Source: an uncultured Verrucomicrobiota bacterium (GTDB lineage Bacteria; Verrucomicrobiota; Verrucomicrobiia; Opitutales; Opitutaceae). From it: a stretch of 64,000 nucleotides of DNA. This document shows positions 1-64,000 of this stretch, piece after piece. Position 1 is the stretch's first letter. Each line of letters opens with the position of its first letter. The notes beneath the pieces were generated by a model, which worked only from the letters and a program-made list of their open reading frames with translations, was not told the origin of the DNA and made no database searches. The position numbers and the translations under genes were made by a program. The stretch covers positions 124,001 through 188,000 of the forward strand of contig CAIVDS010000026.1 of assembly GCA_903904685.1 (NCBI GenBank), written 5' to 3'.

Positions 1-761
1 TTCGGAAAGAGCCGATCGAGTTCGTGGTTGATGACCTTCGCGAGCACGGGGAACGGCTTCACCGAGTCGTCATACGGCGCGGGAAAACCGCCGCCGATGT
101 CGAGGAGGTTCATCTTGGTGTAGCCTCGGGCGCGGGCCTCCTTGAAGATGTTGGCGGAGAGGCTGAGCGCCTGCACGTAGTTGTCGAAGTTCGTCGTCTG
201 GCTGCCGACGTGAAAGCTGACGCCCTCGACGGTGAGTCCGAGCTTGTCGGCGGCAAGGATGAGGTCGACAGCCTCACCGGGAGGCGCACCGAACTTGGAC
301 GAGAGTTCGACCATCGCGCCGGTGTTGGGAACTTTCAAGCGCAACACGAGCCCGGCGTCGGGTGCATGCCGTTTGATTTTTTGTATTTCCTCGAGATTGT
401 CGAAGGTGACGAGCGGCTTGTATTGGTTGAGCTCCTCCAGCGTCTCGGTGGGCTTCGTGGGATTCGCATAAATGATCTTGTCCCAAATCCAGTCCTGCCG
501 CGCCTTCGCCGGAAGGTTCTTGATGTTGTCGTGGACGATCATGAACTCCGGCATCGAGGCCACGTCGAAACTCGCGCCCTCCCTGTAAAGCGTGCGGACA
601 ATCGCGGGGTCGGGGTTGGCCTTGACGGCGTAATATACCTGCACGCGCGGCAGATGCTTCCGAAACAGGCGGTAGGCTTTCCGCAGAGCATCGTGATCCA
701 CCACGAAAAGCGGTGTACCATGTTTTTTGCCGAGTTCTTGGAGCCGCTTGAGTGAGATCAT
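1..761 (-). CDS. PLP-dependent ornithine/lysine-type decarboxylase (fold III), 3' end cut by window edge
   Basis: Group IV (alanine-racemase fold) decarboxylase that should convert ornithine or lysine to putrescine or cadaverine in the cytosol. Visible: the PLP-lysine motif YYAVKANPDP with Lys47, the HVGSQ segment, and the glycine-rich DIGGGFPAPYD that holds the PLP phosphate. The reading frame is open from the ATG at 761 to the left edge (about 253 residues of a normal 370-400), so the C-terminal catalytic Cys is not seen. Homospermidine synthase lies directly upstream on the same strand, which favours an ornithine decarboxylase feeding putrescine to it. Carboxynorspermidine decarboxylase is the main alternative, but the YAVKAN motif fits the ornithine/lysine group better. 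Confidence 0.85.
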   Translation of the reverse strand, partial: MISLKRLQELGKKHGTPLFVVDHDALRKAYRLFRKHLPRVQVYYAVKANPDPAIVRTLYREGASFDVASMPEFMIVHDNIKNLPAKARQDWIWDKIIYANPTKPTETLEELNQYKPLVTFDNLEEIQKIKRHAPDAGLVLRLKVPNTGAMVELSSKFGAPPGEAVDLILAADKLGLTVEGVSFHVGSQTTNFDNYVQALSLSANIFKEARARGYTKMNLLDIGGGFPAPYDDSVKPFPVLAKVINHELDRLFP

Positions 762-787
762 GGTAGTGGAGTGTGTCTGGTTTATTT

Positions 788-822
788 TGCCGGTCCGTCG
801 GTTGGACGACAACGGACCGGCA
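788..822 (-). repeat. Perfect 11-bp inverted repeat between homospermidine synthase and decarboxylase genes
   Basis: The arms tgccggtccgt (788-798) and acggaccggca (812-822) pair perfectly around a 13-base loop. No T-run follows the stem on either strand, so it is not a standard intrinsic terminator. It lies in the 95-base gap inside a likely two-gene transcript and may act in partial termination or mRNA end protection (inference). Confidence 0.55.
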
Positions 823-856
823 TGGGGATTAAAAACCTTCGGCGTGCGCAGGCTAC

Positions 857-2317
857 TCAGGCCTCGTGTTCGCCGATGAGGAAGTTCTTGAACTGCCACG
901 GATCCTTCCGGTCGAGATCCTGCTTGTTGTAACCCTTGAAGGCGTTTCCGCGCTCCGCGAGCGGCGTCCAGTCCTTCGGTGTCGAAATCCACTTGCCGAG
1001 GTAGGGTTTCGCGATGTCGAGAATGTAATCGTGGGGGAGGTCGTCGGGCACGCGAACGCCCTCGAGCGGGTTCTCGATCATCCACATCGACGCGGCGACA
1101 ACCGAGATCGCAACCTGCATCGTCGTGGCGTTCTGGTGCGGCACGAGGCGGCGGGATTCCTCGATGCTCAGGTCGCTGCCGACCCACCAGGAATTGTAAC
1201 CGTGGCCCATGATGAGCGCACCTAAGATATCGGCACCGGTGGTGATCTCGTCATTCATGATGCGCTGGTTGGCGTTCAACTTGTAGTTGTAGCCGCGCAT
1301 TTCGTTCAACGAGGCGATGGCCATGTCGCACGGGCAGTAGGCGTAGTGGACGGTCGGGCGGTAGACCGCCTTCTTGCCGTCCCACACCGTGAGCTTGTCG
1401 GAAATCGTAAACGCCTCGCCATGACGGACGACCATGCCCTGGATCGAGTAATTCGGCACCCATGAGCGGACCCACATATTGATGCCCATGCGCGCGACGC
1501 AAATCTGGTTCTTGGGTCCTTCCTTGTGCTGGTAGGCGAGCGCGGGGAGCTGCTTCTCGTGCGTGCCCCAGCCCATCTCGGCCGTCGTCGTGCCTTCCTC
1601 GCGGAAGCCCTCGATACTCCACGTGTTCACAAACTCGTCGACCTGCTTCGGCTTGTTCGTGATCTGCGTGTCGCGTTCGCTGCAATGGATGACCTTCACG
1701 CCGAGCGCCTGCGCGAGCTGGTTGAAACTACGGTCCTTGATAAACTGGGCGACACTCTCGGCGGCGCGGCCCTTGATTTTCTTGTCGGCGAGGCTGGCGT
1801 TGCCGATGTCGATGAGACCCTGCTTGGTGAAATGGGAAATGAGACCGGGGTTGGCGCCATGCTCGATGACGGCGGTCGCACCCTTACCCTTCCACTTCGA
1901 GATCATGCGGCGCAGATTCATGTGGCGCCAGTAAAGCGTCTTCTCGGTGGGATGCTGGTTCGGGCCGACCGCGTAGGGATCCCAGAGCTCGGTGGACGTG
2001 TTGATATAACGCACGCCATTGTCACGGCACCATTGAAGGACGACGCAGGCGTCGATGTTCCACGCAAGATCGATCAGGAGGTCGCCCGCGCCGACATGCT
2101 TGGCGAGCAGCTTGCCGAGGTTTTCCTCGGTCACGCGGTCGCGCACGAAGCGGACGCCCTTGGCCGTCCATTTTTTCAACTTTTCGGAGCGATCCTCAAA
2201 ATCCATCACCGTGACGTTTTTTGCCGGCACTGTGATGTGCTTGAAAAGAATGGGCAGGGTGCACTCGGCGACCGCGCCGTAGCCGACGAAGAGGATTTTG
2301 TTTTTGAATTCGATCAT
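857..2317 (-). CDS. hss: Homospermidine synthase
   Basis: A 486-residue enzyme of the saccharopine-dehydrogenase-like fold that makes homospermidine from putrescine with NAD as recycled cofactor. The N-terminus has a Rossmann motif (ILFVGYGAVAECTLPIL, about residues 9-25), followed by the Asp-rich VMDFEDRSEK segment. WNIDACVV, STELWDPY and HGANPGLIS are typical of the family. Length matches bacterial homospermidine synthases (about 470-490). The start is the ATG at 2317; upstream sequence has no recognisable SD. The decarboxylase follows 95 bases downstream, giving a short pathway from ornithine to homospermidine. Confidence 0.9.
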   Translation of the reverse strand: MIEFKNKILFVGYGAVAECTLPILFKHITVPAKNVTVMDFEDRSEKLKKWTAKGVRFVRDRVTEENLGKLLAKHVGAGDLLIDLAWNIDACVVLQWCRDNGVRYINTSTELWDPYAVGPNQHPTEKTLYWRHMNLRRMISKWKGKGATAVIEHGANPGLISHFTKQGLIDIGNASLADKKIKGRAAESVAQFIKDRSFNQLAQALGVKVIHCSERDTQITNKPKQVDEFVNTWSIEGFREEGTTTAEMGWGTHEKQLPALAYQHKEGPKNQICVARMGINMWVRSWVPNYSIQGMVVRHGEAFTISDKLTVWDGKKAVYRPTVHYAYCPCDMAIASLNEMRGYNYKLNANQRIMNDEITTGADILGALIMGHGYNSWWVGSDLSIEESRRLVPHQNATTMQVAISVVAASMWMIENPLEGVRVPDDLPHDYILDIAKPYLGKWISTPKDWTPLAERGNAFKGYNKQDLDRKDPWQFKNFLIGEHEA

Positions 2318-2433
2318 GGTTTAAAAGAGATGAAGCTGCGGACTTTGCTGGACTCCTGCGCGCAGTGACAAGAGTTTTTCTATGCGCCAACGAGAAGTTC
2401 ACACGTGTGAGAAATGTTCCGGATAACCGGACA

Positions 2434-2468
2434 ACAAAAAGCCGCCTCTCTTGCGGAGAAGGCGGCTT
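2434..2468 (-). terminator. Rho-independent terminator after rpsI
   Basis: Read on the minus strand, a 9-bp stem (aagccgcct / aggcggctt, at 2460-2468 and 2439-2447) is followed by TTTTTG. It lies just downstream of the rpsI stop codon at 2492. Confidence 0.85.
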
Positions 2469-2491
2469 GTGAAAAATCTAACTGATCGGGA

Positions 2492-2890
2492 TCAGCGCTT
2501 CGAGAACTGGAAGCGCTTGCGGGCACCGGGCTGGCCGGGCTTCTTGCGCTCTTTTTCGCGAGGATCGCGCATCAGGTGGCCGGCCTTCTTGAGGGCGGCG
2601 CGGAGTTCAGGGTTGAGCTTCTGGAGCGCGCGAGCGATGCCGTGGGCGGTTGCCCCGGCCTGGCCGGAAACACCACCACCGGAAACGTTGACCTCGACAT
2701 CGATTTTGTCGCGGAGCTCAACGGTGAGGAGGGGGCGGAAGGCCTGCTTGGCGAAATTCTCGTGCGAGAAATAAGTCTCGAAGTCGCTGCCGTTGGCAAC
2801 GAGCTTGCCGCTGCCTTCGGAAAGGCGGACGCGGGCGGTGGAGGACTTGCGACGGCCGGTGCCGAGGAAAATGACTTTTTCAACGCTCAT
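2492..2890 (-). CDS. rpsI: 30S ribosomal protein S9
   Basis: A 132-residue protein of the small ribosomal subunit whose basic C-terminal tail reaches the tRNA P site. It shows the family marks: GTGRRKSSTARVRL at residues 10-23, VSGGGVSGQAGATAHGIARAL in the middle, and the conserved C-terminal KKPGQPGARKRFQFSKR ending in Lys-Arg. It follows rplM with a 5-base gap, the conserved rplM-rpsI operon. Confidence 0.98.
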   Translation of the reverse strand: MSVEKVIFLGTGRRKSSTARVRLSEGSGKLVANGSDFETYFSHENFAKQAFRPLLTVELRDKIDVEVNVSGGGVSGQAGATAHGIARALQKLNPELRAALKKAGHLMRDPREKERKKPGQPGARKRFQFSKR

Positions 2891-2895
2891 GGTGA

Positions 2896-3324
2896 TCAGA
2901 CGGTGGTCTTGACGGGGCTCTGGGCCTCGTGGGTGTGGGTCGGGCCGGCAAACACGCGCAGCTTCGTCAACATCTGACGGGCAATGCGGTTCTTGGGCAG
3001 CATGCCTTTGACGGCGTGCTCAATGATGAAGGCGGGGTTCTTGGCGCGCATTTGCTCCATGGTCTTGTAGCTTTCGCCACCGACGAAGCCGGAGAAGAAC
3101 ATGAATTTGTTCTGTTCTTCTTTTTTGCCGGTGAGGACGACCTTTTCGGCGTTGATGACCACAACGAAATCGCCGGTATCGACGCTCGGGGTGTAGGAAG
3201 CTTTATGGCGACCGCGGATGAGATTGGCGGCCTTGACCGCGAGACGGCCAAGGACCACGCCCTCGGCATCGATAAGATGCCACTTGGGTTGCACGGTCTC
3301 TTTTTTGGCGAGGAACGTTTTCAT
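2896..3324 (-). CDS. rplM: 50S ribosomal protein L13
   Basis: A 142-residue large-subunit protein that binds 23S rRNA early in assembly. Conserved features are WHLIDAEGVVLGRLA, the RGRHKASYTPS basic loop, DFVVVINAEKV and VKGMLPKNRIARQML. It is the first gene of the rplM-rpsI operon, with a sigma-70-type promoter directly upstream. The leader has no SD-like purine run before the ATG. Confidence 0.98.
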   Translation of the reverse strand: MKTFLAKKETVQPKWHLIDAEGVVLGRLAVKAANLIRGRHKASYTPSVDTGDFVVVINAEKVVLTGKKEEQNKFMFFSGFVGGESYKTMEQMRAKNPAFIIEHAVKGMLPKNRIARQMLTKLRVFAGPTHTHEAQSPVKTTV

Positions 3325-3340
3325 GGGAAAAGGGGTCGAA

Positions 3341-3368
3341 TTGCTAGGGTTTGGCCGATGACTGTCAA
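3341..3368 (-). promoter_or_regulatory. Candidate sigma-70 promoter for rplM-rpsI
   Basis: On the minus strand a perfect TTGACA (3363-3368) is followed after 16 bases by TAGCAA (3341-3346), a 3 of 6 match to the -10 box. Transcription would begin only a few bases before the rplM ATG at 3324. The -35 element is strong and the -10 is weak. Confidence 0.5.
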
Positions 3369-3389
3369 CCCCTGTTTTGCCTTTGTGAA

Positions 3390-3427
3390 TAAAAAACCCG
3401 CCCCTGCCGTGAAGCGGGAGCGGGTTT
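3390..3427 (-). terminator. Rho-independent terminator after the porin-like gene
   Basis: On the minus strand the stem aaacccgc/gcgggttt (3420-3427 with 3394-3401) is followed by a T-run. It separates the porin-like gene (stop at 3463) from the rplM promoter. Confidence 0.8.
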
Positions 3428-3462
3428 GAATAGATAACCAGACGATATTGTCTTAACTCAGC

Positions 3463-4197
3463 TTAGAAGCCGAGGGCCAAGCCGACCGTGTAGTAGAGCT
3501 TGTAGTTTTGACGATAGTTAGAGGTGTTTTCGTCGCTGTAGGCATACTGAAGGCCGCCGGTGAGGGTGGCGTTAGGAGCCAGCTTGTAAGGAACGGTGAC
3601 GCCGGCGCCATAGTAGGTGCCATTGGCCTTGTTCTTGTTGTATTTGCCGGTATTGGGCGTAAAGCCACAGGTCGCGGCGAAATCAAGCGAGGTGCCGAGC
3701 TGCTTGAGGGGAACGCTGTAGCCGATCGAGGCTTGAGCGGTGTAGTTGTCGAGCTTGTAGTCGTAGTAGCCGTAGACGGAAGGCGTGAAGCCAGCGCAGT
3801 TGCCACCGGTCAGCCCGATGTAGGACTCGTAGGTGCTCAGTCCGGTCTTACCACCGAAGGTCTGGCCACGAGCGTAGTTGTAAGACGTGAGACCAGTGTC
3901 GATCTTCCAGTCATTCTGCAGGGGGAAACCATAGCCGAGGTAGAAATCGACTTCGTTGGCTTCGTTGCGGATGGGCTGGTTGGTCCAAACGCCACCGTAG
4001 AAGTTCGTGTAGGTGACTTCAGCGGAGGCTTGGAAGGACGAGTTGCTCTGTTTCTGGCCACGGAACACGTATTCGCTGTTGTAAGAGAAGTCGGTCGTGA
4101 CGTTGTAGGCAGGCTTCGAAGCGGCGACGGAAGCGTCAGCAGCTTGAGCCGAATAGCTCACCGCGAGAGCGGCAAGGATGAGGGCGATCTTTTTCAT
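3463..4197 (-). CDS. TorF/Gcw_chp-family putative outer-membrane beta-barrel protein
   Basis: A 244-residue exported protein. The N-terminus is a signal peptide (MKKIALILAALAVSYSAQA, cut probably after the Ala-Gln-Ala). The mature part alternates aromatic and polar residues as in beta-barrels: YNVTTDFSYNSEYVFRGQKQSN is the hallmark start of the TorF/Gcw_chp porin-like family, and the chain ends in LYYTVGLALGF with a C-terminal Phe, typical of outer-membrane insertion. A role in diffusion of small solutes is likely but the substrate is unknown. It is monocistronic with its own terminator. Confidence 0.8.
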   Translation of the reverse strand: MKKIALILAALAVSYSAQAADASVAASKPAYNVTTDFSYNSEYVFRGQKQSNSSFQASAEVTYTNFYGGVWTNQPIRNEANEVDFYLGYGFPLQNDWKIDTGLTSYNYARGQTFGGKTGLSTYESYIGLTGGNCAGFTPSVYGYYDYKLDNYTAQASIGYSVPLKQLGTSLDFAATCGFTPNTGKYNKNKANGTYYGAGVTVPYKLAPNATLTGGLQYAYSDENTSNYRQNYKLYYTVGLALGF

Positions 4198-4392
4198 AGT
4201 AGTTTTGTAGTTCTGTAGTTCTTCTGTCAGGTTTGCCGATTGAATCGGCGTGGGGCATGCAAAGGATTACTGGATTAAGTTCAAGTCTTTACTCGTATGA
4301 TAATTCGCAGACATTTTGCACATCACTCCGACTGAATCTCATAAAAGCCATTCGCTTTCCTCTAATAAAAACCTAATATATAGTATCTTAAG

Positions 4393-4779
4393 ATGAAAAA
4401 ATGTCTCCTCTTCACCGGATTGTCGGGCCTCACCGGTGTGATGCTCGGTGCGTTTGGTGCTCATGCTCTCTTGGCAACGCTCATAGCCTCCGGCTCCGTT
4501 TCAATATGGGAAACTGCTGTTTTTTATCATATCGCACATTCCGTGGCCATGCTTACCATCAGCCTCCATGCACAACATCACGCGGCAGATCATCGCAAGT
4601 GGCTAGTAGGAATCTGCATCTGCTGGCTGCTCGGCATCCTCTTCTTCTCAGGATCTCTCTACGGGCTCGCTTTGGGAGGACCCAAATGGCTGGGCCCCGT
4701 GACACCCGTGGGTGGCGTCTTCTTATTGGCGGGATGGGGCGGGGTGATGGCGGGAGCCTTAAAATCAAAGCAGATATAA
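4393..4779 (+). CDS. DUF423 family small membrane protein
   Basis: A 128-residue integral membrane protein with about four hydrophobic segments. GLTGVMLGAFGAHAL near the N-terminus, the AVFYHIAHSVAML segment and GSLYGLALGG...VTPVGGVFLLAGW are the standard DUF423 motifs. The biochemical role of the family is unknown. Its stop is 9 bases from the ATG of the CCA-adding enzyme, so the two are probably co-transcribed. The AT-rich 195-base region upstream is shared with the divergent porin-like gene. Confidence 0.85.
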   Translation: MKKCLLFTGLSGLTGVMLGAFGAHALLATLIASGSVSIWETAVFYHIAHSVAMLTISLHAQHHAADHRKWLVGICICWLLGILFFSGSLYGLALGGPKWLGPVTPVGGVFLLAGWGGVMAGALKSKQI

Positions 4780-4788
4780 TTTGGCCTA

Positions 4789-6192
4789 ATGAACATACCC
4801 GACGATTTGAGCACCGTTCTGACTGCCGTGCACCGCGTCGCCCGTCCTCGACTTGCCGGCGGTTGTGTCCGCGACACCTTGCTGGGACTCAAGCCCAAGG
4901 ATTTCGACATCGAGGTGTGGGGAATTTCTTTTGAAGCGCTCCATGCCCTCCTGAAACCTTTTGGCGCGACCGATATCGTGGGCCAGAGCTTCGGCGTGAT
5001 CAAACTCCGGCTGGGATCGGCAGACTACGATTTCAGCCTGCCCCGTCGCGAATCGAAAACCGGCCTCGGGCATCGTGGATTTGCCGTCGCCCCCGACCCC
5101 GACCTGAGTGATGCCGATGCCGCCGCACGCCGCGATTTCACGATCAACGCCATCACCTGCGATCCCTTCACTGGCGAGTTGTTCGACCTGCACGGTGGCC
5201 AACGCGACCTGGCGACCCGCATCCTCCGGCACACCAGTCCGGCCTTTGTCGAAGACCCGTTGCGGGTGCTGCGGGCGTTTCAATTCGCCGCGCGCTTCGA
5301 TTTCTCACTTGCCCCCGAAACCGCCGAACTTTGCCGCAATATGGTCGGCACATATGCCGAGCTACCCGTCGAGCGCGTCTGGGGCGAATGGGACAAGTGG
5401 GCTACACAGGCAACCAAACCCTCACGAGGACTCGCCTTGCTGGAACAAACCGGCTGGCTCGTGCATTTCCCGGAGCTCGCCGCCCTGCGCGGCACATCTC
5501 AAGACCCCGAGTGGCATCCGGAAGGCGATGCGTTGACCCACACCGCCCACTGCTGTGATGCGCTGGTCAACCTCCCTGCTTGGCTCAAAGCCGACGACGA
5601 CCGCCGCCGCACTTTGTTGTTCGCGGTGCTCGCCCATGACTTCGGCAAACCCTCCGCCACTCATCAGGCCGAAAAACACGGACGTCTCCGCTGGATCAGC
5701 CCCGGCCATGAATCGGCTGGCGGACCGCTCGCCGAAACTTTTCTCAGCCGCATCGGCGCCCCCCGCGCCTTGATCGACATGGTGCGCCCGCTCGTCATCC
5801 TCCACATGGTCCACCACAGCGGCGGTGGCGAATTCAGCGACTCTGCCGTCCGCCGTCTCGCCCGCAAACTCCACCCTGCCACCATCGACGACCTGTGCAC
5901 CGTGATGATGGCCGACAGCCTCGGCCGCCCGCCGCTCGACTCATCGGAACCCCACGCGCTCATCGAAAAACTCCGCGACCGATCCCGCGAACTCGCGTTG
6001 CAAAAAACCGCCCCGCAACCGATTCTGCTCGGCCGTCACCTGCTCACCGCCGGCCTGTCCGCCGGCCCCTCGTTCAAGCCCATGCTCGACGCCGCTTTCG
6101 AAGCCCAGCTCGACGGCGCATTCCACGACGAAACCACCGCGCTCATCTGGTTGAAAAATTATTTGAGCGACCACCGTCTGACAAAACCGTGA
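4789..6192 (+). CDS. CCA tRNA nucleotidyltransferase-like protein with HD domain
   Basis: A 467-residue poly(A) polymerase/CCA-adding family protein. The N-terminus has the class II nucleotidyltransferase signature [10 protein letters not shown] (residues 24-33) and the metal-binding DFDIE (38-42); RRDFTINAI and [15 protein letters not shown] follow. A C-terminal HD module is visible ([34 protein letters not shown]). It should repair or add the CCA end of tRNAs. Whether it adds CCA, only A, or only CC cannot be told from sequence. It follows the DUF423 gene closely and precedes transaldolase. Confidence 0.88.
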
Positions 6193-6239
6193 CAAATCGG
6201 CCGTTCCATCATCAGAATCACCACTCAAACAGCGCATCC

Positions 6240-7187
6240 ATGTCCACCCAACTTGACCAGCTAAAGCAGTTCACCGTCGTCGTCGCCGATACCGGCGACT
6301 TCGCCAGCATGAAGGAATTCGCGCCCCGCGATGCGACCACCAATCCCTCCCTCATCCTCAAGGCCGCCGCAATGCCCGCCTACGCCCCACTCGTGGACGA
6401 AGCCATCAAGGCCGCCGGCCCCGCCGCCACCCTGCCCCAGGTCATCGACCGCTTGCTCGTCGTTTTCGGCCTCGAAATCCTCAAAATCGTTCCCGGCCGC
6501 GTCTCCTCCGAGGTGGACGCCCGCCTATCCTTCGACACCGCCGCCACCGTCGCCAAGGCCCGCGAGATCATCGCCCTCTACGAAAAGGCCGGCATCAGTC
6601 GCAACCGCGTCCTCATCAAAATCGCCTCCACCTGGGAAGGCATCAAGGCCGCCGAACAGCTCGAAAAGGACGGTATCCACTGCAACCTCACCCTCCTCTT
6701 CTCCTTCGCCCAGGCCGTCGCCTGCGCCGAGGCCGGCATCACCCTCATCTCGCCCTTCGTCGGCCGCATCCTCGACTGGCACAAGGCCAAGAAGCCTGAT
6801 GCCAACTTCGTCGGCGCCGCCGACCCCGGCGTGATCTCCGTCACGCAGATCTACACCTACTACAAAAAGTTCGGCTACAAGACCGAGGTCATGGGCGCCT
6901 CCTTCCGCAACATCGGTGAGATCACCGAACTCGCCGGCTGCGACCTCCTCACCATCGCCCCCGCGCTCCTCGCTGAGCTCAAGGCCTCCACCGCCCCGCT
7001 CGTGCGCAAGCTCGACCCGGCCAAAGCGACCTCCGCCGACCTCAAAAAAGTGACCTTCAACGAAGCCGCCTTCCGCTTCGCCCTCAACGAAGACGCCATG
7101 GCCACCGAAAAGACCGCCGAAGGCATACGCCTCTTCTCAGCCGACATCGAGAAGCTCGAACAGCTCATCGCTCAAAAACGCGGCTGA
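6240..7187 (+). CDS. tal: Transaldolase
   Basis: A 315-residue cytosolic enzyme of the non-oxidative pentose phosphate pathway, moving a dihydroxyacetone unit between sugar phosphates. Motifs: [13 protein letters not shown] (about residues 30-42), the Schiff-base region [13 protein letters not shown] with its lysine (about residue 130), [12 protein letters not shown] and [11 protein letters not shown]. The frame stays open far upstream, but homology begins at [12 protein letters not shown], so the ATG at 6240 is chosen. Confidence 0.97.
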
Positions 7188-7218
7188 GCTTCCATCCTCT
7201 TCGTCTCGTTTAATCTTC

Positions 7219-7248
7219 CAAGCCGGACGCAAGTCCGGCTTTTCTTTT
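7219..7248 (+). terminator. Rho-independent terminator after transaldolase
   Basis: Stem agccgga (7221-7227) and tccggct (7234-7240) with a 6-base loop, followed by tttctttt. It separates tal from the glycosidase gene whose ATG is at 7254. Confidence 0.85.
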
Positions 7249-7253
7249 GCCAG

Positions 7254-9200
7254 ATGATCCGCGCCTTCCAATGGGACCTCGCCCGCCAGGTCGAGCGCCT
7301 CGACTTCCTCCTCGCGCAGCTCCCCCGCTACGCCGACTGGGGCTACAACGAACTCTACCTCCACCTCGAAGACGCCGTCACCTACCCCAGCCTCCCCGGC
7401 GTCGCCCGGGCCGACGCCTACACGACTCGCGAATTCGAGAAACTCGTCACCACCGCAACCCGCGCCGGCATCAAGGTCGTCCCCATCGTCAATCTCCTCG
7501 GCCACACCCAATACCTCGTCAAAACCCCGGAGCTGCGCGACCTCAACGAACTCCGCGCCCCCGACGGTTCCCCGCTCGAACGCGGCCAGCTCTGCCCGCT
7601 CCACCCGCGCACCCTCGAAGTCGCCGACAAGCTCCTGCGCGACATGGAGCCCTTCTGCATCGCGGGCAAAGTCCACGTCGGCCTCGATGAATCCTTCCAC
7701 CTCGGCAAACACCCGCTCAGCCGCGCCGAGATCGCCCGCATCGGCCTCGCCTCGCATTTCGCGGGCTACGTCAACCGGCTCCATGGCCTCGCCACCGGGC
7801 GCGGTCTGCAAATGGGAATCTGGGCCGACATGCTCGCCTTCATCCCCGAAGCCATCCCGCAGCTCCCGCACGGACTCGCCGCCTACGACTGGTATTATTA
7901 TCCGTTCGACCGCCACCCGCGCGTCGAGCTGTTTAACTTCGCCGAGTGCGACCTCGCCCCCGCGCTCGCCGCGCAAGGCATCGCCTACTGGGGCTGCCCG
8001 ATGAACGGCGGCTTCCGCTACGAACCGCTCCCCGTCTTCGCCGACCGCCTCGGCAACCTCCGCTCCTGGTGGAAACGCTGCCGCCAGACAAACGCCCAAG
8101 GCTTCCTCGTGACGAGTTGGGAATCCAACCGCCTCGCCCTCGAAATGACCACAGTCGTCGATGCCGCCGCCGCCAGCCTCTGGCTCGATCCACAAAACGA
8201 CGACAACGTCGGCATGTTGACGAAAGGCTTCGAACGCGTCTTCGGCAAAACCGGCGCCCGCGAGGCCGCCCGCGCCGCGCTCCGCTGCGACGAACACGCC
8301 TTCGTCGGCTACGCGAAATGGGAACTCAACGACCGCTGGGACGCCGCCGCCGGACCCGAAGGCCCGGCGCGCGCCGCACGCAGCGCCCGTTTTTTCAATC
8401 GCCTCGCAAAACAAAAAAACATCCCAGCGCCCTTTGCCGCCAGCGCCACCTTCAACGCCTATCTCGCCGAGCGCGAAGCCTTCCTCCGCTCCAGCGCCCA
8501 CCTCGTCCAAAAACTCCGCCGTCTCCACGCCCGTAGCCAAACCCAGCTTGTCACGGATTGCGTGACAAAAGCCCTTGCCGCCGCCAACGCCTTTTCCCTG
8601 CGGCTTCGCGAAGGCAGCGTCGCCGCAAAAACTATGTGGCGACGCACGCGCGATTCCAAGGTTGTCTCGCCCAACGAACTCATCCTCGCCCGCGACACCG
8701 TCCGCCTGCGCAACTGGAAACGTTGGCTCAGCGCCTCCGCGAAAAAAACCGCGCACGTCCTCGCCGCCTCGCCGATGCACGGCCGCTGGCAGCTCACCTT
8801 CCTCGTTCACAATCACGCGCCCGCCCTCCAAAAAATCTTCGTCGAACAACAGGCCGCCGACGGCACTTGGACGACGCTGGCCTCACGCTTCACCGTGGAG
8901 TTCTGCGCCCAGGCCGCCCGCCCCGCCGCCAAATTGTACCGTAAGTTTTCCGTGGCGGTGGACGAACCCACCCGCCCGCTCCGCATCGCGCTGCGCGGCG
9001 TCGGCGAGGTCGCCGTGGGCAACGTCGTGCTGACGGACGGCGTGACTGTACGCCATCCGGCGCACTGGCCGGCGCGCGAACGCCGCACAATGGGCTCGCC
9101 CGCGCCGAAGAACGGCTTCCCCGACCTGCATCTCGACCAAAATAGAGATGTGCAACCATTGGTGTTTTACGAAATCCCCAACCCACAGCCCGCCGACTGA
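7254..9200 (+). CDS. Glycoside hydrolase family 20-type protein (beta-N-acetylhexosaminidase-like)
   Basis: A 648-residue protein whose first ~380 residues form a TIM-barrel of GH20 type. YNELYLHLED (31-40), VVPIVNLLGHTQYLVK (75-90) and KVHVGLDESFHLG (139-151) correspond to family landmarks; Asp145-Glu146 occupy the place of the catalytic Asp-Glu pair. MGIWADMLAF and WGCPMNGGF also fit. No signal peptide or lipobox is seen, so it is predicted to be cytoplasmic and may act on small amino-sugar glycosides. The C-terminal third is less conserved and may be a beta-sandwich. The start follows the tal terminator. Substrate is inferred only from the family. Confidence 0.75.
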   Translation: MIRAFQWDLARQVERLDFLLAQLPRYADWGYNELYLHLEDAVTYPSLPGVARADAYTTREFEKLVTTATRAGIKVVPIVNLLGHTQYLVKTPELRDLNELRAPDGSPLERGQLCPLHPRTLEVADKLLRDMEPFCIAGKVHVGLDESFHLGKHPLSRAEIARIGLASHFAGYVNRLHGLATGRGLQMGIWADMLAFIPEAIPQLPHGLAAYDWYYYPFDRHPRVELFNFAECDLAPALAAQGIAYWGCPMNGGFRYEPLPVFADRLGNLRSWWKRCRQTNAQGFLVTSWESNRLALEMTTVVDAAAASLWLDPQNDDNVGMLTKGFERVFGKTGAREAARAALRCDEHAFVGYAKWELNDRWDAAAGPEGPARAARSARFFNRLAKQKNIPAPFAASATFNAYLAEREAFLRSSAHLVQKLRRLHARSQTQLVTDCVTKALAAANAFSLRLREGSVAAKTMWRRTRDSKVVSPNELILARDTVRLRNWKRWLSASAKKTAHVLAASPMHGRWQLTFLVHNHAPALQKIFVEQQAADGTWTTLASRFTVEFCAQAARPAAKLYRKFSVAVDEPTRPLRIALRGVGEVAVGNVVLTDGVTVRHPAHWPARERRTMGSPAPKNGFPDLHLDQNRDVQPLVFYEIPNPQPAD

Positions 9201-9205
9201 GATTC

Positions 9206-9691
9206 TCAGGGCAGCGTGGTCTCGGCGACTTTCTTCGATTGCGCGGCGCGGAAGTTGTCCACCGCTTTTTTAATATTGGCATCGCCGAGAGCGAGAATGG
9301 CCGCGGCAAAAAGCGCCGCGTTGATTGCACCGGGTTTGCCGATCGCAAGAGTCGCCACCGGTATGCCACCCGGCATCTGCACCATCGAGAGCAGCGAATC
9401 CATGCCCTTGAGCGAAGCCGACTCCATCGGCACTCCGAGCACGGGCAAAGGCGTGAGCGCAGCCGCCACGCCCGCAAGGTGCGCCGCGCCGCCCGCCGCC
9501 GCGATGACCACCTTCAGCCCGCGCGCCTCGGCACTTGAACACCATTCAAACGCAAGATGCGGCGTGCGGTGCGCACTGATGACACGTTTTTCAAGGGCAA
9601 TGCCGAGTTGCTCGAGCGTCTGTGCGCAATGCTGCATCGTCTCCCAGTCCGAGGAACTGCCCATGATGATACCGACAAGTGGTTTTGCCAT
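9206..9691 (-). CDS. purE: N5-carboxyaminoimidazole ribonucleotide mutase
   Basis: A 161-residue enzyme of purine synthesis that converts N5-CAIR to CAIR. The N-terminal [13 protein letters not shown] (residues 7-19), RVISAHRTP with the catalytic His, and [16 protein letters not shown] are the family signature; [17 protein letters not shown] and [13 protein letters not shown] follow. The start is the ATG at 9691 because conservation begins there. It converges on the glycosidase gene with a 5-base gap. No purK is adjacent. Confidence 0.95.
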
Positions 9692-9822
9692 AGACCCGTA
9701 GCCATAAGCAAAGTACGGCCCCCTCGGCAAACTGGAAACAACCGCGAAGACACGTTTTCACGGTGACATCATGTTCCACACCGTTTATGCGTGATCCCGA
9801 TAAAACCCTTCCCTCCATAACG

Positions 9823-10212
9823 ATGAAAACCCGCCTGTTTATCCCCGTCCTGTTTGCCACGGCCACCCTCCTCGCCGTCACCGGCTGCAGCACCGTCAAC
9901 TTGGATTCTACCGGAGAAACCCAAGCCGTTTACAACCTCGGCCAGTTTGAAATGCTGATGAACTCCACCGCGCCCGCGGTTTACGGCGCGACCCAAAAGG
10001 CGCTCAAGGATCTCGACCTCTTCCAGATCAAGGCAAAGCTCAACACCTACGATGCGGAGATTCAGGCCCGCGCTCGCAATGACCAGAAGATATCCATCTC
10101 CATCGCGGAGATCAACAGCCGCCAGACAATGTTGAAAATTCGCTGGGGCACGACCGGGAGCAAGGTCAACTCGCGGGCCCTTTACGAGGCCATCGAAAAA
10201 AATCTGAAGTAA
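9823..10212 (+). CDS. DUF3568-like lipoprotein
   Basis: A 129-residue exported lipoprotein. The signal peptide ends in the lipobox VTGC with the lipidated Cys at residue 22. The mature part (YNLGQFEMLMNSTAPAVYGATQKALKDL, then a basic beta-rich segment ISISIAEINSRQTMLKIRWG) resembles DUF3568 proteins of the Verrucomicrobiota, whose function is unknown. The next residue after Cys is Ser, which favours outer-membrane sorting. The start at 9823 is set by the signal peptide. Confidence 0.75.
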   Translation: MKTRLFIPVLFATATLLAVTGCSTVNLDSTGETQAVYNLGQFEMLMNSTAPAVYGATQKALKDLDLFQIKAKLNTYDAEIQARARNDQKISISIAEINSRQTMLKIRWGTTGSKVNSRALYEAIEKNLK

Positions 10213-10237
10213 ATACCGAAGGTCCGCGGCACCGGAT

Positions 10238-10274
10238 AAAAAAGAGCAGGACGGGCCCCATGGCCCGTCCTGCT
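10238..10274 (-). terminator. Strong rho-independent terminator after pckG
   Basis: A 13-bp perfect stem (10245-10257 with 10262-10274, agcaggacgggcc) with a 4-base loop is followed on the minus strand by a six-T run. It lies between convergent pckG and the lipoprotein gene. On the plus strand no T-run follows, so it mainly serves pckG. Confidence 0.85.
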
Positions 10275-10334
10275 GCGTTCGTCCAAAAACGCACACGCCC
10301 CACTTGACGTGTGCGAAGCGTAGGTTGCCTCCCG

Positions 10335-12161
10335 TTACAGGCGGCAGATCAGAAGCTCTCGCTCGTAGATGAGTTCCTTGGGCAGATGGTCGTGCAGCTC
10401 GATGAAGAGCTCTTCGTGGCCGATGACCTCCGTGCGCCAAGCGGCGCGATCCACCGTCTGCAAGGCATCAAACTGTTCGCGGGGAAACGTGCTGCCGGTC
10501 CAGTCGATGTCATCGTAGCGGGGCTGCCAGCCGATGGGGGTCTCCTTGGCGACCGACCGGCCGCGGGCGCGGTCGACGATCCACTTGAGGATGCGCATAT
10601 TGTCACCAAAGCCCGGCCAGATGAACTTACCCTCGGCGTCTTTCCGGAACCAGTTCACGTGGAAAATGCGCGGCGTTTCGCTGAGCGTCTTCTGCATCAT
10701 GATCCAGTGACGGAAATAGTCGCCCATGTGGTAGCCGCAGAACGGCAGCATGGCGAACGGATCGCGACGGACTTTGCCAATCGTGCCGGCGGCGGCGGCC
10801 GTCATCTCGGAGCCCATGGTGGCGCCGGTGTAAACACCCGCGCTCCAGTTGAAGGCCTGATAGACAAGCGGCATGGTGGTGGCGCGGCGGCCGCCAAAGA
10901 TGATCGCGCTGATGGGCACGCCGTTCGGATTTTCCCAGGCCGGATCGATGGTCGGGCACTGCGAGGCGGGGGCGGTGAAGCGGGCGTTGGGATGCGCGGC
11001 CTTGGCTCCGGTGGACTTGGCGATCTCGGGCGTCCATTTGTTGCCCTGCCAGTCGATGAGTTCGGCGGGCGGCTTGTCTGTCATGCCTTCCCACCAAACG
11101 CCACCCTCGGGGGTAAGGCCGACGTTGGTGAAGATGGTGTTCTTCGAAAGCGAGACCATCGCGTTGGGGTTAGTCTTGTTCGACGTGCCGGGAGCGACGC
11201 CGAAGAAACCGGCCTCGGGGTTGATCGCATGCAGACGGCCACTGGCATCGGGCTTGATCCACGCGATGTCATCGCCGACGGTCCACACTTTCCAGCCTTT
11301 GGCGAGCATCGGTGCGGGCGGGATAAGCATGGCGAAGTTGGTCTTGCCACAGGCGGAGGGGAAGGCGGCAGCGACATAGGTCTTCTCGCCCTTGGGGTCT
11401 TCGACGCCGAGGATGAGCATGTGCTCGGCCATCCAACCCTCGTCGCGCGCCATGTTGGTGGCAATACGGAGAGCGAAGCACTTTTTGCCGAGGAGGGCGT
11501 TGCCGCCATATCCGGAGCCGAAGGACCAGATTTCGCGGGTTTCCGGAAAATGAACGATGTATTTTTCCTTGTTGCAGGGCCAGACGACATCTTTGGCCCC
11601 CGGAGCAAGCGGAGCGCCGACGGAATGCACGCAAGGCACGACCCGCTTTTCGTCTTTATCGATCTCCTTGAAGACCGGTAGGCCGATGCGCGCCATGATA
11701 CGCATGTTGACCACGACATAGGGCGAATCGGTGATTTCCACACCGATCTGCGAGATGGGAGAACCTATAGGTCCCATGCTGTAAGGCAGCACATACATCG
11801 TGCGGCCGGCCATACAGCCAGCGAAAATCTCCTTCAGTTTCTTCCGCATCTGGAAGGGCTCGACCCAGTTGTTGGTCGGACCAGCGTTGTCCTTGGACAA
11901 CGAGCAGATGTAGGTGCGGTCCTCGACGCGAGCCACATCGCTCGCATCAGAACGGGCGTAGTAGCAGCCGGGCCAGAGCTTTTCGTTAAGCTTTGTGAAC
12001 GTGCCGGCCTCGACCATCTGTGCGCAAAGAGCGTCGTTTTCCTTCTGGGAACCATCGACCCAGTGAATCGTGGCAGGCTTGGTAAGCTCAGCTATTTTTT
12101 CAACCCACTTAAGGAGGTTGGGATTGCTGCAAAGCGGCTTGGAGGACGTGCGGGTTTTCAT
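10335..12161 (-). CDS. pckG: Phosphoenolpyruvate carboxykinase (GTP)
   Basis: A 608-residue GTP-dependent PEPCK linking oxaloacetate and PEP. The P-loop with its reactive cysteine is [13 protein letters not shown], and the Mn/GTP-site region [10 protein letters not shown] follows. Other landmarks are [25 protein letters not shown] and [13 protein letters not shown]. The length fits the family (about 600). The frame extends 28 codons further upstream but conservation begins at [10 protein letters not shown], so the ATG at 12161 is used. It is monocistronic with a strong terminator. A second, unrelated-looking candidate PEPCK (29468-32902) sits in the same window. Confidence 0.96.
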
Positions 12162-12324
12162 GATAGAAACGAATTGAACCGACGAATCCAAGTAAACCGC
12201 AAATGGACCCGCGATGCTCCGCATGAACTGCGCATACCTGCGCAAAAATTGCCGGTAAAAAACTTATCATCAATGCTAATTCACCGTGAACATTAAACCC
12301 GTCCGCACTTATTCACAGCGGCGC

Positions 12325-13239
12325 TCAAGTCATGGGGCGTGCGGGCTCGATATGCACGGAAACATCGGTGATGTGCAGCTCGGAAGAAACCAGCACGTCC
12401 TTCACCGCATGCGCAATTTCATGCCCTTGGTAAACACTCATTTCGGGATGCACCACCACATGGATGTCCACGAGATAAGTAAGCCCGCTCTTGCGCACAC
12501 GGCATTTGTCGAGACCGAGCACACCCTCGACGCCCAGCGCGAGGACGCGAACCTCGTTCTCAAACGCCAGCGGCACGGCGGTGTCCATCACATCGGCAAG
12601 GGCGCGGTTGAAAATATGCACGCCGTTGAAAACGATCACCAAGCAGGCGAGCAGCGCAGCCCAAGAATCCGCGCCAATGAAATCTTTTCCGCCAACCACC
12701 ACGAGCGCGATACCCACAAACGCCGCCGCCGAGGTGATCGCGTCGGCGTAATGGTGCCACGCCTCCGCGCCCAGCGCCGTGCTCCCCTCGGCCTCGCCCG
12801 CGCGGTGCACCCGGCGGGAAAACCAGTATTTCACCGTCACGATGAAGGCGAGCAGCGGCAGCGTGGCCCAGTGAGGAGTTTGATGAGGCGCAAGGATCTC
12901 GCGCACCGCATGCACCCCGATCCAGGCGGCGGCGGCAAAAATAAACAACGCCACCATCAGCGCCGCGAGCGGCTCGGCCTTGCCGTGTCCGTAGGGATGG
13001 TTCTGGTCGGGCGGCTGCGCGGCCACGCGAAAACCCGCCCACACCAGCGCGGATGAAAACACGTCCAGCAGCGACTCCATGCCGTCGGCGATGAGCGCAT
13101 AGGTGTGGCCAAAAATTCCGCCCGCAAACTTCATCGCCGCCAGCAGCAGATTCAACCCGATGCCCCGCAAGACCAGTTGAGCGCTTTCACGCGCACGACG
13201 CTGCGTCTCTCCGTATGATGATGAATGGTGGAAGTTCAT
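12325..13239 (-). CDS. Cation diffusion facilitator (CDF) family metal transporter
   Basis: A 304-residue inner-membrane metal/proton antiporter that exports divalent cations such as Zn or Fe. Six hydrophobic segments can be traced. The TM2 site reads ALIADGMESLLDVF, where Glu replaces the first Asp of the usual DxxxD. The TM5 site reads WHHYADAITSAA with the expected His/Asp set. The His-rich loop PPDQNHPYGHGKAE follows TM2, as in CDFs. The C-terminal cytosolic domain includes DIHVVVHPEMSVYQGHEIAHAV. The start at 13239 (MNFHHSSSYGETQ) is preferred to longer forms. The metal cannot be stated. Confidence 0.9.
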   Translation of the reverse strand: MNFHHSSSYGETQRRARESAQLVLRGIGLNLLLAAMKFAGGIFGHTYALIADGMESLLDVFSSALVWAGFRVAAQPPDQNHPYGHGKAEPLAALMVALFIFAAAAWIGVHAVREILAPHQTPHWATLPLLAFIVTVKYWFSRRVHRAGEAEGSTALGAEAWHHYADAITSAAAFVGIALVVVGGKDFIGADSWAALLACLVIVFNGVHIFNRALADVMDTAVPLAFENEVRVLALGVEGVLGLDKCRVRKSGLTYLVDIHVVVHPEMSVYQGHEIAHAVKDVLVSSELHITDVSVHIEPARPMT

Positions 13240-13391
13240 AAACCTGAACAACGCATGCCATTTCACCCCTTGCGGCGAAGCAAGGCGTTTAGCTTTCCCT
13301 AAGAAACTTGCCCCATCCTCGATGGTACCGCGCGTCGCGGGCTTGTGCCTTTTATAAAACTGTCGGAGATTCGCCGGGTTCGTCTTTTGCC

Positions 13392-15173
13392 ATGCCAATC
13401 CCCGCCGCTCCCGCCGACCCGCACGTCTTCCGCCGCCATCTATGGCCGCTCCTTTGGCGTAACCGCTGGCCGGTGCTTGTCGCCATCGCCCTCGTGGGTC
13501 TCTCCGGATTCGCGGCGACCATACAAAGCGTCTACCCTAAATGGCTGTTCTCCACGGTGCTTGAGCCTAAGGGCATCGACACCGCCGAGCGCTGGCATCG
13601 GCTTGCCCTGCTGATCGGCGGCTACCTCGTCATCACGGTTTTCCTGAGGATGATCGCCTGGCACGCCGGCTACCGCCTCTTCACCCGGGCCCGCGAACGC
13701 ATCATCATCGCCCTGCGCGGGCAATTCTTCCGCCACGTAAACCATCTCTGCGTGCGTTTTCACGGCCAGCACCACTCCGGCGAACTCTTCAGCTACCTCT
13801 TCGGCACGCCGCTCGCCAGCATGATGCAGTTCTTCCAGCACACCTCCATGATGACGCCAGGCTCGATCGTGTCGCTCATCTCGACGCTGGTGCTCTTCTG
13901 GCGATGGGACCGCCCCATTGCCGGATGCCTGCTTCTCCTCTGCGGCCTGAGCATCTGGATGATGTTTCACGCCAAGCGCCGTGTTCAAAAAATCCACCGC
14001 GACTACCAAAAGACCGAGGGCGACGTCAGCGGTCGCGTCAGCGACCTCCTCCGCGGCAACAAGGCCGTGAAGCTGCACTCGATGGAGTCGCAAATCGCGC
14101 ATGACTTCGAGCAGCAGGCCGATCTCATCGCCCGCAAGGCCTACGAACGCGACGTCCGCAGCCACGTCGAGTGGATGAAACAGGAAACGCTTTCTTACAT
14201 CGGCTATTCCCTCCTGCTCGGTGTCGCCACCTGGCGCTACCTCGGGGGCAGCATCGACCTCGGCACGGTGGCGGCCTGCCTCACCGCCTATGCCGGCCTC
14301 AACGGACCATTGCAGGGCATCTTTCAAACCCTCACGCTCTGGGGCGGAGCGATGGTTTCCCTTGAGCGCATCGGCAGCGTGCTCGACACCGCCAGCACCA
14401 CGCCCGACCCCGCCGGGAAACCCATCCCTAGCCCCGGCCGGGGCGAGATCCGTTTCGAACATGTCAGTTTCCGCTACGAGGAGGCCGGCCTCCCCGTCGT
14501 GCAAAACCTCGACATCGTCATTCCCTACGGCCAGCGCATCGCGGTCGTCGGTCCCAGCGGCGCCGGCAAGAGCACACTCCTCCAACTCCTCCTCCGCCTT
14601 TACGATCCCGCCGAAGGAGCGGTGCGCATCGCAGGCACCGATATACGCCAGCTCCACGGACGCGACCTGCGCCGGCTCTTCGGCGTCGTGCCGCAAGATC
14701 CATTCATCTTCAGCACCAACCTGCGCGACAACCTCCGCCTCGCCCGGCCGGACGCCAACGACGCCGAGATCCGGCTCGCCTGCGAGAAGGCCAACGCCTG
14801 GGAATTCATCGCACGTCTTCCCGAGGGGCTCTCAACCCCCGTTGGCGAAAGTGGCGCCACTCTTTCAGGCGGTCAGCGCCAGCGTCTCGCCATCGCGCGC
14901 GCCTTCCTTGCCGACCCGCCCTACTTCGTCTTCGACGAGGCCACCAGCGCGCTCGATACACTCAGCGAGCAGCTCATCCAGGATGCCATCGAAAAAAACC
15001 TCACTGGCCGCACTGCCTTTTTCGTCGCCCACCGTCTCTCCACCGTTAAAAATTGCGACCGCATCCTCGTGATGAACGGCGGCATGGTCGTTCAAGATGG
15101 CGACTACGCTACGCTCGTCGCCCGGCCCGGCCTTTTCCGCGAACTCGTCCAAGGACAGCAGCTCCACAGCTGA
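13392..15173 (+). CDS. ABC exporter, fused permease-ATPase (MsbA/multidrug type)
   Basis: A 593-residue half-transporter. The N-terminal ~310 residues form a six-helix permease (first helix WPVLVAIALVGLSGFAATIQ). The C-terminal ATPase has Walker A GPSGAGKST, Q-loop VVPQDPF, signature LSGGQRQRLAIARAF and Walker B YFVFDEATSALD, ending with H-loop VAHRLSTV. It would work as a homodimer exporting lipid or drug-like substrates. The ATG at 13392 is chosen because TM1 begins about 25 residues later. It is divergent from the CDF gene. Confidence 0.92.
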   Translation: MPIPAAPADPHVFRRHLWPLLWRNRWPVLVAIALVGLSGFAATIQSVYPKWLFSTVLEPKGIDTAERWHRLALLIGGYLVITVFLRMIAWHAGYRLFTRARERIIIALRGQFFRHVNHLCVRFHGQHHSGELFSYLFGTPLASMMQFFQHTSMMTPGSIVSLISTLVLFWRWDRPIAGCLLLLCGLSIWMMFHAKRRVQKIHRDYQKTEGDVSGRVSDLLRGNKAVKLHSMESQIAHDFEQQADLIARKAYERDVRSHVEWMKQETLSYIGYSLLLGVATWRYLGGSIDLGTVAACLTAYAGLNGPLQGIFQTLTLWGGAMVSLERIGSVLDTASTTPDPAGKPIPSPGRGEIRFEHVSFRYEEAGLPVVQNLDIVIPYGQRIAVVGPSGAGKSTLLQLLLRLYDPAEGAVRIAGTDIRQLHGRDLRRLFGVVPQDPFIFSTNLRDNLRLARPDANDAEIRLACEKANAWEFIARLPEGLSTPVGESGATLSGGQRQRLAIARAFLADPPYFVFDEATSALDTLSEQLIQDAIEKNLTGRTAFFVAHRLSTVKNCDRILVMNGGMVVQDGDYATLVARPGLFRELVQGQQLHS

Positions 15174-15226
15174 TCCGCCGCGATTGACCCCGTCCCGTCG
15201 CATCCGTATCGTGCAACTCGCCTACC

Positions 15227-15682
15227 ATGGCATCCACCAACATCACCATCGGCACCGATCCCGTTAAACAGTTCTCCGTCTTCGCGGAGAATCGTGTTGG
15301 ACGCCTCTACGATCTCACTTCGTTGCTCAAAAACAACAACGTCCACGTCATGGCGCTCACGGTCCTCGACACGACGGACAGCTCCATCCTGCGCCTGATC
15401 GTCGACGACCCCGACAAGGCCCGTGAGCTGATGATCAACAATGATTTTCCCTACACCGAGGTCGATGTGCTCGCCGTGGAGATCAACGACGAAAGCGATC
15501 TGAAGGATGTGCTCGCCGCGCTGCTCGAGGCCGAGATCAATATTCACTACGTCTATAGCTTCATCAAACGCCCCGAGGGAAAATCCGCGCTGGTGTTCAA
15601 CATCGAGGATGCCGACGTGGCCTCACAGTCGCTGAACAGCCGCGGCTTCAAGACGCTCACCCAGCGCGACATTTCGCGCTGA
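15227..15682 (+). CDS. Tandem ACT-domain protein
   Basis: A 151-residue cytosolic protein made of two ACT modules. The first runs QFSVFAENRVGRLYDLTSLL...ILRLIVDD and the second starts at about VDVLAVEINDES, with a third beta-alpha part IHYVYSFIKRPEGKSALVFNI. ACT modules bind amino acids and regulate metabolism; with no fused enzyme this one may act as a stand-alone sensor. The ligand is unknown. It stands alone after the ABC exporter gene (53-base gap) and ends in a bidirectional terminator. Confidence 0.85.
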   Translation: MASTNITIGTDPVKQFSVFAENRVGRLYDLTSLLKNNNVHVMALTVLDTTDSSILRLIVDDPDKARELMINNDFPYTEVDVLAVEINDESDLKDVLAALLEAEINIHYVYSFIKRPEGKSALVFNIEDADVASQSLNSRGFKTLTQRDISR

Positions 15683-15692
15683 GTTGCGGTTG

Positions 15693-15723
15693 AAAAAATC
15701 AACCCGCCTTGGCGGATTTTTTC
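15693..15723. terminator. Bidirectional terminator overlapping the stop of the opposite gene
   Basis: The core stem is ccgcc (15704-15708) and ggcgg (15711-15715), flanked by aaaaaat on the left and atttttt on the right. It can end transcription of the ACT gene (plus) and of the three-repeat gene (minus). The stop codon (15699-15701) and last codons of the minus gene lie inside it. Confidence 0.7.
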
Positions 15724-17357
15724 GAACGGGGTTTTCCGGCCGGTTTTTTGGCGGCGGACTTTGCCGCCTTGGCATTGAGCCACACGGAGCCGTCCTTGGA
15801 ATTTTTGTTCAACCAGAAGACCTCGCCCTCATGTTCGACGAACGCGGGCTTGTCGGCCTCGGTCGCCGGCAAGGCCAGACCGAGCCCCGTGAGCACGGAG
15901 AGAAATTCCTGATGATCTTTTCCCAACGTGCGCGAAAGATTACCCGTCTCACCGGAAACTCCGCTACCCTTCTTGTTGGGTTTTAAGAGAAGGCGCACGG
16001 CGGCAATGGGCGACGCCGTTTCTGATTTCTGATCTTGGCTTTCCGCCACCGGTGTTGGTGCAGCCACTACGGGCGCGGTCCCTCCCGCCGGAGTCGTTTC
16101 GCCTTCCGGTTTTTGCGCAACGGCCTCGTCACCATTGATCCAAATACCGCCACGGCTGTCTTTGTTCAGCCAATAAACATGGGCGCCAATAACGGTGGGC
16201 ACGGGGTTTTCGGCGGCGGTCGCGGGGACATTCAGACCGACGGCGGCGAGCGCCGTCACAAGATCGGCCTCGGTGCATTTAAAGGCGCGGGAAAGATAGG
16301 TTGTGCTGCCCGAGTAACCGGGACCGCGGCGATTGCGGCGCATCTGCGGACGGATGGCCGCCAGTAACTCCTCGCCCTGAGGCAGCGGACCGGCGGGAAT
16401 CTCGGAGCGCTGGCTGCCACCGGCGGGGTTCTCCGCATCCGCCGATGCGACGGGAGCGGCCGGAGACGCGGCGGCGGTCGCCTGCTGGGCGGCGCGCTGC
16501 GCTTCGCGTTCGGCGCGGCGTGCGGCGTGCTCGGCTTCGCGGGCGAGACGCTCCGCTTCGCGCCGGGCTTTCTCGGCCTGCTCGGCGGCGGCCTCCTCGG
16601 CGAGAACGGAGTTCACCGGATCCGCCGGATCAAGCTTCTTGGCGGCGATGACACGGAAGATGGGGCGCGGCTTTTCGCGGGTGTTGAGAAAGAGCTCGTT
16701 GCGGTTGTTAAGATTCAGCCAATACAGATCGCCCTCGAATTCGAGATACTCCGGCGGTGTGTCCTCGGACTCGGGCGGCACGAGCCCGCACTCCTTGAGG
16801 GCGGCGACGAGATCGGCCTCGGTCTGCTCCCAGCGTTTCGCGAGGAAAGTGATGCCGACCGCCTGCCCGGGTCCGCGCTGGTTTTTGCGGAGATGGGGTT
16901 TGATGGCTTCGAAGAGCGTAGGCAGATCGTCGTCGAGATTGTCCCAGTTGTCCCAATCCTCCCCCTCTTCGGGTGCGTCAGGATCGTCGTCGCGGGTGGT
17001 GTCGCGGAGTTTGCGAAATCCGTCCTCGGGTGCGGCGGTGTCGGTGACGAGGGAAGCTGATTTTTCGACGGCCAACTCAGTGGCGGCCACATTGCCTTGG
17101 AACTTGGCGGAAAACTCGGCGCAAAGTTTGTCGGCCTCGATTTTCGCGGCGGCGGCGGCGGCGCTCTCCAGCGTCCAGTCGCGCAACGTGGTGCGGCGGG
17201 CGATGCCGTTAAAAGCGAGCGGATTGGCGGGCATGGGCTGGAAGTTGACGATCTCCCACTCGTCCTTGCCGAGCTGGTTGAGATAGGATTCCAGCAGCGC
17301 GGGCGTGGCGAAACCATGAGGGCCGCTGGTGATGTGTTTGTATTCCCAAAGAGACAT
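15699..17357 (-). CDS. Orphan protein with three tandem ~80-residue repeats
   Basis: I do not recognise a named family. The 552 residues begin with a DUF4177-like module (MSLWEYKHIT...DEWEIVNFQP, 1-60). An acidic stretch (DDDPDAPEEGEDWD) follows, then three homologous repeats at about 148-226, 331-410 and 451-530. Each repeat starts with a [IR]xP-[HQN]-x-[RK](2)N-[QR]-[RK]G-[PS]G motif and ends with [YF]WLN and a second [WF].[WLI]N strand, suggesting a helix-turn plus beta-wing fold. Between repeats 1 and 2 lies an Ala/Glu/Arg-rich coiled coil (251-295). The tail is Lys/Ala-rich (SAAKKPAGKPRSKKSAKAG), resembling nucleic-acid-binding tails. Cytosolic; possible nucleic-acid binding is inference. 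Confidence 0.75.
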   Translation of the reverse strand: MSLWEYKHITSGPHGFATPALLESYLNQLGKDEWEIVNFQPMPANPLAFNGIARRTTLRDWTLESAAAAAAKIEADKLCAEFSAKFQGNVAATELAVEKSASLVTDTAAPEDGFRKLRDTTRDDDPDAPEEGEDWDNWDNLDDDLPTLFEAIKPHLRKNQRGPGQAVGITFLAKRWEQTEADLVAALKECGLVPPESEDTPPEYLEFEGDLYWLNLNNRNELFLNTREKPRPIFRVIAAKKLDPADPVNSVLAEEAAAEQAEKARREAERLAREAEHAARRAEREAQRAAQQATAAASPAAPVASADAENPAGGSQRSEIPAGPLPQGEELLAAIRPQMRRNRRGPGYSGSTTYLSRAFKCTEADLVTALAAVGLNVPATAAENPVPTVIGAHVYWLNKDSRGGIWINGDEAVAQKPEGETTPAGGTAPVVAAPTPVAESQDQKSETASPIAAVRLLLKPNKKGSGVSGETGNLSRTLGKDHQEFLSVLTGLGLALPATEADKPAFVEHEGEVFWLNKNSKDGSVWLNAKAAKSAAKKPAGKPRSKKSAKAG

Positions 17358-17562
17358 AAAAAGTGGTGTTGAGGGGTAGCGGGTTAACGCATCCCAAATG
17401 CCCCCCCGCTTGCCGAGCCTAATCTGACAGCCGCCGATGGGCGCGCAAAGAGGAATCGCCGGCGAGGGCTTTGTCATGCACGCTGCTCGAAGAAATCACC
17501 GGACAAGGAACATCTCCCGCAATCCGCTACTCGTAACCTCATCCAACGCGTCCACGTCATCC

Positions 17563-18531
17563 ATGAATATCCGCACGCCAAAAGACTGGGAACTGCCCGA
17601 GTCCGCCGTCACCGACGAGGCGATTTACCGCCTGCGGAACCGACGTGATTTTCTAAAAACCCTCGGCGTGGGTCTCACCGGGGCGGCCCTCGGCACGCGC
17701 GGATTGCTCGCCGCCGCCGCCGGTTTCCCCGACAAGGAAAATCCGCTCTACCCCGCCGCATCGCTCAAGCCCACCGCCTACAACTTCATCACGAGTTACA
17801 ATAATTTCTACGAGTTCGGCACCGGCAAGGATGACCCCGTCGTCTATGCCAACAAAGGCTGGAAGCCCGATCCGTGGACGGTGGAAATCGCCGGCCTCGT
17901 CCGCGCGCCCGCAAAATTCGCCGTCAACGATCTCGTCGCCAAACTCGGCGGCATCGAGCAACGCGTTTACCGCCACCGCTGCGTCGAGGCGTGGTCGATG
18001 GTCGTGCCGTGGGACGGCTTTCCGCTCGCCAAACTCGTCGCTCTCGCCGACCCGAAGCCGGAAGCAAAATTTCTCAAGTTCACTTCGTTTCTCGACCCAA
18101 AAAACGCCGTCGGCCAGCAGGACAGCCACTTCGGCTGGCCTTACGTCGAAGGCCTGCGCCTCGACGAGGCGACCAACGAACTCGCCTTCATCGCCACCGG
18201 CATCTACGGCAAGGCCATCCCCAACCAAAACGGCGCGCCGCTGCGTCTCGTCACGCCGTGGAAGTATGGCTTCAAGGGCATCAAATCCATCGTGAAAATC
18301 GAGTTCACCGACCGTGTCCCCTCCAACACCTGGCAGCGGCTCGCACCCGACGAATATGGCTTCTACGCCAACGTGAACCCGCAGGTGGATCACCCGCGCT
18401 GGTCGCAGTCCAGCGAACGCGTGATCGGCGGCGGCATCTTCGCAGGACGGCAGCCGACGCTCATGTTCAACGGCTACGAGAAACAGGTCGCTGCGCTCTA
18501 CAAGGGCCTCGATCTCACGCGGAATTTCTGA
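17563..18531 (+). CDS. msrP: Periplasmic methionine-sulfoxide reductase catalytic subunit (YedY)
   Basis: A 322-residue molybdopterin enzyme that repairs oxidised methionines in periplasmic proteins. The Tat signal has the twin arginine NRRDFLKTLGVGLTGAAL (about residues 28-45). The conserved YRHRCVEAWSMVVPW carries the Mo-ligand Cys; FYEFGTGKDDP and WKYGFKGIKSIVKIEF also match MsrP. The start at 17563 (MNIRTPKDWELPES) leaves a normal Tat leader. msrQ follows after 2 bases. Confidence 0.95.
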   Translation: MNIRTPKDWELPESAVTDEAIYRLRNRRDFLKTLGVGLTGAALGTRGLLAAAAGFPDKENPLYPAASLKPTAYNFITSYNNFYEFGTGKDDPVVYANKGWKPDPWTVEIAGLVRAPAKFAVNDLVAKLGGIEQRVYRHRCVEAWSMVVPWDGFPLAKLVALADPKPEAKFLKFTSFLDPKNAVGQQDSHFGWPYVEGLRLDEATNELAFIATGIYGKAIPNQNGAPLRLVTPWKYGFKGIKSIVKIEFTDRVPSNTWQRLAPDEYGFYANVNPQVDHPRWSQSSERVIGGGIFAGRQPTLMFNGYEKQVAALYKGLDLTRNF

Positions 18532-18533
18532 CC

Positions 18534-19184
18534 GTGGTTGACGCCATCCCAACGCCCAGAGCATCGCTGCCGGAAAAGCTCCTCCGCTCGAAGGCGTTTG
18601 TTTGCACACTGATCGTTCTGCCCGGCTTGTGGCCGGCGTGGCCGCTCTTCATCAGCCGCAACCCGAGCGTGCTGGCCGACCCGCTTAAATACGTGCTGCA
18701 TCACCTCGGCTTCCTCGCCTGCGTGCTGCTCGCCACGGTGCTATCGTTCACGCCGCTGCGGGTGATTTTCCCGCAGTCAAAGCTCGCCCTCGCGCTCAAC
18801 CGCCACCGCCGTCTCGTCGGCGTGAGCGCCTTCACCTACGCCGCGCTTCACCTTGCCACGCACCTCGTTTACGAAGGCGGTTTCGGCGTGCTCGCGAGCG
18901 ACGTGAAAAAGCCGTTTCTCGTCACCGGCCTGATCGCCTTCACGATCCTGCTCACGCTGGCGGTGACCAGTTTGAACCGCTTGGTGCGGGCGCTCGGCGC
19001 GAAGCACTGGAAATGGCTCCACCGCCTCGCCTACGTCGCCGCCGCGCTCGCCGCCTACCACCAGTCGGCGGCTCGCAAGGTTTTCCCGATGCAGGTGCTG
19101 TGGATTTTTGTCCCGCTGGCACTGCTTGAAATCATCCGGATCGGCATCCGCTGGCGGCATTCGGGCGTTCATAAAATCACGTGA
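18534..19184 (+). CDS. msrQ: Heme-binding membrane subunit MsrQ (YedZ)
   Basis: A 216-residue integral membrane cytochrome that passes electrons from the quinone pool or flavin reductase to MsrP. Five or six hydrophobic helices are visible. Candidate heme-ligand histidines lie in LHLATHLV and in HWKWLHRLAYVAAALAAYHQ. No ATG is placed well; a GTG at 18534, directly after the msrP stop, gives VVDAIPTPRASLPEK and the full first helix, so it is taken as the start. Translational coupling to msrP is likely. Confidence 0.9.
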   Translation: MVDAIPTPRASLPEKLLRSKAFVCTLIVLPGLWPAWPLFISRNPSVLADPLKYVLHHLGFLACVLLATVLSFTPLRVIFPQSKLALALNRHRRLVGVSAFTYAALHLATHLVYEGGFGVLASDVKKPFLVTGLIAFTILLTLAVTSLNRLVRALGAKHWKWLHRLAYVAAALAAYHQSAARKVFPMQVLWIFVPLALLEIIRIGIRWRHSGVHKIT

Positions 19185-19275
19185 TCGCCGCGTTTCATGT
19201 GCCGCAACGGGTGGCAACGGTGCAAAAGATTTTGTGTTTCTCCGGTTTTTTGAGGCCACTGGTGCCGTTCACTTC

Positions 19276-19971
19276 ATGCGCCGCCTCGACCAACTGCTCG
19301 CCAGCCTCGGCTACTGCTCCCGCCGCGAGGCGCGCGATTTCCTGAAAAAACACGCCGTCACCCTGCGCGGCCAACCGGTGCGCGACCCGTCGGCGAAAAC
19401 CGCTCCCGCCGATGTTCTCGTCGATGGCGAACCGCTCGACCACCCCGACGGCCTGCTGCTGCTCATGAACAAGCCGCTCGGCCTCGTCTGCTCCCACGAC
19501 GAACGCGAAGGCCCGCGCATCTACGACCTGCTGCCCGAACGCTGGCGCGCCCGCAATCCGCAGGTCACCAGCATCGGCCGCCTCGACAAGGACACCTCGG
19601 GCTTGATCCTCCTCACCGACCAGACCGAGCTCGTCCACAAATACACCTCGCCCAAGCACAAGGTCCCCAAGCTCTACCGCGCCACCACCGACCGCGACTT
19701 GCCGTCGGATCTCGTCCCGCTCTTCGCCGCCGGCACGCTTGTCCTCGACGGCGAAACCGCGCCGTGCGCTCCCGCCACGCTGCGCTTGTTTCCCGCCGAT
19801 CCCCGCACCGCCGAGCTCACGCTGATCGAGGGCAAATACCATCAGGTGCGCCGCATGTTCGCCGCCACCGGCGCTACCGTGCTCACGCTGGAACGCGTGC
19901 AATTCGGTCGCTTCACTCTCGGCGACCTCGCCCCGGGACAATTCCGGCATGCGCTCGCCGAGGAAATCTAA
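19276..19971 (+). CDS. RsuA-type rRNA pseudouridine synthase
   Basis: A 231-residue enzyme that isomerises uridine in rRNA (RsuA/RluB/E/F group). The N-terminal S4 domain is MRRLDQLLASLGYCSRREARDFL. The catalytic core has SIGRLDKDTSGLILLTD with the active-site Asp, LLLMNKPLGLVCSHD, and LIEGKYHQVRRMFAATG. Small size and the S4 domain favour 16S U516 modification (RsuA). The ATG at 19276 starts the S4 domain. Confidence 0.93.
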   Translation: MRRLDQLLASLGYCSRREARDFLKKHAVTLRGQPVRDPSAKTAPADVLVDGEPLDHPDGLLLLMNKPLGLVCSHDEREGPRIYDLLPERWRARNPQVTSIGRLDKDTSGLILLTDQTELVHKYTSPKHKVPKLYRATTDRDLPSDLVPLFAAGTLVLDGETAPCAPATLRLFPADPRTAELTLIEGKYHQVRRMFAATGATVLTLERVQFGRFTLGDLAPGQFRHALAEEI

Positions 19972-20081
19972 CTGTTGTGCCTCGACACATTGTCCGCACA
20001 CGCCGGGCCTGGATCTGTGAGCCCGCCGCGCACGGATATTGTTTTGCCACCGGCACGGCCGTCGCGTTGCCTCGTCGCCAC

Positions 20082-20390
20082 ATGTATGATTTTCCCCTCA
20101 CCGGCTCGCAGAAAACCTGTCTCCGCAGCCTCGGCCAGACCATGGAGCCCGCCCTCAAGGTGGGCAAAGGCGGCCTCACCGATGAATTCTTCAAGGAGCT
20201 TCAGAATCACCTAAACGCCCGCGAACTGGTGAAACTCCGCTTTCTCGGAGCCGACCGCCAGACGCGCGCCGAGCTCATCAGGCACATCGCCGACAAGGGC
20301 CGCTGCGTCCTCGCCGGCGCCGTGGGCATGACCGCTCTGTTCTACCGCCAAAACCCCGACCCTGCCCGCCGCGTCATCGACTTGGGATGA
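20082..20390 (+). CDS. YhbY-type CRM-domain RNA-binding protein
   Basis: A 102-residue protein with one CRM domain, seen in pre-50S ribosome-associated YhbY. LTGSQKTCLRSLGQTMEPALKVGKGG covers the start, with the GKGG loop that binds RNA, and ELVKLRFLG follows. The ATG at 20082 is chosen because the CRM domain begins directly after it. Its stop overlaps the rsgA start by 4 bases (ATGA), so the two ribosome-maturation genes are translationally coupled. Confidence 0.9.
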   Translation: MYDFPLTGSQKTCLRSLGQTMEPALKVGKGGLTDEFFKELQNHLNARELVKLRFLGADRQTRAELIRHIADKGRCVLAGAVGMTALFYRQNPDPARRVIDLG

Positions 20391-21481
20391 ACCAAACCCT
20401 CCGCGCCTTCGGCTGGGACGATGCATGGGCTGCCGCCTTCGCGACGCACGCCGCGCCCGGCGTCGAGCCCGCCCGCGTCGTCGTCGAGCTGCGCCGCCAC
20501 TACTACGCCGTCCAGACCGCGACCGGCGAGCTGCTCGGGGAACTCACAGGCAAGTTCCACCACGGCGCCGACCGCGAGGCTCAGGCCTACCCCGCCGTGG
20601 GCGACTGGGTCGCGGTTCAAGTGTCCTCCGGCGGACACCGCGCCCAGATCCACGCCCTCCTGCCGCGCCGCTCCTGCTTCTCCCGGCAGGCCGCCGGCGA
20701 AGCGCAGGTCGAGCAGATCGTCGCCGCCAACATCGACACCGTCTTCCTCGTGAGCGGCCTCGATGCGAACTACAACCCCAAGCGCATCCAACGCTTTTTC
20801 GTCGCGGCGCGCGACAGCGACGCCCAGCCCGTGATCATTCTCAACAAGTCCGACCTCTGTGACAACCCGGACATCGTGCGCGAGGAGATCGAGCTGCTCG
20901 TGCCCGGCGTGCCCGTGCTCATCACCAGCACGCACACGCGCAAGGGCCTCAAGTCCCTCGTCGAAACCTACGCCCTGCCCGGCCGCACCCTCGCCTTCGT
21001 CGGCTCCTCCGGCGCGGGCAAATCCACCCTCGTCAACCGCCTGCTCAAGGATGCCGAGGCCATGCCCACCGGCGAAGTCCGCGAGAAGGACGGCAAGGGC
21101 CGCCACACCACCACGCGCCGCGAGCTCATGACCACGCCCACCGGCGCGCTCGTCATCGACACGCCCGGCATGCGCGAATTCCAGCTCTGGGATTCCAAGG
21201 AGGCCGTCGAGGACGCCTACCCCGATGTCGTGGGAATCGCGCTCCGCTGCCGTTTCACCAACTGCCACCACAACGCCGAGCCGGGCTGCGCGATCCTCAT
21301 TGCCCTCGAATCGGGCGAACTCCCTGCCGCGCGGCTGGAAAGCTACCGCAAGCTCAAGGCCGAGCAGGTCGCCAAGGCTCCCGCGCAGCGCAAACCATCC
21401 GCCCTCGCCAGCAAACCCGGCTGGCGCAAAAAAAACGAGGGCTCGACGCCGTACCGGCACCGCCAGCACAAAGAGGAGTGA
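20387..21481 (+). CDS. rsgA: Ribosome small-subunit-dependent GTPase A
   Basis: A 364-residue circularly permuted GTPase acting in late 30S maturation. An N-terminal OB fold is followed by G4 NKSDL, G1 GSSGAGKSTLVNRL, G3 DTPGM and a C-terminal zinc finger CRFTNCHHNAEPGC. The HTTTRRE switch is present. Start overlaps the yhbY stop. Lys-rich tail. Confidence 0.97.
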   Translation: MNQTLRAFGWDDAWAAAFATHAAPGVEPARVVVELRRHYYAVQTATGELLGELTGKFHHGADREAQAYPAVGDWVAVQVSSGGHRAQIHALLPRRSCFSRQAAGEAQVEQIVAANIDTVFLVSGLDANYNPKRIQRFFVAARDSDAQPVIILNKSDLCDNPDIVREEIELLVPGVPVLITSTHTRKGLKSLVETYALPGRTLAFVGSSGAGKSTLVNRLLKDAEAMPTGEVREKDGKGRHTTTRRELMTTPTGALVIDTPGMREFQLWDSKEAVEDAYPDVVGIALRCRFTNCHHNAEPGCAILIALESGELPAARLESYRKLKAEQVAKAPAQRKPSALASKPGWRKKNEGSTPYRHRQHKEE

Positions 21482-21508
21482 AGCCGAACCGCGGGAGCTC
21501 GTCCGTCC

Positions 21509-22483
21509 TCACACCACGCGATCCACCATCGCCACGCCGTCTTTTTCGAAAGCGGCGAGGTTGGCGAGAAAATGCTTCACCAACGCGACGTCCTGATCGC
21601 TGCGCCCGCCCGCCGTGTGCGGCGTGATGAAGCAGTTCGGCGCGGTCCACAACGGGTTCGACGGCGGCAGCGGCTCCTCGGCGAACACATCAAGATACGC
21701 CGCTCCCAAGCGACCGCTTTCCAACGCCTGCACGAGCGCGCGCTCATCCACCGTGGTGCCACGGCCGATGTTGTAGAAACGGGTGCCGGGCTTGCACGCG
21801 CCAAGGCGGCGGGCGTTGACGTAGTTGCGCGACGCCTCGTTGTCCGGGAGCAGGTTCACGATGTGGTCGGCCTCGGCCAACACGGACGTCACCCGATCCT
21901 CGGAAATGATATGCACGCCGCGTTCGCTGCGGGCCTTGCGGCGCACCGCGTAAAGTTTCACGTCAAAAGGCGCAAGCAGCTCGGTGAGCCGACGGGCGAT
22001 CGTGCCGTAGCCAAGAAGCAGGACGGTCTGGCCGTTGAGCAAAACCGAGGTCGAACGGCGCTCGAAAAACTGCCAGCGTTTTCCCCCGAGCTGCTCGGCA
22101 TGCGAAGCGAGGAGTTGACGGCCAAGCGCGAGCATCATCGCCAACACGTGCTGAGCGCATGGCTCGGCAAACACCGTCGAGCTCGTGCTGAACACCGAGC
22201 CCCGCGCACGAAACGTCTCCAGGAACTCCGGCGTGTCGTAGCGTCCGTAGCCCGCGCTGGTCACGGCGACCCACTTGATGCGCTTGAGCCGCAGACAATC
22301 GCCCGCTGCGGGCTGGCCGAACACCACGTCGGCCTCTTCGAGACCGGGATCGGACGGCCCCGCGACGAGGACTGAGGCGGAGCGTTTTTGCGCGAAAATC
22401 AACCTATTCCCCGCCAGCCCTGAGACGAGCAACTGCTCGGCGGGCGCGGAAAGCGCGGAATTGCACCAGATCGTAAGGCTCAT
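21509..22483 (-). CDS. D-isomer-specific 2-hydroxyacid dehydrogenase
   Basis: A 324-residue NAD(P)-dependent oxidoreductase. The nucleotide-binding loop is VLLLGYGTIARRL. The catalytic Arg lies in RFYNIGRGTTVDERAL-like context, and the catalytic His region reads CFITPHTAGG. Aliphatic or glyoxylate/hydroxypyruvate-type substrate cannot be assigned. It lies upstream of nothing co-directional except apt, 15 bases away, so apt and this gene may be co-transcribed (apt first). Confidence 0.88.
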   Translation of the reverse strand: MSLTIWCNSALSAPAEQLLVSGLAGNRLIFAQKRSASVLVAGPSDPGLEEADVVFGQPAAGDCLRLKRIKWVAVTSAGYGRYDTPEFLETFRARGSVFSTSSTVFAEPCAQHVLAMMLALGRQLLASHAEQLGGKRWQFFERRSTSVLLNGQTVLLLGYGTIARRLTELLAPFDVKLYAVRRKARSERGVHIISEDRVTSVLAEADHIVNLLPDNEASRNYVNARRLGACKPGTRFYNIGRGTTVDERALVQALESGRLGAAYLDVFAEEPLPPSNPLWTAPNCFITPHTAGGRSDQDVALVKHFLANLAAFEKDGVAMVDRVV

Positions 22484-22498
22484 TTTATTTGGGGTAAA

Positions 22499-23050
22499 TT
22501 ATTCCGACTCGCTAAACTCGCACAGCACATGCACCAGCAGGCCGGCTTCGCGGAGTTTGCGGGAGCCGCCGAGCTCCGGCAGGTCGATGATGGCGGCGAC
22601 GCCCACGACTTCGGCATGGAGCGAGCGGATGAGCTTCATCGCGGCAAGGAGGGTTCCACCCGTGGCGATCAGGTCATCGATGATGAGCACGCGGTCGCCG
22701 GCCTTGCAGGCGTCGGCGTGGATCTCGATGGAGGCGCTGCCGTATTCGAGATCGTAGTCCGCGGAAACCGTGCGGTAGGGCAGCTTGCCCTTTTTGCGCA
22801 CGAGCATGAAGGGAAGGTTCATCTGGTAGGCGAGCGCGCCGGCGATGATGAACCCGCGCGCGTCCACCGCCGCGATGAGGTTGATGTTGAGCTCGCGGCA
22901 CTCGAGCGCGAAAGCGTCCACCACGGCGCGGAACGCCTCTGGATCATGGAACAGCGTGGTCACGTCGCGGAAGTTGACACCGGGCTTGGGCCAGTCGCGC
23001 ACAGTGCGAATCTTCGACTTCAAGTAGGCGGCATAATCGAGGTGACTCAT
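22499..23050 (-). CDS. apt: Adenine phosphoribosyltransferase
   Basis: A 183-residue purine salvage enzyme making AMP from adenine and PRPP. The PRPP-binding motif is RVLIIDDLIATGGTL, and VDARGFIIAGALAYQ and FMLVRKKGKLPYRT are typical. The ATG at 23050 opens the conserved domain. It is divergent from the MFS gene and followed by the dehydrogenase gene. Confidence 0.95.
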   Translation of the reverse strand: MSHLDYAAYLKSKIRTVRDWPKPGVNFRDVTTLFHDPEAFRAVVDAFALECRELNINLIAAVDARGFIIAGALAYQMNLPFMLVRKKGKLPYRTVSADYDLEYGSASIEIHADACKAGDRVLIIDDLIATGGTLLAAMKLIRSLHAEVVGVAAIIDLPELGGSRKLREAGLLVHVLCEFSESE

Positions 23051-23136
23051 AAGAGGATGGCATGATGACGCCCCGTGCCGTCGGCAGGCGCAAGCCCAAG
23101 GTTGCGCCCTGCGCGCCGACATGGTCGGTTGTCTGG

Positions 23137-24297
23137 ATGCCCGCGCCTCATCCACGTCCCGGCCTGCTCACACCGCTGTGCTATGGCGCGATGATGAGTC
23201 TCGCCATTGGCATCAACCTGCTGCCGGTCTTCCTCACCACGCTGAGCGCAACCTATGGAGGAGCCGCCGGCTTGACGCAGGAACAGCTCGGTCGGCTCGG
23301 CGCGATGATCTTCAGCGGGCTCGTGCTCGGCATCCTCGTGACCGGTCCGCTGGCCGACCGTTGGGGCGCGAAGGCATTCGCCCTGCTGGGCAACGGTCTC
23401 ATCGCCGCAAGCCTCGTGGCGATGGCGTTCGCCCCGGGCTATGGCGCTCTTGGAGCAGCCTTGTTTTTCCTAGGACTCGGGGCGGGCGTCCTCGACATGG
23501 TGCTGAGCCCCATCGTGTCCGCGCTCAACCCGGAGCGCCGCACGGTGGCGCTGAACTGGCTTCACTCGTTCTACTGCGTGGGCGCGGCGGCGACCGTGCT
23601 CGCCGGCACGCTTATGCTGCACGCCGGACTCGGCTGGCGAAGTTCCTGCCTCCTGCTGCTCCCGCTACCGCTCGGCCTGCTGGCGGCCTTCGGCCCGTTG
23701 GGATTCCCGGAACTCAGCCGCGAAGGAGGCCGCACCTCGCTGCGTGTGTTGATAAGGAACCGCTGGTTTCTCGTCGCGCTGGCGGGCATTTTCCTCGGCG
23801 GGGCGGCCGAAATGGGCATGGCGCAATGGCTCCCAGCCTACGCGGAAAAATCGCTCGGGTTCCCCGTCTGGATGGGCGGCGGAGCGTTGCTACTGTTTTC
23901 CGTGGTGATGGCGCTGGGCCGCATGGTGGTGGGCGCGGCGGGCAAAAAGCTGGACGCCTTCCAGATCATGGCATGGGGCTGCGCGACCTCGGCGGGCCTC
24001 TTCCTCCTCGGCGCGTTTCTGCCGACGCCCTCCGTCGCTCTGGCGTGCTGCATCCTCGTCGGCTTCACCGGCAGCTGCCTGTGGCCGACCATGCTGGCGG
24101 TGACGGCGGATCGCTACCCCGACGGCGGCGCAAGCATGTTCGGCACGCTCGCCGCGCTGGGCAACGCGGGCGGCATCTTCATGCCGTGGGTGGTGGGCTG
24201 GGTGGCCGACCACCGCGACCTGCACTGGGGTCTCGCAGTCTCCGCGCTCGCGCCGGCGCTGATGCTGCCGCTGGTGCGGGCGTTGCGCGCGCACTGA
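23137..24297 (+). CDS. Major facilitator superfamily transporter
   Basis: A roughly 386-residue permease with about 12 hydrophobic helices. The loop 2-3 MFS motif reads GPLADRWGAKAF, and its helix-5 region LGLGAGVLDMVLSPIVSALNPERR recalls sugar permeases of the FHS group. The frame can begin at 23062, but that would leave 11 bases to the divergent apt start; the ATG at 23137 (MPAPHPRPGLLTPL) starts 10 residues before TM1 and leaves room for promoters. Substrate unknown. Confidence 0.85.
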   Translation: MPAPHPRPGLLTPLCYGAMMSLAIGINLLPVFLTTLSATYGGAAGLTQEQLGRLGAMIFSGLVLGILVTGPLADRWGAKAFALLGNGLIAASLVAMAFAPGYGALGAALFFLGLGAGVLDMVLSPIVSALNPERRTVALNWLHSFYCVGAAATVLAGTLMLHAGLGWRSSCLLLLPLPLGLLAAFGPLGFPELSREGGRTSLRVLIRNRWFLVALAGIFLGGAAEMGMAQWLPAYAEKSLGFPVWMGGGALLLFSVVMALGRMVVGAAGKKLDAFQIMAWGCATSAGLFLLGAFLPTPSVALACCILVGFTGSCLWPTMLAVTADRYPDGGASMFGTLAALGNAGGIFMPWVVGWVADHRDLHWGLAVSALAPALMLPLVRALRAH

Positions 24298-24330
24298 CCG
24301 CCAGCGTCGCCAGCAGCGCGTCGCGTCGGC

Positions 24331-24945
24331 TCACTTCCGGTCCGGCCTCTTCAACGTGAAGACTTCGCGCGTCATCACGTAGTTTTCGCCGCCGAGCCGA
24401 CCCACGGTATCGAGAAGCGCGGGATCGATCGTGCCGTCGGCACCCAACACCGCGTCGCTCACATGCGCCGCCACGATCCGCCCGAAAACCACGCTGGCCG
24501 CGCCCGCCCCCTCTCCGACGGCGACGATTGCATGCAGAGTGCATTCGAAGGCCACCGGGGCCTGCGCCACCCGCGGCGGACGCACCCGCGTTGACGCCGA
24601 TGGCGCGATGTCAAACGCCTCGAACTCGCTCTCACCGTAGGGCAAGAGCGCAGCGCAGGCATTCATCGGCTCGACCAGTGAGTGAGGCACAAGATTCACC
24701 ACGAACTCACCCGTCGCCTCGATGTTGCGCACGGTGTCTTTTTTGACGCCGCCACGGTTGTTGACGGCGGAGAACATCAGCGTAGGCGGATTGCCCGTGA
24801 TGCCGTTGAAAAACGAAAAGGGCGCGAGGTTGGTTTTCCCTTCCGGAGAAATTGTGGAGACCCACGCGATCGGCCGAGGCGTGATCGCGCTCGCCATCCA
24901 GTTGTAGGCATCGCGGGGAGAAAGCACCGTGAAATCCAAGAACAT
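24331..24945 (-). CDS. Flavin reductase-like FMN-binding protein
   Basis: A 204-residue protein with a split-barrel flavin-binding fold. ITPRPIAWVSTISPEGKTNLAPFSFFNGI is the family signature, and RNIEATGEFVVNLVP follows. It could supply reduced FMN or act as an NAD(P)H flavin oxidoreductase. Start at 24945 (MFLDFTVLSPRDAYNW). It converges on the MFS gene. Confidence 0.88.
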   Translation of the reverse strand: MFLDFTVLSPRDAYNWMASAITPRPIAWVSTISPEGKTNLAPFSFFNGITGNPPTLMFSAVNNRGGVKKDTVRNIEATGEFVVNLVPHSLVEPMNACAALLPYGESEFEAFDIAPSASTRVRPPRVAQAPVAFECTLHAIVAVGEGAGAASVVFGRIVAAHVSDAVLGADGTIDPALLDTVGRLGGENYVMTREVFTLKRPDRK

Positions 24946-25076
24946 AGCCACCCACCATGCGTAAACCGCCCAAAGAGGCGAGCTCCTTGGTGCCGTATTT
25001 TCTTGGAACGGCGCACACTCGTCACGTCCACTTACCGCTCGCCCACCCTTCGCGATCACGGCAGACTGCACGATTT

Positions 25077-25772
25077 ATGTCCATCCCCCCGACGCCCGAA
25101 GAAGCTCCATGGCATGCCGGCCTGCGCAGCGCGCGCGCCAATCTCTTGCCCGGCTTTGTCCTGCAAGTTTTCGCGCTCACGGTGGTGCTCGGTTATTACT
25201 TTTACCCTCCTGCGCGAACCGCGTTCACCCGACTGGCGGACCTGCGCAACGAGACCGGCATGCTCTTTAATATCGTCTCCACCGGCTTTTTCGGAGGACT
25301 GCTTCCCCTGCTCTACCTGAAATCCACGCCGGCCACCCGCACGCAGATGACTTGGCGCCAAGGCTTCATGCTCACCGGCTTCTGGTCTTACAAAGGCATC
25401 GAGATCAGCCTGTGGTATGGACTCATGGCGTGGATCATCGGCGAATCGGTCGACGTGCGCACGATCACCATCAAAACCCTCCTCGACCAGTTCGTCTATT
25501 GCTCGTTCTGGGCCGTTCCCGAGACCGCGCTTTTTTACCTCTGGTGCAAGACCGGTTCCAACGCCCGCGCCATCGCCGATGACCTGCGCGCCCCGGGTTG
25601 GTATGCGCGCCGCGTCCTGCCCATGCTCTGCGCCAACTTCGGCGTCTGGCTGCCCCTCGTGTGCATCATCTATGCACTGCCCACGCCACTCCAACTCCCG
25701 CTGCAAAACATCGTGCTGTGCTTCTTCACCCTCATGCTTGCGCACATATCACATCGCGAATCATCCCCCTAA
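25077..25772 (+). CDS. Conserved integral membrane protein, function unknown
   Basis: A 231-residue protein with about five hydrophobic segments (LLPGFVLQVFALTVVLGYYF; NIVSTGFFGGLLPLLYL; a mid-chain pair; LQNIVLCFFTLMLAHI). The mid-chain WRQGFMLTGFWSYKGIEISLWYGLMAW and FVYCSFWAVPETALFYLW are rich in aromatic residues, faintly like Mpv17/PMP22-type proteins, but this is not secure. The ATG at 25077 precedes the first helix. No operon partner. Confidence 0.65.
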   Translation: MSIPPTPEEAPWHAGLRSARANLLPGFVLQVFALTVVLGYYFYPPARTAFTRLADLRNETGMLFNIVSTGFFGGLLPLLYLKSTPATRTQMTWRQGFMLTGFWSYKGIEISLWYGLMAWIIGESVDVRTITIKTLLDQFVYCSFWAVPETALFYLWCKTGSNARAIADDLRAPGWYARRVLPMLCANFGVWLPLVCIIYALPTPLQLPLQNIVLCFFTLMLAHISHRESSP

Positions 25773-25782
25773 ACTAGGCGAC

Positions 25783-25814
25783 GAAAAAAGGCCCGGGCGA
25801 TGAAGCCCGGGCCT
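25783..25814 (-). terminator. Rho-independent terminator of the amt-glnB operon
   Basis: On the minus strand a 10-bp stem aggcccgggc/gcccgggcct (25805-25814 with 25789-25798) is followed by a six-T run. It lies 30 bases after the glnB stop. Confidence 0.88.
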
Positions 25815-25843
25815 GGTGATTGAACCGTGATACGACGGACCGA

Positions 25844-27786
<1,943 letters not shown>

Positions 27787-27812
27787 AATGGAAAGGTATC
27801 CGACCACTCATC

Positions 27813-27829
27813 AGCAATGGCCATGCCAA
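27813..27829 (-). promoter_or_regulatory. Candidate sigma-54 (-24/-12) promoter for amt-glnB
   Basis: On the minus strand the sequence reads TTGGCATGGCCATTGCT. This matches the consensus TGGCAC-N5-TTGCW in all but one base, with exact 5-base spacing and both invariant GG and GC pairs. The predicted transcript start is near 27802, 16 bases before the amt ATG. Control by RpoN and an NtrC-type activator is expected for ammonium uptake genes. Confidence 0.75.
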
Positions 27830-27999
27830 CTCCACTGTCGGGCAGCGTTCTATTCATAGTTTTATATAAACTGATGCTGATCAAATTATAATCTGGCCCG
27901 TTCCGCTCGCGCCGGAGTGTTACACGACGTCTCATAGGGCAGTAAAAAGTTGCCGGTCATCGGGTATTCGAGTGCGATCACTCCAAGACCAACCCCTCC

Positions 28000-29304
28000 A
28001 TGAAAGCCCTCCCCTTGCTGCTCGCCGCATCCCTCGTCGCCAACGCCGCGCTTATCACGACCGTCGTGATTCGCCCACTGGGAAAATCCACCGCCACAGG
28101 CGGCACCAGCCACAGTGGCTCCAAGACATCCATTGCCACAACCAGGCACGGTACCGGGAACGTCACCACCGATGACCTCATTGCCGCCCTCAACTCCAAC
28201 GATCCCGAAGCCCTCCGCGACATTCTTCGCGCCGCCGGCCTTTCCGACGACATGGTGCGCTCCTTTGTTCAAATGCGGATATGGAAACGCTACGAAGATC
28301 GCTTCAAGGCCCTCCAGCCCAAACCCGACCCCAACAAACCCTGGTGGAAGGATGACCCTCGCCAGCAGAACGGCTGGTTTGGCGGCATGACCAAGGCCCA
28401 GCGCGAGGAGATGCGCAAACTCCAGCGCGAAGTTAAGGACGAGTCGGAACGCATCCTCGGACCCGATAAAAACAACAACGGTTTTGGCGGCTGGCAGGAT
28501 CCGCGGCTAAGTTTTCTCCCCGCTGGAAAACGCAAGCAGCTTCAGGACATCCAACAGGATTACGGAGAACTCATCAGTGAAGTGCAGCAGAACATGCAAG
28601 GTTTCCAATTACCTTCCGACCGCGAAAAACTCCGTTACCTGCAAGCGGAGCAAAAGCGCGATCTGGAAGCCATTATGTCCCCCGAAGAGCGCCAGTCCTA
28701 CGACCTGCGCATGTCCCAAACCGCTCAAAACCTCCGTTGGCAGATGACCCGCTTCGACGCCACCGAGGAGGAATACATGAAGATTTTCCCCCTGCAAAAA
28801 GCCTTCGACGATCAATACAACGTCAACGACCTCTACGGCGGCAACCCCGACCGCAGTCCCGATTTTTGGAAACAACGCCAGGAGGCCGACAAACAGCTCA
28901 AGGAACAAATGAGAGCGGCCATCGGCGAAGACCGCTACAAGGACTACCTCCGCTCCCAGGACAACGACTACCAGCAGCTTCAGGCCGCCGCCCGCCGCAT
29001 GGAACTGCCCCCCGAGACCGCCACACGCATCTACGACCTCCGCGACAACGTCGTCACCTCCGCCAAGCAGATCGCGGACAATCCCAACATCGCCGCCGAC
29101 CAGAAAAAACAGGCCTTGGCCACGCTCGCCGACTCCACCCGCGATCAAGTGAAGGCAGCCTTGGGTCAGGAAGCCGCCGACGCCTATTTCAAAAACAACG
29201 GCATGGGCTGGCTCAAGGAAATCGCCAAAGGCAACGTCGTGACCTTCAACGAAGGAGGCAACGGCTGGAGCACCTCGTCCGCGACCCCGCCGAAAAAAAA
29301 GTAA
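28000..29304 (+). CDS. Exported orphan protein with helical repeats
   Basis: I do not recognise a family. The 434 residues start with a signal peptide or signal anchor (MKALPLLLAASLVANAALITTVVI). The rest is highly charged and helical, rich in Gln/Arg/Glu/Asp, with phrases such as KLQREVKDESERIL, EQKRDLEAIMSPEERQSYDLRMSQTAQNLRW and RQEADKQLKEQMRAAIGEDRYKDYLRSQ; two 'I[MG].(E)(E/D)R..Y' phrases recur. A periplasmic scaffold or chaperone-like role is inference only. Divergent from amt. Confidence 0.7.
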   Translation: MKALPLLLAASLVANAALITTVVIRPLGKSTATGGTSHSGSKTSIATTRHGTGNVTTDDLIAALNSNDPEALRDILRAAGLSDDMVRSFVQMRIWKRYEDRFKALQPKPDPNKPWWKDDPRQQNGWFGGMTKAQREEMRKLQREVKDESERILGPDKNNNGFGGWQDPRLSFLPAGKRKQLQDIQQDYGELISEVQQNMQGFQLPSDREKLRYLQAEQKRDLEAIMSPEERQSYDLRMSQTAQNLRWQMTRFDATEEEYMKIFPLQKAFDDQYNVNDLYGGNPDRSPDFWKQRQEADKQLKEQMRAAIGEDRYKDYLRSQDNDYQQLQAAARRMELPPETATRIYDLRDNVVTSAKQIADNPNIAADQKKQALATLADSTRDQVKAALGQEAADAYFKNNGMGWLKEIAKGNVVTFNEGGNGWSTSSATPPKKK

Positions 29305-29326
29305 GCCGGCTGCGCCAAGCCTTGAA

Positions 29327-29361
29327 CTCCTCCAGCTTCTTGTCCCATGAAGCTGGAGGAG
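29327..29361 (+). repeat. Perfect 12-bp inverted repeat after the exported orphan gene
   Basis: ctcctccagctt (29327-29338) and aagctggaggag (29350-29361) pair fully around an 11-base loop. No T-run follows. It lies 23 bases after the stop at 29304 and may be a terminator without U-tract or an mRNA-stabilising hairpin. Confidence 0.55.
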
Positions 29362-29467
29362 CGGGATGGCTAGTGGAATGGGTTTATACCAATAGACGTT
29401 TGTATCATAGAATCCATGACGTGATCAGATGATGCGGATGGGCCTCAAGCCCGGTAAGGCAGCGCGT

Positions 29468-32400
29468 TCACAGCGGTTGGACGCCAATGGTGCCGCCTAG
29501 GCTGGCGCGATAGCCGGGGCTTTGCATGCGGGCGAGTTCGGCGCGGGCGCGGGCGAGGCGGGGCTTCAATTGAAGGCGGGCGACCACCTCGGCGTAGAGC
29601 GGCTCGTCGAAGAGCGTTTGCAGGCTTTCCACATGGCGCGTCCAGAGAGCGGTGTCTCCTTGCTGTTTCGCATCGAGGCGCTGGCGATACCAGTCGCTGG
29701 CGAGGAGGGATTCGCGGGTGAAGAGCGCACGGATATCTGAGGAGTCGAGGCTTTTGCCTTCAAATTCGCCCTTGGCCATGATGGAGAGCAGGGCGCGCAG
29801 GGGCGCGCAGGCGAGGTCGATGCCGCCGTCGGCAAAATAACTTTCGGCGACGCGTTTGTGCGTCGTAACCATAGTGTCCATGCCTTCGGCGAAGACAGCC
29901 ATGTCCTGTAACTCGGGGCGGAGCATCTCGTCGGTGAAGATGACGTGCGGGTGGGTGAACACACGGCCGAAGTAAACGCGCGCGAAACGCGAGGTGATGC
30001 GGTAGCCGAGGCGGCTGGAAAGGACCTTTTTGCCATCGTGCTCGAGGTCGGTGCAGCGTTCGAGGCAGCCTTGGGCGATGAGGGCCTTGGCGCAGCGCTC
30101 GGCGGCGGTCATGCGCGAGAAGACCTCGGGGATGAGCAGCGAGACGTCGTGATCGACGCGGACCTTGGGCCCGACATAGCCGGCGGCGGAGACGAACACG
30201 TCGTGGCCGGTGAGAATGAGGCCGACGAGCGTGGCGTTAAGATCGATGATGGGCGGGAGGGCGTTGAACGGACCTTTGGTGAGCGCGCCTTCGCTGCCCG
30301 CACCGGTGGTTGAGGGCGACTTGCCGGTCATGGAGCTGATGAACTCCATAAAGAGTTCGGGCAGCTCAAGGAAATGGATGGGGTTGAACACGCAGAGCGG
30401 GCGGACGCCAGGCTCGGGCGGGTTGTTGCGGCGACCCGGGACGACGATATCGACGGGCGTGTGCAGCGGAGCGTCGGCTGCGAGCTGGCGGTGGAGGCGC
30501 TGGCCGAGGCGGGCGAGAGCGGTGGCGCGCGAGTTGGCGACATCGGGGCGCGCCTGGAGGTAGCGCGGGTTTTTGGTGGGCCTGCCATCCACGATGCGCG
30601 GGTGGGCGGAGGAGACGAAGTAAGCGGGCGACGAACCGGGTGCGGCGGCGCAGGCCTTGCGGATGAGGTCGCGCATCGGCTTGGTGAACATCGAGAATCC
30701 GACGGCATCTTCGCGCAACGCGAGGGCGTCGGCGGTGGTGAGCGGCTCGTAGTTGGAGATGAACGTGCCGGGCGTGGACAGGTCTGACTCGGCCTGGCGG
30801 TCGTAGCCGCGATGGATGGCGTCGTCGGGGCGCTGAAAGAGGAGGGCTTCGCAGTTCTGGACGAATTTCAACGACGCTCCCGGCGTCGTGGCCGGGATCT
30901 GGCAGCCGAGGGGCGAGAGCTTGACGGAGGCGGCGGGGGCGACGACGGAGGCGGTGATGTCGTCCTCCATCTGGACCTTGGCGGCGGGGTGGAAGTCGTG
31001 GCGGAGGCCGAAGACGCGCCAGGAACCGTCCTGCTCGTAGCCGACGCGCAGGGTGTTGACGACGAGCTTGCGGCCGTCGAGCCGGAGTTCGTTGCCCGGG
31101 AAGCCGTTGATGACGTCGACGGAGAAGTGGCTGCGCCAGTCGCCGTTCCACTCGGGCTTGTAGTGGCGCTTCACCACGAAAACGAGTTCCTTGACGTGCT
31201 GCGGGATGGAGCGAAGCCAGGTGTTGTAGGCCTCGGTGTATTCGACGCGCGACGGGGTGAGGAGCTTGATGACGCTGCCGAGCGTGCGCTTCTCGCTGAG
31301 GATCGGACGGTGGTCGGGGCTGATGCGCGCGGGGTCGATGAAGCGGGCGGAACAATCGCGGGAAAGCAGGGCGGCGACGGCGTCGAAGTCCTTTTCAAAA
31401 TCGGCGACGAAGACGGTGCCGGGCAGGATGGCGTCGGAGATGGCCTTGGATATCTCGGACTTGCCGCCGCCGGAGACGGTGCAGGGCTTGTGGCAGAGGA
31501 ATCCCTCGGCGACGGTGCCGACGAGACGCCACTGGGCGCGCTGGCCGCGGACGGGTTCCATGCGCACATGGTAGCCGCTGGGGCGAATGTAGGACTTGCC
31601 GGCGAGGAGCTTGATCTGGTGCGCCGTGCCGTCGACGGACTTCCACTTGATACTCTGGGTACGCAGGTCGAAGTGCGTGGCCTCGGGCACGAGCACGACG
31701 GCCGGGTCGGTGGCGTGGAAGGCGTGGCCCTCGGGCTGGAGGGTGAAGAGGCCGGGTTCGCGGGCAAGGACGGCGGCGACCGTGTAGTTGTCGGAAGCGT
31801 TGGCGTAACCGCCGAAATCCTCGCCCAGGTCGTAGCTGGGGAACACGAGGGCGCCGCCGGCGTGCTCCTCCTCAGCCGAGCCGTAGAGGTTGGCGGCGAA
31901 ACTGATCTGGGTCTTAACCTCTTTCTTGCAGTAGCCGTAGTAGTTGTCGGCGATGATGGTGACCATGACGCCGCGGGTGTCGCGGGCGCAGAGCTTGAAG
32001 GCGCTGCCGCCGTTGTAGAGCTCGTCCTCTTTTTTCCAGCACATGCCGTCGCGGCGCTGGCGCGGGGTGGCGAGGTCCCAGTGGGGGAGGCCGACGACGT
32101 GCTTGGGCACGGTTATCAAGTGCGAGGCGAGGATCACGCAGCCGGTGTGGCCGGTCCAGCCGTCGACATCGAGGGCGGCGTCGTTTTCGGAAAGGTAGGG
32201 GTCGCCGGCGTTGCCAAAGATGGCCTCGACGAAATCGAGGTTGGAAACGAGGGAGCCGGGCGCGAAAAAACGGACTTCCATGCGCTTCTCCTTGGTGAAG
32301 CCGGGGACGGCGGGCACGACGAGCGGCCGGAGCAAAAGAGAGACGAGGCACTCGGCCTGTTCCGGCAGGCCGGAGGTGTAGGGCAGGCGCAACAGGTCGC

Positions 32401-32902
32401 GTGGCGGACGGAGGGCGATGTCGAGCAGGCGAGCGAACGCGGTCTTGGGCACGGCGAGCTTGTCGTCTGGCACGGGCAGGCCGCCCTCGGCGATGTGGAA
32501 AACGCCCTGGGTGGTGCGGCGGTCCTTGGCGGGGTTGTGGAGGACGCCGTTGTGAAGGCGGTAGCTCTTGAGCAGGGGAGACTCGACGACGTCGCCATGG
32601 GCGGGAAGCGAGAGCTCGCGGGCGATGCCGGGCTGGTCGAGGACGAAGGTGCGGGCAGGCAGGCGGGGCGCGGAGACGGCGTTGCCGAGATAGGCGGCGA
32701 GAAAGGCCTGGATGCGCCCGTCAACCGGAGAAAGACGCTGTGAAAGCTGGCGGTCGATTTCGCGCTGGCGGGCGAAAAGGGGTGCGGCGATCTCGGCCCA
32801 ATCGGCGGACTGGTCGTCCTCCACCGGAGGGCAGCCGAGGAGCGCGAGACGGAGATTAATGGCGTGACGGAGACGTTCGGAAGAGGGCGTGGAGTTGTCC
32901 AT
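29468..32902 (-). CDS. Candidate PPi-type phosphoenolpyruvate carboxykinase (1144 aa)
   Basis: A very long cytosolic protein, 1144 residues, with no signal peptide or membrane segment. A P-loop-like PEPCK element lies at about 470-485 (CHKPCTVSGGGKSEIS), with nearby DGWTGHTGCVILASH (248-261) and DFEKDFDAVAALLS. Single-chain size near 1150 and this GGGKSE loop match the pyrophosphate-dependent PEPCKs described from Entamoeba and Propionibacterium (EC 4.1.1.38), which make PEP from oxaloacetate and PPi. I recognise this from memory, not from an alignment. An alternative is an uncharacterised large enzyme. The ATG at 32902 is preferred to a GTG six codons earlier. Confidence 0.6.
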   Translation of the reverse strand: MDNSTPSSERLRHAINLRLALLGCPPVEDDQSADWAEIAAPLFARQREIDRQLSQRLSPVDGRIQAFLAAYLGNAVSAPRLPARTFVLDQPGIARELSLPAHGDVVESPLLKSYRLHNGVLHNPAKDRRTTQGVFHIAEGGLPVPDDKLAVPKTAFARLLDIALRPPRDLLRLPYTSGLPEQAECLVSLLLRPLVVPAVPGFTKEKRMEVRFFAPGSLVSNLDFVEAIFGNAGDPYLSENDAALDVDGWTGHTGCVILASHLITVPKHVVGLPHWDLATPRQRRDGMCWKKEDELYNGGSAFKLCARDTRGVMVTIIADNYYGYCKKEVKTQISFAANLYGSAEEEHAGGALVFPSYDLGEDFGGYANASDNYTVAAVLAREPGLFTLQPEGHAFHATDPAVVLVPEATHFDLRTQSIKWKSVDGTAHQIKLLAGKSYIRPSGYHVRMEPVRGQRAQWRLVGTVAEGFLCHKPCTVSGGGKSEISKAISDAILPGTVFVADFEKDFDAVAALLSRDCSARFIDPARISPDHRPILSEKRTLGSVIKLLTPSRVEYTEAYNTWLRSIPQHVKELVFVVKRHYKPEWNGDWRSHFSVDVINGFPGNELRLDGRKLVVNTLRVGYEQDGSWRVFGLRHDFHPAAKVQMEDDITASVVAPAASVKLSPLGCQIPATTPGASLKFVQNCEALLFQRPDDAIHRGYDRQAESDLSTPGTFISNYEPLTTADALALREDAVGFSMFTKPMRDLIRKACAAAPGSSPAYFVSSAHPRIVDGRPTKNPRYLQARPDVANSRATALARLGQRLHRQLAADAPLHTPVDIVVPGRRNNPPEPGVRPLCVFNPIHFLELPELFMEFISSMTGKSPSTTGAGSEGALTKGPFNALPPIIDLNATLVGLILTGHDVFVSAAGYVGPKVRVDHDVSLLIPEVFSRMTAAERCAKALIAQGCLERCTDLEHDGKKVLSSRLGYRITSRFARVYFGRVFTHPHVIFTDEMLRPELQDMAVFAEGMDTMVTTHKRVAESYFADGGIDLACAPLRALLSIMAKGEFEGKSLDSSDIRALFTRESLLASDWYRQRLDAKQQGDTALWTRHVESLQTLFDEPLYAEVVARLQLKPRLARARAELARMQSPGYRASLGGTIGVQPL

Positions 32903-32999
32903 GATAAGGCGCAAAAGCACAGGCTAGAGCAAACGCCGCGCCGGGACAATGCATGGTTTGCAAAGATTCATGCATCTTTGGCCGAAGGGCGCGTGATTT

Positions 33000-33710
33000 T
33001 CAGCCGGCGATCAATTGCCAGAGGGCATGGAGGAGCTTCTGGCCATAAATGGCGAGGAGCGCAAAGAACACGCCGTTGAAGGCAAACGCCAGATAGCCGC
33101 CAAGGATGAACCAGCCGTCGCGTTCGAGCAAGCCGCCGGCCATGATTACGATGCAGAGTGCGGGAGGGAAGTTGGTGCCGGGCGGCAGGGGCAGCAGCAG
33201 AACAAAGGCGGCCACGAAAATGATGAAGGCGTGCAGCTGGGATAAAAAAGGCGATGCCGTGAGCCACAGCAGGCGCGGTTTCATCATCACTTCAAGGAGG
33301 CGCAGGATGCGGCGCGCACCGCCCAGCAGAGAGGGGAAAAACGTGTGAGGCAGTTTTTTGTCGAGCAGGCGGGCGGGCAGCCAAGGGGTTTGGCCGAGGG
33401 TGAGACGGGCGGCGATAATCGCGATCACCGTTCCAAGGATGGTGGAAAGTCCGGGCATCGGGATGGGCAGCAAAAAGGGCAGCGCCAGCAACAGCATGAG
33501 CAGGTTGTAGGCGCGATCTTGCAGAACCGTGATCACTTCACGGAGGGAGACTTCCCGCTTGTGAAACTCGATGATCAACCGTCCCAGCTCCTCCGAAAGC
33601 TTGCGCGGATGTGCGTAGGGGAAGGGCACGATGGCGCCGGACTCGTGCGGGAGGACGGGGCGCGCCGGAGGATTTTCGCCGGGGGGATCAGGTGCCGCGT
33701 CGGTTGCCAT
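33000..33710 (-). CDS. ExoD-like membrane protein
   Basis: A 236-residue membrane protein of the exopolysaccharide synthesis ExoD family. REVSLREVITVLQDRAYNLLMLLLALPFLLPIPMPGLSTILG is the family core, followed by further helices near KPRLLWLTASPFLSQLHAF, a long hydrophobic VAAFVLLLPLPPGTNFPPAL and the C-terminal helix. The exact role in surface polysaccharide is unclear even in model species. Its ATG at 33710 overlaps the end of queE by 23 bases, so queC-queE-exoD form one transcript. Confidence 0.85.
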   Translation of the reverse strand: MATDAAPDPPGENPPARPVLPHESGAIVPFPYAHPRKLSEELGRLIIEFHKREVSLREVITVLQDRAYNLLMLLLALPFLLPIPMPGLSTILGTVIAIIAARLTLGQTPWLPARLLDKKLPHTFFPSLLGGARRILRLLEVMMKPRLLWLTASPFLSQLHAFIIFVAAFVLLLPLPPGTNFPPALCIVIMAGGLLERDGWFILGGYLAFAFNGVFFALLAIYGQKLLHALWQLIAG

Positions 33711-34380
33711 AAAGCTCGATGTGCAGACGGTGAGCATACCGGTAACCACGGGTTTTGCAAAGTTCCGCCAGCCAGCGCGAGCGTTCGCGCATGCGATCGA
33801 GGGAGATCGCCTCGGGCATGAGGAGGACTTTGTGGCGTGGGATGTCGCGGTTGAGCATGGCGAGCAGCGTTTCCACCTCGTCAACATCGGCGGGGGCGGA
33901 GACGACGAATTTGAATTGGCAAGCGTAGGCGTCGATCCACGCACGTACGACCTCGGGTTGCCAGCGGATGGCTTCGTGTCGTTCGCGCCACGCGGCGGGC
34001 AGGCGGTCGTCGGGAAGAGAGTTGCGCAGCTTGGGCGACAGCGAGGCAAGGTCGCAGGCGATTCCGTCGGGCGCGATGGTGGCGGCGGTTTCGATGGTGA
34101 TGTGGCGGCCGTCGGCCTTCAGCGCAGAGGCAAGGTCGCGGATGTTTTTGGCGATCATCGGCTCGCCGCCGGTAAGCACGACATGGCGGGCGGGGTGGCG
34201 GCGAACCTCGGCGACGAGCGCCTCCACCGGGCGTTCGATGCCCTCAGGCTGCCAAGAGGCGTAGGGCGTGTCGCACCAGTTGCAACGGAGGTTGCAGCCT
34301 GAAGTGCGGATAAAGACGGACGGCACGCCGGTCAGCTCGCCTTCGCCTTGGATGGAGTAGAAGGTTTCGGAGATCAACAT
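33688..34380 (-). CDS. queE: 7-carboxy-7-deazaguanine synthase
   Basis: A 230-residue radical-SAM enzyme that makes the deazapurine ring in queuosine and 7-deazaguanine synthesis. The Fe-S motif CNLRCNWC (Cys29, 33, 36) follows FYSIQGEGELTGVPSVFIRTSG, and VLTGGEPM binds SAM. The ATG at 34380 opens the conserved domain. It overlaps queC by 7 bases upstream and exoD by 23 downstream. No queD is in the window. Confidence 0.95.
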   Translation of the reverse strand: MLISETFYSIQGEGELTGVPSVFIRTSGCNLRCNWCDTPYASWQPEGIERPVEALVAEVRRHPARHVVLTGGEPMIAKNIRDLASALKADGRHITIETAATIAPDGIACDLASLSPKLRNSLPDDRLPAAWRERHEAIRWQPEVVRAWIDAYACQFKFVVSAPADVDEVETLLAMLNRDIPRHKVLLMPEAISLDRMRERSRWLAELCKTRGYRYAHRLHIELYGNRRGT

Positions 34381-35063
34381 GGAAGGGGTCTCGTCGGCAG
34401 CGGGTCGGTGCTTTCGTAGACGGTGGGGTCGGGCGCGCCGGCCTCGATGAAGGCCTCGCGGCGCTCCACGCAGGTGCCGCATTTGCCGCAGTGAATCGCC
34501 CCGCCTTTGTAACACGACCAGGTGCGGGCGAAGTTCACTCCGAGTTTCGCGCCCTCGGCGGCGATCCGGCCCTTGGTGAAGCTGATGAATGGCCGCAGCA
34601 ACGCGATGCCGGCGTAGGTGCCCAGCCGCATGGCGTCACCCATCGCCTGCATGAACGCCTCTCGGCAATCGGGGTAAATCGCATGGTCGCCGCCGTGCGC
34701 CGCGATCACGAGAGCCTCGGCGCCCGCACTTTCGGCAAAGCCGGTGGCGATGGATAACATCACGGCGTTACGGAAAGGCACGACCGTCTGCTTCATGTTG
34801 GCGGCTTCGTAGTGGCCCTCTGGAATGTCACCGCCGGACGTGAGCAGATCGGAGGAGAACAGGCGGTTGACGAAATCCATCCGGACGATCTCGTGGCGCA
34901 CACCGAGCCGGTCGGCGTGCTCGGCGGCGAACGGCAGTTCGCGATGGTTGTGCTTCGCACCGTAATCAAAGCTCACCGCGGCCACGACGGTGTGGTGCGC
35001 CCGCGCCCAATGGAGCGCGGTCACCGAATCCATCCCGCCTGAGCAAAGCACGACAACCTTCAT
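34374..35063 (-). CDS. queC: 7-cyano-7-deazaguanine synthase
   Basis: A 229-residue ATP-dependent enzyme that converts 7-carboxy-7-deazaguanine to preQ0. The PP-loop is LCSGGMDSVTAL (residues 6-17), and the zinc site is CYKGGAIHCGKCGTC. SFDYGAKHNHRE and VPFRNAVMLSIA are conserved. Start at 35063. First gene of queC-queE-exoD. Confidence 0.96.
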   Translation of the reverse strand: MKVVVLCSGGMDSVTALHWARAHHTVVAAVSFDYGAKHNHRELPFAAEHADRLGVRHEIVRMDFVNRLFSSDLLTSGGDIPEGHYEAANMKQTVVPFRNAVMLSIATGFAESAGAEALVIAAHGGDHAIYPDCREAFMQAMGDAMRLGTYAGIALLRPFISFTKGRIAAEGAKLGVNFARTWSCYKGGAIHCGKCGTCVERREAFIEAGAPDPTVYESTDPLPTRPLPC

Positions 35064-35204
35064 GTCGCACAATGGCGTCGAAATGCGCCGCAAAGCGCAA
35101 AGCGAATCCGCGCCAATTCAGAGAATCCGTGGCCGGCGGCGGATTCGTATTGTATTAATTTCACGCTTCCTTCCTGCCCGCTTCGCCGTTTCCTTGGCGT
35201 CACA

Positions 35205-36317
35205 GTGCAAGATCATCCGCCCGCCTACACACTCATCGACCAGCCCGACCAGTTGCCCCCGTTTCTTGCCGCGCTCGACCGCGTTGACGAAGTGTCGCTC
35301 GATACCGAGGCGGACAATATGTTCCACTACCGCACACGGGTATGCCTGCTGCAGTTTCTGGTCGATGGAAGGGTCACTCTCATCGATGTGCTCGCGCCGC
35401 TGCCTCTGGGTCCCCTGTGGCAAAAGCTCGCTACCAAACACTTGGTGATGCACGGCAGCGATTTCGACATCCGACTGCTATGGGATCTCTGCCAGTTCCG
35501 CCCCAAGAGCCTTTTTGATACCATGCTGGCCGCCCAATTGCTCAACCACCAGCGCATCGGGTTGGCCGGTCTGTTGGAACAACACTTCGGCGTCATCCTC
35601 GACAAGGATGGTCAGAAAGCCAACTGGTCCAAGCGTCCTCTCACCAAGAAGCTTTTGGATTACGCCGCGCTCGACGTGTGGCATCTGCCTGCGCTGCGCG
35701 ACATTCTTACCCGTGAACTCGTCAAACTCGACCGCGTTGAATGGCTCGACCAGCAGTGTCGTCGCCAAATTGAGTCGGGGCTGACAGGATTCCCGCAGGA
35801 CGACGAAAACGACTGGCGTATCGGCCGGTCCGAGCGCCTGCGCGGGCGCGGCCTCGGCGTTCTTCATGCAATCTGGCATTGGCGTCAGGACTGGGCGCAG
35901 AAGCTCGATGTTCCGCCCTTCAAAGTGTGCGGTCAGGATCTGCTCATCGCCATCGCCGGTGCCGCCGAGGACGGTGATTCCGAGGAGGCGCTCTTTGCCA
36001 AAATCAATCTGGGCAAACGCCATGACCGGCTCGCGCCCACCCTCGGCAACGCCGTGCGCCAAGGTTTGGCCCGTGATCCGCAGACGTTGCCGCGCCGCCG
36101 CCGTTCCGATCTTGCCCCGCTGACCGTCGAGGAGGTTGCCTTGCAGGATCGCATCAAGGCCGAACGCGACCGTATCGCTGCTCAACTCCAACTCGAGCCC
36201 ACCCTGATCGCGAACCGCGCGCAACTTGCCCAGATCGCCCGTGCACCTGAAAAAATCGCCGACGTGCTCCTTCCCTGGCAGACTGACGTTTTGCGCAAAG
36301 AATCAGTTTTATTTTAA
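35205..36317 (+). CDS. rnd: Ribonuclease D
   Basis: A 370-residue 3'-5' exoribonuclease of the DEDDy group acting on tRNA and small RNA ends. Exo I is SLDTEADNMFH, Exo II includes HGSDFDIRLL, and Exo III YAALDVWHLPAL has the YxxxD pair. An HRDC-like part follows (LGVLHAIWHWRQDWAQKLDVP). It begins with a GTG at 35205; no ATG fits. Divergent from queC. Confidence 0.93.
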   Translation: MQDHPPAYTLIDQPDQLPPFLAALDRVDEVSLDTEADNMFHYRTRVCLLQFLVDGRVTLIDVLAPLPLGPLWQKLATKHLVMHGSDFDIRLLWDLCQFRPKSLFDTMLAAQLLNHQRIGLAGLLEQHFGVILDKDGQKANWSKRPLTKKLLDYAALDVWHLPALRDILTRELVKLDRVEWLDQQCRRQIESGLTGFPQDDENDWRIGRSERLRGRGLGVLHAIWHWRQDWAQKLDVPPFKVCGQDLLIAIAGAAEDGDSEEALFAKINLGKRHDRLAPTLGNAVRQGLARDPQTLPRRRRSDLAPLTVEEVALQDRIKAERDRIAAQLQLEPTLIANRAQLAQIARAPEKIADVLLPWQTDVLRKESVLF

Positions 36318-36371
36318 AGTTGATGAAAGGAGCACAGGTTGTTTTCTATTTTATCTTCCCCTTATCTATCC

Positions 36372-36689
36372 ATGAAAAAAACTGCCCCTTTAATTGTCGG
36401 TATCGCGCTTATTGCTCTGACTTCCGGCTGTGTGACTAACTCACGTGAAACCGGCCACCGGACGGCTATCTTGGACTTAAGTCCCTTAAGTCCGTCCCTC
36501 GGAGCTCTTGTCGATTACAAACGCGATTATCAGAGTGCTGGTTATATCTATGATCCGGCCGACGCCGGCCTGCTCGGCACTTCTGTTGTCACGAATAAGC
36601 CTGAGGGTGCGATGGCCGGTTATTCGGAAAATGTATACGGCTCAAAGTTGAACGTCCTTTTTGGGCTCTTTAAGTTTAATTGGCAGTAA
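36372..36689 (+). CDS. Small lipoprotein, function unknown
   Basis: A 105-residue exported lipoprotein. Signal peptide MKKTAPLIVGIALIALTSGC ends in a TSGC lipobox with Cys20, followed by Val. The rest (DLSPLSPSLGALVDYKRDYQSAGYIYDP, then KLNVLFGLFKFNW) shows no recognised domain. It is followed by a strong terminator. Confidence 0.7.
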   Translation: MKKTAPLIVGIALIALTSGCVTNSRETGHRTAILDLSPLSPSLGALVDYKRDYQSAGYIYDPADAGLLGTSVVTNKPEGAMAGYSENVYGSKLNVLFGLFKFNWQ

Positions 36690-36710
36690 ATCTAGCATTG
36701 TCGCTTTTTA

Positions 36711-36750
36711 AGCCCCGCGTTCGGCATGATGCCGCGCGGGGTTTTTCTTT
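36711..36750 (+). terminator. Rho-independent terminator after the small lipoprotein
   Basis: Stem ccccgcg (36713-36719) and cgcgggg (36735-36741), with an inner ggcat/atgcc pairing in the loop, then tttttcttt. Its presence rules out the longer oleC frame that would start at 36680. Confidence 0.85.
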
Positions 36751-36787
36751 GCCACGACGGGGCATTTCGCGAGTTTCTCCGCCACCT

Positions 36788-38482
36788 GTGACCTTGGACA
36801 ACGCCAACATCGCGCGCCATCTCTCCCTCATGGCTGCGCAACAGCCGCAAGCCGCCGCGCTCAAGGTGCCGCGCGGGCGCACGCGGGCCGGAGACATCGA
36901 CTACCTCGTGCTGTCTTTTGCCGGGCTGGCCGCCGAAGTCGCCGCCTGGCGCGTTGAGCTGGCGGCGCGAGGAGTCCGGCGGGGCGATCGCGTGCTGGTG
37001 ATGGTGCGCCAGGGACTGCCCTTGATCGCGGCGGCGTTTGCGCTGTTCGAACTGGCGGCCGTGCCGATCGTCATCGACCCGGGCATGGGGCTGAAAAATT
37101 TCCTCGCCTGCGTCGCCCGGTCGCGTCCGCGCGTGCTGCTCGGCATCCCGATCGCGCGCATCATCAGCCGCGTTTGCCGCAAAGCCTTTCGCACGGTCGA
37201 GGTGCGCGTCCCGGCCAGCGGCTCGGCCACGGCGCGGATGTCCTCCAAATCCGGATCGAATCGCCCGGTGTCCGAAATCGCCGTCAGCGCGGCCGACGAT
37301 CTGGCCGCCGTGCTGTTCACGAGCGGTTCCACCGGTTCGCCCAAGGGCGTGTGCTACACCCACGGCATGTTCGACGCGCAGGTGGAGATGATTCGCTCGA
37401 CCTATGACATCCGGCCCGGAGAGATCGACCTGCCGATGCTGCCGGTCTTCGCACTCTTCAATCCGGCGCTGGGCATGACGACCATCGTGCCGGAGATTGA
37501 TCCGAGCCGTCCTTCACAGGTCGATCCCGCGAAAATCATCCAGGCTATCCGCCAGGAAAACGTCACCAGTTCTTTCGGCTCGCCCACGCTCTGGCGGAAA
37601 ATCGCGGCACATTGCCACGCGCACCGCGTCACGTTGCCCACGATGAAGCGCGTGCTTTGCGCCGGAGCGCCCGTGCCGCCTGATTTATGGGAGCTCATGG
37701 AGCCGGTTTTATCGGGCGGACGGCTGCACAGTCCCTACGGCGCGACCGAAGCCCTGCCGGTCAGCACCATCGGTTCGCCGGAGGTGGTCGATGGAACCGC
37801 CATCGCCACTCAACGCGGCGCCGGCACCTGTGTCGGCCGGGTGCTTCCGGCCAACGAGGTCAAAATCATCGCCATCACGGACGGGCCGGTGGCGACGCTG
37901 GCGGATGCCCGCGAGCTGCCCTGCGGCCGGATCGGCGAGATCGTCGTGCGCGGCCCGACCGTCACACGGGAATACGATGCGTTGCCCGAGGCGACGGCCG
38001 CTGCGAAGATCCGCGACGCGGCCGGCGACATCTGGCACCGCATGGGCGATCTGGGTTACTTTGACGAACACGGCCGCCTCTGGTTTTGCGGACGCAAGGC
38101 CGAGCGGGTGGAGACGATGGCAGGTCCGCTTTACACGGAGCAGATCGAGCCGCTTTTCATGGCGCATCCCGAAGTGCGCCGTGTCGCGTTGATCGGCATC
38201 GGAATGCGGGGACGCGAGCGCGCGGCTCTCGTGATCGAACCGGTATCCAAGGATTCGATTCTCACGAGCGAAGGGTGTCGCCGGCTTTCGCGAGAGCTTC
38301 GGGCCATCACGATCAGGCATCCGCACACTGCCGGGATCAAATTGTTCTATTTCAGGAAAAATTTTCCGGTCGATGTGCGCCACAACGCCAAGATTCACCG
38401 CCTTGCCCTTGCGCGATGGGCGGCCAACGATGTCGGCTACGAATCCGACCCCAAACGGGATAACCTTGGCCTCCACTTTTGA
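36788..38482 (+). CDS. oleC: OleC-type beta-lactone synthetase (AMP-dependent)
   Basis: A ~564-residue acyl-adenylate enzyme. In olefin synthesis OleC turns a 2-alkyl-3-hydroxyalkanoic acid into a beta-lactone that loses CO2 to yield a long-chain alkene. Visible: the AMP-binding P-loop LFTSGSTGSPKGVCYTHGMF, PYGATEALPVSTIGS, MGDLGYFDEHGRLWFCGRK and the C-terminal region NFPVDVRHNAKIHR. The GTG at 36788 is used, because an intrinsic terminator lies in the upstream extension; an ATG at 36830 is the alternative. The oleD-type gene overlaps its 3' end. Confidence 0.85.
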   Translation: MTLDNANIARHLSLMAAQQPQAAALKVPRGRTRAGDIDYLVLSFAGLAAEVAAWRVELAARGVRRGDRVLVMVRQGLPLIAAAFALFELAAVPIVIDPGMGLKNFLACVARSRPRVLLGIPIARIISRVCRKAFRTVEVRVPASGSATARMSSKSGSNRPVSEIAVSAADDLAAVLFTSGSTGSPKGVCYTHGMFDAQVEMIRSTYDIRPGEIDLPMLPVFALFNPALGMTTIVPEIDPSRPSQVDPAKIIQAIRQENVTSSFGSPTLWRKIAAHCHAHRVTLPTMKRVLCAGAPVPPDLWELMEPVLSGGRLHSPYGATEALPVSTIGSPEVVDGTAIATQRGAGTCVGRVLPANEVKIIAITDGPVATLADARELPCGRIGEIVVRGPTVTREYDALPEATAAAKIRDAAGDIWHRMGDLGYFDEHGRLWFCGRKAERVETMAGPLYTEQIEPLFMAHPEVRRVALIGIGMRGRERAALVIEPVSKDSILTSEGCRRLSRELRAITIRHPHTAGIKLFYFRKNFPVDVRHNAKIHRLALARWAANDVGYESDPKRDNLGLHF

Positions 38483-39494
38483 TCACTCTCCCGCGCTCGT
38501 CACCGGCGGCACCGGTTTTCTCGGGCGGCGACTTGTCGACCGCCTGCTTGCGCAAGGCCGCCCCGTCACCGTGCTCGGGCGAACCCCCGCGCAGGATCTT
38601 GAGGCCCGCGGCGTGCGTTTCGTGCGCGCCTCGCTCGACGACGAGGCGGCGGTGCGCGCGGCCTGCCGCGGGATGGGCACGGTTTTTCATGTCGCGGCGA
38701 AAGTCGGCGTGTGGGGGCGTTACGATGATTTTTTCCGCGCCAACGTGCTCGGCACGCGCGCGATCATCACCGGCTGCCGCGAGCACGGGGTCGCCCGGCT
38801 GGTTTACACGAGCACGCCGAGCGTGGTTTACAACGGCCGCGATCTCGCCGGGGCGGACGAATCGCTCCCGCTCACGACCGATTGTCCGAGTCCGTATCCG
38901 CTGACCAAGGCCATTGCCGAACGCGAGGTGCTTGCGGCCAACTCGGTGGCGCTGTGCACGGTGGCGTTGCGGCCGCACCTCATTTGGGGCGCGGGCGATC
39001 CTCATCTGGTGCCGCGCGTGCTGGCCCGCGCGCGGGCCGGGCGCCTGCGCATCATCGGCTCCGGCGCCAACCGCGTGGACATGGTCCACGTTGAAAACGC
39101 CGTCGATGCGCACCTCGCCGTGGAAAACGCGCTTTCCGGGGCGGCGTCGGGGCGGGCGTATTTTATAACCAACGGCGAGCCGGTCGTGCTGTGGGACTGG
39201 ATCAACGGCCTGCTTAAGGCGCTCGGCGAGCCGCCGGTCACGAAGCGAATTTCCCTCGGGGCGGCCGCGGCTGTCGGCGCGGTGTGCGAGGCGACTTGGC
39301 GGGTCCTGCCGCTTAAGGGCGAGCCGCCGATGACGCGCTTTGTCGCCGCCGAACTGGCGAAGGACCACTGGTTTTCCATAGAGGCGGCGAGGCGCGATCT
39401 TGGCTACATGCCGCGCGTAAGCATGGCGGAAGGCACGGCGGATTTGGTGGTGGCGTTGAAACGCATGCCGCGAGGGGTATCCGCCACGCTTTAG
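38430..39494 (+). CDS. oleD: OleD-type 2-alkyl-3-oxoalkanoate reductase (extended SDR)
   Basis: A 354-residue NADPH-dependent reductase of the extended SDR family. It carries VTGGTGFLGRRL, FHVAAKVGVWGRYDDFF, the active YxxxK in YPLTKAIAE, and GNG-type nucleotide-binding context. OleD reduces the beta-keto acid made by OleA, giving OleC its substrate. The ATG at 38430 overlaps oleC by 53 bases; a TTG at 38466 (overlap 17) is the alternative start. It ends in TAG, showing that amber is a real stop here. No oleA or oleB is in the window. Confidence 0.83.
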   Translation: MSATNPTPNGITLASTFDHSPALVTGGTGFLGRRLVDRLLAQGRPVTVLGRTPAQDLEARGVRFVRASLDDEAAVRAACRGMGTVFHVAAKVGVWGRYDDFFRANVLGTRAIITGCREHGVARLVYTSTPSVVYNGRDLAGADESLPLTTDCPSPYPLTKAIAEREVLAANSVALCTVALRPHLIWGAGDPHLVPRVLARARAGRLRIIGSGANRVDMVHVENAVDAHLAVENALSGAASGRAYFITNGEPVVLWDWINGLLKALGEPPVTKRISLGAAAAVGAVCEATWRVLPLKGEPPMTRFVAAELAKDHWFSIEAARRDLGYMPRVSMAEGTADLVVALKRMPRGVSATL

Positions 39495-39622
39495 GCTGAT
39501 CACAAATAATGGGGGCACACCATATTATGTACTTGTCAAATACCGTAAGTTCTCTACGAAGAGCTCCTGCCATTCCAAAGGCCAGACACTGGATTTGGAT
39601 CATTCTAGAACCTAAACACACT

Positions 39623-41419
39623 ATGAAAACCAAGCTGTCATCGCTACAAATCGCACTGGCTACGGCTGTGCTCGTCACATCTAACATCACGTTTGCTGTA
39701 CCGATCAGCAACTCAAACGAGATCACCTCGTTTGCCGCCACGAATACCGATCTTGGTAGCATCGCCACGGGAGCACTTCCCGGTGCTATTACTACGGTAA
39801 TCAGCAACGTGAATGGCTATCTCGCTGTCGAGCAGGGTATCAATGCTACGGCTATCGCAACGGTCGCCACTGATCAGACTAACGTCAACAATCAGAACAC
39901 GACCATCGCCAACCAGACCACGTTGATCAATAACCTGATCGCCGCCAATCCCCTGGATCCCACGATCCCGGCCCAGCAAGCCGTTTTGGCCGGAATGCAG
40001 GCAGCTTTGATCCCGCTCAACACCACGTTGTCCACCGATCAGGCCGCCAAGACCAATTCCGTCATCAAAATCGCTCTTTACCAATCGGCCATCAACGGCC
40101 CGGTGACGACCGCTCAGGCCGCCGCCGCCGCCGCCGCTCAGACGTTCACCAACGCCCAACTCCAGTTTGCAGCTGGCGCCAACAAAGCGTCTGCAAACTA
40201 CGCAGTCACCGGCACGCCTGGTCTCCAGGGTGTTGCTGACGCCATCAATGGCGTTTCCGCCGGCAACCAAGCTCCTGTCACGCTCGCTCTTACGACGGCC
40301 GACGCGACGTTTTCCGGTATCGGTGCGGCCGCTGCAACCGTCACCGATATTCAGAATTTGGTGAATGCCATTAACACCAACCTGCCGCTGCTCCCCGCGA
40401 TCAGCACCGCCCAGCAAACCCAAGCCCTCCAAGATGTGCTCAACGGCTCTTACGAGCGTGCCGCCATCAACACGCTGGCTACCACCGGCATTCCGGGCGT
40501 CGTTAGCGTGCAGCCCAATGGTATCCACATCGGACCCAATTCGCTTGTGACCAGCCAAAGCGGCGACATAGCGGGCGTGGGTGGCCAGCAGAACCTGTTT
40601 GCCACAGACGTCAACAACGCCGCCATTGATCTCCATATCAACAGCGGTTCGAACCTCGTCGTAGAGACCAACGCCACCGTGCTTGGTTCGACCACGACCA
40701 ACGGTATCGTCAACACGGGCGATATCTCGACCGGCACGCTGCACACCACCGGTCTGGCCACGTTGAACAGCGCATCGGTCACCAACAACCTCGCGGTTGG
40801 CGGCAACGCGACGGTCACTGGCACGACCACGCTCACAGGTGCCCTCACCGCCAATGGTGGTGCGACCGTCAATGGTAACACCCGGTTGAACGGCAACCTC
40901 GCCGTCACCGGCAGTTCGGTGTTCGCCTCTCGTCCCACGGTCTCGGTAGCCACCGCCGCCGCTCCGGCTGTCACGGTCGTTGCCGGCACGGCTCCTGGCT
41001 CGGTTGCCGTCAACGGCGCCGCCGCCGTCGCGGCCGTCACGGCTATCACAGGGACCAATGTTGCCCTTGTAAGCGATGTCTCGACCGAGGCCACCTCGCG
41101 CGCTGTGGCTGACAACCAGCTTCAGACCAACATCAACGCGGAAACCACCCGTGCCCTGTCGGCCGAGCAGGGTCTGCGCAATAGCATTGACCGTAACACC
41201 CGTGGTATCGCCATGGTCGCCGCCCTCCAGACCCCCGTGGTCAGCGCCGGCAAGACCCAGGCGGTCAACTTCGGAGTCGCCACGTTTGATGGCCAAACCG
41301 GTCTCGCCGGTGGTTACGCCTACCGCATCAACCAAAGCCTGCAGGTTAATATCTCCGCCTCGTCCACCAGCGACTTCAAGGAGTCGGTCGTGCGCGGCGG
41401 TGTGAACTACGAGTGGTAA
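39623..41419 (+). CDS. Trimeric autotransporter (YadA-like anchor)
   Basis: A 598-residue surface protein. A signal peptide (MKTKLSSLQIALATAVLVTSNITFA) is followed by a Gly/Ala/Thr/Asn-rich passenger. The middle repeats short blocks of the type 'GNATVTGTTTLTG...NGGATVNGNTRLNGNLAVTG', then a coiled-coil stalk with TEATSRAVADNQLQTNINAETTRALSAEQGLRNSIDRNTRG. The last ~75 residues match the YadA membrane anchor and end in Trp. Three chains should form one barrel. Likely an adhesin; the ligand is unknown. Preceded by a 128-base AT-rich region. Confidence 0.85.
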   Translation: MKTKLSSLQIALATAVLVTSNITFAVPISNSNEITSFAATNTDLGSIATGALPGAITTVISNVNGYLAVEQGINATAIATVATDQTNVNNQNTTIANQTTLINNLIAANPLDPTIPAQQAVLAGMQAALIPLNTTLSTDQAAKTNSVIKIALYQSAINGPVTTAQAAAAAAAQTFTNAQLQFAAGANKASANYAVTGTPGLQGVADAINGVSAGNQAPVTLALTTADATFSGIGAAAATVTDIQNLVNAINTNLPLLPAISTAQQTQALQDVLNGSYERAAINTLATTGIPGVVSVQPNGIHIGPNSLVTSQSGDIAGVGGQQNLFATDVNNAAIDLHINSGSNLVVETNATVLGSTTTNGIVNTGDISTGTLHTTGLATLNSASVTNNLAVGGNATVTGTTTLTGALTANGGATVNGNTRLNGNLAVTGSSVFASRPTVSVATAAAPAVTVVAGTAPGSVAVNGAAAVAAVTAITGTNVALVSDVSTEATSRAVADNQLQTNINAETTRALSAEQGLRNSIDRNTRGIAMVAALQTPVVSAGKTQAVNFGVATFDGQTGLAGGYAYRINQSLQVNISASSTSDFKESVVRGGVNYEW

Positions 41420-41466
41420 TCAATCGCTCCGTCAGGCCTTCTCTAGGCTTGTGATCTGTTGTTAAC

Positions 41467-41503
41467 AAAAGGAGGGGACGTTATGTCCCCTCCTTTTTAT
41501 TTT
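41467..41503 (+). terminator. Terminator hairpin that also contains an SD-like sequence and an ATG
   Basis: Stem aggaggggac (41470-41479) and gtcccctcct (41485-41494) with a 5-base loop, flanked by aaaa and ttttattt. It ends the autotransporter transcript. The left arm is an AGGAGGGG Shine-Dalgarno-like run, and the loop end holds ATG at 41483-41485, in frame with the Sel1 gene. Confidence 0.75.
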
Positions 41504-42355
41504 ACCACGAGGCCCGCATTGCGCACATTGCGTCTTTTTCCCCTATCGTTGAAAACTATAAAGCGAGTGTTATCCATCGTCGCCCTGCTGTCTGGGCTGG
41601 GCGTGGCATCGATATCGGGGGCTGACGTCGCAGGCCAGTCGTCTGAAGCATTGTCCGTGCTTATGAAACGGGCGGAGCAGGGAGTGCCGGCGGCGCAATT
41701 CGAGCTCGGCCAGTGTTATCTTACAGGGACGGGCACCCCGCGGGATCCCGACCGTGCGTTTAAATGGCTGCGCAAGGCGGCCCAGCAAAAATCAGCCGAC
41801 GCCCAGTGCAGTCTGGGCCTATGTTACCTGATTGGCATCGGTGTGCGGCCCGACCCGGTCGAGGCGGCGCGATGGTATCAACTGGCTGCTCTCCAAGGAC
41901 TGGTTGCGGCCCAGTTCAATCTGGGCCTGTGTTATTTTTATGGTAAAGGCGTCCCGCTGGATCAGGTGAAGGCCGTCAAACTCTACACGTTGGCCGCCAC
42001 GCAAGGCATGGCCGAAGCGCAATTTAATTTGGCCGACGCGTATTTCAACGGCGCCGGTGTGGCCGTTAATGATCGCGAAGCGGTGCGGTGGTATGGCTTG
42101 GCGGCGCAACAGGGGCTGGCCATCGCTCAGCTCAACTTGGCGCTTTGCTATCTCAACGGCACCGGGCTTTCCTCCGATATCAAAGAAGCCTATTTTTGGG
42201 CGCATCTCGCATCTGACCGGGGGGACAATATTCTTGAAGTGAAAATAAAAGCGACCGAGGTGCTGACCATGACGTCGGAGCATATTTCCGGCCCGGATCT
42301 GGCGGCGATACACAAACGCTGCCGCGAATGGCGTCCCGTCTCGTTGACTCGTTGA
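41483..42355 (+). CDS. Exported Sel1-like repeat protein
   Basis: A protein with about six Sel1 repeats of 36 residues (for example AAQFELGQCYLTGTGTPRDPDRAFKWLRKAAQQ, then ADAQCSLGLCYLIGIGVRPDPVEAARWYQLAALQG), forming a helical solenoid for protein binding. A hydrophobic signal segment (VLSIVALLSGLGVASISGADV) lies about 37 residues in. Start is uncertain: ATG 41483 has a perfect AGGAGGGG five bases upstream but both lie in a terminator hairpin; TTG 41549 would give a normal short signal peptide. Partner unknown. Confidence 0.75.
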   Translation: MSPPFYFTTRPALRTLRLFPLSLKTIKRVLSIVALLSGLGVASISGADVAGQSSEALSVLMKRAEQGVPAAQFELGQCYLTGTGTPRDPDRAFKWLRKAAQQKSADAQCSLGLCYLIGIGVRPDPVEAARWYQLAALQGLVAAQFNLGLCYFYGKGVPLDQVKAVKLYTLAATQGMAEAQFNLADAYFNGAGVAVNDREAVRWYGLAAQQGLAIAQLNLALCYLNGTGLSSDIKEAYFWAHLASDRGDNILEVKIKATEVLTMTSEHISGPDLAAIHKRCREWRPVSLTR

Positions 42356-42367
42356 CTCGTTGACTCG
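42341..42367. repeat. Three tandem copies of TCGTTGAC across a stop codon
   Basis: Three exact 8-base copies plus a partial fourth. The TGA stop (42353-42355) of the Sel1 gene lies within them. Gain or loss of one unit would change the C-terminus by frameshift. Confidence 0.8.
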
Positions 42368-42557
42368 AGTTTCTCCTCTTTGCCGTAAAAGGTTGAACAA
42401 ATTGACGGGCACACGCTGGCGCATGATGCAAATTCCCCCTCAAGCGCATGATCATGATTCGTTGATCTACGAAAAACAGGTCAGATGCCTGAGGCGTGGA
42501 TGATCGGCGGAGAGTTGGCGCCATTTGACGGACTGGCGCTAATTTTCGGCTGTCATC

Positions 42558-43376
42558 TCACGCGCCGCGCTGCCGCACCGCCTCGAACAGCGTGATGATG
42601 GTCGCCATCGCCACGTTGAGCGAATCGGCCTGGCCGGCCATCGGGATGACCACGCGGGCGTCGGCTTCCTTCAGCCAGTAGTCGCTCAACCCGTATTGCT
42701 CGCTGCCCATGACGATCGCCAGCGGGCCGCGCAGGTCGGTGCCGGTGTAAAGATCGGTCGCCGAGGGTGTGGTCGCGACGGAGCGGATGCCCTTGGCTCG
42801 CAGCCAGTGGTTAACCTCGTCGCTGCTCGCGATGATCACGGGCACGGAGAACACCACGCCGGTCGAGGCTCGCACCACGTTGGGATTGAAAAGATCCGTC
42901 ACCGGGTCGCACACGATGAGCGCGTCCACGCCCGCCGCGTCGGCGCTGCGCAGGATCGTCCCGAGGTTGCCCGGCTTTTCGATGGCCTCGACGACGAGGA
43001 GGAACGGCGCGGAGGTTTTCTTCGCGAGAAGGGCCTCGAGCTCGGTGAGCGAGCGGCGCCACTGCGGGGCGACAGCGAGCAAACCGTCGGGACGCTCGCG
43101 GTAAGCGACCTTGGCGAAGGAATCCTTGGTGAGTTCGAAGAGTTTTGCCCCGGCGACCTCGGCCTGGGCGATGAGGGCGGGCTCGTTTTCACCGAGATAC
43201 CACTCGGGCGAGAAATAGAGCTCGGTGAGCGGGATATTCTTTTCCAGCGCGCGGCGGATCTGGCGATAGCCCTCCACGAGGAACACGCCCGCCTCGTCGC
43301 GCGGACGCCGGTCGCGCAGCTTTACGAGCTGCTTGATGCGCGGATTCTGGAGGCTGGTGATTTTTTCGACGGGCAC
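42558..43376 (-). CDS. TrmH/SpoU family RNA 2'-O-methyltransferase
   Basis: A ~272-residue SPOUT methyltransferase with an N-terminal substrate-binding domain (SLQNPRIKQLVKLRDRRPRDEAGVFLVEGYRQIRRAL). The knot motifs are VEAIEKPGNLGTILRSADAAG, NPNVVRASTGVVFSVPV, and LAIVMGSEQYGLS with GSxxxG, plus IPMAGQADSLNVAMA. rRNA or tRNA target unknown. Start: no ATG; the GTG at 43376 (VPVEKITSLQNP) is used. The upstream longer frame runs into a repetitive region. Confidence 0.9.
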   Translation of the reverse strand: MPVEKITSLQNPRIKQLVKLRDRRPRDEAGVFLVEGYRQIRRALEKNIPLTELYFSPEWYLGENEPALIAQAEVAGAKLFELTKDSFAKVAYRERPDGLLAVAPQWRRSLTELEALLAKKTSAPFLLVVEAIEKPGNLGTILRSADAAGVDALIVCDPVTDLFNPNVVRASTGVVFSVPVIIASSDEVNHWLRAKGIRSVATTPSATDLYTGTDLRGPLAIVMGSEQYGLSDYWLKEADARVVIPMAGQADSLNVAMATIITLFEAVRQRGA

Positions 43377-43388
43377 GGTTTTTAGAAA

Positions 43389-43466
43389 CCACGAAAACCA
43401 CGAAACACACGAAATAAAAATACCGCTTCGTTTTAGGCCCTTTCGTGTGTTTGGTGTGTTCCGTGG
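43389..43466. repeat. Imperfect 26-bp inverted repeat in a divergent promoter region
   Basis: Left arm 43389-43414 (ccacgaaaaccacgaaacac...) and right arm 43441-43466 (tttcgtgtgtttggtgtgtt...) match as inverted copies at 22 of 26 positions. The ccacgaaacacacgaaa-type core recurs in environmental PVC genomes from memory. It separates trmH-like and 43463-44707 genes. Confidence 0.6.
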
Positions 43467-44707
43467 GTAGAAACAAAAAACCAAACGACCGTCCCTTCGC
43501 CTATCATCACGAGATCGAGCTGGAGATCGCCACGCTCACCAATCTCGGCGTGGGCCTCGGCCGCGTGCCTCATCCCGACGATCCCGCCGGCAAATGGGTC
43601 GTGATGGTGCCGTTCACCCTGCCCGGTGAACGCGTGCGCGCCCGGGTTTTCCGCAACCACAAGAATTTCTCCGAGGCCGACCTCGTGGCCGTGCTCACGC
43701 CGTCGCCCAAGCGCATCGCGCCGCCGTGCCCGCTCTTCGCCCGCTGTGGCGGTTGCCAATACCAGAACCTCGCCTACGACGAGCAACTCGCGTGGAAACG
43801 TCGGCAGGTCGAGGAGCTTTTGAAATATATGGCCGGAATCGAGTTTCACGTGGCTCCGGTCATCGGCTCGCCAGTCGAATACGGTTACCGTTCGAAGATC
43901 ACGCCGCATTTCAACGCTCCGCGTGGCGACGGCCCGGAGTTGCCCATAGGGTTTCTCCGCCAAGGCACGCGCTTCGACATTATCGACGTGCCGCGTTGTG
44001 AGATTGCGACTGCGCCGATCAACGCTCGCCTCGAGGAGTCCCGCGCCAACGTGCGCGCCAAGGCGGCCAATGGCGACTACCAGCGCGGCGGCACGCTGTT
44101 GTTGCGCGATGCGTCGGGCCACGTGACGACAAACTACGATGAGATCGTCACCGAGACGGTGGGCGACCTGAAGCTGAAGTTTCTGGCGCGCGATTTTTTC
44201 CAGAACAACCCGTTCATCCTGCCGGCGTTCACCGCCTACGCGCGCGATCAGGCGGCGGCCAGCGGGGCGCGCTTCATGGTGGACGCCTACTGCGGCAGCG
44301 GACTCTTCGCGCTGACGGCCGCTCCGGCCTTTGAAAAAGTCGCGGGTATCGAGATCAGCGAAAGCAGTATTATCTTCGCGAAGCAGAACGCGGCGGCCAA
44401 CGGGCTGGTTAACGTGACCTTCCAAGCGGGCGATGCGGCGGCGATCTTCGCCGGGCTCACGTTCCCCGCCGCCGACACGGTGGTTCTCATCGATCCGCCT
44501 CGTAAGGGCTGCGACGAGGCGTTCCTGAAGCAACTTTTCACCTACGGACCGCGCGCTGTCGTTTACGTTTCGTGCGATCCCGCGACCCAAATGCGCGACC
44601 TGAAGTCATTCATTGCCGCCGGTTACGAGCTGACGACCGTGCAGCCCTTCGACCTCTTCCCGCAGACGCGTCACTTGGAGTGCGTGATCACGCTGCGGAA
44701 AATCTGA
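43463..44707 (+). CDS. Class I SAM-dependent RNA m5U methyltransferase (RlmD/TrmA-like, with Fe-S)
   Basis: A ~414-residue TRAM-domain methyltransferase of the RlmD/RlmC/TrmA group that methylates C5 of uridine in 23S rRNA or tRNA. The Fe-S motif is CPLFARCGGCQYQN with a fourth Cys at PRCEIA. SAM motifs are VDAYCGSGLFAL, GIEIS and VLIDPPRKG, and the catalytic Cys is in YVSCDPATQMRDL. TRAM-like N-terminus: IATLTNLGVGLGRV. Start: GTGs at 43445, 43454 and 43463 are possible; 43463 is used. Confidence 0.9.
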   Translation: MGRNKKPNDRPFAYHHEIELEIATLTNLGVGLGRVPHPDDPAGKWVVMVPFTLPGERVRARVFRNHKNFSEADLVAVLTPSPKRIAPPCPLFARCGGCQYQNLAYDEQLAWKRRQVEELLKYMAGIEFHVAPVIGSPVEYGYRSKITPHFNAPRGDGPELPIGFLRQGTRFDIIDVPRCEIATAPINARLEESRANVRAKAANGDYQRGGTLLLRDASGHVTTNYDEIVTETVGDLKLKFLARDFFQNNPFILPAFTAYARDQAAASGARFMVDAYCGSGLFALTAAPAFEKVAGIEISESSIIFAKQNAAANGLVNVTFQAGDAAAIFAGLTFPAADTVVLIDPPRKGCDEAFLKQLFTYGPRAVVYVSCDPATQMRDLKSFIAAGYELTTVQPFDLFPQTRHLECVITLRKI

Positions 44708-44947
44708 TCATTGATACTCGATCCACTCTGGGGAGGAGTATGGAGCGGTGAGGATGATGAGTTCGTCTTCGTTGAGGTCGGGCCACGGAGTATCGATAGT
44801 TTCGGCTTCGAGGGGCGCTGCCACCACGTGTTTTTCACCGAGTGGAAACCCAACCGCTGCCTCCCCGGAGTGGACGGAGCGATTTTGGCCGTGAGCAAAA
44901 ACTTCAGCGCTTCTTGGTTGGTTTCGCTTTTTTTGCGGGAGGAACAA
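44708..44947 (-). CDS. Possible small acidic protein (uncertain)
   Basis: A 79-residue frame that abuts the methyltransferase stop and overlaps the usp 3' end by 44 bases. It has only a TTG start and no ATG. The C-terminal half is acidic and plausible (IDTPWPDLNEDELIILTAPYSSPEWIEY). No domain is recognised. It may be a real minus-strand gene after usp, a decayed one, or chance. Confidence 0.25.
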   Translation of the reverse strand: MFLPQKKRNQPRSAEVFAHGQNRSVHSGEAAVGFPLGEKHVVAAPLEAETIDTPWPDLNEDELIILTAPYSSPEWIEYQ

Positions 44948-45365
44948 CCATCACGGGACAGGGAGATTTTACCAGCACGGCGTGGGTGGTGCTGCCGACG
45001 AGAAGATCGTAGAAGGCCGTGTGACCGTGCGAACCGAGAATGATGTAGTCGGCCTTGAGATCGCGCGCCTGTTCGATGATGTGGGTGGCGGCGTGTCCGT
45101 TTACGAGAATGGTGTCGGCCACGAGCCCCTTGGCGGTGAGCAATGCCTTGATGTGTTCGAGTTGGCGGATGGCGACTTTTTCGTTGATCGCGAGGGTTTC
45201 ATTCAACACCTCGATGCCGATGCCGTAGTCGGTGGTGACAACCGGGGGCTGTAAACTGTGGAGAAGCAAAACGTGGGCGCCGAGTGGACGAGCCAGATTC
45301 ACGGCGGCATTAACGACATCACGGGTGGCCGGGGAGAAATCGACGGGAGTTAAGATCGTTTTCAT
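44904..45365 (-). CDS. Universal stress protein family protein
   Basis: A 153-residue UspA-fold protein. MKTILTPVDFSPATRDVV starts the domain and the ATP-binding loop GSHGHTAFYDLLVGSTT is present, so it likely binds ATP. Lys-rich tail PPAKKAKPTKKR. Start at 45365. Divergent from the region at 45511. Confidence 0.9.
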   Translation of the reverse strand: MKTILTPVDFSPATRDVVNAAVNLARPLGAHVLLLHSLQPPVVTTDYGIGIEVLNETLAINEKVAIRQLEHIKALLTAKGLVADTILVNGHAATHIIEQARDLKADYIILGSHGHTAFYDLLVGSTTHAVLVKSPCPVMVVPPAKKAKPTKKR

Positions 45366-45510
45366 GCAGAAAAACATACACCCAATGTCGGTCTTCTGCG
45401 CGTCTTTTTTTGATCGAAACAACATTTCCTTGCGCCGCCGGAAAAATGGCCGACAAGGCGCCAGCCGGCATACACACGCACAAATTGTGCGGGTCACACG
45501 GGACAATGGC

Positions 45511-46827
45511 TTAAAAGCCTGCGTTTATCTCGTGCTGATGGCCCGGCTCCAGTGTGAGCGTGCCGGCCGAAGCACACTCGACTTGGTCGTTTTTATAGAG
45601 CTTGGCGGCGATGGGCACGGTGGCATCGGGGGTTTCCCAGCGCCATTTTCCGATGGAGACGAATTGAAGGGGGACGCCTTTTTCCCAGCTCAGGCCCGGG
45701 CCGTCGCCGCGAATAAAGAGTTTGTTGCCGATCCCGATGTAGGCGGTGGCAATGAGGCGGGTAAAACCGTCCGAAGAGAGGGAAGTTTCCGCGGCCGGAG
45801 TTTCGACTGAAAGGCCCAGATCAAAACCAGCGTCAGCATGAGCCTTGGAATGGCGGACTCGATTTTTAGGCGGGGAGTTTACAGGGACTTCATCGGGCGA
45901 CGGATCGGCTGGTGCAGAGGGAGCGTCCTCGGTCGCGGCGGCTGGAGCAGGTGGCACCTCCTCGGAAGCAGAAGGGACGACGGGTGGTTCGGGCGGCGGA
46001 ATGGGTTCCACGATGCTTTTCTCGGGAGATTCGGTGGCGAGGGGTTCTACGGTTTCACTTTGAGCTGCAGAATGTGGCGGCGGTGCATGGCGCTTGCGAC
46101 GCGAAGTTTCGGGTGGATTGGTTTCGAGGTGAGCGGTGGTGCGGGTAAGGACGGAAGTTAGGTGGAGTTCAATGTCGGCGAGGGCCTGTGCTTTAGCCGC
46201 GGCCATGGCGGTGGTCGCGGCGGCGTTGAAAGTTTCCCCGGCCTTGGTGGCGGACTGTTCTGCGAGGGCGGGGATTTTAGCGAGGGCGTCGTTCGCGGCG
46301 GAGATGTTGTGGCGGGAGGAGGTTTCGAGCTTGGTAAGATCAGCGACCGTTTGGGCGATGCGTTTGGCGGCGCCGTCGATCAGGGCTGCCTCTTCCTTCA
46401 CCGAGGCAGAGGAGGCGCGGGTGGTTTCAGCAAGCTGTTTTTGAAGCCCCTTGATGTGCTCGTGAAGTTGCTGAGGGAGTTGCTCGATAAGCTTGAGGTT
46501 GGCGACCGACGCCTCGGCGATACCGTTAAGACTGGCGGCGGCGATGCTAAGCTGCTCGGCCGATTCGGCTGTGGTGCGGGCAAGGGCTGCGATTTGATTC
46601 TGGCGCTCGGTCAACTCGGCATCCTGCTGTTTTGCGTAGTTGGCAAGGAATGGAACAGTGGCCAGCACGGCCCCGACGATGACGCAGAGAGCGATGGCTA
46701 TGAGCGGCCACGGCCCGATGGGCGCGGCGCAGTTTTGTCCGATGAAAAAGGCGGTGGCGAGCAGGACGCCGTCGCCGATCAAAAACGGTAACTTTGGCAA
46801 TTTCGGAGCTTCTGAAGGGAGATTCAT
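45511..46827 (-). CDS. Orphan membrane-anchored coiled-coil protein with beta-sandwich-like C-terminus
   Basis: No family name recognised. The 438 residues have two N-terminal helices (GDGVLLATAFFIG; PLIAIALCVIVGAVLATVPFL), a long Ala/Glu/Leu coiled coil (about 70-230), a Pro/Glu-rich linker, and a compact C-terminal domain (about 340-438). The latter has NKLFIRGDGPGLSWEKGVPLQ and GKWRWE, which recalls starch-binding-type or CBM20/48-like beta-sandwiches, but that is a weak resemblance. It may couple an envelope tether to glycan or protein binding. Confidence 0.6.
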   Translation of the reverse strand: MNLPSEAPKLPKLPFLIGDGVLLATAFFIGQNCAAPIGPWPLIAIALCVIVGAVLATVPFLANYAKQQDAELTERQNQIAALARTTAESAEQLSIAAASLNGIAEASVANLKLIEQLPQQLHEHIKGLQKQLAETTRASSASVKEEAALIDGAAKRIAQTVADLTKLETSSRHNISAANDALAKIPALAEQSATKAGETFNAAATTAMAAAKAQALADIELHLTSVLTRTTAHLETNPPETSRRKRHAPPPHSAAQSETVEPLATESPEKSIVEPIPPPEPPVVPSASEEVPPAPAAATEDAPSAPADPSPDEVPVNSPPKNRVRHSKAHADAGFDLGLSVETPAAETSLSSDGFTRLIATAYIGIGNKLFIRGDGPGLSWEKGVPLQFVSIGKWRWETPDATVPIAAKLYKNDQVECASAGTLTLEPGHQHEINAGF

Positions 46828-46950
46828 AAGGTGAGCACCGCGACTGGGCGTTTGTGAGGTGGGGCCGATGATTTCTCAAGGCAGAAAACGGGGCGCGTTT
46901 TTCCTGCAGTCGTTCGCCGAGCCCGCATCCGAGGATGAGGCGCGGTAGTT

Positions 46951-47434
46951 TCAGCCGTGAGCAAGTTCCGTCCGGATGACGGCGATGAGGCGGGCCCATT
47001 CCACAGGATTGAGATCATTTTTTCGGCCAGGTGCGATTTGCCGGTGATCGGTCATGACAGCGGGCGTCCAGCCGTGACGCGACCAGCGCAGGGCCAGCCA
47101 TGCGAGGGCGCTGGCGAGTTGGGCGTAGGTGAGCGGGGTGTCCGCAGGTGTCGCCGGCGAAGACCGCGCCAAGCAGAAAGTCGTTGCAACGAGTGCGCCC
47201 GCGAAACGTCGAAGCTCCGGTATGCCAGGCGATGTGATGGTCGGCCACAAGGGTGGCGCGAGTGCCATCGGACGCGATCAGCACATGGCAGCTGACCTGG
47301 CTTTCGGCTAGAAGCATGCGGGCGATCGTGGCGTCGAAATCCATCGCGCTGTGATGGAAGCATACGCCCAGTTGTTCATGCGCTGGAGTGGCCGCGAAGT
47401 TGGGAGACGGACGGGAGATTTCAGCGAATGGCAT
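46951..47434 (-). pseudogene. N-acetylmuramoyl-L-alanine amidase (AmpD-type), frameshifted
   Basis: The N-terminal frame (start 47434) has LGVCFHHSAMDFDATIARM and AWHTGASTFRGRTRCNDFLLGA; near 47148 the homology moves to the next frame (ADTPLTYAQLASALAWLAL, then DHRQIAPGRKNDLNPVEW). The zinc ligands of the Amidase_2 family (His in FHHSA; His and Asp ten apart in DHRQIAPGRKND) are all present but split over two frames. Inserting or deleting one base near 47148 (in gacacctgcggacacc) would restore a ~160-residue enzyme that cuts the peptide off MurNAc. Sequencing error is possible. Confidence 0.75.
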
Positions 47435-47467
47435 AAACGCATGCCGTGTTTGGCGCCTGTTGAAATC

Positions 47468-47854
47468 CTAAAGGCGTCGCCACGCCTCAGCGATCAGTGA
47501 GATGATCATGCCGATGCGGATCGCGCCTTCGAGCGTGAGAATGACCAAAATCCATTTGAGCGGGGCATTGCGCCGCAAAGAATAGCTGATAAGCGAAACC
47601 GCGAGCATGCAGACGATCTGAATCCGACCCGATGCAGGGATGAGCATTAAAATCATCCATACCCAGTAGAGCAGAATGCCGGCGTTCCACGCAAAGGCCA
47701 CGGGTTCGCTTGGGCCGCGCGTCCGGGGGTCCACGCCATTTTCAATCTGTTTGATGCCCAGGTAGCGCTCGGCGATCACCAGTTGCCATGCCTCGAAGAG
47801 CATGCACAGCGGTGCCAGATAAAGCAGAATAGGGATATCGTCGGCGCGATTCAT
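47468..47854 (-). CDS. Small membrane protein, function unknown
   Basis: A 128-residue protein with about four hydrophobic segments (IPILLYLAPLCMLFEAWQLVI; AFAWNAGILLYWVWMILMLI; IQIVCMLAVSLISYSL; WILVILTLEGAIRIGMIISLI). The first segment is followed by AERYLGIKQIENGVDPRTRG. No domain recognised. Ends in TAG. It lies just upstream of the broken amidase (33-base gap) on the same strand. Confidence 0.6.
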   Translation of the reverse strand: MNRADDIPILLYLAPLCMLFEAWQLVIAERYLGIKQIENGVDPRTRGPSEPVAFAWNAGILLYWVWMILMLIPASGRIQIVCMLAVSLISYSLRRNAPLKWILVILTLEGAIRIGMIISLIAEAWRRL

Positions 47855-47966
47855 TTCAGGGAAATTCTAATCACTGTCGCGTGTGGGCCAATGCTGAAAG
47901 CGGCTGACGTCGGCTTCGCCTGAGTTTTGGTCGTCGCTAACTTACCGACTGGCATGAGGCGCGAGG

Positions 47967-48009
47967 CACGGTCGGGAAGGAACCCAAGAGGGCACCTTCC
48001 GGACTGGTG
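47967..48009 (+). other. Stem-loop in the 267-base region before the ABC-F gene
   Basis: gtcgggaagg (47971-47980) and ccttccggac (47995-48004) pair at 9 of 10 positions, extended by cac/gtg with an internal bulge. The 14-base loop has GGAA-like bases, but it does not match the SRP RNA core. No T-run follows. Rest of 47855-48121 shows no gene. Confidence 0.35.
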
Positions 48010-48121
48010 ATAACATGACTTAGTCTAAATGAGTGAACACGATCTAGAAACACACGTCATACAGAGTATCAGGATGAGGCGTTGACCGACGATGCCGCCG
48101 GCGCTTTGTTGTCCAGTTCTC

Positions 48122-49990
48122 ATGCTTACTATCGCAGACGTTTCCAAGTCCTACGGCACCCGCGAACTTTTTTCCGACGTCTCGCTTTTCATCGCGCGCA
48201 CCGACCGGCTTGGTCTCATCGGCCCCAACGGCGCAGGCAAAACCACGCTCTTAGGACTCATCCTAGGTGAAGAGAAGCCCGACACCGGCACCATCGAGTG
48301 GGAACGTGGCGCCGACTTCGGTTACCTGCCGCAGGAAAGCGCTCCCGCCGGCAACGAAACCATCCTCCACATCGCGACCAGCGGCAAACAGCTCGAGCCC
48401 AGCGACGACAACTACGACATCGACTACACGCTCGAACCCCGCGCCCGCAAAATCCTCGATGGTCTCGGCTTCAAACCCGGCGACGCCGACAAACTCGCCA
48501 AAACCTTCTCAGGCGGCTGGGTCATGCGCGCCCACCTCGCCCGCCTCCTTGTCGCCGAGCCCGCCCTTCTCCTCCTCGACGAACCCACGAACCATCTCGA
48601 TCTCGAGGCGCTTCTCTGGTTCCAGGATTACCTGACGCGTTATCCGGGCGGCCTCGTGGTCATCTCCCATGATCGCGCGTTCCTCAACGCACTCTGCACC
48701 GGTATGCTCGAACTGCGCGCCGGTTCGCTCCACTACTATCACGGCAACTACGACAATTTCCTGACCGAGAAAGAGGCACGCAAGCACCAGCAGGCGGCCG
48801 CCTTCAAGAACCAGCAGCGTGAGATCGCCCACTTGCAGGTCTTCGTCGACCGCTTCGGCGCCAAGGCCTCCATGGCCTCCCGCGCGAAGTCCAAGGAGAA
48901 ACAAATCGAGCGTCTTAAGGAGGTCGCCGTCGAGGAACCCACCGAGGAGCTGCGAAAGATGAACTTCAAGTTCCCGCAGCCTCCGCGCTCCGGCCTGAAG
49001 GTCATCGAACTCGAACACGTCCAGCAGGCCTACGGCGACCACGTCGTTTACAAGGATCTCAACTTCACCGCCGAGCGCGGCCAGGGCATCGTCCTCATCG
49101 GCCCCAACGGCTCCGGCAAATCCACCCTCCTCAAGATCCTCGCCGGCGTCATCCCGATCCAAGGCGGCACGCGCGAACTCGGCAGCAACGTTGTTCCCGG
49201 TTACTTCGCCCAGAACCGTCTCGATAACCTGAACGCCGAAGCGACGGTGTTCGAAAACGTGATGGAGTTGCGCACCAACGAAAACCAGCTCACCGAACAG
49301 CAGGCCCGCGCCATCCTCGGCGCGTTTCTCTTCCGCAAGGACGACGTGCACAAGCCCGTCTCTGTCCTCTCCGGCGGCGAAAAAACCCGCCTCGCTCTCG
49401 CCCGCATCCTCGTCCGCCCGCCCAACCTGCTCCTCATGGACGAGCCGACGACGCACCTCGACATCCAGTCGATCGACGCGCTGGTCATGGCCCTTAAGAA
49501 CTACGAGGGCACGCTTATCTTCATCTCCCACGACGTGCACTTCATCAGGACGCTCGCGAAAAACGTGCTCCACGTCCACAGCGGGCGCCTCACGCACTAC
49601 GCCGGCGACTACGATTATTACCTGGATAAATCCAAGTTAAGCGACGCCCGCGCCGCGATCACTGCCGGTTTCACCGACGCCCGCCCCGTGCAAAAAGCCG
49701 AACCAAAGAAAGCCACCAACCCCGTGTCAGGCGTGGTAAAACCGAAGCCCTCCACAAACGAGATCAGAAAATTCCGCGAACACGTCGGCGTGTTGGAAAA
49801 AAAGGTCGTCGATCTGGAGGCCAAGCAGTCCGAGATCACCTCCGCGCTGGAAGACCCGCAGACCTACGCCGACAAGGGCAAGTTCCACCACTTCAACCTA
49901 GAGCTGAGCGCGACCGTCAACCTCATCACCAAGGCGACCGCTGAGTGGGAAGAAGCAGCCTCCAAGTTGACCGAGATGGAGCAGGCCTGA
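48122..49990 (+). CDS. ABC-F family ATPase (ribosome-associated type)
   Basis: A 622-residue soluble protein with two ATPase cassettes and no permease. Walker A GPNGAGKTT and GPNGSGKST; signatures FSGGWVMRAHLARLL and LSGGEKTRLALARIL; Walker B DEPTNHLDL and DEPTTHLDI. A Lys/Arg linker (ASRAKSKEKQIERL) sits between. C-terminal coiled coil with KKVVDLEAKQSEITSAL. Likely acts on ribosomal E site (Uup/YheS type). The ATG at 48122 starts the first cassette. Confidence 0.93.
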   Translation: MLTIADVSKSYGTRELFSDVSLFIARTDRLGLIGPNGAGKTTLLGLILGEEKPDTGTIEWERGADFGYLPQESAPAGNETILHIATSGKQLEPSDDNYDIDYTLEPRARKILDGLGFKPGDADKLAKTFSGGWVMRAHLARLLVAEPALLLLDEPTNHLDLEALLWFQDYLTRYPGGLVVISHDRAFLNALCTGMLELRAGSLHYYHGNYDNFLTEKEARKHQQAAAFKNQQREIAHLQVFVDRFGAKASMASRAKSKEKQIERLKEVAVEEPTEELRKMNFKFPQPPRSGLKVIELEHVQQAYGDHVVYKDLNFTAERGQGIVLIGPNGSGKSTLLKILAGVIPIQGGTRELGSNVVPGYFAQNRLDNLNAEATVFENVMELRTNENQLTEQQARAILGAFLFRKDDVHKPVSVLSGGEKTRLALARILVRPPNLLLMDEPTTHLDIQSIDALVMALKNYEGTLIFISHDVHFIRTLAKNVLHVHSGRLTHYAGDYDYYLDKSKLSDARAAITAGFTDARPVQKAEPKKATNPVSGVVKPKPSTNEIRKFREHVGVLEKKVVDLEAKQSEITSALEDPQTYADKGKFHHFNLELSATVNLITKATAEWEEAASKLTEMEQA

Positions 49991-50003
49991 CCGCCCGCTG
50001 ACG

Positions 50004-51320
50004 TCATCCTATCACTTCGTCAACCAGTCGCGGAGCCGACACCGGCTCCGTGCAAAAACGGACCGCCTGCACGACGCTTTCCCGCGCAGCCACGAGGGCC
50101 GCATCGCTGCTCGCATGAACAACCGCGATCACGCCACCCGGCGGCACGCGCTCGCCGATTTTCACCAGTGCGTTGAACCCTACCGTAGTATCCACCGTGT
50201 CCTCCGCCTTCATGCGGCCCGCTCCGAGCTTGAGCGCCGCCAGCGCTATCTCCATCGCCCCGACCGCCTGCACATAACCGCCGGTCGCGCTCTTCACCTC
50301 GATGCGCAGCCGCGCCTGCGGCAGGCGCGAGGGATCGTCCACCACGCGCCCGTCGCCACCTTGGGCGGTCACGATCTCGCGGAACTTCGCCAGCGCCGCG
50401 CTACTTGAAATTGATTTCTCCAACCGCAGCCGCGCCTCCGCCGCGGTTTTGACCGTGCCAGCGAGCAGCAGCATTTGTTCACCCAGCGCGTAGGTGACAT
50501 CCATCAAATCCCTCGGACCCTCACCGCGCAGACACGCGATGGACTCGGCGACTTCGAGGGCGTTGCCCACCGCGCGGCCAAGCGGCTGGTCCATCGCGGT
50601 AAGGAGCGCGCGCGTCGGTTTTCCCATCGCGTTGCCGATGTCCACCATCACCTGCGCCAGCTCGCGGGCCTTCGCCTTGTCCTTCATGAAGGCGCCCGCG
50701 CCGAATTTCACGTCGAGCACCAGCGCGTCGATACCCTCGGCGAGTTTTTTGCACATGATCGACGCGCAGATGAGCGGCAGGCTCTCGACCGTCGCGGTGA
50801 CGTCGCGCAACGCGTAGAGTTTTTTGTCGGCCGGTGCTAGCTCCTTGGTCTGGCCGATGAGCGCGCAACCGATCTTGGCCACCTGCGCGCGGTATTCCTC
50901 CATCGACAACCCGACGCGAAAACCGGGGATCGACTCTAATTTGTCTAACGTGCCGCCGGTGTGCCCGAGGCCGCGACCGCTGATCATCGGCACCGCCACG
51001 CCGCACGCCGCGATCATCGGGGAAAGGTGGATGGAAACCTTGTCGCCCACGCCACCCGTCGAGTGTTTGTCGACCTTTGGCGCGCGCACCGACGACAGAT
51101 CCGCGACCACCCCCGACTTCATCATCGCGTCGGTCAATACCACCGTCTCCGCCGTGCTCATGCCTCGCACAAAAATTGCCATAAGCATCGCGCTGAGCTG
51201 GTAGTCGACCCACGAGCCGTCGGTCGCCCCGCGCACAAACGCCGCGATCTCTGCCTGAGAGAGCACATGCCCATCGCGTTTCCGGGCGATGATATGCTGG
51301 GGAAAAAGCGATGCGCTCAT
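50004..51320 (-). CDS. deoA: Thymidine (pyrimidine-nucleoside) phosphorylase
   Basis: A 438-residue enzyme that cleaves thymidine and deoxyuridine to the base plus deoxyribose-1-phosphate. Signatures are VDKHSTGGVGDKVS, SGRGLGHTGGTLDKLESIPGF and KFGAGAFMKD. It may also act on uridine (pdp type). Divergent from the PfkB kinase/deoC pair by 78 bases, forming a nucleoside-catabolism cluster. Confidence 0.95.
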   Translation of the reverse strand: MSASLFPQHIIARKRDGHVLSQAEIAAFVRGATDGSWVDYQLSAMLMAIFVRGMSTAETVVLTDAMMKSGVVADLSSVRAPKVDKHSTGGVGDKVSIHLSPMIAACGVAVPMISGRGLGHTGGTLDKLESIPGFRVGLSMEEYRAQVAKIGCALIGQTKELAPADKKLYALRDVTATVESLPLICASIMCKKLAEGIDALVLDVKFGAGAFMKDKAKARELAQVMVDIGNAMGKPTRALLTAMDQPLGRAVGNALEVAESIACLRGEGPRDLMDVTYALGEQMLLLAGTVKTAAEARLRLEKSISSSAALAKFREIVTAQGGDGRVVDDPSRLPQARLRIEVKSATGGYVQAVGAMEIALAALKLGAGRMKAEDTVDTTVGFNALVKIGERVPPGGVIAVVHASSDAALVAARESVVQAVRFCTEPVSAPRLVDEVIG

Positions 51321-51398
51321 TTTTTTTTAATGCCTTTCCTTGCGGTCCTGCGCAAGCCCCCGACTTGCCCCGCGCTTAAAACCCCGCAACGTAGGCTC

Positions 51399-52358
51399 AT
51401 GAAACCCCAAGTCGTGGTCGTCGGCAGTTTCGTTCAAGATATTACTTGGCGGTGCGCCGCCTTCCCGAAGCCGGGTGAGACCGTGATCGGCAATTTCACC
51501 ACGGGGCCCGGAGGCAAGGGCTCCAACCAGGCGGTCGCAGCAGGTCGCGCAGGTGCGTCCACATTTTTCATCGGCGCAGTCGGACGCGATGCCTTTGCAG
51601 CAGAGGCCAGGGCCTTCTACTCCGCCGAGGGCATCGCCGCCTGCTTCGTTGAGAGATCAAAACATGCGACCGGCACCGCCGGCATCCTCGTAAATGCCAC
51701 CGGCCAGAACGAGATCATCGTCGCCCTCGGCGCCAACGCCCACCTCGCAAAGACTGACATCGACCCAAAACTCATCAGCGGGGCAAAGATAGTCGTCACC
51801 CAGCTCGAATCCAATCTTGCGACCACCGCATTCGTTTTAAAAACCGCTCGCTCCGCCGGCGTCATCACGGTCCTCAATCCGGCGCCCATGCGTGCGGATT
51901 TTGACCCGGCCATCTTGAAGCACGTTGATGTGCTCATCCCCAACGAGGCCGAGTTCACCACACTCGTAAACCGGCTGCCGGCGACCGGACAAAAAGACTT
52001 CACCGCAACAGAGCTGAGCCGGCTCTCCAACGACGCCCTCCACGCACTCTGCCGCACCCTCGGACCGGCCGTCGTGATTGTCACGCTCGGGAAACAGGGC
52101 TGCCTCGTGTCGCAAGCGTCCGGTCCCATCTTTATTCCGGCGCACAAAGTGAAAGCAATCGACACCACCGGAGCGGGCGACGCTTTCGTGGGCGGCTTCT
52201 CGGCAGGTTTTGTGGAATTCAACGGCGACATCGTCGCGGCGGCGCGCTTTGGCGGCGCTGTGGCGGCGCTTTCGGTCACCAGACAAGGTACAGCCCCCTC
52301 AATGCCCACCCGGCGCGAACTCGAAAAGTTTCTAAAAGAAAAAACTCTACCATCATGA
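51399..52358 (+). CDS. PfkB-family sugar kinase (ribokinase-like)
   Basis: A 319-residue kinase with PfkB signature GGKGSNQAVAAGRAG (N-term) and DTTGAGDAFVGGF, where Asp is the catalytic base. Beside deoA and deoC it could phosphorylate ribose or deoxyribose. The start is the ATG at 51399; its stop overlaps deoC by 4 bases (ATGA). Confidence 0.9.
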   Translation: MKPQVVVVGSFVQDITWRCAAFPKPGETVIGNFTTGPGGKGSNQAVAAGRAGASTFFIGAVGRDAFAAEARAFYSAEGIAACFVERSKHATGTAGILVNATGQNEIIVALGANAHLAKTDIDPKLISGAKIVVTQLESNLATTAFVLKTARSAGVITVLNPAPMRADFDPAILKHVDVLIPNEAEFTTLVNRLPATGQKDFTATELSRLSNDALHALCRTLGPAVVIVTLGKQGCLVSQASGPIFIPAHKVKAIDTTGAGDAFVGGFSAGFVEFNGDIVAAARFGGAVAALSVTRQGTAPSMPTRRELEKFLKEKTLPS

Positions 52359-53062
52359 CTCTCACGCCCGCCCAACTGGCCGCGATGCTCGATTCAACCA
52401 ACCTCAGGCTCGACGCCTCTGAAGCCGATATCGAGCAGCTCTGCATCGAAGCCGCCACGCACCGCTTCGCTTGTGTCATGATTTACCCGACCAGCGTGCT
52501 ACTGGCCGCCCGCATCCTTGCCGGCACCGGCCTGCGCATCGGCACCGTGATCGGGTTTCCCAGCGGACGTTTTTCCACCGGAGCCAAGGCCGCCGAGATC
52601 ACCGCCTCCCACAAGGCCGGAGCGCAGGAGGTGGACATCGTGATGAATTATCCCGCGCTCCTCGGCGGCCACTCCGTCGCAGTGGCCACCGAAGTCGCCA
52701 CGCTCACCCACCTCGCCCACAAGCAGGGGCAACTCATCAAAGTGATCGTGGAAACGTGTTTTCTCGACGACGCCGACCGGCTCGAGGCTTTTAAAATCTG
52801 CGAGGACGCCGGCGCCGACTTCATCAAAACCTCCACCGGCTTCGGCACCGCCGGCGCCAAGATCGCCGACATCGCCGCCTGGGTCGCCGCTCGGCGCGAG
52901 CCCATCCAGCTCAAGGCCTCCGGCGGAATCAAAACCCTAGCCGATGCCCGCATGTTCATCGACGCGGGGGCTACCCGTCTCGGCACTTCAAGCGCCGCCG
53001 CCATCGTTGCGGAACTCGCAGGTGCCTCCGTCAGCGAAAGCGCAACCGGCGGCAGTTATTGA
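52355..53062 (+). CDS. deoC: Deoxyribose-phosphate aldolase
   Basis: A 235-residue class I aldolase splitting deoxyribose-5-phosphate into glyceraldehyde-3-phosphate and acetaldehyde. The Schiff-base Lys lies in DFIKTSTGFG and the second Lys in IQLKASGGIK. EVDIVMNYPALLGG is also conserved. Coupled to the kinase. Confidence 0.95.
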   Translation: MTLTPAQLAAMLDSTNLRLDASEADIEQLCIEAATHRFACVMIYPTSVLLAARILAGTGLRIGTVIGFPSGRFSTGAKAAEITASHKAGAQEVDIVMNYPALLGGHSVAVATEVATLTHLAHKQGQLIKVIVETCFLDDADRLEAFKICEDAGADFIKTSTGFGTAGAKIADIAAWVAARREPIQLKASGGIKTLADARMFIDAGATRLGTSSAAAIVAELAGASVSESATGGSY

Positions 53063-53116
53063 GCATGTCAAAAAACGGCCGTCACTTTGCGTCGGGCTGC
53101 TTCCCGCCGGCGGCGC

Positions 53117-54862
<1,746 letters not shown>

Positions 54863-54945
54863 TAAACGCGGTCAATTGTTGCATAGCCCCGGAAACGAGG
54901 CCAACTGAAACTTGCAAACCGTCCGCCACCATCCATGTTAACCAC

Positions 54946-55643
54946 ATGCGCGCGAGCAGCTTGTTGCCCCGGCTTATTTTAACCTGCGCCTTGCTTGGAC
55001 TGGCGGTGACGCGGTCGCAGGAGGTGCAACAGCACGGCCTCGTTTTTGAAGCCTGGGTGCACGACACGTTTTTCGACGGCTACCAACCGCCCGGCTACAC
55101 GCAAAAGTGGGACATTCCCTCCGCGGCCAACAAACACCATGGCGGAATTCCCGTGAACGCCAAGGCTGCCAAGGATCACACGCCCGTCGATCTCGGCGAT
55201 GCGCTGAGGCAATTCGACATCGCCGAACCATTCATTCTCGTGATCGGCTACTGGCGGCAAGACGAAGCCAAAAAACGTTTCGTCAACATCATCGCACCCA
55301 ACCGGCGGCATGGCGCAAACTCTGGAGCCCTGTCACTCGTGCCGACCTCGAGCGCCTCGACGCCGTCATCAAAGACCGCAACCTCGAGCCCGCCGAGGCG
55401 CGACGACAAGCCCAAGCCATCAAAAATGCACCGCCGTTCACCGAAGCGATTATCGTCGTGAATCCCAAAATCGACTCGAAAACCCAGCGCCGCCTTCAAT
55501 GCAGCCTGCGCTTCGAAGACGTATTCAAATACCTTGCTCCCGAAAGCGATCCGCTCCCCCGTGAAAACCCGTCGCTTTGGGGTGTACCGTTTACTACTGC
55601 GGTGCCATCGCCTCCGCGCACTTTCGAGATGGCAACGCCCTGA
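54946..55643 (+). pseudogene. Exported orphan protein, frameshifted
   Basis: A signal-peptide-like start (MRASSLLPRLILTCALLGLAVTRS) is followed by HGLVFEAWVHDTFFDGY...KWDIPSAANKHHGGIPVNAKAAK. At about 55298-55315 the homologous frame shifts by one: IIAPNRRHG becomes PAAWRKLWSPVTRADLERLD..., ending FEMATP. The second part reads KIDSKTQRRLQCSLRFEDVFKYLAPESD. The start at 54946 is 83 bases from the divergent ABC exporter. Family not recognised; a one-base change would restore about 230 residues. Confidence 0.6.
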
Positions 55644-55751
55644 ACCGAGTCCGGCAATGCTCGTCTACCCTCTCGGGGTTGCCACTTCGTGCATACGTGC
55701 CAAGACGAGCAGCAACAGGCTTTTTCGAAGCGGGCGCGCTCGATATAAGTC

Positions 55752-57311
55752 CTAGGATTTTGGAGAAGGGGGAACGGGAGCGATAGCTGAAGCGGCAGGC
55801 GTGCCGATAAGAGGGACGAACTGGTCGATGATCGGCTGGATGGCATCGACCCAGATTTGATAGCCCTTGGCTGAAGGATGGAGGAGGTCGGGCATGATTT
55901 CCTTGCTCAGGGTGCCGTCCGGCTCGAGAAGTTTTTCGCCGATATCGATGAAAATCACTTTCTTGCCGTCAGCCAAAACGGGGATGATTTTGTTGATTTC
56001 CTTGATCTTGCCGCGGACCTGATCGGTGGGTTTTTCGCTGCGGGGAAGGATGCCCATAAGGATGAGCGTGGCGTCGGGGCAGCGCTTGCGGTATTCCGCG
56101 ACGTCGGCCTTGATGCCGCCGGCGATTTGTTCCGCCGTGCAACCGCCGGTGTTGTTGGTGCCGATGAGCAGGACGATGACTTTGGGATGGAGGCCATCGA
56201 CTTGGCCGTTCTGGACGCGCCAGAGGAGACCTTGGGTGGAGTCGCCCGAGACGCCGAAGTCCACAGCGTTGCGCCGGGCGAAATACTTGTTCCAAATAGG
56301 GCCGCCGCCGGCTTTCCATCCGGCGGTGATGGAGTCGCCGTCGAAGACGAGATCGACCCGGGGCATTTTCCGGGCGTCATCCATGGCTTGTTGAAACCCG
56401 TTTAGCCGACCCATCGGCGGCACGGGGATTATCGCGGAGTTCCCACCGGGAGGCAAGGGCGGCTGCGGCTAGGTGACAGTGCCACCAACGATGGTAGAAG
56501 GCGAAGGCTTGGGCTGTGCGGCTGCGGGAGCCGAAGCGCTTGCGACCGTGGTGGTGCCGGGCGGGAAGAACTGGTCGATGACTGGCTGAATGGAATCGGC
56601 CTAGATTTTATAGGCTTGAGCCGAGGGACGGGGGAACATGAAGTCGCACAGGATCTCTTTGGTCATGACGCCGTCGGGCTTGAGGAATTTATCTCCAAAA
56701 TCGAGGAAGATCACTTTTTTCCCATCGCCGAATGCGGAGATGATCTTGTTGGTTTCCTTGATTTTGAGGCGCATCGCATCAGAGGGAAGTTCACGACGAG
56801 GGAAGATGCCCTGGAGAAGGATGGTGGCTTCGGGACAACGTTTTTGGTATTCTTGGATGATCGCCTTGATCCCTTCGGCGACTTGTTCCGGTGTGTTGGA
56901 TTGTAGATTACTGCCGCCGATAAGAAGGACGATGAGCTTGGGATGGAGCTTATCGACTTGGCCGTTTTGCAGCCGCCAGAGAACATTTTGCGTGGCGTCT
57001 CCCGGATTGGCAAAATCGAAGGCGTTGAGATTGGCGTAACGGGGACCCCAGATGCCACCGTGATCACCCTTGGGGTTGCCATTAATCGAATAGGTATCGC
57101 CGTCGAAAATGAGGTCGACCTTGCCGATCTTCCTGGAGGCTTCCAGAACTTGCTGGAAATGGTTGAGCCAGCCTACGCACGGCCCCACGGGAATGGCGGC
57201 GGGGTTGGCGTCGGGAGGAAGGGGAGGTGTGGGCCAAGTGAGGACCCCTCCGGCAAGAGCATCTGCGGTTATGGTGAATCCGACGAGGGCGGAGAGAAGA
57301 AAACGCTTCAT
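55752..57311 (-). pseudogene. Double-domain SGNH/GDSL hydrolase with two amber codons
   Basis: Paralogue of 57485-59026 with signal peptide and two SGNH domains. A single open frame runs from ATG 57311 to TAG 55752, broken only by TAG at 56601-56603 and 56469-56471. Both replace conserved Trp codons: IWADAIQ of the paralogue is I-stop-ADSIQ here, and TITWPAPP is TVT-stop-PQPP. Domain 1 has GDTYS in place of GDS and lacks the catalytic His (DFMFP). Domain 2 is intact (FDGDSIT, GTNN, DLLHP). Genuine amber use elsewhere excludes a code change. Confidence 0.8.
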
Positions 57312-57484
57312 CCGGTGGTGTTTAATCCTGACAGGCGGGATGGGCAAGGAGTGTTTATTTTTGGAGAAATATACTTTGAAAGGCTTCACATCCTCAGGTT
57401 GTGGTCGAGGGTGCGGTATTGGATGGCGGCGTTTTAAGCGCGCCAGATTTTCCCCACTAGTTGCCTCCGGAAAATTCGCCGGCA

Positions 57485-59026
57485 CTAAGATTTGGCTGGG
57501 GCGGGCGCGGCGGGCGGCGGGACGAACTGGTCGATGATCGGCTGGATGGCATCGATCCAGACTTCGTAGCCGGGAAGACTCGGGTGGAGGAAATCGCCCG
57601 TCATGGGCGGCCCATAATTACCGTCGGCATCGAGGAGTTTGTCACCGAAATCAACGTAGAAGATTTTTTTGCCGTCGGCGCATTTGGAGACGATCTGGTT
57701 GATGGCTTTAATTTTGGCCCGGAATGGGTCGTTGGCCTTATTGCCGCGCGGCAAGATACCGAGCACAAGAACCGCCGCATCGGGGACATGCTTCCGGTAT
57801 TCGTTGACTCCGGCCACGACACCTCCGGCGATTTCTTCCACCGAGCACGAATACATGTTGTTGGTGCCAATGAGAAGGACGACGAGCTTGGGATGGAGCC
57901 CATCGACCTGGCCGTTCTGGACTCGCCAGACAACGTCCGCGGTGGAGTTTCCTGAGATGCCGAAATCAAATGCGTTGAGCTTGGCGTAATGTTTGTTCCA
58001 TAGGCCACCCGCTCCGCCTCTCCAAGCATCTGTGATGGAGTCGCCGTCGAAGACGAGATCGACCTTGGGCATCGCATGGGAATCGTCAATGTTCTTTTGG
58101 AAACGTGGCAACCAACCCATCTGCGGCATGGGGATGACGGCTGAGTTGGCTCCGGCTGGAAGTGGCGGCGCGGGCCAGGTGATGGTTCCACCGCCGATTA
58201 GCTTGTCGGGCACGGCGGCGGTGCCGGAAGCAATCACAGGAATCGGAATCGGCGCTGAAGGAAGGGTGCTCGGGGGAAAGAATTTGTCGATCGTGGACTG
58301 AATTGCGTCAGCCCATATTACATGCCCCTTTCCCTGGGGATGAACGAAACCGGCAAGGACTGTCTGGGAGATGGTGCCGTCGGGCTCGAGAAGTTTGTCG
58401 CCGAAATCGAGGTAGATGACTTTCTTGCCATCGCCGAAGCCAGAGATGATCTGGTTGACCGCCTTGATCTTGGCGCGAAAGGGATCGGTGGGCTTTTCTC
58501 CGCGCGGCATGATACCCGTGAGCAGGATGGTCGCCTCGGGAACCCGCTTCTGATACTCCGCGACGATCGCCTTGATGCCCTCTGCGATTTGTTCCGGAGT
58601 ATTGGCGCCGGGATTAAAGCCGATGTTACTCATGCCGACCTGGAGGACAACCAGCTTGGGATGGAGGCCATCGAGCTGTCCGTTTTGCAACCGCCAGAGA
58701 ACGGCTTGGGTAGGGTCGCCCGAGCAGCCGAAATCAAGCGCCTTGATCCGGTTGAACCGCGACCACATGCCGCCGGTGGGAGCATAATGGCCCGAGGTGA
58801 TAGAGAGCCGGTCGCCGTCGAAGATGAGATCGACTGTTCCCATCTTCCGGGCTCTTTGCAGGTTGAGTTCGAAATAATCCAACCAACCGGAGATCGGGGA
58901 GCGCCCAACTGCCGCCTTGTTTTCTCCGGGTGCCAGAGGCGGCGAGGGCCAGGTGATGGTCCCCCCGGCAAAAGCAGCCAAGGTTAAGGCGAATCCCATG
59001 AAGGCAGAGAGAAGAATACGGCGCAT
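57485..59026 (-). CDS. Exported double-domain SGNH/GDSL hydrolase
   Basis: A 513-residue exported protein with two tandem SGNH (GDSL-type) domains, each opened by GGTITWPxPPL (22-31 and 279-289). The C-terminal domain has all blocks: DGDSIT (Ser330), GTNN (Asn390) and DFLHP (Asp478, His481), as in PAF acetylhydrolase-like esterases, likely removing acetyl groups from glycans. The N-terminal domain reads GDRLS in block I, GMSN in block III and GFVH in block V (Asp lost), so it is probably not active. Signal peptide 1-20. Tandem with a decayed copy. Confidence 0.82.
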   Translation of the reverse strand: MRRILLSAFMGFALTLAAFAGGTITWPSPPLAPGENKAAVGRSPISGWLDYFELNLQRARKMGTVDLIFDGDRLSITSGHYAPTGGMWSRFNRIKALDFGCSGDPTQAVLWRLQNGQLDGLHPKLVVLQVGMSNIGFNPGANTPEQIAEGIKAIVAEYQKRVPEATILLTGIMPRGEKPTDPFRAKIKAVNQIISGFGDGKKVIYLDFGDKLLEPDGTISQTVLAGFVHPQGKGHVIWADAIQSTIDKFFPPSTLPSAPIPIPVIASGTAAVPDKLIGGGTITWPAPPLPAGANSAVIPMPQMGWLPRFQKNIDDSHAMPKVDLVFDGDSITDAWRGGAGGLWNKHYAKLNAFDFGISGNSTADVVWRVQNGQVDGLHPKLVVLLIGTNNMYSCSVEEIAGGVVAGVNEYRKHVPDAAVLVLGILPRGNKANDPFRAKIKAINQIVSKCADGKKIFYVDFGDKLLDADGNYGPPMTGDFLHPSLPGYEVWIDAIQPIIDQFVPPPAAPAPAKS

Positions 59027-59311
59027 CCGAACATCTTAGGCCCTGTGAGGGAGATTGGGCAAGGTAGAGTTTGCGGAATCCCAGACTGGAGCAATCGTCA
59101 TCATCCCGTGCCTGTCGGAAGATCGACTTTCACCTGATGCTGCCGCGTGGCGGCAGAATAGTTCTTCGATATATTCTTGCCCATTTTACAGCGGCGGCCA
59201 ACAATTCAGCCATAAAGTGTGGCAAAACCGATTCCGTATAAAAATGATTGCCTCGACAGTCTTACGCCATTGCCGCCAAGTGAATTACAATCAGTCGAAT
59301 GACTGCCATCA

Positions 59312-62023
59312 ATGAGTGTGGCCAAGGGGTGCATCCTCTTTTTGGCTATCATTCTCTGCCTTTTGCCTGCGAATGCCGCAAGGAAGCTGATTTTTGATGG
59401 CGGCATCCATATTGCGTACACGATGCCGCAGGATGGTAATCTCACTTTGGGATTATACGGCAAAGAGGGGAAACTATTGCGCTGGCTGGTGCAGGATCAA
59501 TTCCGTCATGCAGGTGATCATCAAGTGGCCTGGAACGGTCTCGACCAGTGGGGCAAACCCGTGCCCGCAGGCGACTACAGCCTGAAAGCCATTTACCACG
59601 CTCCACTCACCACCGAATACCAGATGGCGGTGTGTAATCCAGGCACGCCGCCTTGGCCGACTTCTGACGGAAGGGGCGACTGGCTCTGTGATGAAGCGAA
59701 TCCACAAGCGGCAGTCACCGATGGTCAATGGGTGTTCCTAGCCTCGCCTGGAAGCGAAAGGGGATGCTCCATCATCGCACTCGACGAAACCGGACAACGC
59801 CAATGGGGCACGCAGGAACCTAGGCACTTTCACCCACGCAGCCTTTCCCTGGCCTTGGATGGGGATAATCTCTACGCACTTTACTCAGGCCCCGAAACGC
59901 CGGATGCCGACCGCCATCCCGGAGCGAAAAATACCTACGGAAGAGCCGTGCTGGTCTGCTTTGACAAGCGAACCGGCAAGCTGGCCAAATTCAGCCGAGG
60001 GAACCTCATCGACCGCCTTGCGCCGTGGATTTATAATACCGGCATCTGGGAGCATCTCCCGGAGTTTTCCCTCAACCGCATCGCTACATGGTCCTATAAG
60101 GAGGATAAGATTTCGTGGCTCTGGGACTTGCGGAACGACAAATCCTTCAGCCCCGCCACCTACGCCGGCCAACCCCGCTACGCATGCACCGATGTGGGGG
60201 AATCCACCAACGCATTGGGCATCGCCGCCGTTGGTGGCAAACTCTACGTTTCGCTTCATCACGACAACAAGCTTCTGGTTGTTGACGCCACGACAGGTAG
60301 GCCGACGGGTGAGGAAATAGCTTTGAACGCCCCGGCAGGTCTGTGCGCGACTGCTGACGGCCACCTTCTGGCCATCAGCTCAACGCAGGTCGTAACAATA
60401 AATCCGGCTACCCAAAAGATCACTCAATTGATCGGCTCAAATCTGGTCGCCCCCAGCAACCTTACGACCGACCGGGATGGAAACATCTATGTGAGCGATT
60501 GGGGTGCTTCATTTCAGGTCAAGGTGTTCGACCGCGAGGGACACTTCCTGCATGCCATCGGCAAGGAAGGAGGACGCCCTTGGGTCGGCAAGTGGGATTC
60601 CAGTGGCATGTTGGTGCCGCGTGGCATCGCCGTGACGGCCAAAGGCAAGCTGTGGGTGGCCGAGGACGATGGCACACCCAAGCGGGTGAGCGTCTGGGAC
60701 GCAAAAAGCGGAGTATTTCTCGAAGACTATATCGGTCCGACTCCCTACGGCGGTGGAACCTACTTCTGGATCGATCCCAAAAACCCGGAGGCTGTGAACG
60801 CGGAAGGCGCGCGCTTCAAAGTCGATTACACCAAGAAAACCTACACTCACGAAGCCATCGCCTATCGGCGTCAGAACCGTGACGATCCCTTCACGCCCAA
60901 CGGACATAATCTTGGTGGCTATCAGGTGAGGATTCTCTACCGCAACGACCACGAATACGCCTTCGTCAACACCCAGCCCAATATGGTTTCCATCCTGCAA
61001 CGACAGGGCGACGTTTACAGGCCCGTGGCGGCGCTTGGCGCCATCCGTCGCAACGGGAAGTCCGTACTCGACGGAGATGGCACGGGGGTTGTCCTCTGGG
61101 ATAGCGATGTCGGTTACCGCGTCTACAACGGCTTTTATCCTGAATGTTTCCAAGGACACGGCGGCGACAACTATACATGGACCGACACCAACGGAGACCA
61201 CCAGGTACAACCCTGGGAAATGCGTTGGGCTCCAACCGTGACGGGAGCCCAGACCGCCGCGCAACCCTATCGGGAAGGGCGGCAAGGGACATGGGCGACA
61301 AGTTATTGGGGAACCGACATTGCGCCCGACTGGAGCCTCTTCTTCGCCGGAAGATACAGCGACCGCCTCGCCATTTACCGGCTCGCGCCCAGAGGATGGA
61401 CAGACTCCGGAGCGCCGATCTACGACATCGCCGACGCAAAACCAATCATCTTTGATGCCCGCAACAATGACATCAACGGGCTTCATGTTACCGCAGACGG
61501 AAAGCTCATCGTCTCCTACAACTTCGAATCGAAACACTGCCCCGACGCGATGCGCTGTTACGATCTGGATGGACGCGCACTCTGGGCGATTGCCATGCCA
61601 AAGCGACTGGCGGGGACGAACGTCCACGCCAGCAATGCGGTTTACGATTTTCAAATCCAAGGTCTGGGCGATGTCGTCTGCACTTGGCTTTACCACGGCA
61701 GCAGTCGGCCTTTCTTGATCACTTCGGATGGTCTTTACGTCGGTACGCTCCTGGATGACACCCTGCTGGCCCGCCTCCTCCATTCTCTCAATATTTCCAC
61801 GGGGCTCTACAACGGAACGATCTTCGATTCGGCGCCGACCGGTCCCACGGCCCTGTGGAGCGAATCCGCCAAATACTTTTACCAAAGTGCGGAAGGTAAT
61901 TGCTACATCATCAACGGCGGCAGCCAGCAGGAATACATCTTCAAGATCAAGGGACTGGAGGCTCAATCCGTCGGTCGCTTCAACCTCGATCTTACGCTGA
62001 CCCGATCCTCTCGCAACCCATGA
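59312..62023 (+). CDS. Large exported beta-propeller protein with FlgD-like Ig module
   Basis: A 903-residue protein with signal peptide (MSVAKGCILFLAIILCLLPANAA), then a FlgD/FlgA-like Ig module (LTLGLYGKEGKLLRWLVQDQFRHAGDHQVAWNGLDQWGKPVPAGDYSL). The rest is NHL/YVTN-type propeller blades with DRDGNIYVSDW, GKLWVAEDDGT and GHLLAISS patterns. Enzyme residues are not recognised; it may bind or process polysaccharide. Upstream 285 bases are AT-richer and gene-free. It is divergent from the SGNH genes. Confidence 0.75.
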   Translation: MSVAKGCILFLAIILCLLPANAARKLIFDGGIHIAYTMPQDGNLTLGLYGKEGKLLRWLVQDQFRHAGDHQVAWNGLDQWGKPVPAGDYSLKAIYHAPLTTEYQMAVCNPGTPPWPTSDGRGDWLCDEANPQAAVTDGQWVFLASPGSERGCSIIALDETGQRQWGTQEPRHFHPRSLSLALDGDNLYALYSGPETPDADRHPGAKNTYGRAVLVCFDKRTGKLAKFSRGNLIDRLAPWIYNTGIWEHLPEFSLNRIATWSYKEDKISWLWDLRNDKSFSPATYAGQPRYACTDVGESTNALGIAAVGGKLYVSLHHDNKLLVVDATTGRPTGEEIALNAPAGLCATADGHLLAISSTQVVTINPATQKITQLIGSNLVAPSNLTTDRDGNIYVSDWGASFQVKVFDREGHFLHAIGKEGGRPWVGKWDSSGMLVPRGIAVTAKGKLWVAEDDGTPKRVSVWDAKSGVFLEDYIGPTPYGGGTYFWIDPKNPEAVNAEGARFKVDYTKKTYTHEAIAYRRQNRDDPFTPNGHNLGGYQVRILYRNDHEYAFVNTQPNMVSILQRQGDVYRPVAALGAIRRNGKSVLDGDGTGVVLWDSDVGYRVYNGFYPECFQGHGGDNYTWTDTNGDHQVQPWEMRWAPTVTGAQTAAQPYREGRQGTWATSYWGTDIAPDWSLFFAGRYSDRLAIYRLAPRGWTDSGAPIYDIADAKPIIFDARNNDINGLHVTADGKLIVSYNFESKHCPDAMRCYDLDGRALWAIAMPKRLAGTNVHASNAVYDFQIQGLGDVVCTWLYHGSSRPFLITSDGLYVGTLLDDTLLARLLHSLNISTGLYNGTIFDSAPTGPTALWSESAKYFYQSAEGNCYIINGGSQQEYIFKIKGLEAQSVGRFNLDLTLTRSSRNP

Positions 62024-62160
62024 GCGGCAGATTCGTATGCAGCTCTGATGAATTACATCTGGTGCGTGCACGGGCCTCATCCCTGCCCCATATCTACCTG
62101 TGATTGATCAGTCGTGTATGTCTAAAAATTGATATGATTATACTTATATAATCTATATTC

Positions 62161-63009
62161 TCATCCGTATCGCCGAATCCGTTCTGAGATGTCGGCGCGC
62201 AGGCGGTCCACGTAGTTCAAGGTGTAGGTTTCGATATCCCGTGTCGTGTCCGCCACCAAAGGTGTGAGGTCCATCGCCCAAGTGATGCCCGCCATCTGGT
62301 CGGTGGCGTGGGAGGTGTTGAACGTCGCATGCGCCAGACGGCGGCCCGGGACGGCGAGATCGTAGCGTTTTCCGCCGCCGACCTGCGAAGCGAACACCTT
62401 GAGCAACTTCGCGCCGAGCCCGTGATGACGACCGGCATCCAGCGCGATCTTGTCAGCATCAACCATCCAATCGAGGTCGCGCCAGACTTCGCAGCCCAAC
62501 ACACAGCCCGGCCGCTGGGTCGGCGGCAACGTGCGCAACGCTTCCATACATCGCAGGAACACCGCGACATGAGTGTCGTGTTTGTCCGTCGGATTGTGCA
62601 GGTAAACCACCTCGGGCCGGCAGCCGCCGAAAATCGTCGCAAGATCGGACAGCACGCCGGCGTGACCGGGCGTTTTCACGTCGGCACTCGGATGTGCGAG
62701 TTGAATCTGCACCGCATAGCGCCCGAGCCTCGCCGCCTTGCGCTGTTCCTTGCGTCGCTCGACTAGCATCTGTTCATCGGTATAACCCAAGAAAGCTCCC
62801 GTGCGCGGCGAACCGGCTCCGTTGGTCACGACCACGCCGCCAAAGGCTTTGCCGGGCAGGTCGAGGCAGTCGGCAATGCCCGCGTGAGCCATGATTTCGA
62901 TGTCATCCTGATGCGCCGCGATGCAGAGACGGGTCACGCGTGCGAGCGCGACGACGGCCTCGTCACCTGCTGGCGCAAACACATCGGCGTCGGAACGGGA
63001 AAAGTTCAT
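62161..63009 (-). CDS. PIG-L family deacetylase
   Basis: A 282-residue zinc-dependent N-deacetylase (LmbE/PIG-L) acting on N-acetylglucosamine-type conjugates. The metal motif CIAAHQDDIEIMAH and the third His region NPTDKHDTHVAVF are present. Its ATG overlaps the nucleotidyltransferase stop by 4 bases. Confidence 0.9.
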   Translation of the reverse strand: MNFSRSDADVFAPAGDEAVVALARVTRLCIAAHQDDIEIMAHAGIADCLDLPGKAFGGVVVTNGAGSPRTGAFLGYTDEQMLVERRKEQRKAARLGRYAVQIQLAHPSADVKTPGHAGVLSDLATIFGGCRPEVVYLHNPTDKHDTHVAVFLRCMEALRTLPPTQRPGCVLGCEVWRDLDWMVDADKIALDAGRHHGLGAKLLKVFASQVGGGKRYDLAVPGRRLAHATFNTSHATDQMAGITWAMDLTPLVADTTRDIETYTLNYVDRLRADISERIRRYG

Positions 63010-63902
63010 GGCTTGGGGAAAAGACTGCCGGGATATTCGCCATTGGCAACCAGTCCGGCGAGCGCGGCCTGCACACGCGGCTTGTCCTCGCGATAGGTGA
63101 CGCCGAACCAGCTCGCCGTCGTCGGCAACACCTTCACGTCCGCTTCACCCACCGCGATCTGCCGGGAAACCGCCTCGGGCAAATAAAACTCCGACTCTAA
63201 TGCGCCGCCGTGTATTTCAAAAAAGTTTGTGAACTGCCGGTTCATCGTCGTGAACAGCGCCGGAGTGAACGCCCAGCAGTTCATCGAAACAATTTCGGCG
63301 CCCGTGAATTTCTTTCCCGGACCCGCGCCGACATCCTCACGACGAATGCCGGTATGCTCCACCACGCGTTGCAAGGCGCCATCCACCGTTGCCGTGCATA
63401 CACCGCGCGACACCGCGCCATTCTCAGAAAGGGTATGGGCCAGCCTGTAGCCGACCATGGCAAATGCCGAACGCTGTAGGTTTTGATTTTTCGACAGATA
63501 GGCGGCCAATTTTTTAAACGCATCGCGCCCGAAATAGTCGTCGGCCCCGATCACCGCGAACGGTTCGCGCACGGCATCACGAGCGCACCACACCGCGTGG
63601 CCGGTGCCCCAGGGTTTTTCGCGGCCGGGCGGCGGCGTGCAGCCCGCCGGCAGTGCGTCGAGTGACTGGAAAACATAATCGACCAGGACACGGTCGGCGT
63701 ATTTGGCGGCGACCTGCGCGCGAAACGCATCTTCGAACTCCCGGCGGATAACAAACACCACGCGGCCGAAGCCGGCGCGGATCGCGTCGAACACCGCGTA
63801 GTCCAAAATTGTCTCGCCCGAGGGCCCGACTCCGTCGAGTTGCTTGAGACCGCCGTAGCGGGAGCCCATGCCGGCGGCGAGAACGAGGAGCGTTGGTTGC
63901 AT
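63006..63902 (-). CDS. Nucleotidyltransferase (sugar-nucleotide type)
   Basis: A 298-residue protein starting with the nucleotidyl transferase signature LAAGMGSRYGGLKQLDGVGPSGETILDY. Further VIGADDYFG (metal Asp) follows. It should activate a sugar-1-phosphate; the sugar cannot be told. It precedes the PIG-L gene in a coupled pair, suggesting an NDP-N-acetyl-sugar or glycan-conjugate route. Confidence 0.88.
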   Translation of the reverse strand: MQPTLLVLAAGMGSRYGGLKQLDGVGPSGETILDYAVFDAIRAGFGRVVFVIRREFEDAFRAQVAAKYADRVLVDYVFQSLDALPAGCTPPPGREKPWGTGHAVWCARDAVREPFAVIGADDYFGRDAFKKLAAYLSKNQNLQRSAFAMVGYRLAHTLSENGAVSRGVCTATVDGALQRVVEHTGIRREDVGAGPGKKFTGAEIVSMNCWAFTPALFTTMNRQFTNFFEIHGGALESEFYLPEAVSRQIAVGEADVKVLPTTASWFGVTYREDKPRVQAALAGLVANGEYPGSLFPKP

Positions 63903-63962
63903 CAGTGATGCTTTATGAAGCCGCCCGCCGCGCCGCAGGCAAGATACGGTTTTCGTCCCCAG

Positions 63963-64000
63963 CTACTCCACGATGCCTTTCCTCAGGTAGGCGTGGTGCC
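63963..64000 (-). CDS. C-terminal end of a gene entering from the right edge
   Basis: Reading on the minus strand, HHAYLRKGIVE then TAG at 63963-63965. Only 12 residues are visible and no family can be named. The frame is open to the edge and the gap to the nucleotidyltransferase is 60 bases, so it may be the preceding gene of that operon. Confidence 0.3.
   Translation of the reverse strand, partial: HHAYLRKGIVE

Follow-up and report, generated by a model that had tools for sequence, protein, structure and literature searches.

Gene B, one of two tandem SGNH hydrolase genes in an uncultured bacterium of the Opitutaceae, is best read as a recent pseudogene, a reading that we hold to be quite probable. 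The DNA analyzed was a 64,000-nucleotide stretch of contig CAIVDS010000026.1 (assembly GCA_903904685.1, positions 124,001 to 188,000), hereafter the window. Direct observations are two stops inside the frame, an intact copy, the grouping of the domains in a tree, little or no extra decay, and a broken neighboring gene. As in a recent pseudogene, the frame is disabled while its homology to the intact copy continues. An earlier note on this DNA, made from the sequence alone, had proposed that two Trp-to-amber changes recently silenced one paralogue; the proposal remains the best supported, given the short domain 2 branch of gene B and its intact motifs. The features are listed below (window coordinates).

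57485 to 59026, minus strand: SGNH gene A, intact tandem paralogue, 513 amino acids (frame, Pfam, alignment)
about 58966 to 58271, minus strand: domain 1 of gene A (Pfam, alignment)
about 58189 to 57518, minus strand: domain 2 of gene A (Pfam, alignment)
55752 to 57311, minus strand: interrupted SGNH gene B; frame of 520 codons, two of them internal TAG, with PF13472 matches on either side of the stops
57252 to 57311, minus strand: probable signal peptide of gene B, codons 1 to 20 (read by eye)
56562 to 57251, minus strand: domain 1 of gene B, matching the SGNH family but lacking the catalytic motifs (GDTYSI, GGSN, FMFP; Pfam, alignment)
56601 to 56603, minus strand: internal TAG 1, codon 237, which cuts off the end of domain 1 (alignment)
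56469 to 56471, minus strand: internal TAG 2, codon 281, at the Trp of a TITWP-type stretch at the start of domain 2 (alignment)
55806 to 56486, minus strand: domain 2 of gene B, with its catalytic motifs preserved (GDSIT, GTNN, DLLH; Pfam, alignment)
54946 to 55643, plus strand: unrelated neighbor gene, function unassigned, broken by a 7-base deletion (DNA alignment against seven relatives)

Gene B runs on the minus strand from an ATG at 57311 to a final TAG at 55752 (520 codons, including the final stop). Translation confirmed the earlier claim that this frame is open except for TAG at 56601-56603 and 56469-56471 (codons 237 and 281), and neither a frameshift nor a third internal stop was found. 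It aligns with gene A over its whole length without a frameshift at 57% identity, a match far beyond chance. Both TAGs face a Trp of gene A in this alignment (IWADAIQ and TITWPAPP), as had been stated. Reading the alignment by eye, we find the Trp at the TAG 1 site in all 19 of the other domains (16 outgroups plus 3 at this locus); its invariance across the 16 outgroups was also computed. The Trp at the TAG 2 site is kept in the three other domain copies at the locus and in the closest outgroup (L081) and is less conserved than the first, since two aligned single-domain relatives lack it. The G+C content of the SGNH pair and of gene 59312-62023 is 0.57 to 0.58, versus 0.614 for the window.

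Each of the two genes encodes two SGNH-type domains and a probable signal peptide (recognized by eye). Both halves of gene B and domain 2 of gene A matched PF13472 above the cut-off, the match of domain 2 in gene B lying entirely downstream of TAG 2. The residues that we take to be catalytic in the SGNH blocks (block I Ser, block III Asn, and block V Asp-x-x-His) are present in domain 2 of both genes, with motifs GDSIT, GTNN, and DFLHP in gene A and GDSIT, GTNN, and DLLHP in gene B, the latter set being that reported earlier as intact. In domain 1 of both genes, the catalytic motifs of an active SGNH enzyme are not intact: GDRLSI (gene A) and GDTYSI (gene B) have a common two-residue insertion ahead of the Ser, block III reads GMSN (A) or GGSN (B) with its Asn missing from both, and block V has lost its Asp in A and its His in B. 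Domain 1 still matches the family profile PF13472 despite these missing motifs. The earlier description of a double-domain SGNH hydrolase thus stands for domain 2, which has the catalytic residues, but not for domain 1, which lost them in both copies. This loss had been missed, as had W27R in domain 2 of gene B (a loss, confined to B, of a Trp found in 16 of 16 outgroups) and the frameshift in the neighbor gene. By sequence, domain 2 of gene B comes nearest, among solved structures, to the catalytic subunits of platelet-activating factor (PAF) acetylhydrolase Ib (3dt6; E value, 3.5e-34); NCBIfam assigned no family to gene A or to either half of gene B. As an observation in its own right, domain 1 of the two genes (58966-58271 and 57251-56562, minus strand) is a degenerate domain kept through gene duplication.

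In an unrooted tree that combined the four domain copies with 16 outgroup domains, the two domain 2 copies grouped together (99%), and both domain 1 copies were split from all other domains (98%). By this grouping, the two-domain form predates the gene duplication. The two-residue insertion and the loss of the block III Asn are common to both domain 1 copies and therefore most likely predate it as well; block V lost different residues in A and B, presumably afterward.

The domain 2 branch of gene B has a length of 0.22, versus 0.44 for gene A. Over 41 columns invariant among the 16 outgroups, domain 2 differs in 5 columns in B and 7 in A (6 and 10 in a looser 51-column set), three outgroup-invariant domain 2 columns are changed in both, and B is closer than A to 12 of the 16 outgroups. 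For domain 1, the 41 invariant columns give 11 differences in B (one of them the stop) and 9 in A, and the looser column set gives 14 and 11; slight extra decay in domain 1 of gene B is possible. In view of the shorter domain 2 branch and the fewer changed columns in B, the stops are young relative to the duplication. By these measures, gene B was constrained for most of its history; they are no evidence of constraint after the stops arose. In a codon model, omega did not differ significantly between A and B. The model gave no date for the loss because synonymous changes were saturated, and two branch times sat at their bound in the domain 2 fit; it was set aside, and timing was based only on amino acid branch lengths and invariant columns.

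Recoding of TAG to Trp is unlikely. The earlier note had already argued against it from amber stops at 39494, 47468, 55752, and 57485, all four of which read TAG, and the release factor, tRNAs, stop usage, and family matches point the same way. RF1 is present above the curated cut-off. Infernal detected 42 tRNAs, and ARAGORN read an anticodon in 42 of 42; the proposed search for a TAG-reading tRNA found CUA in 0 of these 42, an incomplete set without Ile or Asp tRNA. tRNA-Trp is single copy (anticodon CCA), and a search with its own sequence found no second tRNA-Trp gene, the two other sites (75% identical) both being tRNA-Arg genes. TAG ends 28 of 266 open reading frames sampled from 490,431 bases (at least 200 codons and passing a coding filter). 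The suggested count of in-frame TAG elsewhere in the genome, a partial survey, gave 0 among 105 listed matches, which contained two stops (one TGA and one TAA). These matches were to PF13472 (34), PF00005 (44), PF00884 (5), PF00593 (4), and the NHL-type neighbor protein (at least 18, a lower bound with 16 of 42 candidates scored); they include the window's own genes, and the gene B TAGs fall outside its PF13472 matches. On the presence of RF1, the tRNAs without CUA, TAG stop usage, and the family matches without TAG, genome-wide recoding was rejected. In the available part of a report that screened more than 250,000 genomes, the five new bacterial codes described all involve changed arginine codons, and stop-to-Trp inferences in yeasts are judged erroneous (PMC8629427).

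Two scans for in-frame stops were also tried and rejected. The codon-usage scan of the sampled stretches returned 172 candidates, of which many looked by eye like antisense frames, and its six-frame version returned 66, many resembling neighboring genes in one frame (by eye). TAG 2 passed the threshold of the six-frame version and TAG 1 failed it (downstream score, 0.04). Since the candidates were mixed and TAG 1 fell below the threshold, the scan yields no clean base rate. Elsewhere, an ABC transporter domain match (G000 C88:8976-9410) has one internal TAA.

The broken neighbor gene (54946-55643, plus strand) faces gene B tail to tail and sits in two frames. DNA alignment against seven relatives showed a 7-base gap in the window only; by manual count, it falls between 55292 and 55293. 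When the second half of the neighbor gene was used to search 37 genomes, matches came from this genome, 7 of the 12 other genus genomes (G001, G003, G004, G005, G006, G009, and G010), and, weakly, G046; both halves lie in one open frame in 7 of 7 matching genus relatives. The ABC transporter gene (54862-53117) is open and adjoins the neighbor gene in 4 of the 7 relatives' stretches. Those seven stretches, of which one spans just 5.4 kb, yielded neither the SGNH pair nor the NHL-type gene. Comparison with relatives shows open frames for five nearby genes (48092-49990, 51320-50004, 51387-52352, 52355-53062, and the ABC transporter gene). A comparison with L123 put a stop inside the 51320-50004 frame, most likely upstream of its start by coordinates, and a stop in relatives of 51617-52375 was judged to be an antisense shadow of 51387-52352 and dropped. 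Two adjacent, unrelated broken genes fit local relaxed selection beside a lineage-specific segment and also fit a local assembly problem. On the other side of the SGNH pair, 59312-62023 (plus strand) encodes an NHL/FlgD_ig-type protein with at least 18 matches in this genome; of the 55 other genomes searched, a single one had a match (E value up to 1e-20). This may be a lineage-specific expansion.

This genome holds 34 PF13472 matches, so redundancy is possible. Among the matches listed, none in the 12 other genus genomes has both domains in one frame, and the closest within the genus, single-domain proteins of G004 and G006, match domain 2 at 53%. A contig scan of further genomes gave 12 loci with matched spans of one-domain length in 12 of 12 (L086 at a contig end), and a phage collection gave four weak matches (identity, at most about 32%), none covering 80% of the query. 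In a wider set of 56 genomes, one 505-amino-acid frame (G024 C72:68244-69434) contains two weak SGNH matches (21% identity), and contig C7 of G053 carries two SGNH matches separated by about 340 bases, so SGNH proteins in tandem or with two domains may occur elsewhere too. Another SGNH copy (L078; G000 C54, about 1 to 600, minus strand) has a frame that breaks shortly after GTNN near a contig end. Literature searches found nothing on tandem duplication of SGNH hydrolases with a catalytically inactive domain or on an SGNH PAF acetylhydrolase in Verrucomicrobia.

In the proposed history, a tandem duplication would have copied an SGNH esterase, probably secreted, that had a working domain and a degenerate one. 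Only after both copies had long evolved under constraint would two nonsense changes have struck the middle of copy B. Ribosomes beginning at the normal start would now terminate at codon 237 and yield a shortened domain 1, devoid of catalytic motifs, while domain 2 would be missing; gene B presumably makes no domain 2 product. Copy A and other SGNH genes of the genome could cover the function, a redundancy that may have allowed gene B to be lost.

The two stops are alike and closely placed. For two random nonsense changes in gene B, the probability is 0.004 to 0.017 (by transition bias) that both are Trp to TAG, about 0.18 that both are TAG, 0.011 that both fall in codons 232 to 286, and 0.16 that they lie at most 44 codons apart; these tests and the codon interval were picked post hoc, after the data had been seen. 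It is mainly for these same-type, linker-bracketing stops that readthrough and fission are kept at low probability. A reading in which the pair of Trp-to-amber sites flanking the linker is tolerated or retained, the sites tuning or splitting the esterase while readthrough or an internal start still supplies a little domain 2, is in our view quite improbable. Leaky readthrough as such, by which near-cognate reading or an undetected suppressor would let the ambers reduce but not abolish the two-domain protein, seems very improbable. It would suit two stops of the same codon at the same residue, a domain 2 without extra decay, and a tRNA list that lacks Ile and Asp and is thus incomplete, but RF1 is present, no CUA tRNA was found among the 42, the single tRNA-Trp reads CCA, two serial ambers would multiply the loss, and the conservation of domain 2 is mostly older than the stops and bears little on the time since. 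Readthrough is favored by a report of bacterial in-frame stops under purifying selection, but the part of that source used here also finds that such stops tend to be short-lived in evolutionary terms (PMC7918605). We give slightly less credence still to gene fission, in which domain 2 would now be a separate, unsecreted enzyme from an internal start. Both stops lie within codons 232 to 286, and wholly past TAG 2 come the PF13472 match of domain 2 and possible starts at 56456 (TTG), 56423 (GTG), and 56414 (ATG); against this, the domain 2 product would have no signal peptide by eye, no clear ribosome-binding site precedes the internal starts by eye (genes A and B likewise have none), and TAG 1 truncates domain 1 at its end, something that a clean split would not require.

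An assembly or consensus error, with the two TAGs and the nearby 7-base deletion being local base-call or strain-mixing artifacts of a 114-contig assembly, is unlikely, and we weigh it above the other alternatives. Three disablements fall within about 1.3 kb (55292-56603) in two unrelated, otherwise conserved genes, as such an error could produce. However, the contig (C26) is 231 kb long, the genome (3.23 Mb) is listed as 99.98% complete with 1.73% contamination, and the five nearby genes are open. Two independent same-type substitutions in one gene would also be an unusual error pattern for short reads. We retain recent pseudogenization of gene B as the probable reading. A real loss would be an ordinary event, the death of a redundant tandem copy in an environmental bacterium. 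The locus also carries a caution, as two in-frame ambers at Trp positions can mimic recoding when the release factor, tRNAs, and other genes argue otherwise. Were readthrough or fission true, the locus would tie stop codons to enzyme control.

Gene B can be set beside three known systems. Like the retained stops of PMC7918605, in the part of that source used here, it has in-frame TAG in an otherwise conserved bacterial coding frame; those stops are common to at least two species, whereas the stops of gene B occur in no second genome among 13 genus genomes, including this one. With the PF13472 SGNH/GDSL hydrolases, including PAF acetylhydrolase Ib, genes A and B have in common the block I, III, and V motifs of domain 2, and they differ in having a probable signal peptide, two domains, and a domain 1 without catalytic motifs. 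Compared with the recent bacterial pseudogenes surveyed in PMC522871, as far as the accessible portion of that survey goes, gene B is unlike them in that both stops are Trp-to-TAG changes around a linker, a tandem copy is intact, and the next gene is broken, but it resembles them in the features by which they are described, namely, homology that runs through in-frame stops and few disablements.
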